DNA from: Terriglobia bacterium
Lineage (GTDB): Bacteria > Acidobacteriota > Terriglobia > UBA7540
DNA: 46,562 bases
NCBI GenBank assembly: GCA_020073545.1
Contig: JAIQEZ010000023.1
Location: 1-46,562, forward strand
Direction of reading: 5' to 3'
The notes beneath the pieces were generated by a model. The model was not told the DNA's origin and did no database searches. It saw only the letters and a list, made by a program, of their open reading frames with translations. The position numbers and the translations under genes are program-made. Shown piece after piece: positions 1-46,562 of this stretch (positions are counted from its first letter, which is position 1; every line of letters starts with the position of its first letter).

Positions 1-211
1 CGGCTGCCTACAACTTGATGCGGATGACGAAACTGCTGGGGGCGAACGCCTGAACGCCCTCCCGAAGCGTTACGGTCCGATCCAGAAAGCCGCAAGAACC
101 CACAGAGTAAGGTGGGCGGGAGGGGTTCCGAACCGGCGCCCCTTCGGCTCCATCGCCGACTGGAGGTGCGGATTTTTTTGTTAACTGCCATTTTTCAGCG
201 ACCTGCTAGAG
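1..211 (+). mobile_element. Right end of an insertion sequence (partial, cut by the window edge)
   Basis: The first bases encode the last residues of a probable DDE transposase, followed by about 150 non-coding bases and then a T-rich stretch with TTTTTCAGCGACCTGCTAG near 193-211. That string resembles the terminal inverted repeat of several IS families, as far as I recall. The other end lies outside the window, so neither the repeat pairing nor a target duplication can be tested. The element borders the accessory block that follows. Confidence 0.45.
3..53 (+). CDS. C-terminal tail of an IS transposase (5' end outside window)
   Basis: The open frame from base 3 reads AAYNLMRMTKLLGANA and stops at TGA 51-53. 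A-x-Y-N-L-x-R-x-x-x-L tails are typical of the extreme C-terminus of IS4/IS5/IS1182-type DDE transposases, where they form the last helix after the catalytic core. Only 16 residues are visible, so the family cannot be named and no catalytic residue can be checked. A chance resemblance is possible. Confidence 0.5.
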   Translation, partial: AAYNLMRMTKLLGANA

Positions 212-292
212 CGTGCGGTTCCATTTTCCTCCTGCATGGAATCCCTGCGAATGGATTCCACCGTTGACCTTCTTCCAGCGCAAAACGGGTCG

Positions 293-739
293 ATGATAAT
301 GACGAAGGAAGAACTCATCGAGAGAGCCTTGAGGGAGGCGGGCGTCTTTCCGCCTTCGGTGCTTGACCGCCACTACGGCGACAAGGCCGAAATGACCAAG
401 GCGGAACTCATCGTGAAGAGCCTCGAAGAGATGGACCTGCTTTCGCTTTCCGAGCGGGACCCCCGGTTCGGCGAGAAGATTAGGTTCATCCCTGTCGTCA
501 TCGCAGAGCTTCAGCGCAGGCTGCCTGATGGCGAAATCACGACCTGTGGCGCTTTCAGTCTCCTTAACGTCGGCTGCTGCGACATCTGCCACACTGACCC
601 GCTGCATGGGATGAGGCTCGTTGAACTCCCCGGTTGCAACTGGGCTTGGTTGTGCTGTGCGGTTGATGCGGCAAGCTCTCCCGAGCAGTACCTGATACTC
701 CACGAGCGGGAGGAGGACTCTCCCGGAGGGAAGATGTAA
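293..739 (+). CDS. Small Cys-rich hypothetical protein
   Basis: About 148 residues, not recognised. The N-terminal half is charged and helical (T-K-E-E-L-I-E-R-A-L-R-E-A). A similar T-K-A-E-L-I-V-K-S-L-E-E stretch comes about 30 residues later, suggesting an internal helical repeat. The C-terminal part has a Cys/His cluster (G-C-C-D-I-C-H, later P-G-C-N-W and L-C-C-A) that could bind zinc. The frame is open from an ATG at 236, but neither that ATG nor those at 251, 293 and 299 has a good ribosome-binding site. I chose 293 because it precedes the first helical repeat. It lies just after the IS end and is the only plus-strand gene of the first 6.5 kb. Function unknown. Confidence 0.5.
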   Translation: MIMTKEELIERALREAGVFPPSVLDRHYGDKAEMTKAELIVKSLEEMDLLSLSERDPRFGEKIRFIPVVIAELQRRLPDGEITTCGAFSLLNVGCCDICHTDPLHGMRLVELPGCNWAWLCCAVDAASSPEQYLILHEREEDSPGGKM

Positions 740-835
740 ACTTGCAAGTATCGCAGTGGCGGACGCCGGGATGACTAGAGATGGGGGCGCTTCCGATGCG
801 CAAGGAGCTTGAGGAATGCCCGCACGCCGCACGAC

Positions 836-1948
836 TCACCCGCCGTGGCCGGCAGCAGGGGCGGCGGCAGGAACATCGGGACTGCTGCAAGCTTCCAATG
901 CCTCCTCCATGACCCTCCGCACCTCGCCGCCGTCCAGCATGCCACGGAGGCTGAGCGCCTTCGCCACGGCCTTGATTTGCAGTTCAAGGGTCGGGTCAAG
1001 CAGGATGCGGGACTCCAGCTTCCGGTCCTCCTCCTGCCAGGCTTGCATCGCCGCCTTGCGGTCTTCCTTGGAGATTGTCTCGCTTCCACGCTTCCTGGCC
1101 TCAAGCAGGGCGACAGCGCCAAAGTCTCCTGCTGCCCCATTCCCCCTGCGGCCGAGCCGGCAATATTTGCCGACTCCCCACAGGCGCTGCGCCAGGTTTC
1201 CCGCCACGAGCGACGACAGGAGGGGTTTGCCGCCCAAGCAGGTAACCCTGCCTCGCTCAAAGACGGAGGGCCAGGTCGCTATCTCGGCCATGGACACGCC
1301 ATGCCCGTCCCTTGTGTCCATAACGGCGTGCGCCGCCTCGTGGAGGCAGGTGTCCCAATGCCTGCGTGCGACATCCTCCAAGGGATTGAGGTTTTTACTT
1401 TTGCCTGCGCTTGTGGCGGTCCCTGCATGCGACCGGCGACCAGGAGGGCACGCTGCCTCCGGGTCGGTGGCGGTCTCCAGAATCTCGTCGTATGCCATGC
1501 GCCCCCGCACCGCAAGCATCCGCCCGACCCTGACGATGGTGCCCCAGTTCTCCCGGACGAGGCCCTTGGAGCGGAGGAAGGCTGGCATGACTTTCTTCCT
1601 GTCCTTCCATCCAGTGTCGCCGAAACAGATGGACGTGGGCTGCCAGGTTGACTTGCAGAAGCCGCACCGGCAGGAGCGGGCGAAGATGGAGAGCAAGGGT
1701 GCCGTCGGGCGGAGCAGGGCGTCGAAGGCCGCCCCCGCCATGGCGGAGACCATGCCCTCCTCGGCCGGCGGGCCGGGCTTGCCCTCCACGATGAGCCTGC
1801 CCGCAGCGTCGCCGGAGCCAATCTCGGCACCGGCGAAGGGGACTCCGAGCAATATGCCTGCGATGGCGTGCGCCGCCGCATGGCAGGCTGCCGCAAGCAC
1901 CGGGTCCTGGGTTACCTGCTTGGTTTCCTTCTCCTCCCCGTCAGCCAT
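836..1948 (-). CDS. Tandem M41-like (FtsH-type) peptidase-domain protein, no AAA domain
   Basis: About 370 residues starting at ATG 1948, preceded by GGAGGAAAGGGG. The frame is open further upstream, but the leader sequence there is low-complexity and unlike protein. Residues 203-207 read HEAAH inside C-L-H-E-A-A-H-A-V-M, the zinc-binding helix seen in FtsH/M41 peptidases (usually HEAGH). The following helical region, with G-A-A-G-D-F and a closing L-x-x-x-G-x-L-x-G-x-E-V, fits that fold. Residues 22-31 (C-H-A-A-A-H-A-I-A-G) look like a second copy whose catalytic Glu is Ala. A CRCGFC cluster with a later Cys (93-108) lies between them. No AAA+ ATPase or membrane segment is present. A regulatory or scaffold role for the dead copy is inference. 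Confidence 0.6.
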   Translation of the reverse strand: MADGEEKETKQVTQDPVLAAACHAAAHAIAGILLGVPFAGAEIGSGDAAGRLIVEGKPGPPAEEGMVSAMAGAAFDALLRPTAPLLSIFARSCRCGFCKSTWQPTSICFGDTGWKDRKKVMPAFLRSKGLVRENWGTIVRVGRMLAVRGRMAYDEILETATDPEAACPPGRRSHAGTATSAGKSKNLNPLEDVARRHWDTCLHEAAHAVMDTRDGHGVSMAEIATWPSVFERGRVTCLGGKPLLSSLVAGNLAQRLWGVGKYCRLGRRGNGAAGDFGAVALLEARKRGSETISKEDRKAAMQAWQEEDRKLESRILLDPTLELQIKAVAKALSLRGMLDGGEVRRVMEEALEACSSPDVPAAAPAAGHGG

Positions 1949-2614
1949 TCCCCTTTCCTCCGGCCAGGACTGTCCGGCCGTACCTGGTCTCTCCTTTGCA
2001 ATATACCGAGGGTCTTGGAGTTTCCGGCGGGATTCTACAGTCGCCGCAGGAAGCCAGGCGGGAAGCCCCGGCGCAGTTCGGGGTCGTGGCGGTGTCACCC
2101 TTGCCCGGCGACCCACGGAGACGAGGAGGGATTGCAGAGGCTTGCGGCGCAACGAGAAGAGCGGCGAGGGAGAAAGTCACGACATTTGTCGCCAGTCAGG
2201 CGCAGGTACGAGACGCTCGGGGTCGAGGGGAGGGCTGCCTGGTCCGGGAAAGGAACGGCTAAAACGGTCGTGAGCCAGTCCTCAGGCGGGTGGTCCATAA
2301 GGCTGGAAATCGGGGTGTGGTAAGTGGCTGTCTTCAGGGGGGTTGCAATTTGCAAATTGCCGCTGGTTCGCCGGTCCGTTGACTACAGTCTGGGGACCAG
2401 CGGCGCTATCCGAGAATGGGCGGACCAAGGGCGGGCCGAATCCCTGCATGGAAGGGCGTTCGCGCTAGAGCTTGCGCTCACTTTTTCCCGGCGCAATCTG
2501 GCCAGGTGGCCGCTCAGCACAGATTACGAGTGCGCCGTCAAGTGAGGAATCAGCGGGCGAACGTGGACACCACACCTGCGGTTTGGCCGTCGCCGAGCAT
2601 TCGGGAAACTAGGC
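1949..2614. other. Non-coding stretch between peptidase-like gene and methyltransferase gene
   Basis: I see no convincing gene here. Open frames up to about 150 codons exist but are Arg/Ser/Pro-rich, mutually overlapping and lack ribosome-binding sites. Promoter elements for the minus-strand peptidase-like gene should lie in its left part, but none stands out. It could contain decayed coding sequence. Confidence 0.4.
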
Positions 2615-3436
2615 TCACAGTGGTCGGCACTTCCATGCGCCAATGAGCAGTGGACTTAACACAAACGGTCCTCCGGACTGTCTCGCCTCGTCGATGGCGC
2701 CAAGAATCCGCTGCCGACTCGCCTCATCAGCAATGCCCAGCTTTTGTGCTATTGGAAAGACACTGTCGTAGACCGCCTGAGTCATGCGGCCCCCAACCTC
2801 CAACTCCACAAGTAATGCCGCGACATCGGTGCCATCAGGAGGGCCAAGCCCCGCCTCGATAAAGTACGTAGGCAACTTGAAGCCAAGCCGCGTGTCACGT
2901 CCCGCTTTTTCTGCAACTGTACGAAACGTCTGTACCGCCTCGACTATTTCATCCAGCTTCGGGTAAGCCCCCCACGAATCGAAGTCGTGCTCCTGCACCG
3001 CGACGATACCGCCGGGCTTAGTCCACGTCATCATCTTACGCAGGAACGCCACTGGTTCTTTGAGATGGACTAACGTGAGGCGAGCAAACGTGACATCAAA
3101 AGGACTGCCGGGGACCCGGTCCCTTGACTGAACGTCTATCTCGTGGAAAGTGTATTGGCCACCGGCGGTCGTCCGCAGCATGTCAAGCGCCTCTCTGCCA
3201 ATATTGCCGTCCACGTCGACGCCCGTCACGGAGCCCTCCGGGCCAACAATCTCACCCATGAGGCGCATTACCTCCCCAGGACCGCAGCCTATGTCCAAAC
3301 AGGACATGCCCGCATGCACACCGGCCTTGAGGAGTACGCGCTTGGTGGCTTCTTCCCACAACTTCGCCTGGGCGCGTAAGCGCTGGTATTCCGCGGATGT
3401 TTTGCCCATGATGTAGTCATGACTGGGGGTGCCCAC
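2615..3436 (-). CDS. Class I SAM-dependent methyltransferase
   Basis: About 273 residues. Motif I is C-L-D-I-G-C-G-P-G-E, followed by V-T-G-V-D-V-D (acidic ribose-binding residue at the end of beta 2), F-D-V-T-F-A-R-L-T-L-V-H-L (motif post-II/III) and K-P-G-G-I-V-A-V-Q-E. This is the Methyltransf_11/25 pattern. The substrate cannot be inferred. The start is uncertain: the frame runs open to 3679, but AGGGAG sits 8 bases upstream of a GTG at 3436, which gives V-G-T-P-S-H-D-Y-I-M-G, a typical N-terminus for this group. ATGs at 3463 and 3409 have poor sites. It lies about 70 bp downstream of the secreted DUF1579 gene on the same strand and may be co-transcribed. Confidence 0.8.
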   Translation of the reverse strand: MGTPSHDYIMGKTSAEYQRLRAQAKLWEEATKRVLLKAGVHAGMSCLDIGCGPGEVMRLMGEIVGPEGSVTGVDVDGNIGREALDMLRTTAGGQYTFHEIDVQSRDRVPGSPFDVTFARLTLVHLKEPVAFLRKMMTWTKPGGIVAVQEHDFDSWGAYPKLDEIVEAVQTFRTVAEKAGRDTRLGFKLPTYFIEAGLGPPDGTDVAALLVELEVGGRMTQAVYDSVFPIAQKLGIADEASRQRILGAIDEARQSGGPFVLSPLLIGAWKCRPL

Positions 3437-3506
3437 TGCAAGCTCTCCCTTCTGTGCGCGCATCAAGCAGCCCGGCCCCTGGTTGTGCTGACCTGTCGGC
3501 TGCCCG

Positions 3507-4058
3507 CTACTTCTTCGGGGCGGGCCGGACCTTGGTATATTTGGACTCCTCGCAAGTCGTCCACGTCTTGCCATCAAGTGAGATTTCGTCCTTGAAGGTC
3601 CCGCTCGCCAAATCGGACGCAAATACAAAGGTCCCCTTGTACTGATGCTGCTTTCCTCCGCTGACCGAGCTTCCTGCATACCTCCATGTGTTGCCGGTAA
3701 TGGTCAGCACCCCTGAGAAGCTTGCTCCGTCGTCACCGTAGCTGTGATGGGTGAAGTTCTTGTTCACCGGGTCGTACCCGTCAATCTCAAGATTCCGCCA
3801 CTCTCCGTTAGCGTCCTTTTCCGTAAACCGGCACCGGAGAAAGAACCCTCCTAGAATCATCTGACAAGTCATTTCACCGGTAAACTTGCCACCGAGGCAC
3901 CCCGGTCCGGGCTTCGCCTCTCCCTCGTACGTCCAATGGCCCAGGTCGGCATGCAGCTTCTTGACCTCAGGGTCGGGCTTCGGAGCCGGTGCTTGGGCCT
4001 GCATGGCCGTGGCGGAGAAGACCACTAAAACGAGCAGCAAGAGACTGATTCGTTGCAT
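3507..4058 (-). CDS. Secreted DUF1579-type protein
   Basis: 183 residues. It begins with a clear Sec signal peptide (M-Q-R-I-S then about 12 hydrophobic residues, cleavage near A-M-Q-A-Q-A), so it should be periplasmic or exported. The mature part has L-G-H-W-T-Y-E-G, then G-x-Y-D-P-x-N and T-G-N-T-W-R-Y, a beta-rich calycin-like pattern matching DUF1579. Start ATG 4058 has GGGGAGG five bases upstream; the longer open frame upstream is not needed. It is followed by the methyltransferase gene. A related but broken copy may lie at 45370-45805. Biochemical function unknown. Confidence 0.75.
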   Translation of the reverse strand: MQRISLLLLVLVVFSATAMQAQAPAPKPDPEVKKLHADLGHWTYEGEAKPGPGCLGGKFTGEMTCQMILGGFFLRCRFTEKDANGEWRNLEIDGYDPVNKNFTHHSYGDDGASFSGVLTITGNTWRYAGSSVSGGKQHQYKGTFVFASDLASGTFKDEISLDGKTWTTCEESKYTKVRPAPKK

Positions 4059-4293
4059 GATGCCTCCCCGAAAATGAAGATGTGATTCTCTTGCGGTACC
4101 GAGAGCCTGAGGAAAAAGCAGGCAGTTCAAGCCCTCGGCGCACCTTCGGAGCTTGAGGAGCGTGGGCAACACAGGACGGGAGCGGACGCAGGCTGCCATT
4201 ACGCCCTCCCTCTCGGCCTTGGTATTCAGCTAGGCTGATTGGCGAAATGCTCGCCCCCGCAGGTCAAGATGTCAAGTCAAAACCGCAACGGGA

Positions 4294-4545
4294 TTACCGA
4301 GGTGCATCATGCCTGGGTGTGAAATTGGGGGGCTTGCCAGGCTCGGGTTCATGGTACCGCCGCTTCAGTTCAAGCAGCACGAACCGCAGCAAAACGTCAT
4401 CGGGCGAGCAAGCGATAAGGGCAGCTTCGGCAACGGTGCGGACAAACGTCGGCGTCCTCCCGCTCTCGGATGCCCACCGGAGCCACTCTCGCAGTTCAGG
4501 GTCGGCGTGTGCATGATGGCCTTCAGGCGTATCTTTCCATCTCAT
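4294..4545 (-). CDS. Small hypothetical protein, third gene of the DUF429 operon
   Basis: 83 residues, mostly helical (L-R-E-W-L-R-W-A-S-E-S-G and V-A-E-A-A-L-I-A-C-S-P-D-D-V-L-L-R-F-V), charged, with no signal peptide or membrane segment. Its ATG at 4545 lies 23 bases inside the end of the upstream gene, which suggests translational coupling. Not recognised. Because the overlap and composition are plausible but the protein is short and its family unknown, confidence is moderate. Confidence 0.5.
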   Translation of the reverse strand: MRWKDTPEGHHAHADPELREWLRWASESGRTPTFVRTVAEAALIACSPDDVLLRFVLLELKRRYHEPEPGKPPNFTPRHDAPR

Positions 4546-5278
4546 TACCGAAGCCGACCACCGCGCAGTCGACCGCCCTCACGGGCCATCGTCCCCCTCG
4601 TCCGTCGCGGACCCTGTACCCGTCGCGGAGGCAGCACAGCGAGCCAGGATGGTAATTCACGGCGACGATTCGGCCGCAGAACTCGTCCGCGATGTCCTGC
4701 GGCAAGCTGTTTCCCAGCAGCACCTCGCAAGCGGGCAGCTTGATGCGCCGCCTACGCCAGTCGTGCGGAATCCTCCACACCTTCCCGGACGGGTCTTTCC
4801 AATAGGCCCTTGCGACGTCGCCGGGCGCGACGCTCACTTTAATGTCGCCTATACCCTCCCCTTCCGATGCGGCCTTGTCCGGAATGTTTATGTCGCACAG
4901 GTTCCACCACGTCGGCGGGCACCAGCTTTCGAGCCAGCTTGACTCGTGCGTGACCTCGTAGCGGCTGGCCTCAATCACAGACGAGACGCCGCCGGAGAGC
5001 CAGTGCCGGGGCAGCCTCCAGGCCCGGCCGCTGGCGTCCGTGTACAGGACCCGCACGGGCCAATAATCGTTCCACGCGATGCCATCGTCATCGACCAGCA
5101 TCGGCAAGCCCGCCGGAGGGTCATCCAGGTCGAGGCGCAGCGCCATAGGCGGCTCTTCGGGAAAGACGTCTACGGTCACCGTCCGGCCTGCCAGGCTGGC
5201 CGCCAGCTCCTCGGGCATGTTTATCTCTTGCAGCCGGAACTTCTCATTGGGAAGCGCGAGTTGCTGCGTCGAGGTCAT
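4523..5278 (-). CDS. Hypothetical protein with three imperfect W/P-containing repeats
   Basis: 251 residues from ATG 5278. A GTG at 5407 would overlap the upstream gene and adds an unconvincing N-terminus. Not recognised as a family. Three imperfect units can be seen, each opening with P-x-x-x-A then G-x-x-V-x-V (about residues 22-38, 133-150, 193-208) and closing with D-x-S/G-G-x-x-W (about 81-93, 162-174, 225-231). The first two end in WRLPRHW and WRIPHDW. Predominantly beta with acidic loops; no export signal. It is the middle gene between a DUF429 protein and an 83-residue protein. A small beta-barrel binding module is inference. Confidence 0.6.
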   Translation of the reverse strand: MTSTQQLALPNEKFRLQEINMPEELAASLAGRTVTVDVFPEEPPMALRLDLDDPPAGLPMLVDDDGIAWNDYWPVRVLYTDASGRAWRLPRHWLSGGVSSVIEASRYEVTHESSWLESWCPPTWWNLCDINIPDKAASEGEGIGDIKVSVAPGDVARAYWKDPSGKVWRIPHDWRRRRIKLPACEVLLGNSLPQDIADEFCGRIVAVNYHPGSLCCLRDGYRVRDGRGGRWPVRAVDCAVVGFGNEMERYA

Positions 5279-5382
5279 GCAGGTCTCGGGAGTAGTTTCA
5301 GGGGAGCGCACCACCGACAATATACCTCCGCAGTCAAGCAGGCTCGGGGAAACCTGCGGCGGCGTGAACGGCAATGGAATCG

Positions 5383-6324
5383 CTAAGTGTTCCGGCCAAG
5401 AATCCACCCTTCAATCTCCCGGATTGCTCGGTCGTCCGGCTCGCCGGGCGAACGCTCGCCGAGGCACACATGGAGCATCCCGAAGAGGCCGACCACAGCA
5501 TCGAAGGCATCGTCCCCCTGCGGGAAGCCGCTTTGAATGTCCTCAGTGAGGCAATTCGCAAGCATGACGTCGTGGTTGTCAGCCCAACCAAGGAGTGATG
5601 CACCGAACTTTCTCCTGTTGCCCCGCTCGCACTTGCTGCCGAGCGGGTCCTTGGAGAACCAGCGGCAGCACTCTGCGGGGTACGTCTCGGCAACAACGAT
5701 GTTCCCCGGCACCAGCAGCGACGGCAGAGCGCCGTCGAACGGCCATAAGAACACCGGCCTTCCGTCCCCCAATGCGGGGGCGAGCACGTCCCGCCAGCCG
5801 CTGATGGCGGCCTTGCCGACCTGATTGCCGCCGAGCGTCCAAAAGAGGCAATATGCCTGCCTTTGGCCGTTGCCGCCCCGCTCGCAGCGGCGCAGCAGAG
5901 GCTCCAGTGACGAGACGCCGTGACCACGAAACAAATCATCTTTTCGCCGACCCTTGTACTTGCCGTTCGGGTAGAAGGGACGATGCACAGATATTTGCTC
6001 GGGCTTGTCGCAGACGGAATAAAAATCTTTCCACTTGCGGTGCCCCAGCTTGGGGAGCAGGGTGCGGAAACTCGATATGCCCGCCTGCTGGGCATAAACG
6101 GCGGGGACGCCGATGGGAAAGTCGAACCCGGCGAAGGCGCACCCGGTCCCCCCGATTTCTCTGCAAAGGGCGGAAACGAGTGAGCCGGGAGTGCCCACTC
6201 GTTCAGGAGCGAAGGCGGTGTAGCGGCCGTCAGCGCCGAGGAACGCCCTGGCGCACCACCGCTTCGGGTTTTTGCTGCCCCAATCAGCGTGATAAACCAC
6301 GTCCGGCTTGGCGGGCTGTGCCAT
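5383..6324 (-). CDS. DUF429-like protein, predicted RNase H-fold nuclease
   Basis: 313 residues, ATG 6324 with GGAG nine bases upstream. Spaced acidic motifs match the RNase H-like DUF429 pattern: H-A-D-W-G (Asp14), G-F-D-F-P (Asp68), A-E-T-Y-P (Glu213) and D-D-A-F-D-A (Asp271/272/275). An insert rich in basic residues (about 95-150) separates motifs two and three. Soluble, no signal peptide. It is the first gene of a minus-strand operon with the repeat protein and the 83-residue protein. DUF429 members are predicted nucleases with no settled role. A second, diverged member lies at 8011-8748. Confidence 0.7.
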   Translation of the reverse strand: MAQPAKPDVVYHADWGSKNPKRWCARAFLGADGRYTAFAPERVGTPGSLVSALCREIGGTGCAFAGFDFPIGVPAVYAQQAGISSFRTLLPKLGHRKWKDFYSVCDKPEQISVHRPFYPNGKYKGRRKDDLFRGHGVSSLEPLLRRCERGGNGQRQAYCLFWTLGGNQVGKAAISGWRDVLAPALGDGRPVFLWPFDGALPSLLVPGNIVVAETYPAECCRWFSKDPLGSKCERGNRRKFGASLLGWADNHDVMLANCLTEDIQSGFPQGDDAFDAVVGLFGMLHVCLGERSPGEPDDRAIREIEGWILGRNT

Positions 6325-6602
6325 GTGCGCTCGCTCCAGTCAACAGAGCTTTCCGAGGCTCATGAATTTTACCTTGCGTTTGAGCGGCAGGTCACGCACT
6401 ACGCTGGTGAAAGCACAATTCTCTTGCACATGGCGAGTTGATGTTATTAGGGGAAAGCTTTGCTAGGCTTTAGCTATGTTGGGGCCGCCCCGCTTCAAAG
6501 AGGGTTTTTGGGGAAAAGCTCCGTAACCCATAGCTATGCTTTAGCTTGCAGGGATGTCCATGAAAATCCCCAGGAGAGAGAAGTGAGACAAGAGACTAAA
6601 AC
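6325..6602. other. Non-coding stretch between DUF429 gene and tRNA terminator
   Basis: No convincing gene. Two related A/T-rich motifs are visible (AGGGGAAAGCTTTGC near 6450 and GGGGAAAAGCTCC near 6510, each followed by a TTTAGCTATG or ATAGCTATGC string), an imperfect direct duplication of about 55-60 bases' period. This side of the tRNA is where an integrase att site would be expected, but I found no duplicated tRNA 3' end. Confidence 0.35.
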
Positions 6603-6632
6603 CAAAAAGTCCCGCAACTGCTTGCGGGACTT
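6603..6632 (-). terminator. Rho-independent terminator downstream of tRNA-Leu
   Basis: AAGTCCCGCAA at 6607-6617 pairs perfectly with TTGCGGGACTT at 6622-6632 across a four-base loop. Read on the minus strand the stem is followed by TTTTT. It lies about 37 bases downstream of the tRNA-Leu 3' end. Confidence 0.8.
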
Positions 6633-6668
6633 AGATTTGCCATATTTTATGAGAAATTTCTTGACAGG

Positions 6669-6755
6669 TGGTGCGGAAGGGGGGATTCGAACCCCCACGC
6701 TCTTGCGAGCGTCAGCCCCTCAAGCTGGTGCGTCTGCCAGTTCCGCCACTTCCGC
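6669..6755 (-). tRNA. tRNA-Leu, anticodon GAG
   Basis: Reading the minus strand, GCGGAAG pairs with CTTCCGC, followed by discriminator A and an encoded CCA (6669-6671). It has the class II layout: T-G-G-C-G-G after the acceptor, an anticodon loop TTGAGGG (6717-6723) with anticodon GAG at 6719-6721, a long variable arm with ACGCTC/GAGCGT stem, and a GGGGGTTCGAATCCCCC T arm. The anticodon stem has one C-A mismatch at its outer pair. It decodes CUC and CUU. The 3' end faces the accessory block at lower coordinates. Confidence 0.96.
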
Positions 6756-6781
6756 ACTTGGAGGGCTTGAAAAAAGCCATC

Positions 6782-6856
6782 AGCATTCAGCAACCAGCCC
6801 TCAGCCAAAGCACTTTGTAGCCTTTGCTGAGAGATGAACGCCGATTGCTGAATGCT
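6782..6856. repeat. TCAGC-type inverted-repeat spacer between secG and tRNA-Leu
   Basis: AGCATTCAGCAA at 6782-6793 is perfectly complementary to TTGCTGAATGCT at 6845-6856; in between are further CAGC/GCTG motifs. The segment immediately follows the secG stop and can form a long hairpin. Similar CAGC-rich spacers recur at 40314-40370 and 44181-44288. Confidence 0.75.
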
Positions 6857-6864
6857 TGCTCGTC

Positions 6865-7164
6865 CTACTTCTTCGCGGGCGCGGGAGCCGCCGGCGCGGT
6901 CTTGACGGGGGCGTTTTCCAGCACCGCGCCCGTGCCCCCACGCGAGGCGTGCACGGCCAGCGTGATCGACGTGACCATGAAAATCGCTCCCAGCACCCAG
7001 GTAATCTTGGCCAGCAGCGTGACGGAGCCGCGCGGGCCGAACGCCGCCTGACTTGTTCCGCCGAAAGCTGCGGTGATGTCCACGTTCTCGCCACCCTGCA
7101 GGAGCACGATTCCAATCAGCAGGGCGCAGACCAGGACGTGCACAATCTCGACAAGAGTAATCAT
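6865..7164 (-). CDS. secG: Preprotein translocase subunit SecG
   Basis: 99 residues. A hydrophobic N-terminal helix (V-E-I-V-H-V-L-V-C-A-L-L-I-G-I-V-L-L-Q) is followed by the SecG signature G-G-x-x-x-A-F-G-G-T-S-Q-A-A-F-G-P-R-G and a second membrane helix, then an Ala/Pro/Lys tail. SecG associates with SecYE in the inner membrane and helps SecA-driven export. It is the last gene of the gap-pgk-tpiA run; the tpiA-secG order is common in bacteria. Confidence 0.95.
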   Translation of the reverse strand: MITLVEIVHVLVCALLIGIVLLQGGENVDITAAFGGTSQAAFGPRGSVTLLAKITWVLGAIFMVTSITLAVHASRGGTGAVLENAPVKTAPAAPAPAKK

Positions 7165-7189
7165 TCCGCTCCTTGCCAGCCCGCGCCGG

Positions 7190-7948
7190 TCAGGCTCGCG
7201 GGTAATTCACGAGGGCGGTGAACGAATCCACTTTCAGGCTCGCCCCGCCCACGAGTGCGCCGTCGATCTCTTCCTGGGCCATCAGCCCGCCGACGTTCTC
7301 GGGTTTGACGCTGCCCCCGTAAAGAATGCGCACGGCGCTCGCTTCTTTTTCTCCGAACTTCTTTCGAGCCAGCTCGCGCAACACGCGATGACTTTCTGCC
7401 GCCATTTCCGGCGTCGCAGTGCGCCCCGTGCCAATCGCCCAAACCGGCTCGTAAGCAATCATGATACGGGAAAAGTCGGAGGGGGTCAATCCGGCAAAGC
7501 CGCCCTCAAACTGGGTTCTCAGGACTTCCTCGGTGCGGCCGGACTCACGCTCCTCGAGCATTTCGCCGACACACACGATGGGGGTCAGGCCCGCGGCCAA
7601 CGCGGCCTTGAGCTTGCGGTTCACCTGCTCGTCGGTCTCGGCGTGATCGTGGCGGCGCTCCGAGTGGCCGATGATGACGTGCGTGCAGCCGGCGTCCCGC
7701 AGCATGACCGGTGACACGTCGCCAGTGTGCGCGCCCTCCTTGTCCGAGTGGAGGTCCTGCGCGGCCACGGCCACCTTCGAACCCTTGGCCGCGTGCGCCG
7801 CGGCCGCCAAGGCCGTGAAGGGTGGCGCCACGACCACTTCGCAGTGATCGGCCTTCGCCGCCACCGGCTTGATCTTCTCGATGAAATCCACCGCTTCCGC
7901 GATGGTTTTGTACATTTTCCAGTTACCGGCAATTACGGGTATCCGCAT
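7190..7948 (-). CDS. tpiA: Triosephosphate isomerase
   Basis: 252 residues, full length for the TIM barrel. Interconverts dihydroxyacetone phosphate and glyceraldehyde 3-phosphate. Active-site residues are present: N-W-K (Lys11), I-G-H-S-E-R-R (His95) and [11 protein letters not shown] (Glu167), plus the phosphate loop Y-G-G-S-V and A-L-V-G-G-A-S. The G-A-F-T-G-E motif reads G-A-H-T-G-D here, a mild variant. It sits 25 bp upstream of secG and downstream of a DUF429-like gene that splits it from pgk. Confidence 0.97.
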
Positions 7949-7969
7949 GTTTTCCGTCCTTGGTTAAGA

Positions 7970-8005
7970 GTAGGCAGTAGGCAGAAGGCAGTAGGCAGTG
8001 GGCAG
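7970..8005. repeat. GTAGGCAG tandem repeat, left member of a pair flanking a DUF429 gene
   Basis: About four and a half imperfect copies of a 7-8 base unit (GTAGGCA / GAAGGCA / GTGGGCA). An inverted relative lies at 8788-8817 on the other side of the DUF429-like gene. A further inverted pair lies at 10037-10068 and 10256-10284. Confidence 0.85.
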
Positions 8006-8010
8006 ACCAC

Positions 8011-8748
8011 TCATGCTGCTTTTTTCGCCAAACACGGGTTGACGATGAACCCTTCGAGTATCACCCCGGCAACCTTCTTAGGGGGAGTACCTTGCGCAAT
8101 GTAGCCGCTCGTGTTTCCGCCCAGAATGGCAACTCCGGCAAGCCCAGCAACTAGCGCGGATAGCTCATCATGCGTCGGCGGCTGACTTATTCGCAACGAA
8201 TTCAGTTGCTCCAACGCATCTACTCCCCTTTTCACATCCGCAGGCTTTGCTTTCTTCTTCCCTGGCAGCGGAGGAAGATCCAGTTTGCACCAAGCAGACC
8301 GCGGATAGGACTCCACGAGTAGGAAGCCGTCCGGCGGAACAGCAGGCGTCGAACACTCAACCAATGTGCCACAGAGCGTTGTCAAGTGCTCGAACAGAGA
8401 AATAGAAAATTCGACAAATCGCGTGAAGTTCTTGGGCTTCACTTGATTTGCAATCCCTGTCTTGGCTTGAGCGTTCAAAATCTTCTCACAATACCTGTAT
8501 TCCAAGTCACTTTCGGGGTCCTTCCAACCCTGCGGGCCATCGAGCAAGAGAACACTGACCCCCTCTCTCCGGAGAAAGCATGAGATTGCGTGTGCATAGT
8601 CATCAGCCCTAGGCTCTTCCTCGAGGTTCATTTCGTCAGGTTTCAGAAATCGAACGGTCGGCGGTTTCTGCCCTTGGACCTCGAGCAGACACAGCCCGAA
8701 ATCACGGCTGCTCCTACAAGCCAAATCTATCGACAGGACTGTACCCAA
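8011..8748 (-). CDS. DUF429-like protein (predicted RNase H fold) inside the glycolytic cluster
   Basis: 245 residues from a TTG at 8748, supported by AGGTGA four bases upstream. Motifs parallel the DUF429 protein at 5383-6324: L-S-I-D-L-A (Asp8), L-L-L-D-G-P (Asp70), L-V-E-S-Y-P-R (Glu146) and T-H-D-E-L-S-A-L-V-A-G (Asp194/Glu195). The two proteins are otherwise very different. It interrupts the usual pgk-tpiA adjacency and is bracketed by inverted GTAGGCAG-type repeats, so it looks like an inserted cassette. Predicted nuclease; no role is established. Confidence 0.7.
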   Translation of the reverse strand: MGTVLSIDLACRSSRDFGLCLLEVQGQKPPTVRFLKPDEMNLEEEPRADDYAHAISCFLRREGVSVLLLDGPQGWKDPESDLEYRYCEKILNAQAKTGIANQVKPKNFTRFVEFSISLFEHLTTLCGTLVECSTPAVPPDGFLLVESYPRSAWCKLDLPPLPGKKKAKPADVKRGVDALEQLNSLRISQPPTHDELSALVAGLAGVAILGGNTSGYIAQGTPPKKVAGVILEGFIVNPCLAKKAA

Positions 8749-8787
8749 TCGTCACCTGCGTATCGTCGCCCCACGGATTGTTGGGTT

Positions 8788-8817
8788 ACTGCCTTCTGCC
8801 TACTGCTTACCGCCTAC
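8788..8817. repeat. GTAGGCAG-type repeat, right member, overlapping the pgk stop codon
   Basis: Read on the minus strand it begins GTAGGCGGTAAGCAGTAGG and continues with GCAGAAGGCAGT, an inverted relative of 7970-8005. The TAG stop of pgk (8814-8816) is part of the first unit. Confidence 0.85.
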
Positions 8818-10001
8818 TTTTCCGTCAGCGCGGCGACGCCGGGGAGCGTGAGGCCGGAGAGGAACTCGAGCGACGCCCCGCCGCCGGTCGAGATGTGGCT
8901 GATCTTGTCGGCGACGCCCATCTTCTTCACCGCCGACACCGAATCCCCGCCGCCCACGATCGTGACGGCCGACGAGGCCGCAACGGCCTTAGCGATGGCC
9001 AGCGTCCCCGCAGCGAACTGACTCATCTCGAACACCCCCATCGGACCGTTCCAGACGATGGTTTTGGCCTTGGAGATTTCCGCCGCGTACTCGGCGCGCG
9101 TCGCCGGACCGATGTCGAGCCCGATGCGGTTCGCGGGGATCGCGCGGGTCGCGTCCGTCTCCGCAGCAGCCGAAGCGTCGAACTTCTCGGCAACGATGTG
9201 GTCCTTGGGCAGCAGGAATTTCTTACCGCGCGACTGGGCGTCCTGCAAGAGCGCCTTGGCGAGATCCAGCTTGTCGTCTTCGGTCTTCGACAATCCAACC
9301 TCGACACCCTGCGCCTTCAGAAACGTATACGCCATGGCGCCGCCCACCAGCACGGTGTCGGCGATCTTCAAAAAGTTCTGGAGCAATTCGATTTTGTCGG
9401 AGACCTTCGCGCCGCCCACGATTGCCACGTAAGGCCGCGCCACGTTTTCGACCGCTCTGCCGAGGTATTCAAGCTCCTTCTCCATCAGCAGGCCCGCGGC
9501 ACAAGGAGAAAGGTAGTGCGTCATGCCTTCCGTAGAAGCGTGGGCACGATGCGCGGAACCGAAAGCGTCGTCCACGTAGACCTCGGCAAGCGCAGCAAGC
9601 TGCTGCGCAAACCCGGGGACGTTCTTCTCTTCCTCCGGATGGAAGCGCAGGTTCTCGAGCAGAAGCACGTCGCCGTCCTTAAGCGCCTTCGCCGCAGCTT
9701 CGGCTTGCGGCCCGACGCAATCCGGCGCGAAGGCCACGGGCTTGCCGAGCACTTCCGCCAGGCGAGTGGCCGCCGGCTTCAGGCTCATTTTGGGATTGGG
9801 TTTGCCCTTGGGGCGGCCCAGGTGCGAGCCCAGAATCAGCCGGCCACCTCGCTCCACGAGGTATTGAATGGTGGGCAGCGAGGCTCGGATGCGAGTGTCA
9901 TCCGTGATTTCGCCCGCGTCGTTCAGGGGCACGTTGAAGTCGACGCGCATGAAAATGCGCTTGCCAGTGGGTTTGAGGTCACGAACTGAAAGTTTGGCCA
10001 T
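8814..10001 (-). CDS. pgk: Phosphoglycerate kinase
   Basis: 395 residues, full length. Transfers phosphate from 1,3-bisphosphoglycerate to ADP. The N-terminal domain has R-V-D-F-N-V-P-L (substrate loop), S-H-L-G-R-P-K-G and L-L-E-N-L-R-F; the C-terminal nucleotide domain has I-V-G-G-A-K-V-S-D-K, W-N-G-P-M-G-V-F-E and the G-G-G-D-S hinge/helix motif. ATG 10001 is preceded by GGAG eight bases upstream. It lies between gap and the inserted DUF429 gene. The last codons run straight into a repeat that supplies the stop. Confidence 0.98.
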   Translation of the reverse strand: MAKLSVRDLKPTGKRIFMRVDFNVPLNDAGEITDDTRIRASLPTIQYLVERGGRLILGSHLGRPKGKPNPKMSLKPAATRLAEVLGKPVAFAPDCVGPQAEAAAKALKDGDVLLLENLRFHPEEEKNVPGFAQQLAALAEVYVDDAFGSAHRAHASTEGMTHYLSPCAAGLLMEKELEYLGRAVENVARPYVAIVGGAKVSDKIELLQNFLKIADTVLVGGAMAYTFLKAQGVEVGLSKTEDDKLDLAKALLQDAQSRGKKFLLPKDHIVAEKFDASAAAETDATRAIPANRIGLDIGPATRAEYAAEISKAKTIVWNGPMGVFEMSQFAAGTLAIAKAVAASSAVTIVGGGDSVSAVKKMGVADKISHISTGGGASLEFLSGLTLPGVAALTEK

Positions 10002-10036
10002 AGTATCAACTCCGAATGAATGTTGTCGACTGGTGG

Positions 10037-10284
10037 GAAGAAGGCAGAAGGCGGAAAGCAGAAGGCAGCTCCACGATGTTCCGCAGATCCTTGACGATCC
10101 GCTGGGGCACCGTCAGACCTATCGGGTCGCCGTGGGTCTTTCGCAGCCGATTGCTTTCCGATATCGCGCCGTGCAGCGAGCTGCCACCAAGCCTCGATGC
10201 CTTCCGCTCTCCGTCTATCCCGACTCTGCCGGGACTCGCACAGGGAAGGCGTTCGCTGCCTGCTGCTTACTGCCTAGTGCCTAC
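10037..10284. repeat. Second inverted pair of GTAGGCAG-type repeats in the pgk-gap spacer
   Basis: Units of GAAGGCA/GGAAAGCA at 10037-10068 face inverted units (CTGCCTGCTGCTTACTGCC and onward) at 10256-10284. The roughly 190 bases between them hold no recognisable gene. They contain GAGTCCCGGC/GACTCTGCCGGGACTC-like complementary stretches near 10220-10240. This is the same arrangement as around the DUF429 gene, but with a non-coding filling. Confidence 0.7.
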
Positions 10285-10291
10285 TTTGTTC

Positions 10292-11371
<1,080 letters not shown>

Positions 11372-11401
11372 AGTCAAAAGACTAAACGGTGCAAGTTGTC
11401 C

Positions 11402-11425
11402 GCTTTTTCGTCTGCGCGAAAAAGC
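11402..11425 (-). terminator. Hairpin between the 11580 gene and gap
   Basis: GCTTTTTCG (11402-11410) pairs with CGAAAAAGC (11417-11425) around a six-base loop. It is downstream of the lipoprotein-like gene and upstream of the gap promoter. No T-run follows the stem, so a terminator role is only suggested by position. Confidence 0.35.
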
Positions 11426-11579
11426 TCAACGCGTGGGATATAGCAGAAGAGCGTCGCACCCTTAATTCCAAAGGCACATACGAAGCAGGATGGGGGGAGT
11501 GCACTGGTTGGCGAGGTACAGCCTGCACTCGACGAATACGATTTAGAGCTCGGCAACCGGGTGGGTGCGCCGGCGGCCT

Positions 11580-12377
11580 TCAATACTGTTTCACAGCCGC
11601 GACTTGGTCGCCATCAAAGGTCACGAAGAGCACGTGGGGAGGCGTTCCGTAGATCCAATCCTCCTGCTCGACGCCATCCCGTACCTCGCGCACGCGCCGG
11701 TCCGGCGCGCCTTTGGCAGAAAGCACGGCGTCCCGGTCCATTCCCACGACGGCCTCGTGTTTCTTGATGGCCTCTTTGAACTTAGGCGGGACGGCCGGCG
11801 AGTACAGCACCGTGGGCGAATGACGCTCGAAATCGAGGACACCGGAAAGGAGTTTCTTAACCTCCAGGACGGTGAGGTCCGGAACGGATTTCCCGAAATC
11901 CAGCGTGATCGAAGACCCGTACGCGAGCGTTGCCGGTTGTTGCGGGCCAATCGGCGTCGTCGCGGTACCCACGCCAATTTGGATGTGCTGGTACCACTTC
12001 TTCCCGGATTTGCCGCCCCCGTTGAACTCGAAAACGAGTTGGTTGGACTTGAAACCGATCTTGGTAATCTCCACCGGCATGCCGGGCCGGAGGGCTATGC
12101 CGTTGGCGCGGGTCTCCGATTCGGCTTTTGCCTGATCGAGCTTGCCTTGTGCATCCAGGCGTAAACCTCTCCTCCCGCGCGGCATGGCAACTTTGCTGAC
12201 GGCGACTTCCCGGAGCAGGCCGCGGATCAAGGCGATGCGGGTCTCGCGATCCATGCTCTCTTTCGAATAACCGGGAAGGACCGCTAGGAAGGCGGCGCCA
12301 AACCACAGGCTGCGCCGAAACCAGCTCAGGCTGGCCTTTTCGGAGCGGGCGTGCGTCCTCAAACCACTGAGAGACAT
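11580..12377 (-). CDS. Exported hypothetical protein with BamE/SmpA-like C-terminus
   Basis: 265 residues. After a basic N-terminus there is one hydrophobic stretch (about residues 22-37, F-R-R-S-L-W-F-G-A-A-F-L-A-V-L-P) that could be a signal peptide or anchor. No lipobox Cys is seen. The middle part has N-G-G-G-K-S-G-K-K-W-Y. The last 60 residues (V-G-M-D-R-D-A-V-L-S-A-K-G-A-P-D-R-R and later E-D-W-I-Y-G) recall the BamE/SmpA fold, where a G-M-x-x-x-x-V-x-x-x-x-G-x-P helix-turn is typical. ATG 12377 is five bases after the CPBP gene stop, so it is the third gene of an operon; an internal ATG at 12254 is an alternative start. Role unknown; envelope-associated is inference. Confidence 0.6.
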   Translation of the reverse strand: MSLSGLRTHARSEKASLSWFRRSLWFGAAFLAVLPGYSKESMDRETRIALIRGLLREVAVSKVAMPRGRRGLRLDAQGKLDQAKAESETRANGIALRPGMPVEITKIGFKSNQLVFEFNGGGKSGKKWYQHIQIGVGTATTPIGPQQPATLAYGSSITLDFGKSVPDLTVLEVKKLLSGVLDFERHSPTVLYSPAVPPKFKEAIKKHEAVVGMDRDAVLSAKGAPDRRVREVRDGVEQEDWIYGTPPHVLFVTFDGDQVAAVKQY

Positions 12378-12382
12378 CGAAG

Positions 12383-13345
12383 TCAGGCTCTGTTCGACTC
12401 CTCCGGTGAAGCCGGCGCCAAGATTGTAACCGGCCGGTCAGGCCCCTTTGACGGGACCGGATCGATGACCAGGGCTTTCATTTCCTCACTCGTATAGATG
12501 CGCTTCGAGAGCCACAGGTACAAGGTTGCAGCCACAATCACGCCGGTCGCCAGCAGACCGCCTTCCGGGCCGTACTCCGCGCCGGTCAACCAGGCCGCAC
12601 CGTGCACTCGCGCTTGCAAGACGCTGACCGGAAAGCTGATGCCGCTCACGGGCAGCCCCAGGAGGAAGCCCATGAGGAAATTCCAGATGAAATGCATCCC
12701 GATGGGCATCCACAGCGAGCGCGTCCGCAAGTAGGCGATGGCCAAGGGAATTCCCACCAGCATGGTATTGGTCGTGGAAATCCACGTGTGGTGCGGGTTC
12801 CCAAGATGCAAAAGGCCGAACAGCGCGGAAGTAACAGCGATGGCGCCTATGGGGGTGATGGATTCCACTAGCCGCTGAAACGGGTACCCGCGAAAGATGG
12901 CCTCCTCATTGATCGCCGCCACCGCGAGCACCACGAAGCTGAACGACGCCGCCCGCAGCAGGGGTTGCGGGGCATAACTAAACTGCAGGAAACCGCCAGC
13001 CCGCTCCAGCACGGCCACGAGGAGAATCATCACAGCGCCGACAGCAAGGCCGTGGCCGAGTTCCGTCCACCAACGGTCGTGGAACGCCAACCCGACGGAG
13101 CCCAAGGGGCGCCGCTCGAAAACTGCGGTCAGCAGCTTGTAGGCCGCCAGGATTGCCGCCAAAGCCACCAGGCTTCCCCAGAAAAGGGCCGCCATCGGCT
13201 GGGGACGGACCCGCAAGAGGCGATAGACCAATCCCACCGTCGCTCCGGAGACCACCAAAGCAGCGAACAGGAGCACGACGGCAAGAAAGAATCGCCAGAT
13301 GGGGCGCAAGCGACCGTCGACAATGAAAATTCGACCTGTGTTCAT
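12383..13345 (-). CDS. CPBP-family intramembrane metalloprotease (Abi/CAAX protease-like)
   Basis: 320 residues from ATG 13345, which has GGGAGG upstream and overlaps the kinase stop as TGATG. Several membrane helices are evident. The hallmark motif E-E-A-I-F-R-G-Y is followed by L-F-G-L-L-H-L-G and H-F-I-W-N-F, matching CPBP motifs 1, 2 and 3 with the conserved Glu, Glu/Arg and His residues. Family members cleave prenylated or membrane substrates or have bacteriocin-related roles; the substrate here is unknown. Tight coupling to a sugar kinase is notable. Confidence 0.88.
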   Translation of the reverse strand: MNTGRIFIVDGRLRPIWRFFLAVVLLFAALVVSGATVGLVYRLLRVRPQPMAALFWGSLVALAAILAAYKLLTAVFERRPLGSVGLAFHDRWWTELGHGLAVGAVMILLVAVLERAGGFLQFSYAPQPLLRAASFSFVVLAVAAINEEAIFRGYPFQRLVESITPIGAIAVTSALFGLLHLGNPHHTWISTTNTMLVGIPLAIAYLRTRSLWMPIGMHFIWNFLMGFLLGLPVSGISFPVSVLQARVHGAAWLTGAEYGPEGGLLATGVIVAATLYLWLSKRIYTSEEMKALVIDPVPSKGPDRPVTILAPASPEESNRA

Positions 13346-14370
13346 CACGCCTCCCGGGTCCGCTCCGTCTGATCGGCATGAACTTCCAGCCCGGTACGCG
13401 CAATGCCGAAGTTGATGATTTGCCCGCCCAGGCGCGCGAGCGCGTGTTCGACGGCGAGTTTGGTTCCCGGGCGAACCATGAACACCACGCATCCGCCGCC
13501 CCCTGCGCCGCAGACCTTGGCGGCCATGGTTCCCTGCTTGCGGGTTTGTTCAATCATGCGATCGATCCTGGGCGTGGAGATTCCCTTAAAATTCCGCTTG
13601 CGGTTTTCCCATTCGAGTGCCAGGAGTTCTGCCACGTCGTTCCAGTCCCTGGCCAGCAGCGCTTCGCGCATCTGGCTGGCGATGGTGGTGATCTGGTCAA
13701 AGTTCTTGAGCACGCGCTCGTCGTTGTCGATATGGGATTTCATGACTTCCCAATTGTTGATGGCGGAGTTGCGCGGCTGGCCGGTATAGCAAAGCACAAA
13801 GCGCTTCTCGACGTCGGAGAACGGCAGGGGCAGGCGTTCGCGCTTCACGCCATCGCGCTCGAGATGGATGGCGTTGGCGCCACCATAAAGCGCCGGGTAG
13901 TAGTCCTGCCAGCCGGTGGGCACGCGGATGACAATGGCCTCCACGTTCTTGGCGATCTCCAGGATCGTGCTGCGCGTGCAACGCTTGCCGGTCACGCGCG
14001 CCAGGGCCCCGCACAAGGCGATGTTCAGCGCCGACGAGCCTCCCAGGCCGGCGCCGGCCGGGATTTGCGAGCTGGTGCGGATGGTCAGCCCACGCCGGGG
14101 CTCAAAGAACATCACCAGCTCGCGCAGCAGCGGCAATTGCGAGGTGCCCAGGGAAAGGTCGGTCAGGTTTTCCCAGGTTTCCCGCAATCCCTGGTCCTGC
14201 GAACTCAGCACGATGCGCCGGTCGGCGCGTGTCTCGATCACGCAAGAGGCATAACAACGGATGGCAATATTAACTGTCTGTGCGCCGGGATGAAACAGGT
14301 AGAGCGGCCAGATGTCCACCGTTCCACCCGCCAGGTCAACTCGGGCCGGGGCTCGCGCTTCTATTCGCAC
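13345..14370 (-). CDS. GHMP-family sugar kinase (heptose-7-phosphate/fucose kinase-like)
   Basis: 341 residues from GTG 14370, with AAGGAG spaced six bases. The start R-A-P-A-R-V-D-L-A-G-G-T-V-D, the ATP loop P-A-G-A-G-L-G-G-S-S-A and the C-terminal K-V-C-G-A-G-G-G-G-C motif define GHMP kinases. The R-x-D-L-A-G-G-T-x-D form is typical of D-glycero-D-manno-heptose 7-phosphate kinase and L-fucokinase-type members. No other heptose or GDP-sugar gene is nearby, so the exact sugar is unresolved. First gene of a three-gene overlapping operon. Confidence 0.88.
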   Translation of the reverse strand: MRIEARAPARVDLAGGTVDIWPLYLFHPGAQTVNIAIRCYASCVIETRADRRIVLSSQDQGLRETWENLTDLSLGTSQLPLLRELVMFFEPRRGLTIRTSSQIPAGAGLGGSSALNIALCGALARVTGKRCTRSTILEIAKNVEAIVIRVPTGWQDYYPALYGGANAIHLERDGVKRERLPLPFSDVEKRFVLCYTGQPRNSAINNWEVMKSHIDNDERVLKNFDQITTIASQMREALLARDWNDVAELLALEWENRKRNFKGISTPRIDRMIEQTRKQGTMAAKVCGAGGGGCVVFMVRPGTKLAVEHALARLGGQIINFGIARTGLEVHADQTERTREA

Positions 14371-14404
14371 CAGAGTCTCCTTGAACTGCTTGGTTCGTTG
14401 TCCG

Positions 14405-14511
14405 GGGTCAGTCGTCAGTTCTCAGTCATCGGTTGCCAGGTATCAGGAATCTGTGCAGCAGCACCCCATCCCTTCTCACAACGGACAACGGGCCACTGAC
14501 AACGGGCGCCT
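14405..14511. repeat. GTCAGT-type degenerate repeat spacer
   Basis: GTCAGTCGTCAGTTCTCAGTC on one side and CAACGGACAACGGGCCACTGACAACGG on the other have complementary GTCAGT/ACTGAC and GTTG/CAAC units. It fills the gap between the pseudopilin-like gene and the kinase gene. Confidence 0.6.
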
Positions 14512-14514
14512 TTT

Positions 14515-14901
14515 CTACGGCTGCGTCACCTGCATCGTTTCGTCGATCGAGAGGGTTGGCCACGCGGCCTTGGCGGGATCGGCAGGCGTGGCCAGGATCT
14601 TGAAGTGCTGCCCATCGTCCACATCCGCGGCGTAGTTATAGCCGCGCCGGTTCGCGCCGGAGAACGTCAGCGAGCCTTCCCCCTGAAGCTCTTCCACCGA
14701 GGCGTAGGACCCGTGGCTCGCCAGGTACATCCGCTCAGCCTGCGCGATGGCCAGCAGGTCGCTCTTCACGCCTACCACGTCGATAGTCTCCATGGGAGGC
14801 CGCCCGCCCGTGGGCCCCTGCTGTGAGAACTGCGACTTCACCACGAACCAGATAATCGCGACCGCAATCACCAATCCCAAGATAGTGCCCGCTGCTCGCA
14901 T
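14515..14901 (-). CDS. Pseudopilin-like membrane-anchored protein
   Basis: 128 residues from ATG 14901, preceded by GAGGGGGAAG. A single N-terminal membrane helix (residues about 5-22) is followed by K-S-D-L-L-A-I-A-Q-A-E-R-M-Y-L-A-S-H-G-S-Y and then G-Y-N-Y-A-A-D. That arrangement is common in type IV pilin and GspG-like C-terminal domains. The canonical prepilin peptidase site (G-F-T-L-x-E) is absent, so it is not a standard pilin. It stands alone between a GTCAGT-type repeat and a small inverted-repeat element placed just upstream of its ribosome-binding site. Confidence 0.6.
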   Translation of the reverse strand: MRAAGTILGLVIAVAIIWFVVKSQFSQQGPTGGRPPMETIDVVGVKSDLLAIAQAERMYLASHGSYASVEELQGEGSLTFSGANRRGYNYAADVDDGQHFKILATPADPAKAAWPTLSIDETMQVTQP

Positions 14902-14930
14902 AGCTTCCCCCTCGTCAGGCGGCGCCTCGC

Positions 14931-15029
14931 GCCGTTCCAACTTCTTTCGACCTATCCGCGCAAGCCAGATGGCGTGCCGACCCTGCGCAACACAGAAGCA
15001 ACCGTATGACTCCCTTGAGTTGGAACGGC
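14931..15029. repeat. Small inverted-repeat (MITE-like) element, copy B
   Basis: GCCGTTCCAACT at 14931-14942 is the exact reverse complement of AGTTGGAACGGC at 15018-15029. The same core occurs in the element at 32143-32216 (GTGCCGTTCCAACTT). The element ends about 30 bases upstream of the pseudopilin-like ATG. The rest of the 14902-15576 spacer holds no gene that I can support. Confidence 0.7.
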
Positions 15030-15308
15030 ACTGCCTGCCGGCGTTGGCGGTCATAGGGCCGCAAGGTTGCGCGGGCGCTGCGGCCACAGCCCGCCGCTCC
15101 CAGGGCACGGGCTCTCTTCAGGAAACGCGCGCATCGGCAGTTCCGAGTGGCCCTATTCTGACGCGATGCGCCCGCGGATGCAACTGGTCTCCCGTCACTG
15201 AAGTTCGTCGAAAAAGGCCGCACAAGGGGTGGAAGAGAGCGCTCACGCACCGAACATCAACGGTACGGGCGAGCGGGCGGAGGGTCCAGGGCGACAGCCG
15301 GCGCGTCG

Positions 15309-15405
15309 ATTCCCGCTGGAGCCCGCCCCGATTGCATCGGGACGGGAATGACCACGCGGGTGCGACGGCGCTCCCTGGGCCTGCCACCCCCGCGTAAGCG
15401 GGGGT
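15309..15405. repeat. ATTCCCG/CGGGAAT and ACCCCCGC/GCGGGGGT palindromes
   Basis: An ATTCCCG...CGGGAAT unit (15309-15349) is followed by a perfect eight-base-arm hairpin ACCCCCGC-GTAA-GCGGGGGT (15386-15405). The same two units, in the reverse order, occur at 31990-32088, and a short relative lies inside the proC gene at 40247-40266. Confidence 0.8.
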
Positions 15406-15506
15406 CCATGTTGTTTCGCCTTCCAAGGTGGTACCTATGAAACGTGGCTGACTTAATCAACGAACTTACGCGTTAGCACTCTGACAGCATAAAGAGGAGT
15501 ATCTCC

Positions 15507-15528
15507 TTTTAGCCAAAACAAGCTAAAA
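15507..15528 (+). promoter_or_regulatory. Possible operator/promoter of the FAD oxidoreductase gene
   Basis: TTTTAGC and GCTAAAA form a perfect inverted repeat with an eight-base spacer, overlapping an A/T-rich TAAAAT (15524-15529) that could be a -10 box. No good -35 is seen. It lies 49 bases before the ATG. Confidence 0.35.
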
Positions 15529-15576
15529 TATTAGCGGGGAATACCAGTCAATCTTTATTTGCGGAGACGACGCGCC

Positions 15577-16737
15577 ATGGCGGAAGCGGCGGATGTGGTC
15601 ATCGTGGGCGGCGGCATTGTGGGCTCGAGCATCGCTTATCGCCTGGCCGAGGCAGGATGCACGGACGTGCTGGTGCTCGAGCGCGAGCCTCACCAGGGTC
15701 GCGGCTCCACGGGCAAGAGCATGGGAGGCGTGCGCGCGCAGTTCTCCACCGAGCTCAACATTCGCCTGTCGCTTTATTCCCTCGACTTCTTCGCTCGCTT
15801 TGAGGAGGCCACCGGCTGCCCTGCCGGCTATCGTCGGCAAGGTTATCTGTTTGTGGCTTCGAACGAAGAACATCTCGCGTATTTGCAGAACAATTACCAA
15901 CTGCTGGTGGCCTGCGGGGTGAAGTCAGTGGAATTGCTCTCGCCCGCGGATGTCCTGCGCCTGGTGCCGCAGTTGCGCGCCGACGATATCTTGGGCGGCA
16001 GTTTCGGTTCCACAGACGGATTTGTGGACCCGTACAGCGTTATGACCGGCTTCACGCTGCGGGCCGTCGACATGGGTGCGCGGCTGTGGAAAGGCGTGGA
16101 GGCCACGGGGATTCTCGAAGACGCACGGGGCGTGGCGGGCGTCGAGACCACGCGCGGCCGCATCGCCACGCGCACGGTGGTGAATGCCGCCGGACCCTGG
16201 GCCGCTCAGGTGGCGGCGCTGGCCGGGGTGCAATTGCCAGTCGAACCGCTGCGCCGCATGCTGGTGCCCACCGAACCCTTCCCGCTCATCTCGCACGCGG
16301 CGCCGATGGTGGTCGATATGGAAACGGGTTTCCACTTCCGGCCTGAAGGCCGGGGAATCCTCCTCGCCTGGAACGATCCGGAAGAGACGGCGGGATTCAA
16401 GACCAGTTTCGACCCGGAGTTCATCGAGAAAATCCTTTTGCGCGCCGTAGATCGCGTGCCGTGCTTTGACGCGCTGGAAGTGAACCCCAAACGCGCTTGG
16501 GCCGGTCTCTACGAAATGACGCCGGACCACTACCCCGTCATCGGTCCCGTCCCGCAGGTGCCGGGCCTCTACCTCGCCAATGGCTTCAGTGGCCACGGCG
16601 TGATGCACTCACCCGCTACGGGCAAGGTCGTCGCGGATTTGATCTTGCACGGCCATTCCGACTTGATCGACGCCGGCGCGCTCAGCCTCGCGCGCTTCGC
16701 GGAAGGCCGCCTGCTCCACGAGACCGCGGTGCTGTAA
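15577..16737 (+). CDS. FAD-dependent amino-acid/sarcosine-type oxidoreductase
   Basis: 386 residues. It begins with the Rossmann FAD motif V-V-I-V-G-G-G-I-V-G-S-S-I-A and E-R-E at the end of beta 2. Later come V-V-N-A-A-G-P-W-A, which closes the FAD domain, and a C-terminal P-V-I-G-P-V-P-x-V-P-G-L-Y-L-A-N-G-F-S-G-H-G motif of the DAO (DadA/SoxB/GlpD-like) family. It should oxidise a secondary or D-amino acid; the substrate cannot be fixed. ATG 15577 with GGAG upstream is preferred over an in-frame TTG at 15559. The last 14 codons recur downstream at 17583-17624. Confidence 0.85.
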   Translation: MAEAADVVIVGGGIVGSSIAYRLAEAGCTDVLVLEREPHQGRGSTGKSMGGVRAQFSTELNIRLSLYSLDFFARFEEATGCPAGYRRQGYLFVASNEEHLAYLQNNYQLLVACGVKSVELLSPADVLRLVPQLRADDILGGSFGSTDGFVDPYSVMTGFTLRAVDMGARLWKGVEATGILEDARGVAGVETTRGRIATRTVVNAAGPWAAQVAALAGVQLPVEPLRRMLVPTEPFPLISHAAPMVVDMETGFHFRPEGRGILLAWNDPEETAGFKTSFDPEFIEKILLRAVDRVPCFDALEVNPKRAWAGLYEMTPDHYPVIGPVPQVPGLYLANGFSGHGVMHSPATGKVVADLILHGHSDLIDAGALSLARFAEGRLLHETAVL

Positions 16738-16924
16738 GGAAAAGCGGCGCGACCACACCTTTTCCCCTCCGCCGCAGACACCGATCCCCGTCATCCCGAC
16801 ACAGAACATCGGGACAAGTCCCCGCGAAAAGCCTGCCCTGAGCGTGCCGAAAGGCGGGAGTCCAGCCATCCACGACTCCTAGCGCGGGTGGCGCCAGTAT
16901 CGCGCGATTGACTGTTGAGTCAAG

Positions 16925-16942
16925 TGTGGAGTATATTCCACA
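16925..16942 (+). promoter_or_regulatory. Candidate autoregulatory operator of the toxin-antitoxin pair
   Basis: TGTGGA-GTATAT-TCCACA is a perfect inverted repeat with six-base arms ending two bases before the antitoxin ATG. Ribbon-helix-helix antitoxins usually bind such sites in their own promoter. Confidence 0.55.
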
Positions 16943-16944
16943 GC

Positions 16945-17178
16945 ATGGAAACCGTACAGGTTGTCTTGGATTCGGCACTGCTCCGCGCCACGGATGGAGC
17001 CGCCCGGCGGGCGCGGGTGAACCGTTCGGCGCTGGTCCGCGCTGCGCTGCGCGATTACCTGAAGCGTCTGGAGACGCGGGAACTTGAGGTCCGCGACCGC
17101 AGGGGCTACGAGGAGCATCCGGATGCCTCCACTGAGGCGTCGGACTGGGAGCGGGTGGCAGCATGGCCGGCCCGATAG
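16945..17178 (+). CDS. Ribbon-helix-helix antitoxin (MazE/CopG-like)
   Basis: 77 residues from ATG 16945. The N-terminal V-Q-V-V-L-D beta strand followed by A-A-R-R-A-R-V-N-R-S-A-L-V-R-A-A-L-R-D-Y-L is the RHH fold with the usual N/D-R-S motif. The C-terminal half is acidic and suited to toxin binding (E-E-H-P and D-W-E-R-V-A-A-W). The toxin start lies inside its last codons, which couples translation. It should repress its own operon through the inverted repeat upstream. Confidence 0.85.
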   Translation: METVQVVLDSALLRATDGAARRARVNRSALVRAALRDYLKRLETRELEVRDRRGYEEHPDASTEASDWERVAAWPAR

Positions 17179-17492
17179 CACGCGGAGAAGTCCGCCTCTA
17201 TCAATTCCCTCGTCCGGACAAGCAAAGACCCGTGGTCGTGCTCACGCGGGAGAGTGCGATTGCGTATCTGTCCGCAGTCACCGTGGCGCCCATCACTTCC
17301 ACGATCCGGGATGTGCCGTCCGAGGTCCGCTTGACCGAGGCGGACGGAATGAAGGGAGAGTGCGCCGTGAACCTGCACAACGTCGTCACCGTGTCGAAGG
17401 CTCACCTGGGCCGACGAGTGGCGGTGCTCAGCCCCGAGCGATTGAGAGAGATCCGCGGCGCCTTGGGCTTCGCTCTTGGCTGTTCATCGTGA
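17163..17492 (+). CDS. MazF/PemK-family endoribonuclease toxin
   Basis: 109 residues, ATG 17163 overlapping the antitoxin end by 16 bases. The pattern R-G-E-V-R-L (usually R-G-D/E-I-Y), K-Q-R-P-V-V-V-L-T-R, V-A-P-I-T-S-T and a later N-L-H-N-V-V-T-V matches MazF, with conserved Arg and Thr/Ser catalytic candidates present. It cleaves mRNA or tRNA at short motifs in known members. It appears intact. Confidence 0.9.
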   Translation: MAGPIARGEVRLYQFPRPDKQRPVVVLTRESAIAYLSAVTVAPITSTIRDVPSEVRLTEADGMKGECAVNLHNVVTVSKAHLGRRVAVLSPERLREIRGALGFALGCSS

Positions 17493-17582
17493 CGGGCGGC
17501 AGGCGTGCCCTCATCGGGCGCTTTGAACGGCCGAGGCCATGCACAGCCGCCTGGCACAACCCTCCCCGTCGTCGCCGTGCCG

Positions 17583-17624
17583 CGCTTTGCAGAAGGCCGG
17601 CTGCTCCACGAAACCGCCGTGCTG
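17583..17624 (+). pseudogene. Relic of the 3' end of a second FAD oxidoreductase gene
   Basis: The 14 codons encode RFAEGRLLHETAVL, identical to the C-terminus of the intact oxidoreductase (16693-16734). The five base differences between the copies are all at third codon positions. The preceding sequence is unrelated; weak similarity continues for about 20 bases beyond the stop position. The remnant therefore comes from a homologous gene that had diverged under selection. The toxin-antitoxin pair now sits between the two copies. Confidence 0.75.
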
Positions 17625-17690
17625 CAGGAGCGCGCGGCAAGAACCCCGTGCATAGGCCCGAGGCCGGTCTTTTGTCCTCGCTACCCTTCC

Positions 17691-17719
17691 TTGTCAACCT
17701 CGGCATGGGGCCTTACAAT
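17691..17719 (+). promoter_or_regulatory. Sigma-70 promoter of secA
   Basis: TTGTCA (17691-17696), a 17-base spacer and TACAAT (17714-17719) lie about 40 bases upstream of the secA ATG. Match to consensus is five of six in both boxes. Confidence 0.75.
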
Positions 17720-17759
17720 AGGGAGGTTGGAGTGTCGGGCCGGAAGCAATCAATAAAGC

Positions 17760-20700
17760 ATGGGTAATTTCTTTCAATACGCGCTGGGCAAGATTGTGGG
17801 GACAAAGAACGAGCGCGAGCTGAAGCGGCTCAGCGCGCGGGTGGTGGAAATCAACGCCCTCGAACCGGAGATGCAGGAGCTTCCGGACTCGGCCTTTGCC
17901 TTGCGCACCCGCCAGCTTAAGGAACGCCTCGCCGACGGGACCACGCTCAACGACATTCTTCCGGAAGCCTTCGCGCTCTGCCGCGAAGCGGGGCGCCGCA
18001 CGCTGAACATGCGGCACTTCGACGTGCAGCTTGTCGGCGGCATGGTGCTACACGAGGGCAAGATCGCCGAAATGAAGACGGGCGAAGGCAAGACGCTCGT
18101 CGCCACGCTGCCCTGCTACCTGAACGCGATGGAGGGCAAGGGCGTCCACGTGGTGACCGTGAACGACTACCTGGCCAAGCGCGATGCCGCCTGGATGGGC
18201 CCCATCTACCGCCTGCTGGGCCTGAGCGTGGGAGTAATCGTCCACGACCTGGACGATGGTGAACGCCGCGCCGCTTACAGCTGCGACGTCACCTACGGCA
18301 CCAACAACGAATTCGGGTTCGACTACCTGCGCGACAACATGAAGTTCGACCTCGCGGACTACGTGCAGCGGCCTCACCATTACGCCATTGTGGATGAGGT
18401 GGACTCAATCCTGATCGACGAGGCGCGCACACCGCTCATCATTTCCGGCTCCTCGGATGAATCCACCGACAAGTACTACCGCGTGGACAAGGTTATCCCC
18501 CACCTGGTCACGGGGACCGATTACGAGGTGGACGAGAAACATCGCCAGGCAACGCTGACGGAATCCGGAATCGCCAAGGCCGAGAAATACCTGGGGCTCG
18601 AGAATCTCTACGACCCCGCCAACATGGAGTACATCCATCACGTCTATCAGGCGCTCAAGGCTCACACGCTCTTCAAGCTTGACCGCGATTACGTGGTGAA
18701 AGACGGCGAAGTCGTCATCGTCGACGAGTTCACCGGCCGCCTGATGCCCGGCCGGCGCTGGAGCGACGGCCTGCACCAAGCCATCGAGGCGAAGGAGGCC
18801 GTCAAAATCGAGAGTGAGAACCAGACGCTCGCCACAGTCACGTTCCAGAACTACTTCCGGATGTACAAGAAGCTGGCGGGTATGACTGGCACGGCGGAAA
18901 CAGAAGCGGCGGAGTTCGAGAAAATCTACAACCTGGAAATCGTCATTGTACCCACGAACCGCACCCTGATCCGACACGAGTTCCCGGACATCGTTTATCG
19001 CACTGAGCGTGAGAAATTCACCGCCGTCGTCGACGAAATCAAGGAATATCACCTGCGGGGCGAGCCCGTGCTGATGGGCAGCATCGCCATCGAGAAATCA
19101 GAACGCCTCAGCGCGGCGTTGAAAAAAGCCGGCGTGGTGCCGGTCCGCCTGCAGGAACTCGCCAAGGCTGCGGGCCTGGAAGGGCCAAAGCTGAAGATGT
19201 GGGCGGAACGCCTGGCGCAAGCCAACCATCAGGGGCTGGCGTGGCTGACCCGCGCCGGGGTCACAGCCTCCACGGTAAAAGAAATGCTGAATCAGGGTCG
19301 TTACCGGGCCCTGGCGACCGGCGCCAACGGCACTCGCCTCGCCTTCCTGGAGGCCCTGCTGAGACGGGCGCCGAGGGGCTATCCTTACGGCGAGCTGCCA
19401 CCCGCGGACGAGTCGATTCTTCCTGACCTCGTAGCGCTCGCGAACAGCCCGGAAGCGAAATACCTGCCGCTCCTCGACTACTTGATTGAGATTCGCTGCC
19501 CCCCCGCCCGCCTGGCTGAGGTTCTGGGCATGAAGGAAGTCCGGCACAACGTGCTGAATGCCAAGCAGCACGAGCGCGAGGCCTTGATTGTGGCCCAGGC
19601 CGGGCGCGTTGGCGCCATCACCGTGTCCACCAACATGGCCGGCCGCGGCACGGATATCGTGCTGGGTGGCAACCCGGAGACCATGGCGCGCGAGGAATTC
19701 CGCAAGTCGCCCGAAAAGTATCGCGAACAGGGCATCGACCCGGAGCCTCCGGAACGACCGCCGGAAGGTTCGGCGGAAGAGATCTTCGACGCTTACGTGC
19801 AAGCCTATTCCGCCTGGCGAAAACAGTGGGCGGAGTTCGTCGACCGCTTCAAGGCCGTCACGGATACGGAGCACGGGCGCGTGGTCACGCTGGGCGGGTT
19901 GCACATCCTGGGGACGGAGCGGCATGAGGCCCGGCGCATCGACAACCAGTTGCGCGGGCGCGCCGGCCGTCAGGGCGATCCCGGATCGTCGCGCTTTTAC
20001 CTTTCGCTCGAAGACGACCTGCTCCGCATCTTCGCCGGCGAGCGCATTTCCAACATCATGCACAAGCTGGGCATGGAAGAAGGCGTGCCCATTGAATCGC
20101 GCCTGATCACCAAGCGCATCCAGGCCGCGCAGAAGGCCGTGGAGGCGCAGAACTTTGAATCGCGCAAACATCTGCTCGAATACGACGACGTGATGAACAA
20201 ACAGCGCGAGACCGTCTACGGTCTGCGCCGCCAATTGCTGGAAGGCACCGACCAGCGGGAATTCATTTCGGACGCTTCCGACCGCGTGGTGGAGTGGTTG
20301 GTTGAAAGCTTCTGCCCCAAGGCGCAGCACGCCGACCAGTGGAACGTGAACGGCCTGCGCACTGAAATCTGGGGACGCTTCGGGATCGACCTGAAGAAAC
20401 ACGACCTGCCCTTCGACCCTAAGCGCCTCGACGAACTGAACGACGAACTGAAGCGCCTGGCCCGCGAGCGCTATGAAGAACGCGAGCAGGTGTGGACCTC
20501 GGAACGCATGCGGCTGCACGAACGCATGATCATGCTGCAGGTGGTGGACGCGCAGTGGAAGGATCACCTGCTGGCCATGGACCACCTGAAGGAAGGGATC
20601 GGCCTGCGCGGTTACAGCCAGCGCGATCCGCTCGTCGAGTATAAGCGCGAGTCCTTCGCGATGTTCGAAGCCATGATGGACCGCACCGAGGATGAAACCT

Positions 20701-20990
20701 TGCGCTACCTCTTCCTGATGCGCACCCCGGAGGAAGAGGAAGAGATGATCCGCCAGTACCAACAGCGCAAACGGCGCGAACAGCGGGAAATGCAAATGAT
20801 CGGCGCCGGAGCGATCGAGAAACCGCAGCAGGTTATCCGCCGGGAAAAAATCGGCCGCAACGATCCCTGCCCCTGCGGGAGCGGCAAGAAATACAAGAAG
20901 TGCCACGGTGCTGCGGCACCAGCGGCCGCGGCTGCGGCAGCGTCAAAATCTGACCGCGCCGCAGCCTCGCCCGAGAAACGGCCAACCTAG
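17760..20990 (+). CDS. secA: Preprotein translocase ATPase SecA, with an extra domain in NBD2
   Basis: 1076 residues, against roughly 840-900 in model species. Walker A is G-E-G-K-T, followed by [23 protein letters not shown] and G-M-T-G-T-A in NBD1, the N-M-A-G-R-G-T-D-I and G-R-A-G-R-Q-G-D motifs in NBD2, and a C-terminal zinc motif [13 protein letters not shown]. The usual direct join between the E-K-S-E helix and H-N-V-L-N-A-K-Q is split by about 135 residues (460-594). A further roughly 70-residue extension follows N-P-E-T. SecA drives export through SecYEG at the inner membrane. An 11-base inverted repeat includes its stop codon. Confidence 0.98.
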
Positions 20991-21091
20991 TCCCGTGACC
21001 GCGTTAAGAAGTTCCCAAGCGGCTATACGCAGACGGTCCTTCGGTTGCGAATGCTTCCGAAAGGAACCTAACCAGGCGGGCACGGGACTAG
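20987..21091. repeat. Small inverted-repeat (MITE-like) element, copy D, overlapping the secA stop
   Basis: CTAGTCCCGTG at 20987-20997 is perfectly complementary to CACGGGACTAG at 21081-21091. The secA TAG stop (20988-20990) is part of the left arm. The ends (CTAGTSCCGT) resemble those of the element at 32143-32216. The remaining spacer to 21205 shows no gene. Confidence 0.65.
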
Positions 21092-21205
21092 CCTTAGGTC
21101 CTTTGCTTCTGGCCCGCGGGAATCCCCGTGCCAGCGGCCCAAGGGGGTTGTTGTCCCAAGGCCCAACCCAAGCTAAAACGCTTCGCAGCACTCAGAGGAC
21201 CGAAG

Positions 21206-21751
21206 ATGAGCCACGAAGAAGTCCACGAAATGCATGAGCAGGCGGAACATGGGGCACACGACCCTTCGCTGCTGCCCGTCACTTTCACCATGGCGGTGCT
21301 GGCCGTGGTGTTGGCGGCAACCTCGCTACTGGGTCACCGCACCCACACGGAAGAACTGCTGCTCCAGAATAAGGCCACGGACCAGTGGGCTTACTACCAG
21401 GCGAAGAATATCCGCCGGCATACCTATGAGCTCTTCCTGGATCTCCTGTCGGTGTCTGCCGTGAAGGACACCGAGCAGGCGAACAAGGTGAAGGAGAAGT
21501 ACACCAAGGAAGTGGAACGCTACCGGGATGAGCAGAACGAAATTGAATCGGAAGCCCGTACACTCGAAAACGAAGTTTATCTCGAACGGCGGCGGGCGAA
21601 TCGCTTCGACCTCGGCGAAGTCTTCCTGGAAGCCGCGATCGTGATTGCGTCACTCACCCTGCTCACCAAGCGACGATTGTTCTGGCAGTTGGGAGTCTTG
21701 ATGGGAGTGACCGGACTGGGAGTGACGCTGACGGGATTCCTGGTTCACTGA
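21206..21751 (+). CDS. DUF4337 membrane protein
   Basis: 181 residues from ATG 21206. A short acidic/His-rich cytoplasmic start is followed by a membrane helix (about 24-42), a long charged coiled-coil region with A-T-D-Q-W-A-Y-Y-Q-A-K (the DUF4337 signature), and two closely spaced C-terminal hydrophobic helices. Family function is unknown. It follows secA but is separated by the inverted-repeat element and has no strong ribosome-binding site (only GGAC before the ATG). Confidence 0.85.
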   Translation: MSHEEVHEMHEQAEHGAHDPSLLPVTFTMAVLAVVLAATSLLGHRTHTEELLLQNKATDQWAYYQAKNIRRHTYELFLDLLSVSAVKDTEQANKVKEKYTKEVERYRDEQNEIESEARTLENEVYLERRRANRFDLGEVFLEAAIVIASLTLLTKRRLFWQLGVLMGVTGLGVTLTGFLVH

Positions 21752-21828
21752 GATTCCCTCCGGCGAGCAGTCCGGCCGAGGACGGCGGGACGCACGAACC
21801 GTCCGGCCTTGCATTTGTGCCCTCCGCC

Positions 21829-22386
21829 TCATGCCTCGCTCGCGCCAAGGCGCTTCGCCTCGACCCCGGCCAGGTTCTCACCCTCAAACTTGAAAGTGAC
21901 TCCTTCGCAGAAACCAATCTCGCCTCCGATTTCATCGAGGTGGTAGCGCGGGCAGCCGCGCAGCGCCGCCGCTTCCAGAATGCCTCCGTGCGAAATCACC
22001 AGCGCTCGGCCCTCGTCGGGTAGCCGGCGCGAGACACGCCTGAGGGCGGCGAGGAAAGTCTCCCCTTGCATTCGCAAGTAAGCGAGCGCCTCGGGAATCT
22101 CCCAGCAGGCGGCGAGCGGGATGATGCCGCGCGCTTGGGCGAGCTTGGTGACCTGGGTGTCGAACGGCTCCCACGGGTTCACGGCCGTGAAGGCTTCGTC
22201 GATTTCGTAGCGCTCGAAGCCCAGGGCCTCGAGCGTTTCGCTCGCGCGCTCTTTGGGACTTGAAATGCACAGGGCGTAATGCGCTGCGAGGAGCGCCCGC
22301 GCGCGGCGAGCCAGTTCCCGACCCTCTTCGCTCAGGCCTTTCCCCTCTCCTCGCTTGGAATGCCTGAACACCTCAACGTATTTCAT
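21829..22386 (-). CDS. Histidine phosphatase superfamily protein
   Basis: 185 residues from ATG 22386. The catalytic start V-F-R-H-S-K-R-G replaces the usual R-H-G/A; C-I-S-S-P-K-E-R-A-S-E-T supplies the second Arg, and V-I-S-H-G-G the second His. A Glu donor is plausible in W-E-I-P-E-A. The product could act on phosphorylated small molecules or proteins; the substrate is unknown. It overlaps the hydrolase gene by 14 bases, so the two are translationally coupled. Confidence 0.82.
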   Translation of the reverse strand: MKYVEVFRHSKRGEGKGLSEEGRELARRARALLAAHYALCISSPKERASETLEALGFERYEIDEAFTAVNPWEPFDTQVTKLAQARGIIPLAACWEIPEALAYLRMQGETFLAALRRVSRRLPDEGRALVISHGGILEAAALRGCPRYHLDEIGGEIGFCEGVTFKFEGENLAGVEAKRLGASEA

Positions 22387-23206
22387 GAGAGCTCCCAACG
22401 AAGGCTTTGAGTTGTTGGAGGTAAGCGTCGCCGCCCACCTCGATGACATCGTTGTGGCCTGCTCCTTCGATGGGGTAGAAGCGCTTCGGGTCGGATGCGG
22501 CTGCGAATAATCTTCGGCCCATTTCAAACGGAACCACCTCATCGCGCGTGCCGTGAGCGATCAGAATCGCAGCGTGCACGGCACGAATCTTTTGGAGTGA
22601 ATCGAATCGACTTTTCGGTACATACTCGAGCAGGGGAATTCGGAACAGTCGCCGGGCTATTTCCCGGGCGTTGGTGAAAGAACTCTGGACGATCACCCCT
22701 CCACACGGGCGGCGAGCCGCCAGATCAAGCGCCACCGCGCCGCCCAGCGAATTCCCGTAAATCACGATGTCCTCTGTGCGGATATGCCGCTGTTTCACGA
22801 GGTAGTCATACGCCGCGTCTGCATCATGGTAAACGCCCGCTTCATCCGGTTTCCCTTCGCTTTTTCCGTATCCCCGATAATCCACCGCGAGTATGTTCAC
22901 TCCTAACTGCGAGAGCACTTTCATATGGACAAGGCCGTATCCAATGTTTTCCGCGTTCCCGTGAAACCAGAGGAGGACCTTTGGTGAGGACGGATGCGAA
23001 AGGTAAGAGGCGTTGATCCGGACGTTATCTTCGGTTGTCAGCCAGACGTCCTCCCCTTCCGATTCGAGATGGTTCCCCGGAGAGAATCCTTCCGGATAAC
23101 GCGGCGGGAAATAGATGACTCGGTTCTCGAGAGTCCTGACCATGACCACCGCGAACAGAATTACGAGCGCGGCTGCCACCCCGACCACCATCAAGAGTCT
23201 CTTCAC
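22373..23206 (-). CDS. Alpha/beta hydrolase (YfhR/BEM46-like), membrane-anchored
   Basis: 277 residues. One N-terminal membrane helix (about residues 4-24) is followed by the hydrolase core: W-F-H-G-N-A-E-N (oxyanion region), D-Y-R-G-Y-G-K-S-E-G, nucleophile elbow G-N-S-L-G-G, later H-G-T-R-D-E-V-V-P (Asp) and G-A-G-H-N-D (His). This is the BEM46/YfhR pattern with catalytic Ser, Asp and His all present. The substrate is unknown. It is the first gene of the pair with the histidine phosphatase. Confidence 0.85.
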   Translation of the reverse strand: MKRLLMVVGVAAALVILFAVVMVRTLENRVIYFPPRYPEGFSPGNHLESEGEDVWLTTEDNVRINASYLSHPSSPKVLLWFHGNAENIGYGLVHMKVLSQLGVNILAVDYRGYGKSEGKPDEAGVYHDADAAYDYLVKQRHIRTEDIVIYGNSLGGAVALDLAARRPCGGVIVQSSFTNAREIARRLFRIPLLEYVPKSRFDSLQKIRAVHAAILIAHGTRDEVVPFEMGRRLFAAASDPKRFYPIEGAGHNDVIEVGGDAYLQQLKAFVGSSHEIR

Positions 23207-23472
23207 CTTTGGGACGCTCTCAACGCCCTTTCAAAACGAATCCGCCCCCGCTTCGCGTGGGGAGTGTTGCCCGCGAGTGATTGTTCCGTACGACGCAACC
23301 TTCCAGGCAAGGAAACTCGCGCGCGGCAGGAACGGTCTTATCCGCAAGCGGCCAGATGTGACGCCGTGAGAAAGGTTGCAGGGGGAAACACCCCAAATGC
23401 CGCGCGGCCCGCTCTACGCTGCATAAGGTACGACCCGGCCTCACCCCGCGGTGACGCAAGGCCGGTTCGCGA
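23207..23472. other. Spacer between the hydrolase and htrA region
   Basis: No gene is supported. The sequence carries only short frames in all directions. Together with the inverted-repeat element that follows it separates two minus-strand genes. Confidence 0.4.
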
Positions 23473-23572
23473 GCCCCGATCCGTCGCTAACGTACAGCAC
23501 ACCGTCCGCCCGTGATTCACAGGGAACCCGGCTGAGCAAATCCGCTCCGTCGCGTTGTCGACGGATCGGGGC
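23473..23572. repeat. Inverted-repeat element just past the htrA stop
   Basis: GCCCCGATCCGTCG (23473-23486) is the exact reverse complement of CGACGGATCGGGGC (23559-23572), with 72 bases between. It begins six bases downstream of the htrA stop and could act as a transcription-end structure, although no T-run is present. Confidence 0.75.
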
Positions 23573-23577
23573 GAGAA

Positions 23578-25104
23578 TCACTGGTCGTCGCCGCCGCTTT
23601 CGTCCGGTGAAATGACAACATAGTATCCGGTGCCCTGCCGAATAAGGCGCAGCAGCGTCTGGCCTTTCGCTTGAGCCGCCAGGCGATTGAAATCGGCAAC
23701 GGAACGCACCGGCTGGCGGTTGATGCTCTCGATGACGTCGCCCTCCTGCAGGCCGGTACGCGCGGCCGGACTTTTAGGGTCAAGATTGCTGATCACCACG
23801 CCGGTCACCTGCGGAGGCAGGTCCAACTGCTCACGCATCGAGGGCGTGAGGTTCTGTACGGTGATGCCGCGCAAAACACCTTCCTGAACAGCTCCAGGAC
23901 CGCCCTGCGCGCTGAGGTTCGTAGGACGCTCGCCCAGCGTCACCTTGATCGTCAGGGGCTGGCCGTCGCGGAGGATCTCCAGGGTGGTCTCGGTTCCAGG
24001 ATTCAGGTTCGTGATCAGGGCCGTGAACTGATCCGCGTCGTCGACTTGCTGGCCGTTGAGCTTGCGGATCACATCGCCGTTCTTGATCCCGGCCTTTTCC
24101 GCAGGTCCACCTGCAAGCACGTCCTGCACGAGCGCACCGGCGGTGTCAGGCGCCTTGAACTGCTTTGCAAGATCTTGGTTCAGGTTTGAGGGACGGATTC
24201 CCAAGTAACCGCGCGTTACCTTTCCTGTCTTGATCAAGTCCTCCATCACGTGCTTCGCCATGTCAGAGGGAATAGCGAATCCAATGCCGACGGAACCGCC
24301 CTCACCGCCCGGTCCCGAATTCCCGCTCAAGATCGCTGTGTTGATGCCGACGACCTGTCCACGCACATTCACCAGGGCGCCACCGGAGTTTCCCGGGTTG
24401 ATAGCGGCGTCGGTCTGGATGAAGTTTTCGAACCCCTCAATTCCCATCCCCGAACGGCCCAGCGCGCTCACGATGCCGCGCGTCACCGTGAACCATTGCC
24501 CGAAGGGATTTCCAAACGCCAGGACCGTGTCTCCAACTTTTAACTGGTTGGAATCGCCAAAGGGCACAGTGGGGAGGCCGCTCGTCTCGATCTTGATAAC
24601 GGCAACGTCCGTCTGCGGATCTGCTCCCACGACTTTGCCCTTAAACGTCCGCTTATCGGAAAGCAACACCTGGATTTCCGTCGCTTTTGCAATCACGTGA
24701 TTATTCGTAACGATATATCCATCGGAAGAAACAATCACGCCACTTCCCAGGGCATGTTGGCGCTGTTCCCTCGGAATATTGAATTGCGGGAACATGTCGC
24801 CAAAAAACTGGCGGAAAAATGGATCCATGAAAAAGGGGGACTGTTGTTGTTTGATCACCTGGGTGGATTGAATCGCCACGATGGCCGGCGTGACGGCTTT
24901 GGCGAGCCGCTCGTAGGCTTGGTTCTGCCGTTCGAGAGCATCGATATCCGGGCCATCCAGCCCTTTCCCTTGAGCCAGCGCAAATTGTGGAAACAGGTGG
25001 TTCCCCTGATAGAGCAGGGCTGATAAGCCCAGAATCAAAACCCCCATCAAGGTCAGACTCAACCCCCCGAGGTTTTCCCTCAGGAATCGCTTGTCAAATC
25101 GCAT
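23578..25104 (-). CDS. HtrA/DegP-family periplasmic serine protease
   Basis: 508 residues from ATG 25104, with AAGGAGG upstream. One N-terminal membrane helix (about 15-33) serves as signal anchor. The trypsin-like domain has His136 (T-N-N-H-V), Asp166 (T-D-V-A-V-I) and Ser240 (G-N-S-G-G). Two PDZ domains follow (G-Y-L-G-I and R-G-I-T-V-Q-N-L starts). A Q-rich LA loop (87-115, Q-Q-Q-S-P-F-F and F-F-R-Q-F-F) is typical of DegQ/DegP. It degrades or refolds misfolded envelope proteins. The longer open frame upstream is unlikely to be translated. Confidence 0.95.
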   Translation of the reverse strand: MRFDKRFLRENLGGLSLTLMGVLILGLSALLYQGNHLFPQFALAQGKGLDGPDIDALERQNQAYERLAKAVTPAIVAIQSTQVIKQQQSPFFMDPFFRQFFGDMFPQFNIPREQRQHALGSGVIVSSDGYIVTNNHVIAKATEIQVLLSDKRTFKGKVVGADPQTDVAVIKIETSGLPTVPFGDSNQLKVGDTVLAFGNPFGQWFTVTRGIVSALGRSGMGIEGFENFIQTDAAINPGNSGGALVNVRGQVVGINTAILSGNSGPGGEGGSVGIGFAIPSDMAKHVMEDLIKTGKVTRGYLGIRPSNLNQDLAKQFKAPDTAGALVQDVLAGGPAEKAGIKNGDVIRKLNGQQVDDADQFTALITNLNPGTETTLEILRDGQPLTIKVTLGERPTNLSAQGGPGAVQEGVLRGITVQNLTPSMREQLDLPPQVTGVVISNLDPKSPAARTGLQEGDVIESINRQPVRSVADFNRLAAQAKGQTLLRLIRQGTGYYVVISPDESGGDDQ

Positions 25105-25734
25105 GAGATCGTCCTCCTTCAAACCTTCGCGTGAATCTCTCGGATGACAGGCCCGGCAGAGTGCTCCCTTGGCCGTTGCTGCCACCAGAGATCAATCTTC
25201 GTCGATGTGCTCAAGAAGGCTCGACACCGTCAAGTCAGCTCGCCCCTCAATTGTAGCAGGCCCTCCGGAACCATAGCCCGCGAGTTTTTAGACGGAATCC
25301 CCTTCTTTCCGTAATCAAGGCAGGGGCTTGGTTAATTCATCTCAACGTGACATTTACCCGTAGCAGCCTTTCAAGGCCTGGCGGTAGCCTCCAGATTAGC
25401 CACTACTCTTATTGATGCGTCAGCGAGGAGTGAGGTTTTATCTCTCGCTGCTCTCCGTTGCGACGGGAGGAGATTTCTAGTAGTATCCACCGCCTCAAAT
25501 CCAAATGCGGTCGTTGAATCTCCGCGGCACTCGGTCATGGCCCGTGCCACACCCGGGTCGCGGATAAACGTCGCAGGGGGTGCACCACACCCGTTTGGAA
25601 GGGGCTGCAATTGCGGCGACGCAAGATAGCCGTCACCCTGGTCGCGAGGCGCCTTTCAGCCGTTTGATCTGGAACACACATTATTACTCCTGTGCGGACT
25701 CTTCCGCCAGGAACTGGCGGCAGAACCGAAAACC
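25105..25734. other. Divergent spacer between htrA and the acylase pseudogene
   Basis: 630 bases with no supported gene. It must hold the htrA promoter. A TACAAT box occurs on the minus strand near 25250 without a good -35, and TTGACG lies closer to the gene. Short complementary stretches (GGTGCACCACACC near 25580) are present. Confidence 0.4.
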
Positions 25735-28112
25735 ATGAAACGATTCCTCAAGCGTCTCGCCCTGCTGGTTCTTTCCATCTTCCTGCTTGTGATCGTGGGC
25801 GGCGCGGCTTGGCTCTAGCAGCGCAGTCGCGCGAGCCTTCCCCGCCTTGATGGAACGATTCAGGTATCGGGGCTCGCCGCGCGGGTTGAGGTTCTGCGCG
25901 ATGCGCACGGCGTTCCCCACATCCGCGCCCAATCACTCGCGGACGCTCTCTTCGCTCAAGGCTTCGTGACGGCCCAGGACCGCCTCTGGCAAATGGACCT
26001 GAGCCGCCGCCATGCCGAAGGGCAGCTTTCAGAAATCTTCGGCGATCGCACTCTACGCTACGACATCGAGAGTCGCACGTTGGGCCTGCACAGGGTGGCT
26101 GAACGCGCGCTCACCGAACTCGACCCGGAGACGCGCCGCCTGCTCAAGTCGTATGCCCGTGGCGTGAACGCTTTCCTCGCAAGCCACCGCGACCCTCTTC
26201 CCATTGAGTTCCTTATCCTTCGATACCAGCCCCAGCCATGGCGCGAGGTCGATTCTGTGGCCGTCGCGATGAATCTCTCGACATCGCTCAGCCAGAGCTG
26301 GGAAGATGATTTAATGCGCGAGCATGTCACCGCCAAATTGGGCAAGGATCTCGCCTCCGACGTCTTCCCCGACCACTCGGCCCTCGACGCGCCGGTGGCG
26401 GAGGTTCCAGCCTTCCCCCGTACCGACGCACCGAAACACGGAAATCGAAAATCGAAACTCGAAACTCGCCGCGATTTTCGGGTTTCGATTCTCGCGTTTC
26501 CGCCTCTTTAGGCGGCGTCGGGAGCAATAACTGGGTCTTGAATGGATCCCACACGAAATCGGGTAAGCCGCTGCTGGCGAATGACCCCCATCTTAGCCAC
26601 AGCATTCCCAGCGTCTGGTACATGATTCATCTCAAGACGCCTGACCTCGATGTAAGCGGGGTCTGCCTTGCGGGCTTGCCGCTCGTCATCATCGGCCACA
26701 ACGAACACATCGCCTGGGGCATGACCAACACCGGTCCCGACGTCCAGGACCTTTACATCGAGAGCTTCAATTTCCGCGACCCCAACAAATATCTGCATAA
26801 CGGTCAGTGGGTGGATGCGGAAATTCGCGACGAGGTCATCAAGGTCCGTGACCAGCGTGACTACCACCTCACCGTCAAGGTCACCCGGCACGGGCCGGTG
26901 ATCTCTCACGACGGCGACCGCGACCTTGCCTCGCGTTGGACGGCGCTCGAGCCTCACGCCATCCGTCTTCCATTCCTGCGCATCGATCAGGCTAGCAATT
27001 GGCAGGAGTTCACCGCGGCCCTCCGGGATTTCGCCGTGCCCATGCAGAATTTTGTCTATGCGGACGTGGAAGGAAACATCGGTTACTACGCCGTGGGACT
27101 GGTGCCGATCCGCAAGCAAGGCAATGGCGCCGTCCCCGTACCGGGGAGCACCGACGACTACGATTGGGTGGGCTTTATCCCGTTTGAGGACCTTCCCCAC
27201 TCTTACAACCCACCGAGTGGGATGCTCGCCACGGCGAACGGGCGCATCGTTCCTGACAGCTATCCGTTTTTCATCACCGCGGACTGGGAAGCTCCGTATC
27301 GCACGGCAAGAATATTCCAACTCCTGCGCGAGGGAAGTTCCTTCACTCCCTCGGATATGTTGCGAATCCAGGCTGATACCCGCGCGCTCGAAGACGAATG
27401 GCTGGCCAAACAACTCCTTGCGGCGGCCGCCCAGCACCCGCCCGAAAGCTCCGATGCCCAGTTTGCGCTCAGTGTCTTAAAAGCTTGGGACGGTCAAGCC
27501 CGCGCAGACTCCGCGGCCACGCTGGTCTCGGAAGTTACCCGTCACGCCCTGCTCGCCCGCGTCCTGAAACCGAAGCTCGGTGATGATCTTTCCGGTTATC
27601 ATTGGTTGATGAGCAGCATCTTCCTCCAGAATGTCCTGGAGCAGAATCTCACGCGCTGGCTCCCACCGGACGACACGGACTTCAATATGACCCTGATGAA
27701 GAGCCTGGAGGAGGCGGTGAGGCAAATCCCCTCGTGGGTTCACAGCCAGAGTCATGCGGCGTGGCGATGGGGTGATACCATCCCACTGACCTTCCACCAT
27801 CCGCTGAGTGGTGGGCTGCCGCTTCTGGGCCGCCTGCTGGATGTTGGGCCCTTCCCACAAGCGGGGACCGGTACCACGGTGAAACAGACGACCCCGGACG
27901 TGGGGCCTTCCATGCGCATGGTGGTGGATTTCTCAGATTTTGACCAGTCCAAGCAGAATATCACCCTGGGGGAATCGGGTCAGGCTTTCAGCCCTTACTA
28001 CAGGGACCAGTTCGAAGCTTGGTACACCGGGCAAAGCTTTTCCATGCTGTTCAGCGACGCAGCGGTTGAAAAAGGCGCCGCTCACAGGCTGGTGTTAGAA
28101 CCTGGTCCATGA
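25735..28112 (+). pseudogene. Penicillin acylase family (Ntn hydrolase) gene, broken by a nonsense codon and an insertion
   Basis: A signal-peptide-like start at ATG 25735 (M-K-R-F-L-K-R, then a hydrophobic run) is cut by an in-frame TAG at 25816-25818. The same frame then continues with the family's R-D-A-H-G-V-P-H-I-R-A and A-Q-D-R-L-W-Q-M-D alpha-chain motifs. Near 26432-26501 an imperfect palindrome replaces the linker and the frame changes. The beta chain then starts with V-G-S-N-N-W, where Ser is the catalytic N-terminal nucleophile after autocleavage, and goes on to L-L-A-N-D-P-H-L. Everything to the stop at 28110-28112 is otherwise intact. Both lesions could in principle be assembly errors. 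Family products are periplasmic amidases. Confidence 0.85.
26432..26501. repeat. Imperfect palindrome inserted in the acylase linker
   Basis: GGAAATCGAAAATCGAAAC-type units on the left are complementary to GATTTTCGGGTTTCGATTC-type units on the right, giving a hairpin with about 85% pairing. It sits between alpha and beta chain coding parts and marks the frame change. Confidence 0.75.
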
Positions 28113-28198
28113 ATGCGATCAACCCCCTTCTCGTCTCAGCGTAAGCCAAGCAGCGAGGGGCGACGTAGCAATTCAAGCGTCAAAAGGATTAAGCAAAG

Positions 28199-30127
28199 AT
28201 GCAGCGATTATCGCGACATTGCGCCTCCACCGATCAGAGAAGACCGCCCTTTTCACTTGGGACGGCCAGTCACCAGTTTGTCCTCAGCTCCTTGCTCCTC
28301 TTCTGCGTGACGCTCGGCCTCGCAGGGCAGTTGCTGGCCGCGCAGGCGCCGACCGCACCCCCGTTAGAACTCGAGTACACACTGCGGGTGTCCCGTTCGA
28401 CGGCTCACTTGGTGGACGTAGAAATCCTGGTGCGCAAGGTGGAAACCGCCAAGTTGGATTTCGTCATGCCCGCCTGGGCGCCTGGTCGCTACGCGATTTA
28501 TGATTTTGCCAAGAACGCGCAGGAGTTTTCCGCCCTGGGTGCAAACCGTCAGCCGTTGTCTTGGATCAAGCTCGACAAGCAGACCTGGCGCGTCGACGCA
28601 CGCGAGGCGGGCGGAACGGTCAAGGTCAAATACCGCGTCTTTGCCAATGACCTGGGCGGATCGTTTTCACAGGTTGACAGCACGCACGCCAACCTCAATG
28701 GCCCCTCCATGTTCATGTACGTCGAGGGGCATAAACCGGACCCCATCACTTTGAAAATCGATGCTCCTGACCCATGGAAAGTGGTCAGCGGCTTTTCAAC
28801 TTCTTCGACCGACCTGACCCTTCATGCGCCCAACTACGACGTCCTGGTGGATACGCCGCTCGAAATCTCCTCCGAGTGCACGCTCGATCAGTTTCAAGAA
28901 CAAGGGAAAGCCATCCTGGTCGCCGTGCACACCTACGGCGAAGATGACACCGATCGGTCGCATCTTCTCGAAGGATTAAAGAAACTCGTGCACGCGGAAA
29001 TGGCGGCGATGCCCCCACCGGATTTGCAGCATTATCTTTTTATTTTTCATTTTGCTCCGGATGCCTCCCTGGGAGATGGCATGGAGCATTTGAATTCGAC
29101 TCAAATCATCATCAGGGGTAATGTGCGGGAGGGTTCCCAAGAAGCCCTGGAGTCGGCCTCTCATGAGTTCTTCCACCTCTGGAACGTGAAGCGACTTCGC
29201 CCTGCCGCGCTGGGACCCTTCGACTACACACGTGAAAACTACTCGCGCTCACTCTGGTTCGCCGAAGGCGTCACGACCTATTACGGTTACCTTTTCCTCC
29301 TCCGGTCCGGACTTTGGACTCGCGAACAGTTTCTGAATCGCCTGGCGAATGAGATTTACGACCTGGAGAGAGAACCAGGGCACGAGCTCATGTCGGCGGA
29401 ATCCTCCAGCTTCCATGCCTGGTTCTTCGACCGTTCTCCGCAGATGCAGCAGACGAACTTCGCGAACGCGACCATTTCGTACTACAACAAGGGCGCACTT
29501 CTCGGGATGCTGCTGGATTTGGAATTACGCTCGCGCACGCAAGGGCGAAAATCCCTATTGGATGTCGTGCAGACGATGTACCACAAGTTCTACGAGGCCC
29601 CCGCGGCAAGCTACTATGGACCGGGCCGAGGTTACGAAGAGGAAGACATCGCGGAAGCTCTGAAGGCGGTGACCGGGTCGGATTTCACAGCGTTCTTCGA
29701 ACGCTACGTCCGGGGGACTGAGGCACTCCCTTACGAGGAGACCCTAAAGTTGGCAGGCCTTCAGCTCCGGACTGAGATGACGTCTGACGCCGCTCCCACT
29801 TTGGGGGCACTCGTCCAGCCCGAAAACCAGGGAGCACGAATCTTTGCCGTCATTCCCGGCGGCCCCGCCGACCGTGCCGGACTCAGCCGCGACGACCTGT
29901 TGATCGACGTGGACGATCAATCCCTGGCAACTGAGGACCTCTCCACCCGTTTAAGAGCTTACCCGGTCGGCGCCAAGGTCCCGATGACCGTCGCACGGCA
30001 CGGGCGCCGCGAAAGAGTTACGGTAACACTCGGTCCGCCGGTTCGAAGCCAGTATTCGATTGTGCGCATGGCTTCCGCCACGCCGGAACAAGAAATCGTT
30101 CAGAGCGGCTGGCTCGGGACGCGATAG
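28199..30127 (+). CDS. M61-family glycyl aminopeptidase with C-terminal PDZ domain
   Basis: 642 residues. After a long basic lead there is a hydrophobic export segment (about 28-46) ending L-A-A-Q-A. The beta-rich N-terminal domain is followed by the zinc site H-E-F-F-H (322-326) with W-F-A-E-G-V-T-T-Y-Y supplying the third ligand Glu, the gluzincin M61 pattern. A PDZ domain occupies about the last 110 residues (G-G-P-A-D-R-A-G-L). Expected to be a periplasmic peptidase acting on N-terminal Gly or Ala. Lies 86 bases after the acylase pseudogene, so it may share its transcript. Confidence 0.93.
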   Translation: MQRLSRHCASTDQRRPPFSLGTASHQFVLSSLLLFCVTLGLAGQLLAAQAPTAPPLELEYTLRVSRSTAHLVDVEILVRKVETAKLDFVMPAWAPGRYAIYDFAKNAQEFSALGANRQPLSWIKLDKQTWRVDAREAGGTVKVKYRVFANDLGGSFSQVDSTHANLNGPSMFMYVEGHKPDPITLKIDAPDPWKVVSGFSTSSTDLTLHAPNYDVLVDTPLEISSECTLDQFQEQGKAILVAVHTYGEDDTDRSHLLEGLKKLVHAEMAAMPPPDLQHYLFIFHFAPDASLGDGMEHLNSTQIIIRGNVREGSQEALESASHEFFHLWNVKRLRPAALGPFDYTRENYSRSLWFAEGVTTYYGYLFLLRSGLWTREQFLNRLANEIYDLEREPGHELMSAESSSFHAWFFDRSPQMQQTNFANATISYYNKGALLGMLLDLELRSRTQGRKSLLDVVQTMYHKFYEAPAASYYGPGRGYEEEDIAEALKAVTGSDFTAFFERYVRGTEALPYEETLKLAGLQLRTEMTSDAAPTLGALVQPENQGARIFAVIPGGPADRAGLSRDDLLIDVDDQSLATEDLSTRLRAYPVGAKVPMTVARHGRRERVTVTLGPPVRSQYSIVRMASATPEQEIVQSGWLGTR

Positions 30128-30184
30128 ATCTGCGAGTGATGGCTCTCCAATCTCTTGACTGGTGGAATTAAAGTACGGCCCCGA

Positions 30185-31282
30185 ATGCGTAGAAAATCAC
30201 ACACTTCCCTTTTGGCAGCATTAATTCTGTGGCCGCTTCTGACTGCGCTCGCCTCCGCCGCCGATCCTCCCGGCGCCAACGCTGAGGCCCTTGTCCAGGC
30301 CCGTCACTGGAAGAGAGCTCGGGCCATTCTCGAACCGCAAATCAAAGCCCATCCCGAGGACCCCAAGATTGCATATCTGCTTGTGCAAGTGAAGGCGGCG
30401 TTTAGGGACTTCGATGGCGCTCTGCCGCTTGCCCAGCACGCCGTGGAGCTCGACGGCAGAAACTCGAACTACCACCTGAAACTGGGTCAGGTTTACGGGG
30501 AAATGGCAGCCCGGGCCAGCATATTTGCAGCAGGATCGCTGGCGGTGAAATTCCGGAAAGAAGTTGAAATCGCTTTGGAGCTCGATCCCAAAAACCTCGA
30601 AGCGCTGGATTCCATGATGCAGTTTAAGTTCCAGGCGCCCGGCTTGATGGGTGGAGACAAAAACCAAGCGCGCGCCCTTGCCGAAGAAATAGCGCGCCTT
30701 AACCCCAGCGACCGGTACCTTGCCCACGCTGAACTTGCGGAACTGGAAAAGAATCCGGCGGAGGTGGAAGCCTACTATTTGCGGGCTGCCGAAGCAGATC
30801 CAAAAAACTACCGTGCCCTCGCGGCACTCGCGGAATTTGAGAGCCACTCTCCCCACGCGAAATATGACCTGGCCATAAAACACGCCCAGCAGGCCTTGCA
30901 GCTTGATCCCTCGCGAGTTGACGCCTATGGGATCCTCGCACGGGTCTTCGCGCTCCAGGAACGGTGGGGCGATCTCGATCCCATTCTCGCCGCCTCGGAA
31001 AGAAACGTCCCGGACGATCTGCGGCCCTTCTATGAAGCTGCCCATGCCCTGCTGGAAACTGGTAAGGAACTCCCGAGAGCGGAGGGCTACGTGAAGAAGT
31101 ATCTTTCCCAGGAGCCCGAGGGCGAGGAGCCGGACACCGCGGAAGCCCACCGGCTGTCGGCGCTGGTCTTCGAGAAGCAAGGCCGCAACGCCGAAGCCCG
31201 TGCGGAGATTCAGACCGCACTCCAGCTTAGGCCGAACTTCAAAGCTGCCAAGGAAGACCTGAAGAGAATTGACGGAAGGTAG
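30185..31282 (+). CDS. Exported tetratricopeptide-repeat protein
   Basis: 365 residues from ATG 30185 (an in-frame TTG at 30155 has no better site). A signal peptide (R-R-K-S then hydrophobic, ending A-S-A-A-D) is followed by about seven TPR-like units, for example A-R-A-I-L-E-P-Q-I-K-A-H-P-E-D-P-K and A-L-Q-L-D-P-S-R-V-D-A-Y. The last unit, A-R-A-E-I-Q-T-A-L-Q-L-R-P-N-F-K-A-A, is a classic TPR end. TPRs bind other proteins; the partner is unknown. It follows the M61 gene by about 60 bases. Confidence 0.85.
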   Translation: MRRKSHTSLLAALILWPLLTALASAADPPGANAEALVQARHWKRARAILEPQIKAHPEDPKIAYLLVQVKAAFRDFDGALPLAQHAVELDGRNSNYHLKLGQVYGEMAARASIFAAGSLAVKFRKEVEIALELDPKNLEALDSMMQFKFQAPGLMGGDKNQARALAEEIARLNPSDRYLAHAELAELEKNPAEVEAYYLRAAEADPKNYRALAALAEFESHSPHAKYDLAIKHAQQALQLDPSRVDAYGILARVFALQERWGDLDPILAASERNVPDDLRPFYEAAHALLETGKELPRAEGYVKKYLSQEPEGEEPDTAEAHRLSALVFEKQGRNAEARAEIQTALQLRPNFKAAKEDLKRIDGR

Positions 31283-31292
31283 TTGCACCGCC

Positions 31293-31904
31293 TCAGGAAG
31301 TCTTCTTCCGCCGGACCAGGTGAACCACGAGCAACACCACCGCGCCTACCCCAATGATCACTAGGGTAATCCGATCCAGTTGCCTCAAGAAATCGACCAA
31401 GCGCTCCCAGTTGCTACCGAACAGGAACCCGACACAACCGATGGTTAGCGCCCAGCAAACCGCCCCCGTGAAATTAAAAAACAAAAAGCGCGGGTAAGGC
31501 ATCAGCAAAACGCCAGCCAGGATTCCCGAAAATACGCGCAGGCCGGTGATAAACCGCGCGGTGAAAACCGCCCATTGGCCATACTTCAGAAACAATCCTT
31601 GCGCATCGTCGTAGCGCTTCGCAACCCAGGGAATCCGTCGCAGGAAACGATTAACGAATCGGGTGCCGCCGTACCGTCCAAGCAGGAAGCCCAGGCTGTC
31701 GCCAATCGTAGCCCCGGCAATCGCGGTAAGGATAGCGGGCAGCAGCCCGATCTTGCCGTGATAAGCGAGAAACCCTGCAAACAAAAGTACAGTCTCACCC
31801 GGGATGGGCAAGCCGGCGTTTTCCAGCATCACGCCGAAGAAGACCACCCAGTACCCGTAGCGGGCAAAGAAGCCGGAAAGGAGCTGGAAAATTGAATCGG
31901 CCAC
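31293..31904 (-). CDS. DedA-family membrane protein
   Basis: About 203 residues from GTG 31904. The frame is open to 31991, but that upstream stretch overlaps a dispersed repeat, so I prefer the internal GTG despite a weak site. DedA hallmarks are E-N-A-G-L-P-I-P-G-E-T-V, G-D-S-L-G-F-L-L-G-R-Y-G-G and F-T-A-R-F-I-T-G-L-R-V-F-S-G, with four to five membrane segments. DedA proteins act as lipid (undecaprenyl phosphate or phospholipid) flippases in several bacteria. Convergent with the TPR gene, whose stop is 10 bases away. Confidence 0.9.
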   Translation of the reverse strand: MADSIFQLLSGFFARYGYWVVFFGVMLENAGLPIPGETVLLFAGFLAYHGKIGLLPAILTAIAGATIGDSLGFLLGRYGGTRFVNRFLRRIPWVAKRYDDAQGLFLKYGQWAVFTARFITGLRVFSGILAGVLLMPYPRFLFFNFTGAVCWALTIGCVGFLFGSNWERLVDFLRQLDRITLVIIGVGAVVLLVVHLVRRKKTS

Positions 31905-31989
31905 AGCGCCCGCGATTATGCACGAAGTCGGGTTTTCTGCGCAGAAGATTCTGGGCCTGGCCGCTCGTGCCAACTCCTCCTCGCGCGTC

Positions 31990-32088
31990 ACCCCCGCCCC
32001 GACTCATTCGGGACAAGCTCCAGCGGGGGTCCACACACGACCTGGGTTCCCGTCGGAGCCTGCCCCGATTGCGTCGCGGCGGGAATGA
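31990..32088. repeat. Dispersed ACCCCCGC and TTCCCG palindromic units
   Basis: ACCCCCGC...GCGGGGGT (31990-32030) is followed by TTCCCGTCGGAGCCTGCC with a GGCGGGAATGA end (32047-32088). The second unit matches 15309-15352 almost base for base apart from a few changes. Confidence 0.8.
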
Positions 32089-32142
32089 AAGGGGACGTAA
32101 CGATCACCTCGCATAGCTCCGCGCCCGCAAACAGATATGCTA

Positions 32143-32216
32143 GACTAGTGCCGTTCCAACTTGATTCGCTTGTTTATTACACTTGTTAGCCGAGAAGAGT
32201 CGGAACGGCACTAGTC
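32143..32216. repeat. Small inverted-repeat (MITE-like) element, copy A
   Basis: GACTAGTGCCGTTCC (32143-32157) is exactly complementary to GGAACGGCACTAGTC (32202-32216); pairing continues imperfectly inward. The whole element is 74 bases and ends five bases before the next ATG, so it carries the ribosome-binding region of the methyltransferase/reductase gene. Confidence 0.85.
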
Positions 32217-32221
32217 AACGG

Positions 32222-34090
32222 ATGCGCGCACCTTTCCTAGAGAGAATCGAGAAGCGGGCCTTGGTCTGTGACGGGGCCATGGGGACGATGCTATATGCGA
32301 AAGGCATCTCTCCGAACCGCTGCTACGACGAGCTGAATGTGACCACGCCCCAGCCCGTCAAAGAGGTCCATCTGGCCTACGTTAAGGCAGGGGCGGAAGT
32401 CATTGAGACGAACACGTTCGGGGCCAACCGGTTCCGCCTGCAAAAGTTCGACCTCAGCGCCAAGGTTCGGGAATTCAACCTGGCGGGCGCCCACTTGGCG
32501 AGGGAAGTGGCCGGCGAAGACCTCTATGTGGCCGGATCGGTGGGCCCGCTGGGGATTCGTTTGGAGCCTCTGGGGCCGACCTCGCTCCAGGAAGCGCGGG
32601 CGGCGTTCCGCGAACAGATCGCCGCCTTAGTAGAAGGCGGCGTCGATCTCATCATCATCGAGACGATGATGGATTTGAACGAAGCTCACCAGGCGCTGCT
32701 GGCCGCCCGGGAGGCAGGCCAGGTTCCCGTCATCGTCCAGATGACCGTCCAGGACGATGGCAGCACACCGACGGGCGCGCGGCCGGAGGATTTTGGACGC
32801 TCTCTCGACGAGTGGGGAGCCGACCTCGTCGGTATCAACTGCAGCGTGGGGCCCGCCACCGTATATGAGACGCTCGAGCGGATCGCGACCGTCACGGGAA
32901 AAAAGCTTTCCGCGCAGCCCAATGCGGGGATGCCGCGCACCGTGGAAGGCCGTAACCTCTATCTTTCCTCGCCCGAATACATGGCCAGCTACGCGACGCG
33001 ATTCATCCAGGTCGGTGCGCGCCTGGTGGGAGGATGCTGCGGAACGACTCCGGAACACATCAAAGCCATCAAAGCCGCGGTCCGCTCTTTGAGTCCCCAG
33101 CGGTCCCGCGCGGCCGTTGAGGTCGTCGCGCGGCCCGGCCGAACCTTGGAGCCGGTCCCGGTGGCCAGCCGCTCGCGCTTGGCCGAGAAGCTGGCGCGAC
33201 AGGAATTCCCCGTCCTGGTGGAGGTGGTTCCTCCCAAGGGATGCGATGCGACCAGGGAAATCGAGGGCGCCCAATTCCTCCTGGAGCAGGGCGTTGACGC
33301 GATCAATATCCCCGACGGTTCGGGGGCCACCGCACGCATGAGTGCCTTGACACTTGCCGCCCTGCTTCAACAGCGCGTGGGCATCGACATTCTGCTGCAC
33401 TACAGCTCTCGCGATCGCAACGTGTTGACGATCCAGTCCGATCTGCTGGGGGCTCACGCGCTCGGCCTGCGGAACCTGTTGGCGTTGACGCGGGATACTC
33501 CGCAATATTCAACGCTGCTTGAAACCGCCGTGTTCGAGGTGGATGCCATCGGGCTGGTCAACATCCTGAACAACTTGAATCGCGGCTTGGACGTGGGCGG
33601 CAACCCGCTCGGCGCTCAGACCGCTTTCCTGGCCGGGGTCAGTATCAATCCCTGCGCCTTGAATCTGGAGGAAGAACTTCGCCGCTTTCAGTACAAGGTG
33701 GAAGCGGGAGCCGATTTCGCCGTCACTCAACCCATCTTCCATACTGAACCACTGGCGAAGTTTCTGGAGCGGGCCAGAAACTTCGCACCCCACCTACCCA
33801 TCATCGCCGGAGTTTGGCCGCTCACTAGTTTCCGCAACGCGGAATTCATGAACAACGAAGTTCCGGGCATTTCTGTTTCGCCCGCCATCATGGAGCGCAT
33901 GCACAGGGCCGATGCGGGCGAACGCGCTCGTCACGAGGGACTGAAGATCGCACAGGAAACGTTGCTGGAGATCCGTCCCCTGGTCCAAGGGGTCCAGATT
34001 GCGGCGCCCTTCGGCCGTTACGCGCTGGCCGTCGAGGTCGCGCACGTACTCGGCCGGAACCGGCCACCAACGTCGGTCAGCCAACCGTGA
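32222..34090 (+). CDS. Bifunctional homocysteine S-methyltransferase / 5,10-methylenetetrahydrofolate reductase
   Basis: 622 residues from ATG 32222. The N-terminal half is a homocysteine methyltransferase barrel: D-G-A-M-G-T, the N-T-F loop and zinc ligands Cys207 (I-N-C-S), Cys272 and Cys273 (G-G-C-C-G-T). The C-terminal part starts with V-E-V-V-P-P-K-G and carries the flavin-dependent MTHFR barrel (D-A-I-N-I-P-D-G, T-Q-P-I-F). This fusion (YitJ type) produces 5-methyl-THF and methylates homocysteine or a related thiol. No corrinoid domain is present. No SAM riboswitch is seen upstream; the 5' region is a small repeat element. Confidence 0.95.
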   Translation: MRAPFLERIEKRALVCDGAMGTMLYAKGISPNRCYDELNVTTPQPVKEVHLAYVKAGAEVIETNTFGANRFRLQKFDLSAKVREFNLAGAHLAREVAGEDLYVAGSVGPLGIRLEPLGPTSLQEARAAFREQIAALVEGGVDLIIIETMMDLNEAHQALLAAREAGQVPVIVQMTVQDDGSTPTGARPEDFGRSLDEWGADLVGINCSVGPATVYETLERIATVTGKKLSAQPNAGMPRTVEGRNLYLSSPEYMASYATRFIQVGARLVGGCCGTTPEHIKAIKAAVRSLSPQRSRAAVEVVARPGRTLEPVPVASRSRLAEKLARQEFPVLVEVVPPKGCDATREIEGAQFLLEQGVDAINIPDGSGATARMSALTLAALLQQRVGIDILLHYSSRDRNVLTIQSDLLGAHALGLRNLLALTRDTPQYSTLLETAVFEVDAIGLVNILNNLNRGLDVGGNPLGAQTAFLAGVSINPCALNLEEELRRFQYKVEAGADFAVTQPIFHTEPLAKFLERARNFAPHLPIIAGVWPLTSFRNAEFMNNEVPGISVSPAIMERMHRADAGERARHEGLKIAQETLLEIRPLVQGVQIAAPFGRYALAVEVAHVLGRNRPPTSVSQP

Positions 34091-34215
34091 TAGAATCGAT
34101 GGAGCCGCCCCGAGGAGGAAAGGTCGCGCTGCCAGGTCTGGGATGGGCATGCCTGAGCCCACATCCTGAAAGCGACAAACGGCAGGAGACGGTTGATTCG
34201 AGAAGGGATACTGCC

Positions 34216-34476
34216 ATGCCTCAATCCGCGAAGACCGACAAGCCGGAGCCTTTCGAGAAGAATCTGGAACGCCTCGATGCGATTGTGCGGGAATTGGAAG
34301 ACGCAGACCTTCCGCTCGACAAGGCCTTGCAGCTCTATGAGGAAGGGATGAAACTCTCCGAATTCTGTCACAAGCAATTGGAAGAAGCCGAGGGACGAAT
34401 CGAGATTCTGTCTAAGAAAGCCGGGGGAAAGGTGGTGGCGGAGCCGTTCGAATCGGAAGATACGGAGGCAAGTTAA
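34216..34476 (+). CDS. xseB: Exodeoxyribonuclease VII small subunit
   Basis: 86 residues from ATG 34216, AAGGGA upstream. The XseB pattern F-E-K-N-L-E-R-L-D-A-I-V-R-E-L-E and L-P-L-D-K-A-L-Q-L-Y-E-E-G is complete, followed by C-H-K-Q-L-E-E-A-E. It pairs with XseA to degrade single-stranded DNA. xseB before ispA and dxs is a widespread order; xseA is not in the window. Confidence 0.96.
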   Translation: MPQSAKTDKPEPFEKNLERLDAIVRELEDADLPLDKALQLYEEGMKLSEFCHKQLEEAEGRIEILSKKAGGKVVAEPFESEDTEAS

Positions 34477-34500
34477 ACACTCGTCGGGACTGACAAGGCT

Positions 34501-34528
34501 GTAGGGGCGCAAGGCCTTGCGCCCCTAC
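34501..34528. repeat. Perfect 28-bp palindrome between xseB and ispA
   Basis: GTAGGGGCGCAAGG meets its exact reverse complement with no loop. It sits inside the xseB-ispA-dxs operon, 24 bases after the xseB stop and 51 bases before the ispA start. It would form a strong stem in RNA. Confidence 0.9.
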
Positions 34529-34579
34529 GTACCCGGGATTGATGTCGCCAAGCACAGGCAAGCCTAGACTACGAGGATT

Positions 34580-35482
34580 GTGAACCCCCTTTCGCCGGAA
34601 ACAGTTCGGCAGCATCTCGAGCAGGCTCGCACCTCGGTCGATGCGGAACTCGACCGGTTACTCCCGCCCGCCGAGGAGTATCCACCGAGTATTCACAAGG
34701 CGATGCGCTATTCCATCTTTGCGGGAGGAAAGCGTCTCCGGCCAACCTTGTGCCTGCAAGCGGGGCGCCTGTTCGGTGGCGAAGAGAAGAGCCTGCTCCG
34801 GGTGGGGAGCGCTCTCGAACTGATCCATACCTATTCGCTGATTCACGACGACTTGCCGGCCCTCGACGACGATGACCTGCGGCGCGGCAAGCCCACTTCG
34901 CATTGCGTGTTTGGTGAGGCCACGGCCATTCTCACCGGCGACGCCCTGCTGACGTTGGCCTTTGAAATCATCTCCGACGCCGGCGCTCCGTCGGCGGAGT
35001 GCAAGCTGCGGGTCATCCACGAACTCGCCCATGCTATCGGGACTCAGGGTGGGATGGTCGGCGGACAGGTCATCGATCTGGAGACGACTGATCGGACCAG
35101 CGACGCCGCCACCCTCGATTACATCCATTCCGCCAAGACCGGCGCCCCCATTCGAGCAGCGGTCCGCTCGGGCGCCATCTGTGCGCAAGCGGGTGAAGGC
35201 GACTTAGCGCGCGTGACAACTTACGGAGAAAAAGTGGGGCTGGCATTTCAGATCGTGGACGATTTGCTCGACGTGCTCGGATCCCAGGCCGAGTTGGGCA
35301 AGACCGTAGGCAAGGACGGACAACAACACAAGGCCACTTACCCCGCCCTGCATGGAATCGAGCCCTCCAAGCAGATTGCTTCCCGCTTGGTTGAAGAGGC
35401 GTGCGAGGCGCTGGAACCTTACGGCGAACGCGCCCAAATTCTGCAGGGCATTGCTCACTACCTGATTGTGAGGAACTCCTGA
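34580..35482 (+). CDS. ispA: Polyprenyl (farnesyl/geranylgeranyl) diphosphate synthase
   Basis: 300 residues from GTG 34580, with a weak AGGA upstream. The first Asp-rich motif reads H-D-D-L-P-A-L-D-D-D-D-L-R-R-G-K and the second Q-I-V-D-D-L-L-D-V. G-G-K-R-L-R-P binds IPP. The small residue region before the first motif (L-I-H-T-Y-S-L-I) fits short-chain (C15-C20) synthases. It condenses IPP with allylic diphosphates. The stop overlaps the dxs start as TGATG. Confidence 0.93.
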   Translation: MNPLSPETVRQHLEQARTSVDAELDRLLPPAEEYPPSIHKAMRYSIFAGGKRLRPTLCLQAGRLFGGEEKSLLRVGSALELIHTYSLIHDDLPALDDDDLRRGKPTSHCVFGEATAILTGDALLTLAFEIISDAGAPSAECKLRVIHELAHAIGTQGGMVGGQVIDLETTDRTSDAATLDYIHSAKTGAPIRAAVRSGAICAQAGEGDLARVTTYGEKVGLAFQIVDDLLDVLGSQAELGKTVGKDGQQHKATYPALHGIEPSKQIASRLVEEACEALEPYGERAQILQGIAHYLIVRNS

Positions 35483-37404
35483 TGGAATATCAGTACCTGA
35501 CGCACATTGATTCTCCGGCCGATCTTAGGAAAATTCCGCGAGAGGAGCTGCCCATCGTTGCCGAGGAACTGCGTGACTACATGATCTCGGTCATTTCGAA
35601 AATCGGCGGCCATCTGGCCTCGAGTCTGGGAACCGTGGAACTGACCATCGCCCTCCACTATCTCTTTGACACGCCGCGCGACAAGATCGTTTGGGACATC
35701 GGCCATCAGGCCTACGGCCACAAAATCCTGACGGGCCGCCGGGACCGGTTCCCCACCATTCGCCAGTACGGAGGGCTTTCCGGCTTCCCCTCCCGTGAGG
35801 AGAGTCCTTACGACACTTTCAACGTCGCCCACGCCGGAACGGCGATTTCAGGGGCGTTGGGCATGGCTGTGGCCCGCGACCTGAAAGGCGAGAACTATCA
35901 CGTCGTAGCCGTAGTGGGCGACGCCGGACTCACCTCAGGCCTGGAACTGGAAGGGATCAACAATCTGGGGACGCTGAAGAAAAAAGTGCTGGTCATCTTG
36001 AACGACAACAAGATGTCCATCTCACCCAACGTCGGCGCTTTTGCGGGCTACCTGAACCGCATCGTTCATGGGCAGGCGTATCACCGGCTGCGGGAAGAAT
36101 TCGAGAAGAGGATCCTTTCCGTCCCGCGTTTGGGCCCCCGGCTCCTGAGACTCTCCAAGGACCTCGTGGAATCCGCCAAAACCATGCTGATCCCAGGACT
36201 GGTGTTCGAGGAACTGGGCTTCGAATACCTCGGGCCGATCAACGGTCACAGTCTGGATGAGCTGCTCGCTGTGCTGGCTAAGGCCAAAGAGCGTCCTGGA
36301 CCCACCCTGGTCCATATCGTGACCCAAAAGGGCAAGGGCTACCCGCACGCCGAAATGCTGCCTGTGAAATATCACGGCGTGACTCAATTCGACGTTTCCA
36401 CGGGCGTCTTCCACCCTGCAGCCAACAAGGCCCCGAGCTACACGGGGGTATTCGGCAAGGCCATCTGTGAGGTGGCGGCGAAAGACCCGCGCGTGGTCGC
36501 GATTACCGCCGCCATGAGTGAAGGCACCGGCCTGGCCGAATTCTCCAAACGCTTCCCCGACCGGTTCTTCGACGTGGGGATCGCCGAGCAACACGCCGTC
36601 ACCTTTGCCACGGGACTGGCCTGCGAAGGGATGCGCCCCGTCGTCGCAATTTATTCCACCTTCCTGCAACGTGCCTTTGACCAAGTGATGCACGACACCT
36701 GCTTGATGCGCGCGCCGGTAACGTTCGTCCTCGACCGCGGCGGCCTGGTGGGCGCCGACGGGCCGACGCATCACGGGCTCTACGACCTGGTTTATCTTTC
36801 CGCGCTGCCGGGGATGGTGGTGATGGCGCCCAAGGATGAGAACGAACTGCGCCACATGCTCTATACCGCGATCAACCTCAACGGGCCTGCGGCCATGCGC
36901 TTTCCACGCGGCAGCGGAATCGGTATCCCCATCGACGCGGATTTCAAGGCCCTGGAGATTGGGAAGGCTGAGATTCTGCGGGAAGGCTCCGATATCGTGA
37001 TCCTTGCCCTCGGCACCATGGCTTATCCGTGCCTGGAGGCAGCGACCCGGCTGGAGGCTCTGGGCATTCGCGCCACGGTCATCAATGCGCGGTTCATGAA
37101 GCCCCTGGACGAAGAACTAATCTGCTGCCTGGCAGCGGAGAAACAATTCCTGGTGACAGCCGAGGAAGGCACGGAGGCAGGAGGATTTGGCTCGAGCGTC
37201 GCGGCGTTATTGCAGGACCGGAAAACCCCCGCCAGCCTGCTGCGCATCGCCGTCCCCGACCGCATCATTCCCCACGGCGCGCCGAACCTGCTGCACGCCA
37301 AGTACGGCCTGGATGTCGACGGGATATTTGAGAAGATCAAGAACTTCGCGCACGAATTCCCGGTCCGGTCGGAACTGCGCTATCGCTCCCTGCTAAGGTC
37401 GTAA
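35482..37404 (+). CDS. dxs: 1-deoxy-D-xylulose-5-phosphate synthase with a variant ThDP motif
   Basis: 640 residues from ATG 35482. G-G-H-L-A-S-S-L-G, N-D-N-K-M-S-I-S-P-N-V-G-A and G-I-A-E-Q-H-A-V-T-F-A are canonical. The usual G-D-G-A-x-T-x-G reads G-D-A-G-L-T-S-G (residues 146-153), and D-R-A-G-L-V-G-A-D-G reads D-R-G-G-L-V-G-A-D-G. The rest of the ThDP signature is in place. It makes DXP from pyruvate and glyceraldehyde 3-phosphate, the entry to the MEP pathway feeding ispA. No start site other than the overlapping TGATG fits. Confidence 0.95.
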   Translation: MEYQYLTHIDSPADLRKIPREELPIVAEELRDYMISVISKIGGHLASSLGTVELTIALHYLFDTPRDKIVWDIGHQAYGHKILTGRRDRFPTIRQYGGLSGFPSREESPYDTFNVAHAGTAISGALGMAVARDLKGENYHVVAVVGDAGLTSGLELEGINNLGTLKKKVLVILNDNKMSISPNVGAFAGYLNRIVHGQAYHRLREEFEKRILSVPRLGPRLLRLSKDLVESAKTMLIPGLVFEELGFEYLGPINGHSLDELLAVLAKAKERPGPTLVHIVTQKGKGYPHAEMLPVKYHGVTQFDVSTGVFHPAANKAPSYTGVFGKAICEVAAKDPRVVAITAAMSEGTGLAEFSKRFPDRFFDVGIAEQHAVTFATGLACEGMRPVVAIYSTFLQRAFDQVMHDTCLMRAPVTFVLDRGGLVGADGPTHHGLYDLVYLSALPGMVVMAPKDENELRHMLYTAINLNGPAAMRFPRGSGIGIPIDADFKALEIGKAEILREGSDIVILALGTMAYPCLEAATRLEALGIRATVINARFMKPLDEELICCLAAEKQFLVTAEEGTEAGGFGSSVAALLQDRKTPASLLRIAVPDRIIPHGAPNLLHAKYGLDVDGIFEKIKNFAHEFPVRSELRYRSLLRS

Positions 37405-37697
37405 GATGGTGGGAGGCGTTACGAAATAACCTCTCCTTTCGGCCGCTAAGCGACCCCCTCACCGGTCCCGACAATTTTAGATTTACGATTTTGGATTAGC
37501 GAACCGGGCGGGGCAGCGCTCGGGAGAGAGCCCTCAATCTCTAAAGAAATGGCTGGACTCTCGAAAGACGAAAAGTAAGCGGCGGGGATGACACACGAGA
37601 TCGCGGCGGCTTACGCCGACAAGGACGCCGCAGGGCGTATGACCGACTGAAGGGCACCTGAGCATAGACGCAGGAATCCGGATAAGGCGAGTGAAGC
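37405..37697. other. Spacer after dxs, start of an accessory patch
   Basis: No gene is supported. TTTAGATTTACGATTTTGG near 37478-37497 is of a kind common in dispersed repeats. A 20-codon frame at 37588-37650 with GGGG before its ATG is too short to judge. Confidence 0.4.
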
Positions 37698-38150
37698 ATG
37701 CACAAGCGGAAAGGCCGTGAGACGACGCTGGTTGGGGTCGCGGGAGTCCATCACGTGGTCTGCGAATTGTCGCGCCGTGGACTCATTGCCTTGCCGACCA
37801 CAAGGAACACGGCAGGCTACGATGTGATCGTAGTGTCACAGGACGGCACGAAACACGCCAACATCCAGGTGAAAAGCGCAGGCAATCCAAAGGTCCGTTT
37901 TTGGCCGGTTGCGAAGTCCAAAGCGGGTATCCGCCGTGGCGCCGACGATTACTACGTATTCCTTGGCGGCCTGGAGCGGGGCGAACAAATTGACGGCTAC
38001 CTCCTGAATGGCAAAGAGGTGCTGAAGGAAATCCAGGAGCACTACGGGGATAGAGCCTTTCGGGCTGGTAAGCCGTTTCCCTACTGTCTGTACCTCCGCC
38101 CTCGCGCACGAAAACAGTGGGCGGAGGATTGGAATTCCTGGACCCTGTGA
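37698..38150 (+). CDS. PD-(D/E)XK-like predicted nuclease
   Basis: 150 residues. An early H-H-V-V-C-E-L-S-R-R-G helix places a Glu upstream of a core G-Y-D-V-I-V-V-x(8)-I-Q-V-K-S. This D-x(n)-Q-x-K arrangement is the catalytic pattern of the PD-(D/E)XK fold (Glu, Asp, Gln-x-Lys). The rest includes D-D-Y-Y-V-F-L-G-G-L-E and a C-terminal W-A-E-D-W. A start GTGA(AGC)ATG site at 37698 has no strong Shine-Dalgarno. No modification methylase or partner gene is adjacent, so it may be an orphan nuclease, DNA-repair or transfer-related protein. Confidence 0.6.
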   Translation: MHKRKGRETTLVGVAGVHHVVCELSRRGLIALPTTRNTAGYDVIVVSQDGTKHANIQVKSAGNPKVRFWPVAKSKAGIRRGADDYYVFLGGLERGEQIDGYLLNGKEVLKEIQEHYGDRAFRAGKPFPYCLYLRPRARKQWAEDWNSWTL

Positions 38151-38162
38151 GCCAGCGATTAG

Positions 38163-38188
38163 CGCAGACCTGTTCTTGAAGTCTGCGG
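38163..38188. repeat. CGCAGAC...GTCTGCG hairpin repeat, copy 1
   Basis: CGCAGAC and GTCTGCG enclose CTGTTCTTGAA. A near-identical copy with the same flanking C-T-G/C-A-G-G-C-G pattern lies at 45139-45164. The rest of the spacer to 38371 shows no gene. Confidence 0.75.
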
Positions 38189-38371
38189 TTTTTCTGAGGC
38201 GGACGATTAGGGCCGCGGAGTTCGAGAGCAACTCCGCGTTGCGCGGTCGCAGACTCAGTCCCAAACCGACCGAATCCGCGCCAGCCCGCACAAAGCGCGA
38301 CGTACCCCTCCTTGTCTCTCCCTACGTAGTCGGGATGTTCCTTGGCGGTATGGGCCACCCGCGTTGTCGGG

Positions 38372-38398
38372 GTGTCCAACATGGGGAGTGTCCAACAT
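38372..38398 (+). promoter_or_regulatory. Candidate ParD operator
   Basis: GTGTCCAACAT occurs twice in direct orientation, at 38372-38382 and 38388-38398, 16 bases apart. A partial inverse (ATGATGGACAG) follows at about 38404. Tandem sites upstream of a ribbon-helix-helix antitoxin suit cooperative autorepression. Confidence 0.5.
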
Positions 38399-38453
38399 TG
38401 ACAATGATGGACAGAGCTGGTATTTTCGACCTGAAGAACCAGGAGGAATTCCC

Positions 38454-38726
38454 GTGAACGTTCACCTTACGCCTGAGCTAGAAACGCTCGTTCAGAACAA
38501 AGTGAAGACCGGCCGCTACAACTCGGCGAGCGAAGTGGTCCGCGAGGCACTGCGGCTTTTTGAAGAGAGGGACCAGATTCGGCAGCTCCAGATTCAGGAG
38601 CTCCGGAAGAAAATCAACAAGGGCTGGGCTTCTCTCGAACGCGGCGAGGGAGTGGACGGAGAGGAATTCTTCAGGGTTCTCGGGCGAGAAGAACGAGAGT
38701 TGGCGCGAAAGCGCAAACAGGCATGA
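38454..38726 (+). CDS. parD: ParD-family ribbon-helix-helix antitoxin
   Basis: 90 residues from GTG 38454, with a perfect AGGAGG eight bases upstream. N-V-H-L-T-P-E-L-E is the DNA-binding strand, then G-R-Y-N-S-A-S-E-V-V-R-E-A-L-R-L-F-E-E matches ParD. The charged C-terminus binds ParE. It overlaps the parE start as ATGA. The antitoxin is intact although its toxin is not. Confidence 0.9.
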   Translation: MNVHLTPELETLVQNKVKTGRYNSASEVVREALRLFEERDQIRQLQIQELRKKINKGWASLERGEGVDGEEFFRVLGREERELARKRKQA

Positions 38727-39010
38727 AGCCCTTCAAACTTTCCCCTGAAGCCGCCCAGGACATTCGGGAAATCTGGGCCTACATCGCAGCCGACAGTATC
38801 AAAGCCGCCCGCCGCCTTCGCCTCCAAATTCTTGATGCATGCCGGAGGGTTGCCGACAACCCATGAATTGGACACAGCCGAGAGGACCTCACAGACAAGC
38901 CCATGCTTTTCTGGCCGGCGGGCTTATACCTGATTATTTACACCGCCCGAAAGCCTGTCGAAATCGTTCGCGTACTACACGGCGCGCGTGACATTCCAAG
39001 CCTGCTCTAA
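38723..39010 (+). pseudogene. parE: ParE-family toxin gene with one in-frame TGA
   Basis: The frame from ATG 38723 (F-K-L-S-P-E-A-A-Q-D-I-R-E-I-W-A-Y-I-A) runs on for 95 codons, the normal ParE length, to TAA 39008-39010. It is interrupted only by TGA at 38864-38866, in the N-P-x-I-G-H-S-R-E-D-L stretch. The C-terminal part still reads L-Y-L-I-I-Y-T-A-R-K and V-L-H-G-A-R-D. A single GGA or TGG to TGA change would explain it. The predicted 47-residue product would lack the toxin active region. ParE poisons gyrase in working systems. Confidence 0.9.
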
Positions 39011-39209
39011 TTGCTTGCAACGGAGATGACCCTGATTGACGGCTGGATCGCGCGGAGACCCAGCCACGCGCTGGCCGATTGACATCGTGACACAAATTGT
39101 TGCACGTTGTTGTTATCCCAACAGTGACCAGTCGCCAACTCCGGGACACGCGCCGGCTGAAGGCTTGGCTGCGCACCGGGCTGGTAGGCTAATGAAAAGG
39201 TCCCGAACA

Positions 39210-39345
39210 TGTCATCCTGAGGAGTCCGCCGTGGCGGACGACGAAGGATCTCAGCATTTGATTGTTTCCAAGAATACAGGGGTTCTTCGCGCAGTTCACC
39301 CTGAGCGAAATGACAAACATCCTTCGGCTTCGCCTCAGGATGACA
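39210..39345. repeat. Inverted-repeat element TGTCATCCTGAG...CTCAGGATGACA
   Basis: Perfect 12-base ends (39210-39221 and 39334-39345) enclose about 110 bases with further pairing such as GTCCGCCGTGGCGGAC. This type is dispersed widely in several bacterial groups. It is the main content of the 39011-39392 spacer; no gene is seen there. Confidence 0.8.
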
Positions 39346-39392
39346 GTGAATGGGCTCAGAATGACATTATCAGAGTGTCTTCCAGCAATCTG

Positions 39393-40289
39393 TCAGGTGT
39401 TCTGGCTCTCTACAAGCTGCTTGGCGCGCTGGGCGGCACGGACCACCGCTTTGATCAGGGTGACGCGCAGGCCGCCTTCCTCGAGTTCCAGCAACCCATC
39501 AATCGTACAGCCCGCGGGGGTGGTGACCATGTCTTTCAGTTTGGCCGGGTGTTCGCCGGTTTGTAGGACCAAGGCCGATGCACCCAGCAAGGTCTGCGCG
39601 GAAAGCTCGGTGGAAAGCTCGCGCGGCAGACCCAGCTTCACGCCTCCCTCCGCCAGCGATTCGATGATCAGGTAGACGTAGGCAGGACCCGACGCGGAAA
39701 GGCCCGTAACAGCGTCCATGTGCTTCTCATCCACAACTACCGTACGGCCCATGGAACCGAAAATCTCCCGCGCCAGCGCAACGTCCTCGGGCGTAGCGTG
39801 ATTGCCTGCGGCCAGCGCAGTCATTCCCTGCCGAATCAAGCAGGGGGTGTTGGGCATGGCCCGGACCACATGGGCAGGGTGGCCGAGCTCTCGCTCGATC
39901 AGCGTCGTGGTGACGGAAGCCGCGGCGGAAATGATGACCGCATCCTTGCGCAACGCTTTTTTTACATCGTGCAGGAAGCCCTTCACCTGTTGAGGCTTCA
40001 AGCTGACCAACACCAGATCGGCGCCCGCCACCGCCTGGCGGTTGTTGGTGTGCGCCTTGACGCCATATTTCTCAGCCAAGTAATCGGCGCGCGGCTGATG
40101 AGCGACGGTCACCTCAACGCGATGGACCGGGACGAGCTGTGAACCCAACATGCCGGAAAGCAAGCCCTCGCCCAACTTCCCGCAGCCTATCAGCGCCAGC
40201 TTTTTTACCCGGCTCTGAAAGTCGCGCGCGCCGCGAGCCTCCGTGGATTCCCGCTTTCGCGGGAATGACTTGGCGTCGGTGGTTTTCAT
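39393..40289 (-). CDS. proC: Pyrroline-5-carboxylate reductase with a repeat-derived N-terminus
   Basis: 298 residues from ATG 40289, which has GAGGA five bases upstream. Conserved ProC sequence starts only at V-K-K-L-A-L-I-G-C-G-K-L-G (about residue 28), the NADPH-binding Rossmann fold. Later come M-P-N-T-P and the dimerisation motif L-S-A-S-G-P-A-Y-V-Y. The first 27 residues include S-F-P-R-K-R-E-S-T, the translation of a dispersed palindrome (40247-40266). No start codon lies closer to the fold. It catalyses the last step of proline synthesis. Adjacent to ilvC on the same strand. Confidence 0.95.
   Translation of the reverse strand: MKTTDAKSFPRKRESTEARGARDFQSRVKKLALIGCGKLGEGLLSGMLGSQLVPVHRVEVTVAHQPRADYLAEKYGVKAHTNNRQAVAGADLVLVSLKPQQVKGFLHDVKKALRKDAVIISAAASVTTTLIERELGHPAHVVRAMPNTPCLIRQGMTALAAGNHATPEDVALAREIFGSMGRTVVVDEKHMDAVTGLSASGPAYVYLIIESLAEGGVKLGLPRELSTELSAQTLLGASALVLQTGEHPAKLKDMVTTPAGCTIDGLLELEEGGLRVTLIKAVVRAAQRAKQLVESQNT
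40247..40266. repeat. ATTCCCGC-TTTC-GCGGGAAT palindrome inside proC
   Basis: Perfect eight-base arms around a TTTC loop, encoding part of the proC N-terminal extension. It is related to the ATTCCCG units at 15309 and 32047. Confidence 0.85.
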
Positions 40290-40313
40290 AGTGGTCCTCG
40301 GGTGATGAGAAGA

Positions 40314-40370
40314 AGCTGACAGCGGTCAGCTATCAGCCAGAGCTTTAGCTGACTGCTGAGCGCTGAGAGC
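40314..40370. repeat. TCAGC-type repeat between ilvC and proC
   Basis: Alternating AGCTGAC/GTCAGC/CTGAGCGCTGAG units form local hairpins in the spacer after the ilvC stop. Related to 6782-6856 and 44181-44288. Confidence 0.75.
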
Positions 40371-40376
40371 CTTGTA

Positions 40377-41411
40377 CTACCGCCTTGCTGCGGCCTGCGC
40401 CGCGGTGGCTTCCTTCTTGGATGTCTGGATCCAAGGCATCATCTTGCGCAGCTCGCTTCCCACCTTTTCGATGAGATGTTCGGAAGCCTTGGAGCGCATT
40501 TCCAGGAACCGCTTGCGTCCCTTGGCGTTTTCATCCATCCACTCTTTGGCAAACACACCGCTCTGAATGTCGGCCAGAACCTTTTTCATCGTCTCACGCA
40601 CCCGGGCGTCAATCACCACGGGCCCGCGGGTGTAATCCCCGTATTCGGCGGTGTCACTCACCGAATAACGCATGTACTTGATCCCACCCTGGTAGATGAG
40701 GTCCACAATCAGCTTCAGCTCGTGGAGGCATTCGAAGTAGGCAATCTCGGGCTGGTAACCGGCTTCGACGAGCGTCTCGAAGGCCGTCGTGACGAGGGCC
40801 GAGACCCCGCCGCACAGCACCGTCTGCTCGCCGAAGAGGTCGGTCTCCGTCTCCTCTTTGAAGGTGGTGCGAATCACGCCCGCCTTGAGCGAACCGATAC
40901 CTTTGGCGTAAGCGAGCCCAGTCTTCTCGGCACGGCCGGAAGCGTCCTGTTCTATCGCCAAGAGCGAGGGCACGCCTACGCCCTCGGTAAAGAGCTCGCG
41001 CAGGCGATGCCCAGGACACTTGGGCGCGATCATGATGACGTCCACGGTGGGCGGAGGAACGATAAACTTGAAGTGAATGTTAAACCCGTGAGCAAACACC
41101 AGGGTTTTGCCCGGCCCGAGGTGGGGGGCGATGGCCTCTTTGTACACCTGCGCCTGCACCGGATCGGGGATGAGCACGACGATCAGGTCACCGCGCTGGG
41201 CGGCTTCCGCGGCCTCCATGACCTCGAAGCCTGCCTCTTTTGCCTTGGTGCGTGGCGGATCGCCGGCGCGCTCGGCAACGATCACCTTGACCCCGCTGTC
41301 GCGTAGATTCAGCGCGTGCGCGTGTCCCTGACTGCCGTAGCCGATAATGGCCACGGTTTTCCCCGCGAGATTTTTCAGGTCACCGTCTTGCTCATAATAG
41401 ACTTTAGCCAT
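40377..41411 (-). CDS. ilvC: Ketol-acid reductoisomerase, short class I
   Basis: 344 residues. NADPH motif G-Y-G-S-Q-G-H-A, then catalytic A-H-G-F-N-I and, in the knotted C-terminal domain, [10 protein letters not shown] and E-C-L-H-E (Mg ligands). It converts acetolactate or acetohydroxybutyrate in branched-chain amino acid synthesis. Third gene of the ilvB-ilvN-ilvC series, separated from ilvN by an inserted inverted-repeat element. Confidence 0.97.
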
Positions 41412-41529
41412 AGCCGTCTAGCCCTCCGCCAAGCATTGAATTTGAAAAGCTGGATTATATACGAAGCAGGTAGCTCGCCGACCCGCTAATTACCCCGCCC
41501 GAATCGAACGTCAACCCGTCCTCATTAAG

Positions 41530-41737
41530 GGTAGTGTCCTAATTTGGCGGAGTGAATTCAAGACAGGGGGCCGGACCTTCAGGTCCGACGACAGCCAAAA
41601 CTTCAAATGGGGCCTTTAGGCCCCGAAGCTTCAGGGGCCAAAGCCCCCGACTGGGCGCCCGCCGATCATGTTGGAGCTAGAGCTCCGCCCCCCTAGCCAA
41701 CTCCATCGAGCGAAGTTTCTCAAATTAGGACACTACC
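41530..41737. mobile_element. MITE-like element in the ilvN-ilvC spacer
   Basis: Terminal inverted repeats GGTAGTGTCCTAATTTG (41530-41546) and its exact complement (41721-41737) bound 208 bases without an open frame. The flanks TCATTAAG and TCATCAAG look like an eight-base target duplication with one change. Inside are several short hairpins (CCGGACCTTCAGGTCCG, GGGGCCTTTAGGCCCC, GGAGCTAGAGCTCC). The stop of ilvN begins two bases beyond the right flank. Confidence 0.8.
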
Positions 41738-41746
41738 TCATCAAGC

Positions 41747-42223
41747 TTACGCGACGATCAGCTCCGGGCGCGACACGTTCCGGGTACTTTTCACACAGGC
41801 GAAGGGAAGAACCTCCGGGATACCGAAAGCCGGCACGGCGGTTCGCCGGCGGCCTTCAGCGGGAACCTCGAGGAGATATTTTCCATGACTGGCAAAGATA
41901 AGCTTGGACCCAGGAAAGGTCTCGAGAATCTCAGCCACCCGGGAGGTGTCGGGATCCGCGTCGATGAAAATGAAGGCAGCGTCCTCGGAGGGCTCGTGCC
42001 GATAACAAGTGACGTGCTGAACGCCTCCCATCCGGCGCAGGAGGTTAAAGATGTGATCGACGTCCGCCTCTGGCGACTCCATAACCGCCATCATGGAAAG
42101 GCCACTCGGCCGAGCCGCCATGGCCAGGGTCACGATCTTCAATCCCTTGCGGCGAAACACATTCATCAGCCGGCAAGTCACGATCAGGTCCTGCTCGGTT
42201 TCGAGCGTAATCAGCCACTGCAT
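41747..42223 (-). CDS. ilvN: Acetolactate synthase small (regulatory) subunit, ACT domain
   Basis: 158 residues from ATG 42223, with AGGAG upstream. The ACT domain (I-T-L-E-T-E-Q-D-L-I-V-T-C-R-L-M-N-V-F-R-R-K-G-L-K) is at the N-terminus and a second small domain with F-I-F-I-D-A-D-P-D follows. It regulates IlvB by valine-type feedback. It is 65 bases after ilvB and ends beside the MITE-like element. Confidence 0.88.
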   Translation of the reverse strand: MQWLITLETEQDLIVTCRLMNVFRRKGLKIVTLAMAARPSGLSMMAVMESPEADVDHIFNLLRRMGGVQHVTCYRHEPSEDAAFIFIDADPDTSRVAEILETFPGSKLIFASHGKYLLEVPAEGRRRTAVPAFGIPEVLPFACVKSTRNVSRPELIVA

Positions 42224-42288
42224 AGTGTACTCCTGTGCGTTGACCAAAACTCGGCCGGGCCTTGCGCCAGGGCCGCCCGTGCCTGGGC

Positions 42289-44031
42289 CTACACAGCCCA
42301 CAGATCGTCCAGCGCCTCTTCTTCAACCAAAACTCGTGGCGGTTCCACGACCATCTCGGCGAGCGAGGCCCCGGGGGGAACGATGGGATATACGTTCTCC
42401 GCCGGGTCCACCCAGAAATCAACCAAGCGGGGCTCGCGGTCACTCAGGAAGTCCTCGACCGCATCCACCACGTCGGTGCGGTGCTCGACGCGCGTGCCGC
42501 GGATGCCATAAGCCTCGGCCAGCTTGACAAAATCCGGCGCAAAATCGAGGTCAGTGTCGCAGTACCGCTTCTCAAAGAAAATCTCCTGCCACTGGCGCAC
42601 CATGCCCAGCGCACGGTTGTTGATAATGGCGATCTTGACGGGTACCCGGTATTGCACCACCGTCGCCAGATCGTTCAGGGTCATCTGGAAACCCCCGTCG
42701 CCAACGATGGCAATCACCTGGCGATCCGGGAAGGCCATCTGCGCGCCCATGGCCGCAGGGAACCCGTAGCCCATGGACCCCAGTCCGCTGGAGGAGAGGC
42801 ACGTACGCGGCCGGGAAAAGTTGTAGAACTGCGCGGTCCACATCTGATGCTGGCCCACGTCTACCGCTACAATGGCGTTCTCCTGGGCGTGCTGGGCGAT
42901 GGACTCAATCACATACTGGGGTTTCACCGTATTCGCGTACTTGTCATAGGTCAGGGGGTGCTCGGTACGCCAGGACTCAATGCGCTGGAGCCACTGCTGC
43001 CGATCGGGGGTCGGAGCCGTCTGGCGTCGCTTCAAAACATCAATCAAAGCGTGGAGTGCTTCCCGCGCGTCCCCGACCAGGGCCAGATCCACATGCACGT
43101 TCTTGTTGACCTCGGAGGGGTCAACGTCAAAATGAATCTTCTTGGCGTCTGGGGCGAAGCCGTTGAGGCGCCCCGTCACACGGTCATCAAATCGCGCCCC
43201 GATGGCCACCAGCAAGTCGCAGTTGCAGATCGCCAGGTTGGTGGCATACGAACCGTGCATGCCCAGCATTCCCAACGAAAGCGGATGGCGCGAAGGAAAG
43301 GCGCCCATGCCCATCAAGGTCGTCGTCACCGGGATGTGAGTCAGCTCCGCAATCTCGCGAATTTCTGGTGAGGCGTCGGCAGAAATCACCCCGCCGCCCA
43401 CGTAAAGCACCGCCCGGCGGCTTTCCAGGATCATATCCGCCGCTCGTTCGATTTCGGCATCCGTCCACTCACGCAGCCGCTCGGGTCGCTCGGCGCCGGT
43501 GCTGGGGGGGTAGCAGGGCTCTGCCTTTTCCATGAGCACGCTCTTGGGGAGGTCAACCAGCACCGGCCCCGGACGTCCCGAGACAGCAGCCCTGAAAGCC
43601 CGATCGATGACCGCCGGGATGTCCGCCGCAGAGCGGACCAGAAACGACTGCTTGGTAGAGGGAAGACTAATGCCGATCGTGTCGGCCTCCTGGAAGCCAT
43701 CTTTCCCAATCAAGGACGCCGGGACTTGACCCGTCAGGGCAACGACTGGGATGGAATCCATCATCGCCGAGGTCAGGCCCGTGATCAGGTTGGTTGCGCC
43801 CGGTCCGGACGTTCCCAGGCAGACTCCTGGTTTCCCCGAGGCGCGCGCGTAGCCGTCGGCGGCGAAAGCGGCTGCCTGCTCGTGGCGGACCAGCAAGTGG
43901 CGGATGCCCGCACTGTATAGGGCATCGTAAAGGGGAAGGACCGCCCCCCCGGGGAGGCCAAAAAACACATCCACCCTTTGGCGTTTAAGGCTTTCCAGCA
44001 AGAGTTCGGAACCCGAAAAAAGCTTCCCCAT
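42289..44031 (-). CDS. ilvB: Acetolactate synthase large (catalytic) subunit
   Basis: 580 residues. The catalytic Glu is in R-H-E-Q-A-A-A-F-A-A-D-G-Y-A-R; the FAD/ThDP fold follows with G-T-S-G-P-G-A-T-N. The ThDP signature G-D-G-G-F-Q-M-T-x(2)-L-A-T-x(9)-K-I-A-I-I-N-N is present near the C-terminal third. Makes acetolactate from pyruvate, or acetohydroxybutyrate. First gene of ilvB-ilvN-ilvC, with a promoter and operator immediately upstream. Confidence 0.97.
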   Translation of the reverse strand: MGKLFSGSELLLESLKRQRVDVFFGLPGGAVLPLYDALYSAGIRHLLVRHEQAAAFAADGYARASGKPGVCLGTSGPGATNLITGLTSAMMDSIPVVALTGQVPASLIGKDGFQEADTIGISLPSTKQSFLVRSAADIPAVIDRAFRAAVSGRPGPVLVDLPKSVLMEKAEPCYPPSTGAERPERLREWTDAEIERAADMILESRRAVLYVGGGVISADASPEIREIAELTHIPVTTTLMGMGAFPSRHPLSLGMLGMHGSYATNLAICNCDLLVAIGARFDDRVTGRLNGFAPDAKKIHFDVDPSEVNKNVHVDLALVGDAREALHALIDVLKRRQTAPTPDRQQWLQRIESWRTEHPLTYDKYANTVKPQYVIESIAQHAQENAIVAVDVGQHQMWTAQFYNFSRPRTCLSSSGLGSMGYGFPAAMGAQMAFPDRQVIAIVGDGGFQMTLNDLATVVQYRVPVKIAIINNRALGMVRQWQEIFFEKRYCDTDLDFAPDFVKLAEAYGIRGTRVEHRTDVVDAVEDFLSDREPRLVDFWVDPAENVYPIVPPGASLAEMVVEPPRVLVEEEALDDLWAV

Positions 44032-44063
44032 ATTCCTCTCTTAGCGCCTGGCCGGACCGAATG

Positions 44064-44110
44064 ACCGACCAGTCGGTAGGTAAAATAGCATGTCTACCCT
44101 GCCGCGTCAA
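44064..44110 (-). promoter_or_regulatory. Promoter of ilvB with a TetR-type operator
   Basis: On the minus strand TTGACG (44105-44110), a 17-base spacer and TATTTT (44082-44087) form a good sigma-70 promoter. Four bases on, ACCGAC-TG-GTCGGT (44064-44077) is a perfect palindrome covering the likely start of transcription. Such ACCGAC/GTCGGT palindromes are typical TetR/AcrR-family targets. Confidence 0.7.
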
Positions 44111-44180
44111 CCTCTATTATCATTTCGGCGGAAATTGGAGGGTGATGAGTATGAATTGCTTGTAAGCCCGTATAAGGGAG

Positions 44181-44288
44181 CGTTCAGTGATCAGCTCTTA
44201 GCGTTCAGCCAGGCCCTTGTCGCTTTTGCTGATCGCTGACTGCTTCTTCTTTGGCTGACCGCTCATGGCTGATTGCTGACCGCTTCTT
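44181..44288. repeat. TCAGC-type repeat between dapD and ilvB
   Basis: CAGTGATCAGC/GCTGATCGCTGAC/GGCTGATTGCTGACCGC-type units run from just past the dapD stop, alternating orientation and able to pair. Related to 6782-6856 and 40314-40370. Confidence 0.75.
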
Positions 44289-45128
44289 TCAACGTAGCAG
44301 TTCTTCCAGCCGCACAGCCTGGTCAGTCTTCTCATCGCGGTATTTGATGATGACCGGCGTGTAGAGTGAAATCCCCAGTTCTTTCCCTCGGCCTTTGGTG
44401 ACGGCGCGCGCGCCGGGGACGACGACCGCGCCCTCGGGAATCCGCAGCGGCTTCTCCGCTTCGCGGCGATGCACGACATCGCGCACGAGGTCATAGACGG
44501 GCGTCGAACCCGTGATGATGGCGCCGGCGGCGAGGACCGCGCCTTTCCCCACGATCGTGCCCTCGTACACGCCGCAATTGCCACCCACCAGCACTTCGTC
44601 CTCGATAATGACCGGCAGCGCGCCAATCGGCTCAAGCACACCGCCGATTTGCGCTGCGGCGCTGATGTGTACTCGCTTGCCGACTTGCGCGCAGGAACCG
44701 ACCAGCGCGTGCGAGTCGATCATCGTGCCGTCGTCCACGTAGGCGCCAACGTTCACGTACATGGGCGGCATGCAGGTCACGTTCTTTCCGATGTAGCAAC
44801 CATCGCGAATCGAGGAGCCGCCGGGCACAACGCGAATGTTCTGGTCAGCAGGAAGCCGCTTGAGGGGAAAGGTGTGCTTGTCGCGGAATTGGAGGTCGCT
44901 CGGCGGCATCTCCACGACGCGTCCGATGCGGAACCCCAGCAGAATGCCCATTTTCACCCAGGCATTCACGCGCCAGCCCCAAGGCGAACTGGCGTCCGGT
45001 TCCGCGGCGCGCACCCGGCCTTCATTCAGCGCGACCTTCAGTTCGTCTAAGGCGCGGAAGTACTCGGGCCCGTACTGGCTCTCCTGGCGGGCAAACAATT
45101 CGGAGATCTTGGCTTTGAGTTGCATCAT
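44289..45128 (-). CDS. dapD: Tetrahydrodipicolinate N-succinyltransferase
   Basis: 279 residues. A helical N-terminus is followed by the left-handed beta-helix of hexapeptide repeats ([21 protein letters not shown] and later [10 protein letters not shown]), as in DapD. It succinylates tetrahydrodipicolinate for lysine and diaminopimelate synthesis. ATGs at 45128 and 45125 are both possible; neither has a good Shine-Dalgarno. Confidence 0.94.
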
Positions 45129-45138
45129 AGGGGTGTAA

Positions 45139-45164
45139 CGCAGACTTGTTCTTTAAGTCTGCGG
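45139..45164. repeat. CGCAGACT...AGTCTGCG hairpin repeat, copy 2
   Basis: CGCAGACTT and AAGTCTGCG enclose GTTCTTT. It lies upstream of dapD and matches the copy at 38163-38188 except for two bases. Confidence 0.75.
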
Positions 45165-45183
45165 CTGTTTCTCAGGCAGGATA

Positions 45184-45262
45184 CCAAAAACCGCGGCGTT
45201 CCTGAACGACTCGGCGCCACCTGCTCGAGCCCCACGGGAGCGCATTACTCTGCGGTTTTTGG
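45184..45262. repeat. Inverted repeat CCAAAAACCGC / GCGGTTTTTGG
   Basis: Perfect 11-base arms at 45184-45194 and 45252-45262 with 57 bases between. No gene is visible in the 45129-45369 spacer. Confidence 0.7.
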
Positions 45263-45343
45263 TCGGGGTTCGCAGCCAGCGTCGTGCGTCCTGGTGGCGA
45301 TCCCGCACGGGGAGATCGCCACTGTCGTCCAACCCCAAGGGCT

Positions 45344-45368
45344 GGCGACCCCGCCTAGTGGGGTCGCC
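45344..45368. repeat. Short hairpin GGCGACCCC-GGGGTCGCC
   Basis: Perfect nine-base arms around GCCTAGT, immediately past the stop of the DUF1579-like fragment. REP-like; may end transcription. Confidence 0.65.
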
Positions 45369-45369
45369 G

Positions 45370-45805
45370 CTACTTTTTCCGCGTGAACTCGAAACTGTGT
45401 GCCTGCTCCTTGTCGTTCTCGCGCCAAGTCCATTCCTCCGAGAAGTGGTCGCTGTCGGCAATCTTAATCACCAAGTGGTGCATGTGCCCAGCCTCGGGGC
45501 TCGGCAAATTGGTGATGCCCTGGAATGAGAAGTCGAACTCTTTCTGGTCTGCCGTAGTTGCGATTGTCTCCATGCGAGGTTGGTTGCCGGCGCTGCAGTA
45601 GTGGGTCGCGGCGACGCGATTCCCATCGGGATGGTAGAGCGTGACCATCTGGTTGTCTTCCGAGTTCTGAAAAGTTTCCTCCAGCGCCGTGGCGTTTGAG
45701 ACCAACCGGATCGTAGTCGTGAACAGTTCTCCCTTCGGACTCTTGGCCTGCCACTCGCCCACAAGCGTCTTGAGCTGCTCAAATCCGCCCGCTGGGCGTT
45801 CGGCG
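45370..45805 (-). pseudogene. 5'-truncated DUF1579-like gene fragment
   Basis: The frame reads F-E-Q-L-K-T-L-V-G-E-W-Q-A-K-S-P-K-G-E and continues for about 130 residues to the stop (E-F-T-R-K-K). The L-x-G-x-W start and beta-rich pattern recall DUF1579/calycin-like proteins. A signal peptide is missing. Upstream of about 45805 the frame carries residues P-S-Q-G-P-L-P-A-R-D, which come from the next fragment in another frame, so the true 5' end has been lost at a fusion point. It may still be read from an internal GTG near 45762. Confidence 0.6.
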
Positions 45806-46275
45806 GAATCGCGCGCGGGTAGGGGGCCTTGTGACGGAAACCGCCGGGGCGGTCGATGGTGCCCAGCAGCGACATCAGCACTGCCAGCGAACGTATGGTC
45901 TAGACGCCGTTGGAATGCGCCGCCAGTCCGCGCATCGCGTGGAAGGCGACCGGGTTGCCGCTGACGGTCTCATGTTCCTGGCCCCAGAAGTCTGTCCAGG
46001 GGATGGGCAACTCGATCTTTTGGTCACGTGCAGTCACGCCCATTTCGTGCGCGATGCGCTTGATGGTGTCCGCTGGAACGCCGGTGATTTTCTCGGCCCA
46101 CTCCGGCGTGCAGTCGGCCACGCGCTCTTTGAGCATTTGAAAAGCCGGTTTGACCGGCATGCCATCCGGCATGAAGAAACTGCCGAACAGCGCCGGATCG
46201 GCATCCTTCGTGTGGTCAGCCACCGGCCTTCCGGTATGGCGGTCCCACCAGTAGAAATTGTGGGGGCGCAGCCGA
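45806..46275 (-). pseudogene. Internal fragment of a molybdopterin oxidoreductase gene
   Basis: The frame reads P-H-N-F-Y-W-W-D-R-H-T-G-R-P, F-M-P-D-G-M-P-V-K-P-A-F, D-Q-K-I-E-L-P and F-H-A-M-R-G-L-A-A-H-S-N-G, all typical of the catalytic subunit of a Mo-bisPGD oxidoreductase. It is interrupted by TAG at 45900-45902 (probably CAG before), then goes on T-I-R-S-L-A and L-L-G-T-I-D-R-P-G-G-F-R-H-K-A-P-Y-P-R. Both ends stop at junctions with unrelated coding sequence. The Fe-S, N-terminal and MGD-binding C-terminal parts are missing. Confidence 0.8.
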
Positions 46276-46396
46276 GCCCAAGATTGAGGGCAACCACCGC
46301 GGCGAGAAGCCCCCGCGCCGACCACCGCTCGTCGCTCTTCCAATAGGCCTTCGTCAGATCGAACACGCCCTCGCCGAGCCGCGCTAGCCCGCTCAT
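46276..46396 (-). pseudogene. N-terminal fragment of an SbmA/BacA-type ABC transporter gene
   Basis: ATG 46396 has a strong GAGGAGG site upstream. About 40 residues follow (Y-W-K-S-D-E-R-W-S-A-R-G-L-L-A-A-V-V-A-L-N-L-G), matching the first membrane helix of YddA/SbmA-like peptide or vitamin B12 transporters. The frame then crosses into the molybdopterin fragment out of phase. All remaining helices and the ATPase domain are gone. Confidence 0.65.
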
Positions 46397-46562
46397 CCCC
46401 ACCTCCTCGCGGCCGCAACGATAGCCGCGCCGGGCATGGCGGGCGTTGACCTGAATCAATCCGTCACCTTGCCCAGGACGGCCGGCGGCCGGCCGGATCG
46501 AACCGTCATCGCGAAGCGGCGGCGGCCTGCGGTTTTGGCACTACGCCGCGGGACGCGCTTCC
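46397..46562. other. Window edge upstream of the transporter fragment
   Basis: 166 bases, very GC-rich, with a run of GGCCGGC repeats near 46482-46494. No complete gene is visible. It may hold further decayed sequence or the end of another gene. Confidence 0.35.

Follow-up and report, generated by a model that had tools for sequence, protein, structure and literature searches.

Likely mosaic gene cargo, including a predicted RuvC-like DUF429 protein and two uncatalogued protein families, beside a tRNA-Leu gene of a Terriglobia bacterium

The segment 4294-6324 described here is likely to be a variable mosaic of cargo genes beside a tRNA-Leu gene that serves as an integration hot spot, and not a co-evolved three-gene system. 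The window, i.e. the whole stretch of DNA that was analyzed (46,562 nucleotides), is G000:C252, an entire contig of a draft genome. The segment carries genes for a DUF429-like protein, for a repeat protein (REP3) and for a small protein (SMALL), which were found in other genomes apart, reordered and often truncated, yet repeatedly no more than a few kb apart and in many cases close to a tyrosine or serine recombinase.

Gene organization of the segment

The original prediction of three co-directional open reading frames, the last two overlapping by 23 bases, was borne out: all three are on the minus strand, which had not been specified before, and the REP3 and SMALL genes share positions 4523-4545. 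The features relevant to this work are the following.

6669-6755, minus strand: tRNA-Leu(gag), the end of a conserved tpi-secG-tRNA block
6456-6690, no strand assigned: non-coding block that starts within the tRNA 3' end and stops short of the DUF429-like gene
5383-6324, minus strand: gene for a DUF429-like predicted nuclease of the RuvC-clade RNase H fold, 313 aa, with the acidic set D14, E213, D272 and D275
5315-5382, minus strand: linker 3' of the DUF429-like gene, with TTGACT (5337-5332) and TATATT (5324-5319), 4 bases ahead of a GTG
4523-5314, minus strand: REP3, uncatalogued repeat-protein family, start GTG 5314 or ATG 5278
4294-4545, minus strand: SMALL, 83-aa protein, starting at an ATG within the end of REP3
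3507-4199, minus strand: DUF1579 gene

When compared with relatives, each of the three genes showed purifying selection, with dN/dS values of approximately 0.23-0.30 for the DUF429-like gene (dN approximately 0.15-0.17, dS approximately 0.54-0.66, three relatives), approximately 0.18-0.31 for REP3 (dN and dS of 0.15 and 0.47 in one pair, 0.21 and 1.19 in another) and approximately 0.25 for SMALL (dN 0.12, dS 0.50, closest relative). This selection pattern identifies all three as protein-coding genes. In an Rfam search of positions 4000-7000 only the tRNA scored above the gathering score; an isrJ-like RNA match at 6606-6660 was below the threshold and was discarded.

The 294-aa REP3 frame is too long. 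Homologues begin only near position 5278, and a REP3 fragment from another genus (G036) opens with ATGATGCGCTCCCC, corresponding to GTGGTGCGCTCCCC at 5314. These observations show that the frame is over-extended and rule out a start at GTG 5407. With a start at GTG 5314 or ATG 5278, REP3 does not overlap the DUF429-like gene.

Elsewhere in the window (836-2152, minus strand), a 438-aa frame contains two zinc-peptidase-like motifs of the HEAAHA/HAAAHA type and has no significant Pfam match.

The DUF429-like protein resembles RuvC-type resolvases

The assignment of the first gene product as a DUF429 nuclease-like protein was supported by conservation and by a structure model, which point to a DUF429/RNase H-like protein of the RuvC clade with presumptive nuclease activity. 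In the Pfam search the window protein was below the gathering threshold of PF04250 (13.7 vs 23 bits); the family matched 14 of 34 aligned DUF429-like sequences at E ≤ 0.05, with a best E of 9e-7. D14, E213, D272 and D275 are invariant in the alignment of the 34 sequences. In the confident model (pLDDT 91, pTM 0.92) D14 ends the strand 9-14, E213 ends the strand 209-213, and D272 and D275 are on the helix 271-287, so that conserved acidic residues are located on the first and fourth strands, as in an RNase H-like core. This D/E/D..D set is the pattern of RuvC, which has the corresponding D..E..DxxD arrangement.

All ten best structural matches were RuvC-type Holliday-junction resolvases (RuvC, Ydc2, and poxvirus and phage RuvC), with Z scores of 7.0-8.7, a range that the tool rates as middling: 8.7 for Ydc2, 8.3 for the fowlpox enzyme and 7.7 for T. 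thermophilus RuvC. Foldseek E values were above 0.05 throughout, and a sequence search of PDB chains with the DUF429 profile gave no match. In contrast to RuvC, the window protein is about twice as long, shares approximately 10% identity and has a large conserved insertion (the FWTLGGNQVGK region); junction resolution is only a putative activity. The model and the conservation indicate an RNase H-like fold nearest to that of RuvC-type resolvases, with an acidic catalytic set, and the gene probably encodes a RuvC-like DNA-cutting enzyme. The predicted fold and the acidic positions agree with those of DUF429 (PF04250; COG2410/COG4328/COG4923), which has been assigned to clade D of the RNase H-like superfamily alongside resolvases and was considered unlikely to be mobile (PMC3985635). 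In contrast to the latter view, the window protein is linked to mobile DNA.

A second, distinct DUF429-type gene (8011-8748, minus strand) separates pgk from tpi in the window and is bordered by 30-nt inverted repeats of TAGGCAG units (7976-8005 and 8789-8818). It looks like a recent insertion, as judged from the gene order in four sister genomes, where pgk is directly followed by tpi.

REP3 and SMALL

The middle protein had been described as three imperfect repeat units. Similarity was confirmed between units 1 and 2 (hhalign score 46.6, against at most 21.3 in 100 column shuffles) and between units 1 and 3 (30.3, shuffles up to 17.1), whereas units 2 and 3 were not significantly similar on their own (12.5, 95% point of the shuffles 13.6). 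The motifs WRIPHDWRRRR and VNYHPGS are invariant. REP3 had no match in Pfam, NCBIfam, PADLOC, PHROG or PDB sequences; its structure model was poor (pLDDT 63), and the structural search yielded no usable matches. That the second and third families had not been recognized earlier is in line with these searches, since neither REP3 nor SMALL matched any library searched.

The start codon common to SMALL relatives (ATGATGGACTCC...) has been lost from the window copy. The loss falls at the REP3 junction (approximately 4503-4511), and SMALL now starts at an ATG inside the REP3 end; the overlap of the two genes therefore resembles a scar left by recombination. In the sister genome G002 (C468, L114) the SMALL-DUF1579 block (3507-4503) is kept at 73% DNA identity over approximately 1 kb. 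In this locus, which gave the best SMALL match, the neighbor of SMALL is DUF1579 and not REP3, and an integrase lies on the other side of the block. Many SMALL copies are broken. An interpretation of SMALL as a non-coding DNA repeat was ruled out by the predominance of third-position substitutions and by the start codon that the relatives share. In five loci (L114, L115, L116, L118 and L119) a TATA-like hexamer was seen a few nucleotides 5' of the SMALL start codon, a spacing that suggests leaderless transcripts.

The tRNA-Leu site

The order tpi-secG-tRNA-Leu is kept in six sister genomes, and those downstream sides that were available differ. Cargo thus lies beside the tRNA 3' end and is missing there in relatives, as in tRNA-targeted islands, and the resemblance extends to integrases in relatives and to att repeats in G016. 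An integrase was found 3' of the orthologous tRNA-Leu gene in G002 (L180); integrases are also present near copies of the block genes in L114, L118, L122 and L131, and a resolvase in L121.

In G014 and G016, which belong to two other genera, DUF429 fragments come after a sequence 78-81% identical to window positions 6456-6690, which itself adjoins a tRNA-Leu-type 3'-end (att) sequence. G016 has an integrase-bearing element between two copies of TGGTGCCGAAGAGAGGACT, one of which is in tRNA-Leu; the DNA just beyond this element matches 6456-6690, and a DUF429 fragment follows. Unlike in tRNA-targeted islands, the tRNA end is not present as a direct repeat anywhere else in the window, and no integrase was recognized near the block among the ORFs examined to the left of the tRNA, so the site is no more than an island that has decayed or been trimmed. 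The 6456-6690 block is partly kept after tRNA-Leu in G026 and G027, which lack DUF429 at this place; part of it may therefore be an ordinary tRNA trailer.

Distribution of the three families

Of 39 genomes from the family to which the window belongs, nine have REP3, four have SMALL and four have the DUF429-like gene. Neither REP3 nor SMALL was detected in about 395 other genomes sampled from the phylum, and a search for REP3 at the order level, which added one genome, gave no match. DUF429 relatives are frequent in Rhizobiales and scattered elsewhere, the nearest named relatives of the window sequence being from Acidobacteria (L013, L014). A close DUF429 paralogue (77%) is present elsewhere in the window's genome, in C255. 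REP3 and SMALL were absent from the viral contigs searched and REP3 from the plasmids searched, and none of the three proteins matched PHROGs.

In a set of rhizobial loci (L022, L031, L042 and about 20 more) the genes are arranged as DUF3102-like, uncharacterized, AAA ATPase, M41 peptidase and DUF429. The ATPase and the peptidase are encoded by separate genes (a split FtsH), and an integrase-like gene is mostly nearby. A literature search on this AAA/M41-peptidase/DUF429 set found no paper under the terms used.

Gene order in related genomes

Several of the genomes compared are metagenome assemblies in many pieces, and in L117, L120 and L127 the neighbors are lost beyond the end of the contig. 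With S for SMALL, D for DUF429 and R for REP3, many of the copies being partial, the order is D-R-S in the window, S-D in L113 and L115, D-S in L116, S-R in L118 and S..R in L122; in L119 the end of R, the tail of D and S are packed into approximately 410 bp. Among the loci compared, none beyond the window has all three genes intact. The 3' end of DUF429 and the promoter-like linker precede three different genes: REP3 in the window, a 105-aa ORF in C255 (L113) and SMALL in G002:C174 (L119). Homology borders coincide with gene ends (6337 to 5338 for the DUF429 unit, 4503-4511 for the SMALL start).

Of the eight loci in which REP3 exceeds 70 residues, the window is the only one with DUF429 adjacent. 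Intact REP3 genes in G008, G037, G024 and G016 have other neighbors, in G008 a gene for a DSP-phosphatase-like protein (L121:1830-2237, minus strand). The catalytic Cys position of this protein is apparently Ser (VHSLEGVNR), and it is possibly an inactive phosphatase. In genus g11 the REP3 neighbors are common to L124 and L126, and the gene is therefore not always mobile.

These results do not support the proposal that a nuclease and its dedicated partners form a fixed module, since DUF429 adjoins none of the intact REP3 genes of other genomes. Co-occurrence of the homologues had been suggested as a check, with their never occurring together as the contrary outcome. Joint occurrence in the family is not random: all four DUF429-bearing family genomes also have REP3, which nine of the 39 possess (p = 0.0015, with fragments counted and uncorrected for kinship). 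On the other hand, among 80 DUF429 loci found elsewhere REP3 was not detected, and SMALL only as one fragment, in L013 of the window's own genus. Separation was thus observed in part, with REP3 standing elsewhere without an adjoining DUF429 and varied genes behind the DUF429 3' end.

Origin and possible function of the segment

In the favored explanation, the DUF429-like protein would be a metal-dependent endonuclease acting on branched or element DNA. It would serve integrative elements as an accessory, helping either in their recombination or in their competition against phages and other elements. REP3 and SMALL would have joined DUF429 through recombination at gene borders, at or near promoter-like leaders, and such events would place differing small genes behind the DUF429 3' end and the linker.

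A sharper form of this explanation, possible although we hold it with some doubt, makes the DUF429 protein an integrative-element accessory nuclease, RuvC-like and acting on excision, replication or transfer intermediates, with REP3 and SMALL incidental. An element-accessory role is favored on account of about 23 rhizobial loci where a DUF429 relative comes after the conserved AAA-ATPase and M41-peptidase genes, in most of them with an integrase-like gene at most four genes away. The predicted RuvC-like fold fits such a role, as do the DUF429 copies or fragments that come after the same tRNA-end block in the window, G014 and G016, whereas a chromosomal-looking neighborhood, common to six acidobacterial DUF429 loci (L050, L052, L062, L065, L070, L083), and the published view of DUF429 as probably not mobile (PMC3985635) argue against it.

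A dedicated three-part defense or regulatory system, with DUF429 as effector, REP3 as nucleic-acid-binding sensor (RRRR, W-rich units) and SMALL as helical regulator, appears improbable. The fragments would then reflect a block that travels as a unit and decays fast, and the overlapping genes on one strand in the window, the presence of REP3 in every DUF429-bearing family genome and the DUF429 or REP3 sequence within approximately 3.3 kb at 7 of 10 SMALL places (window included, several orders) are all compatible with such a system. However, no second locus has all three genes intact, intact REP3 occurs elsewhere without adjoining DUF429, DUF429 is widespread without REP3 or SMALL, the PADLOC defense models do not match the three-gene block, and the SMALL start in the window is a secondary junction.

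Equally improbable, in our estimate, is an arrangement in which DUF429 is a nuclease with a fixed 3' end and linker, behind which cassettes (REP3, SMALL, the 105-aa ORF) are swapped at tRNA hot spots, possibly with a defensive function and with the nuclease aiding the exchange. Integron gene cassettes are similar in that small uncharacterized genes are swapped at gene borders; unlike integrons, the loci yielded no integron integrase, and their junctions vary in position. Least probable of all is that these are ordinary, vertically inherited chromosomal genes with rearranged neighbors and no mobile element: DUF429 and REP3 differ little in GC and GC3 from the adjacent glycolytic genes and REP3 is syntenic in g11, but the genes are missing from most family members, the same genome has the C255 paralogue, recombinases are repeatedly nearby and sister genomes diverge exactly downstream of the tRNA.

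Interpreting the segment as mosaic cargo corrects the tempting assignment of a new operon, the adjacency and the overlapping frames being probably products of recombination in this case. Two uncatalogued protein families, REP3 and SMALL, are added, and a DUF429-type, predicted RuvC-like nuclease is placed on mobile DNA, against the published remark (PMC3985635). The conserved rhizobial AAA/M41-peptidase/DUF429 set near integrases can be tested in cultured strains.
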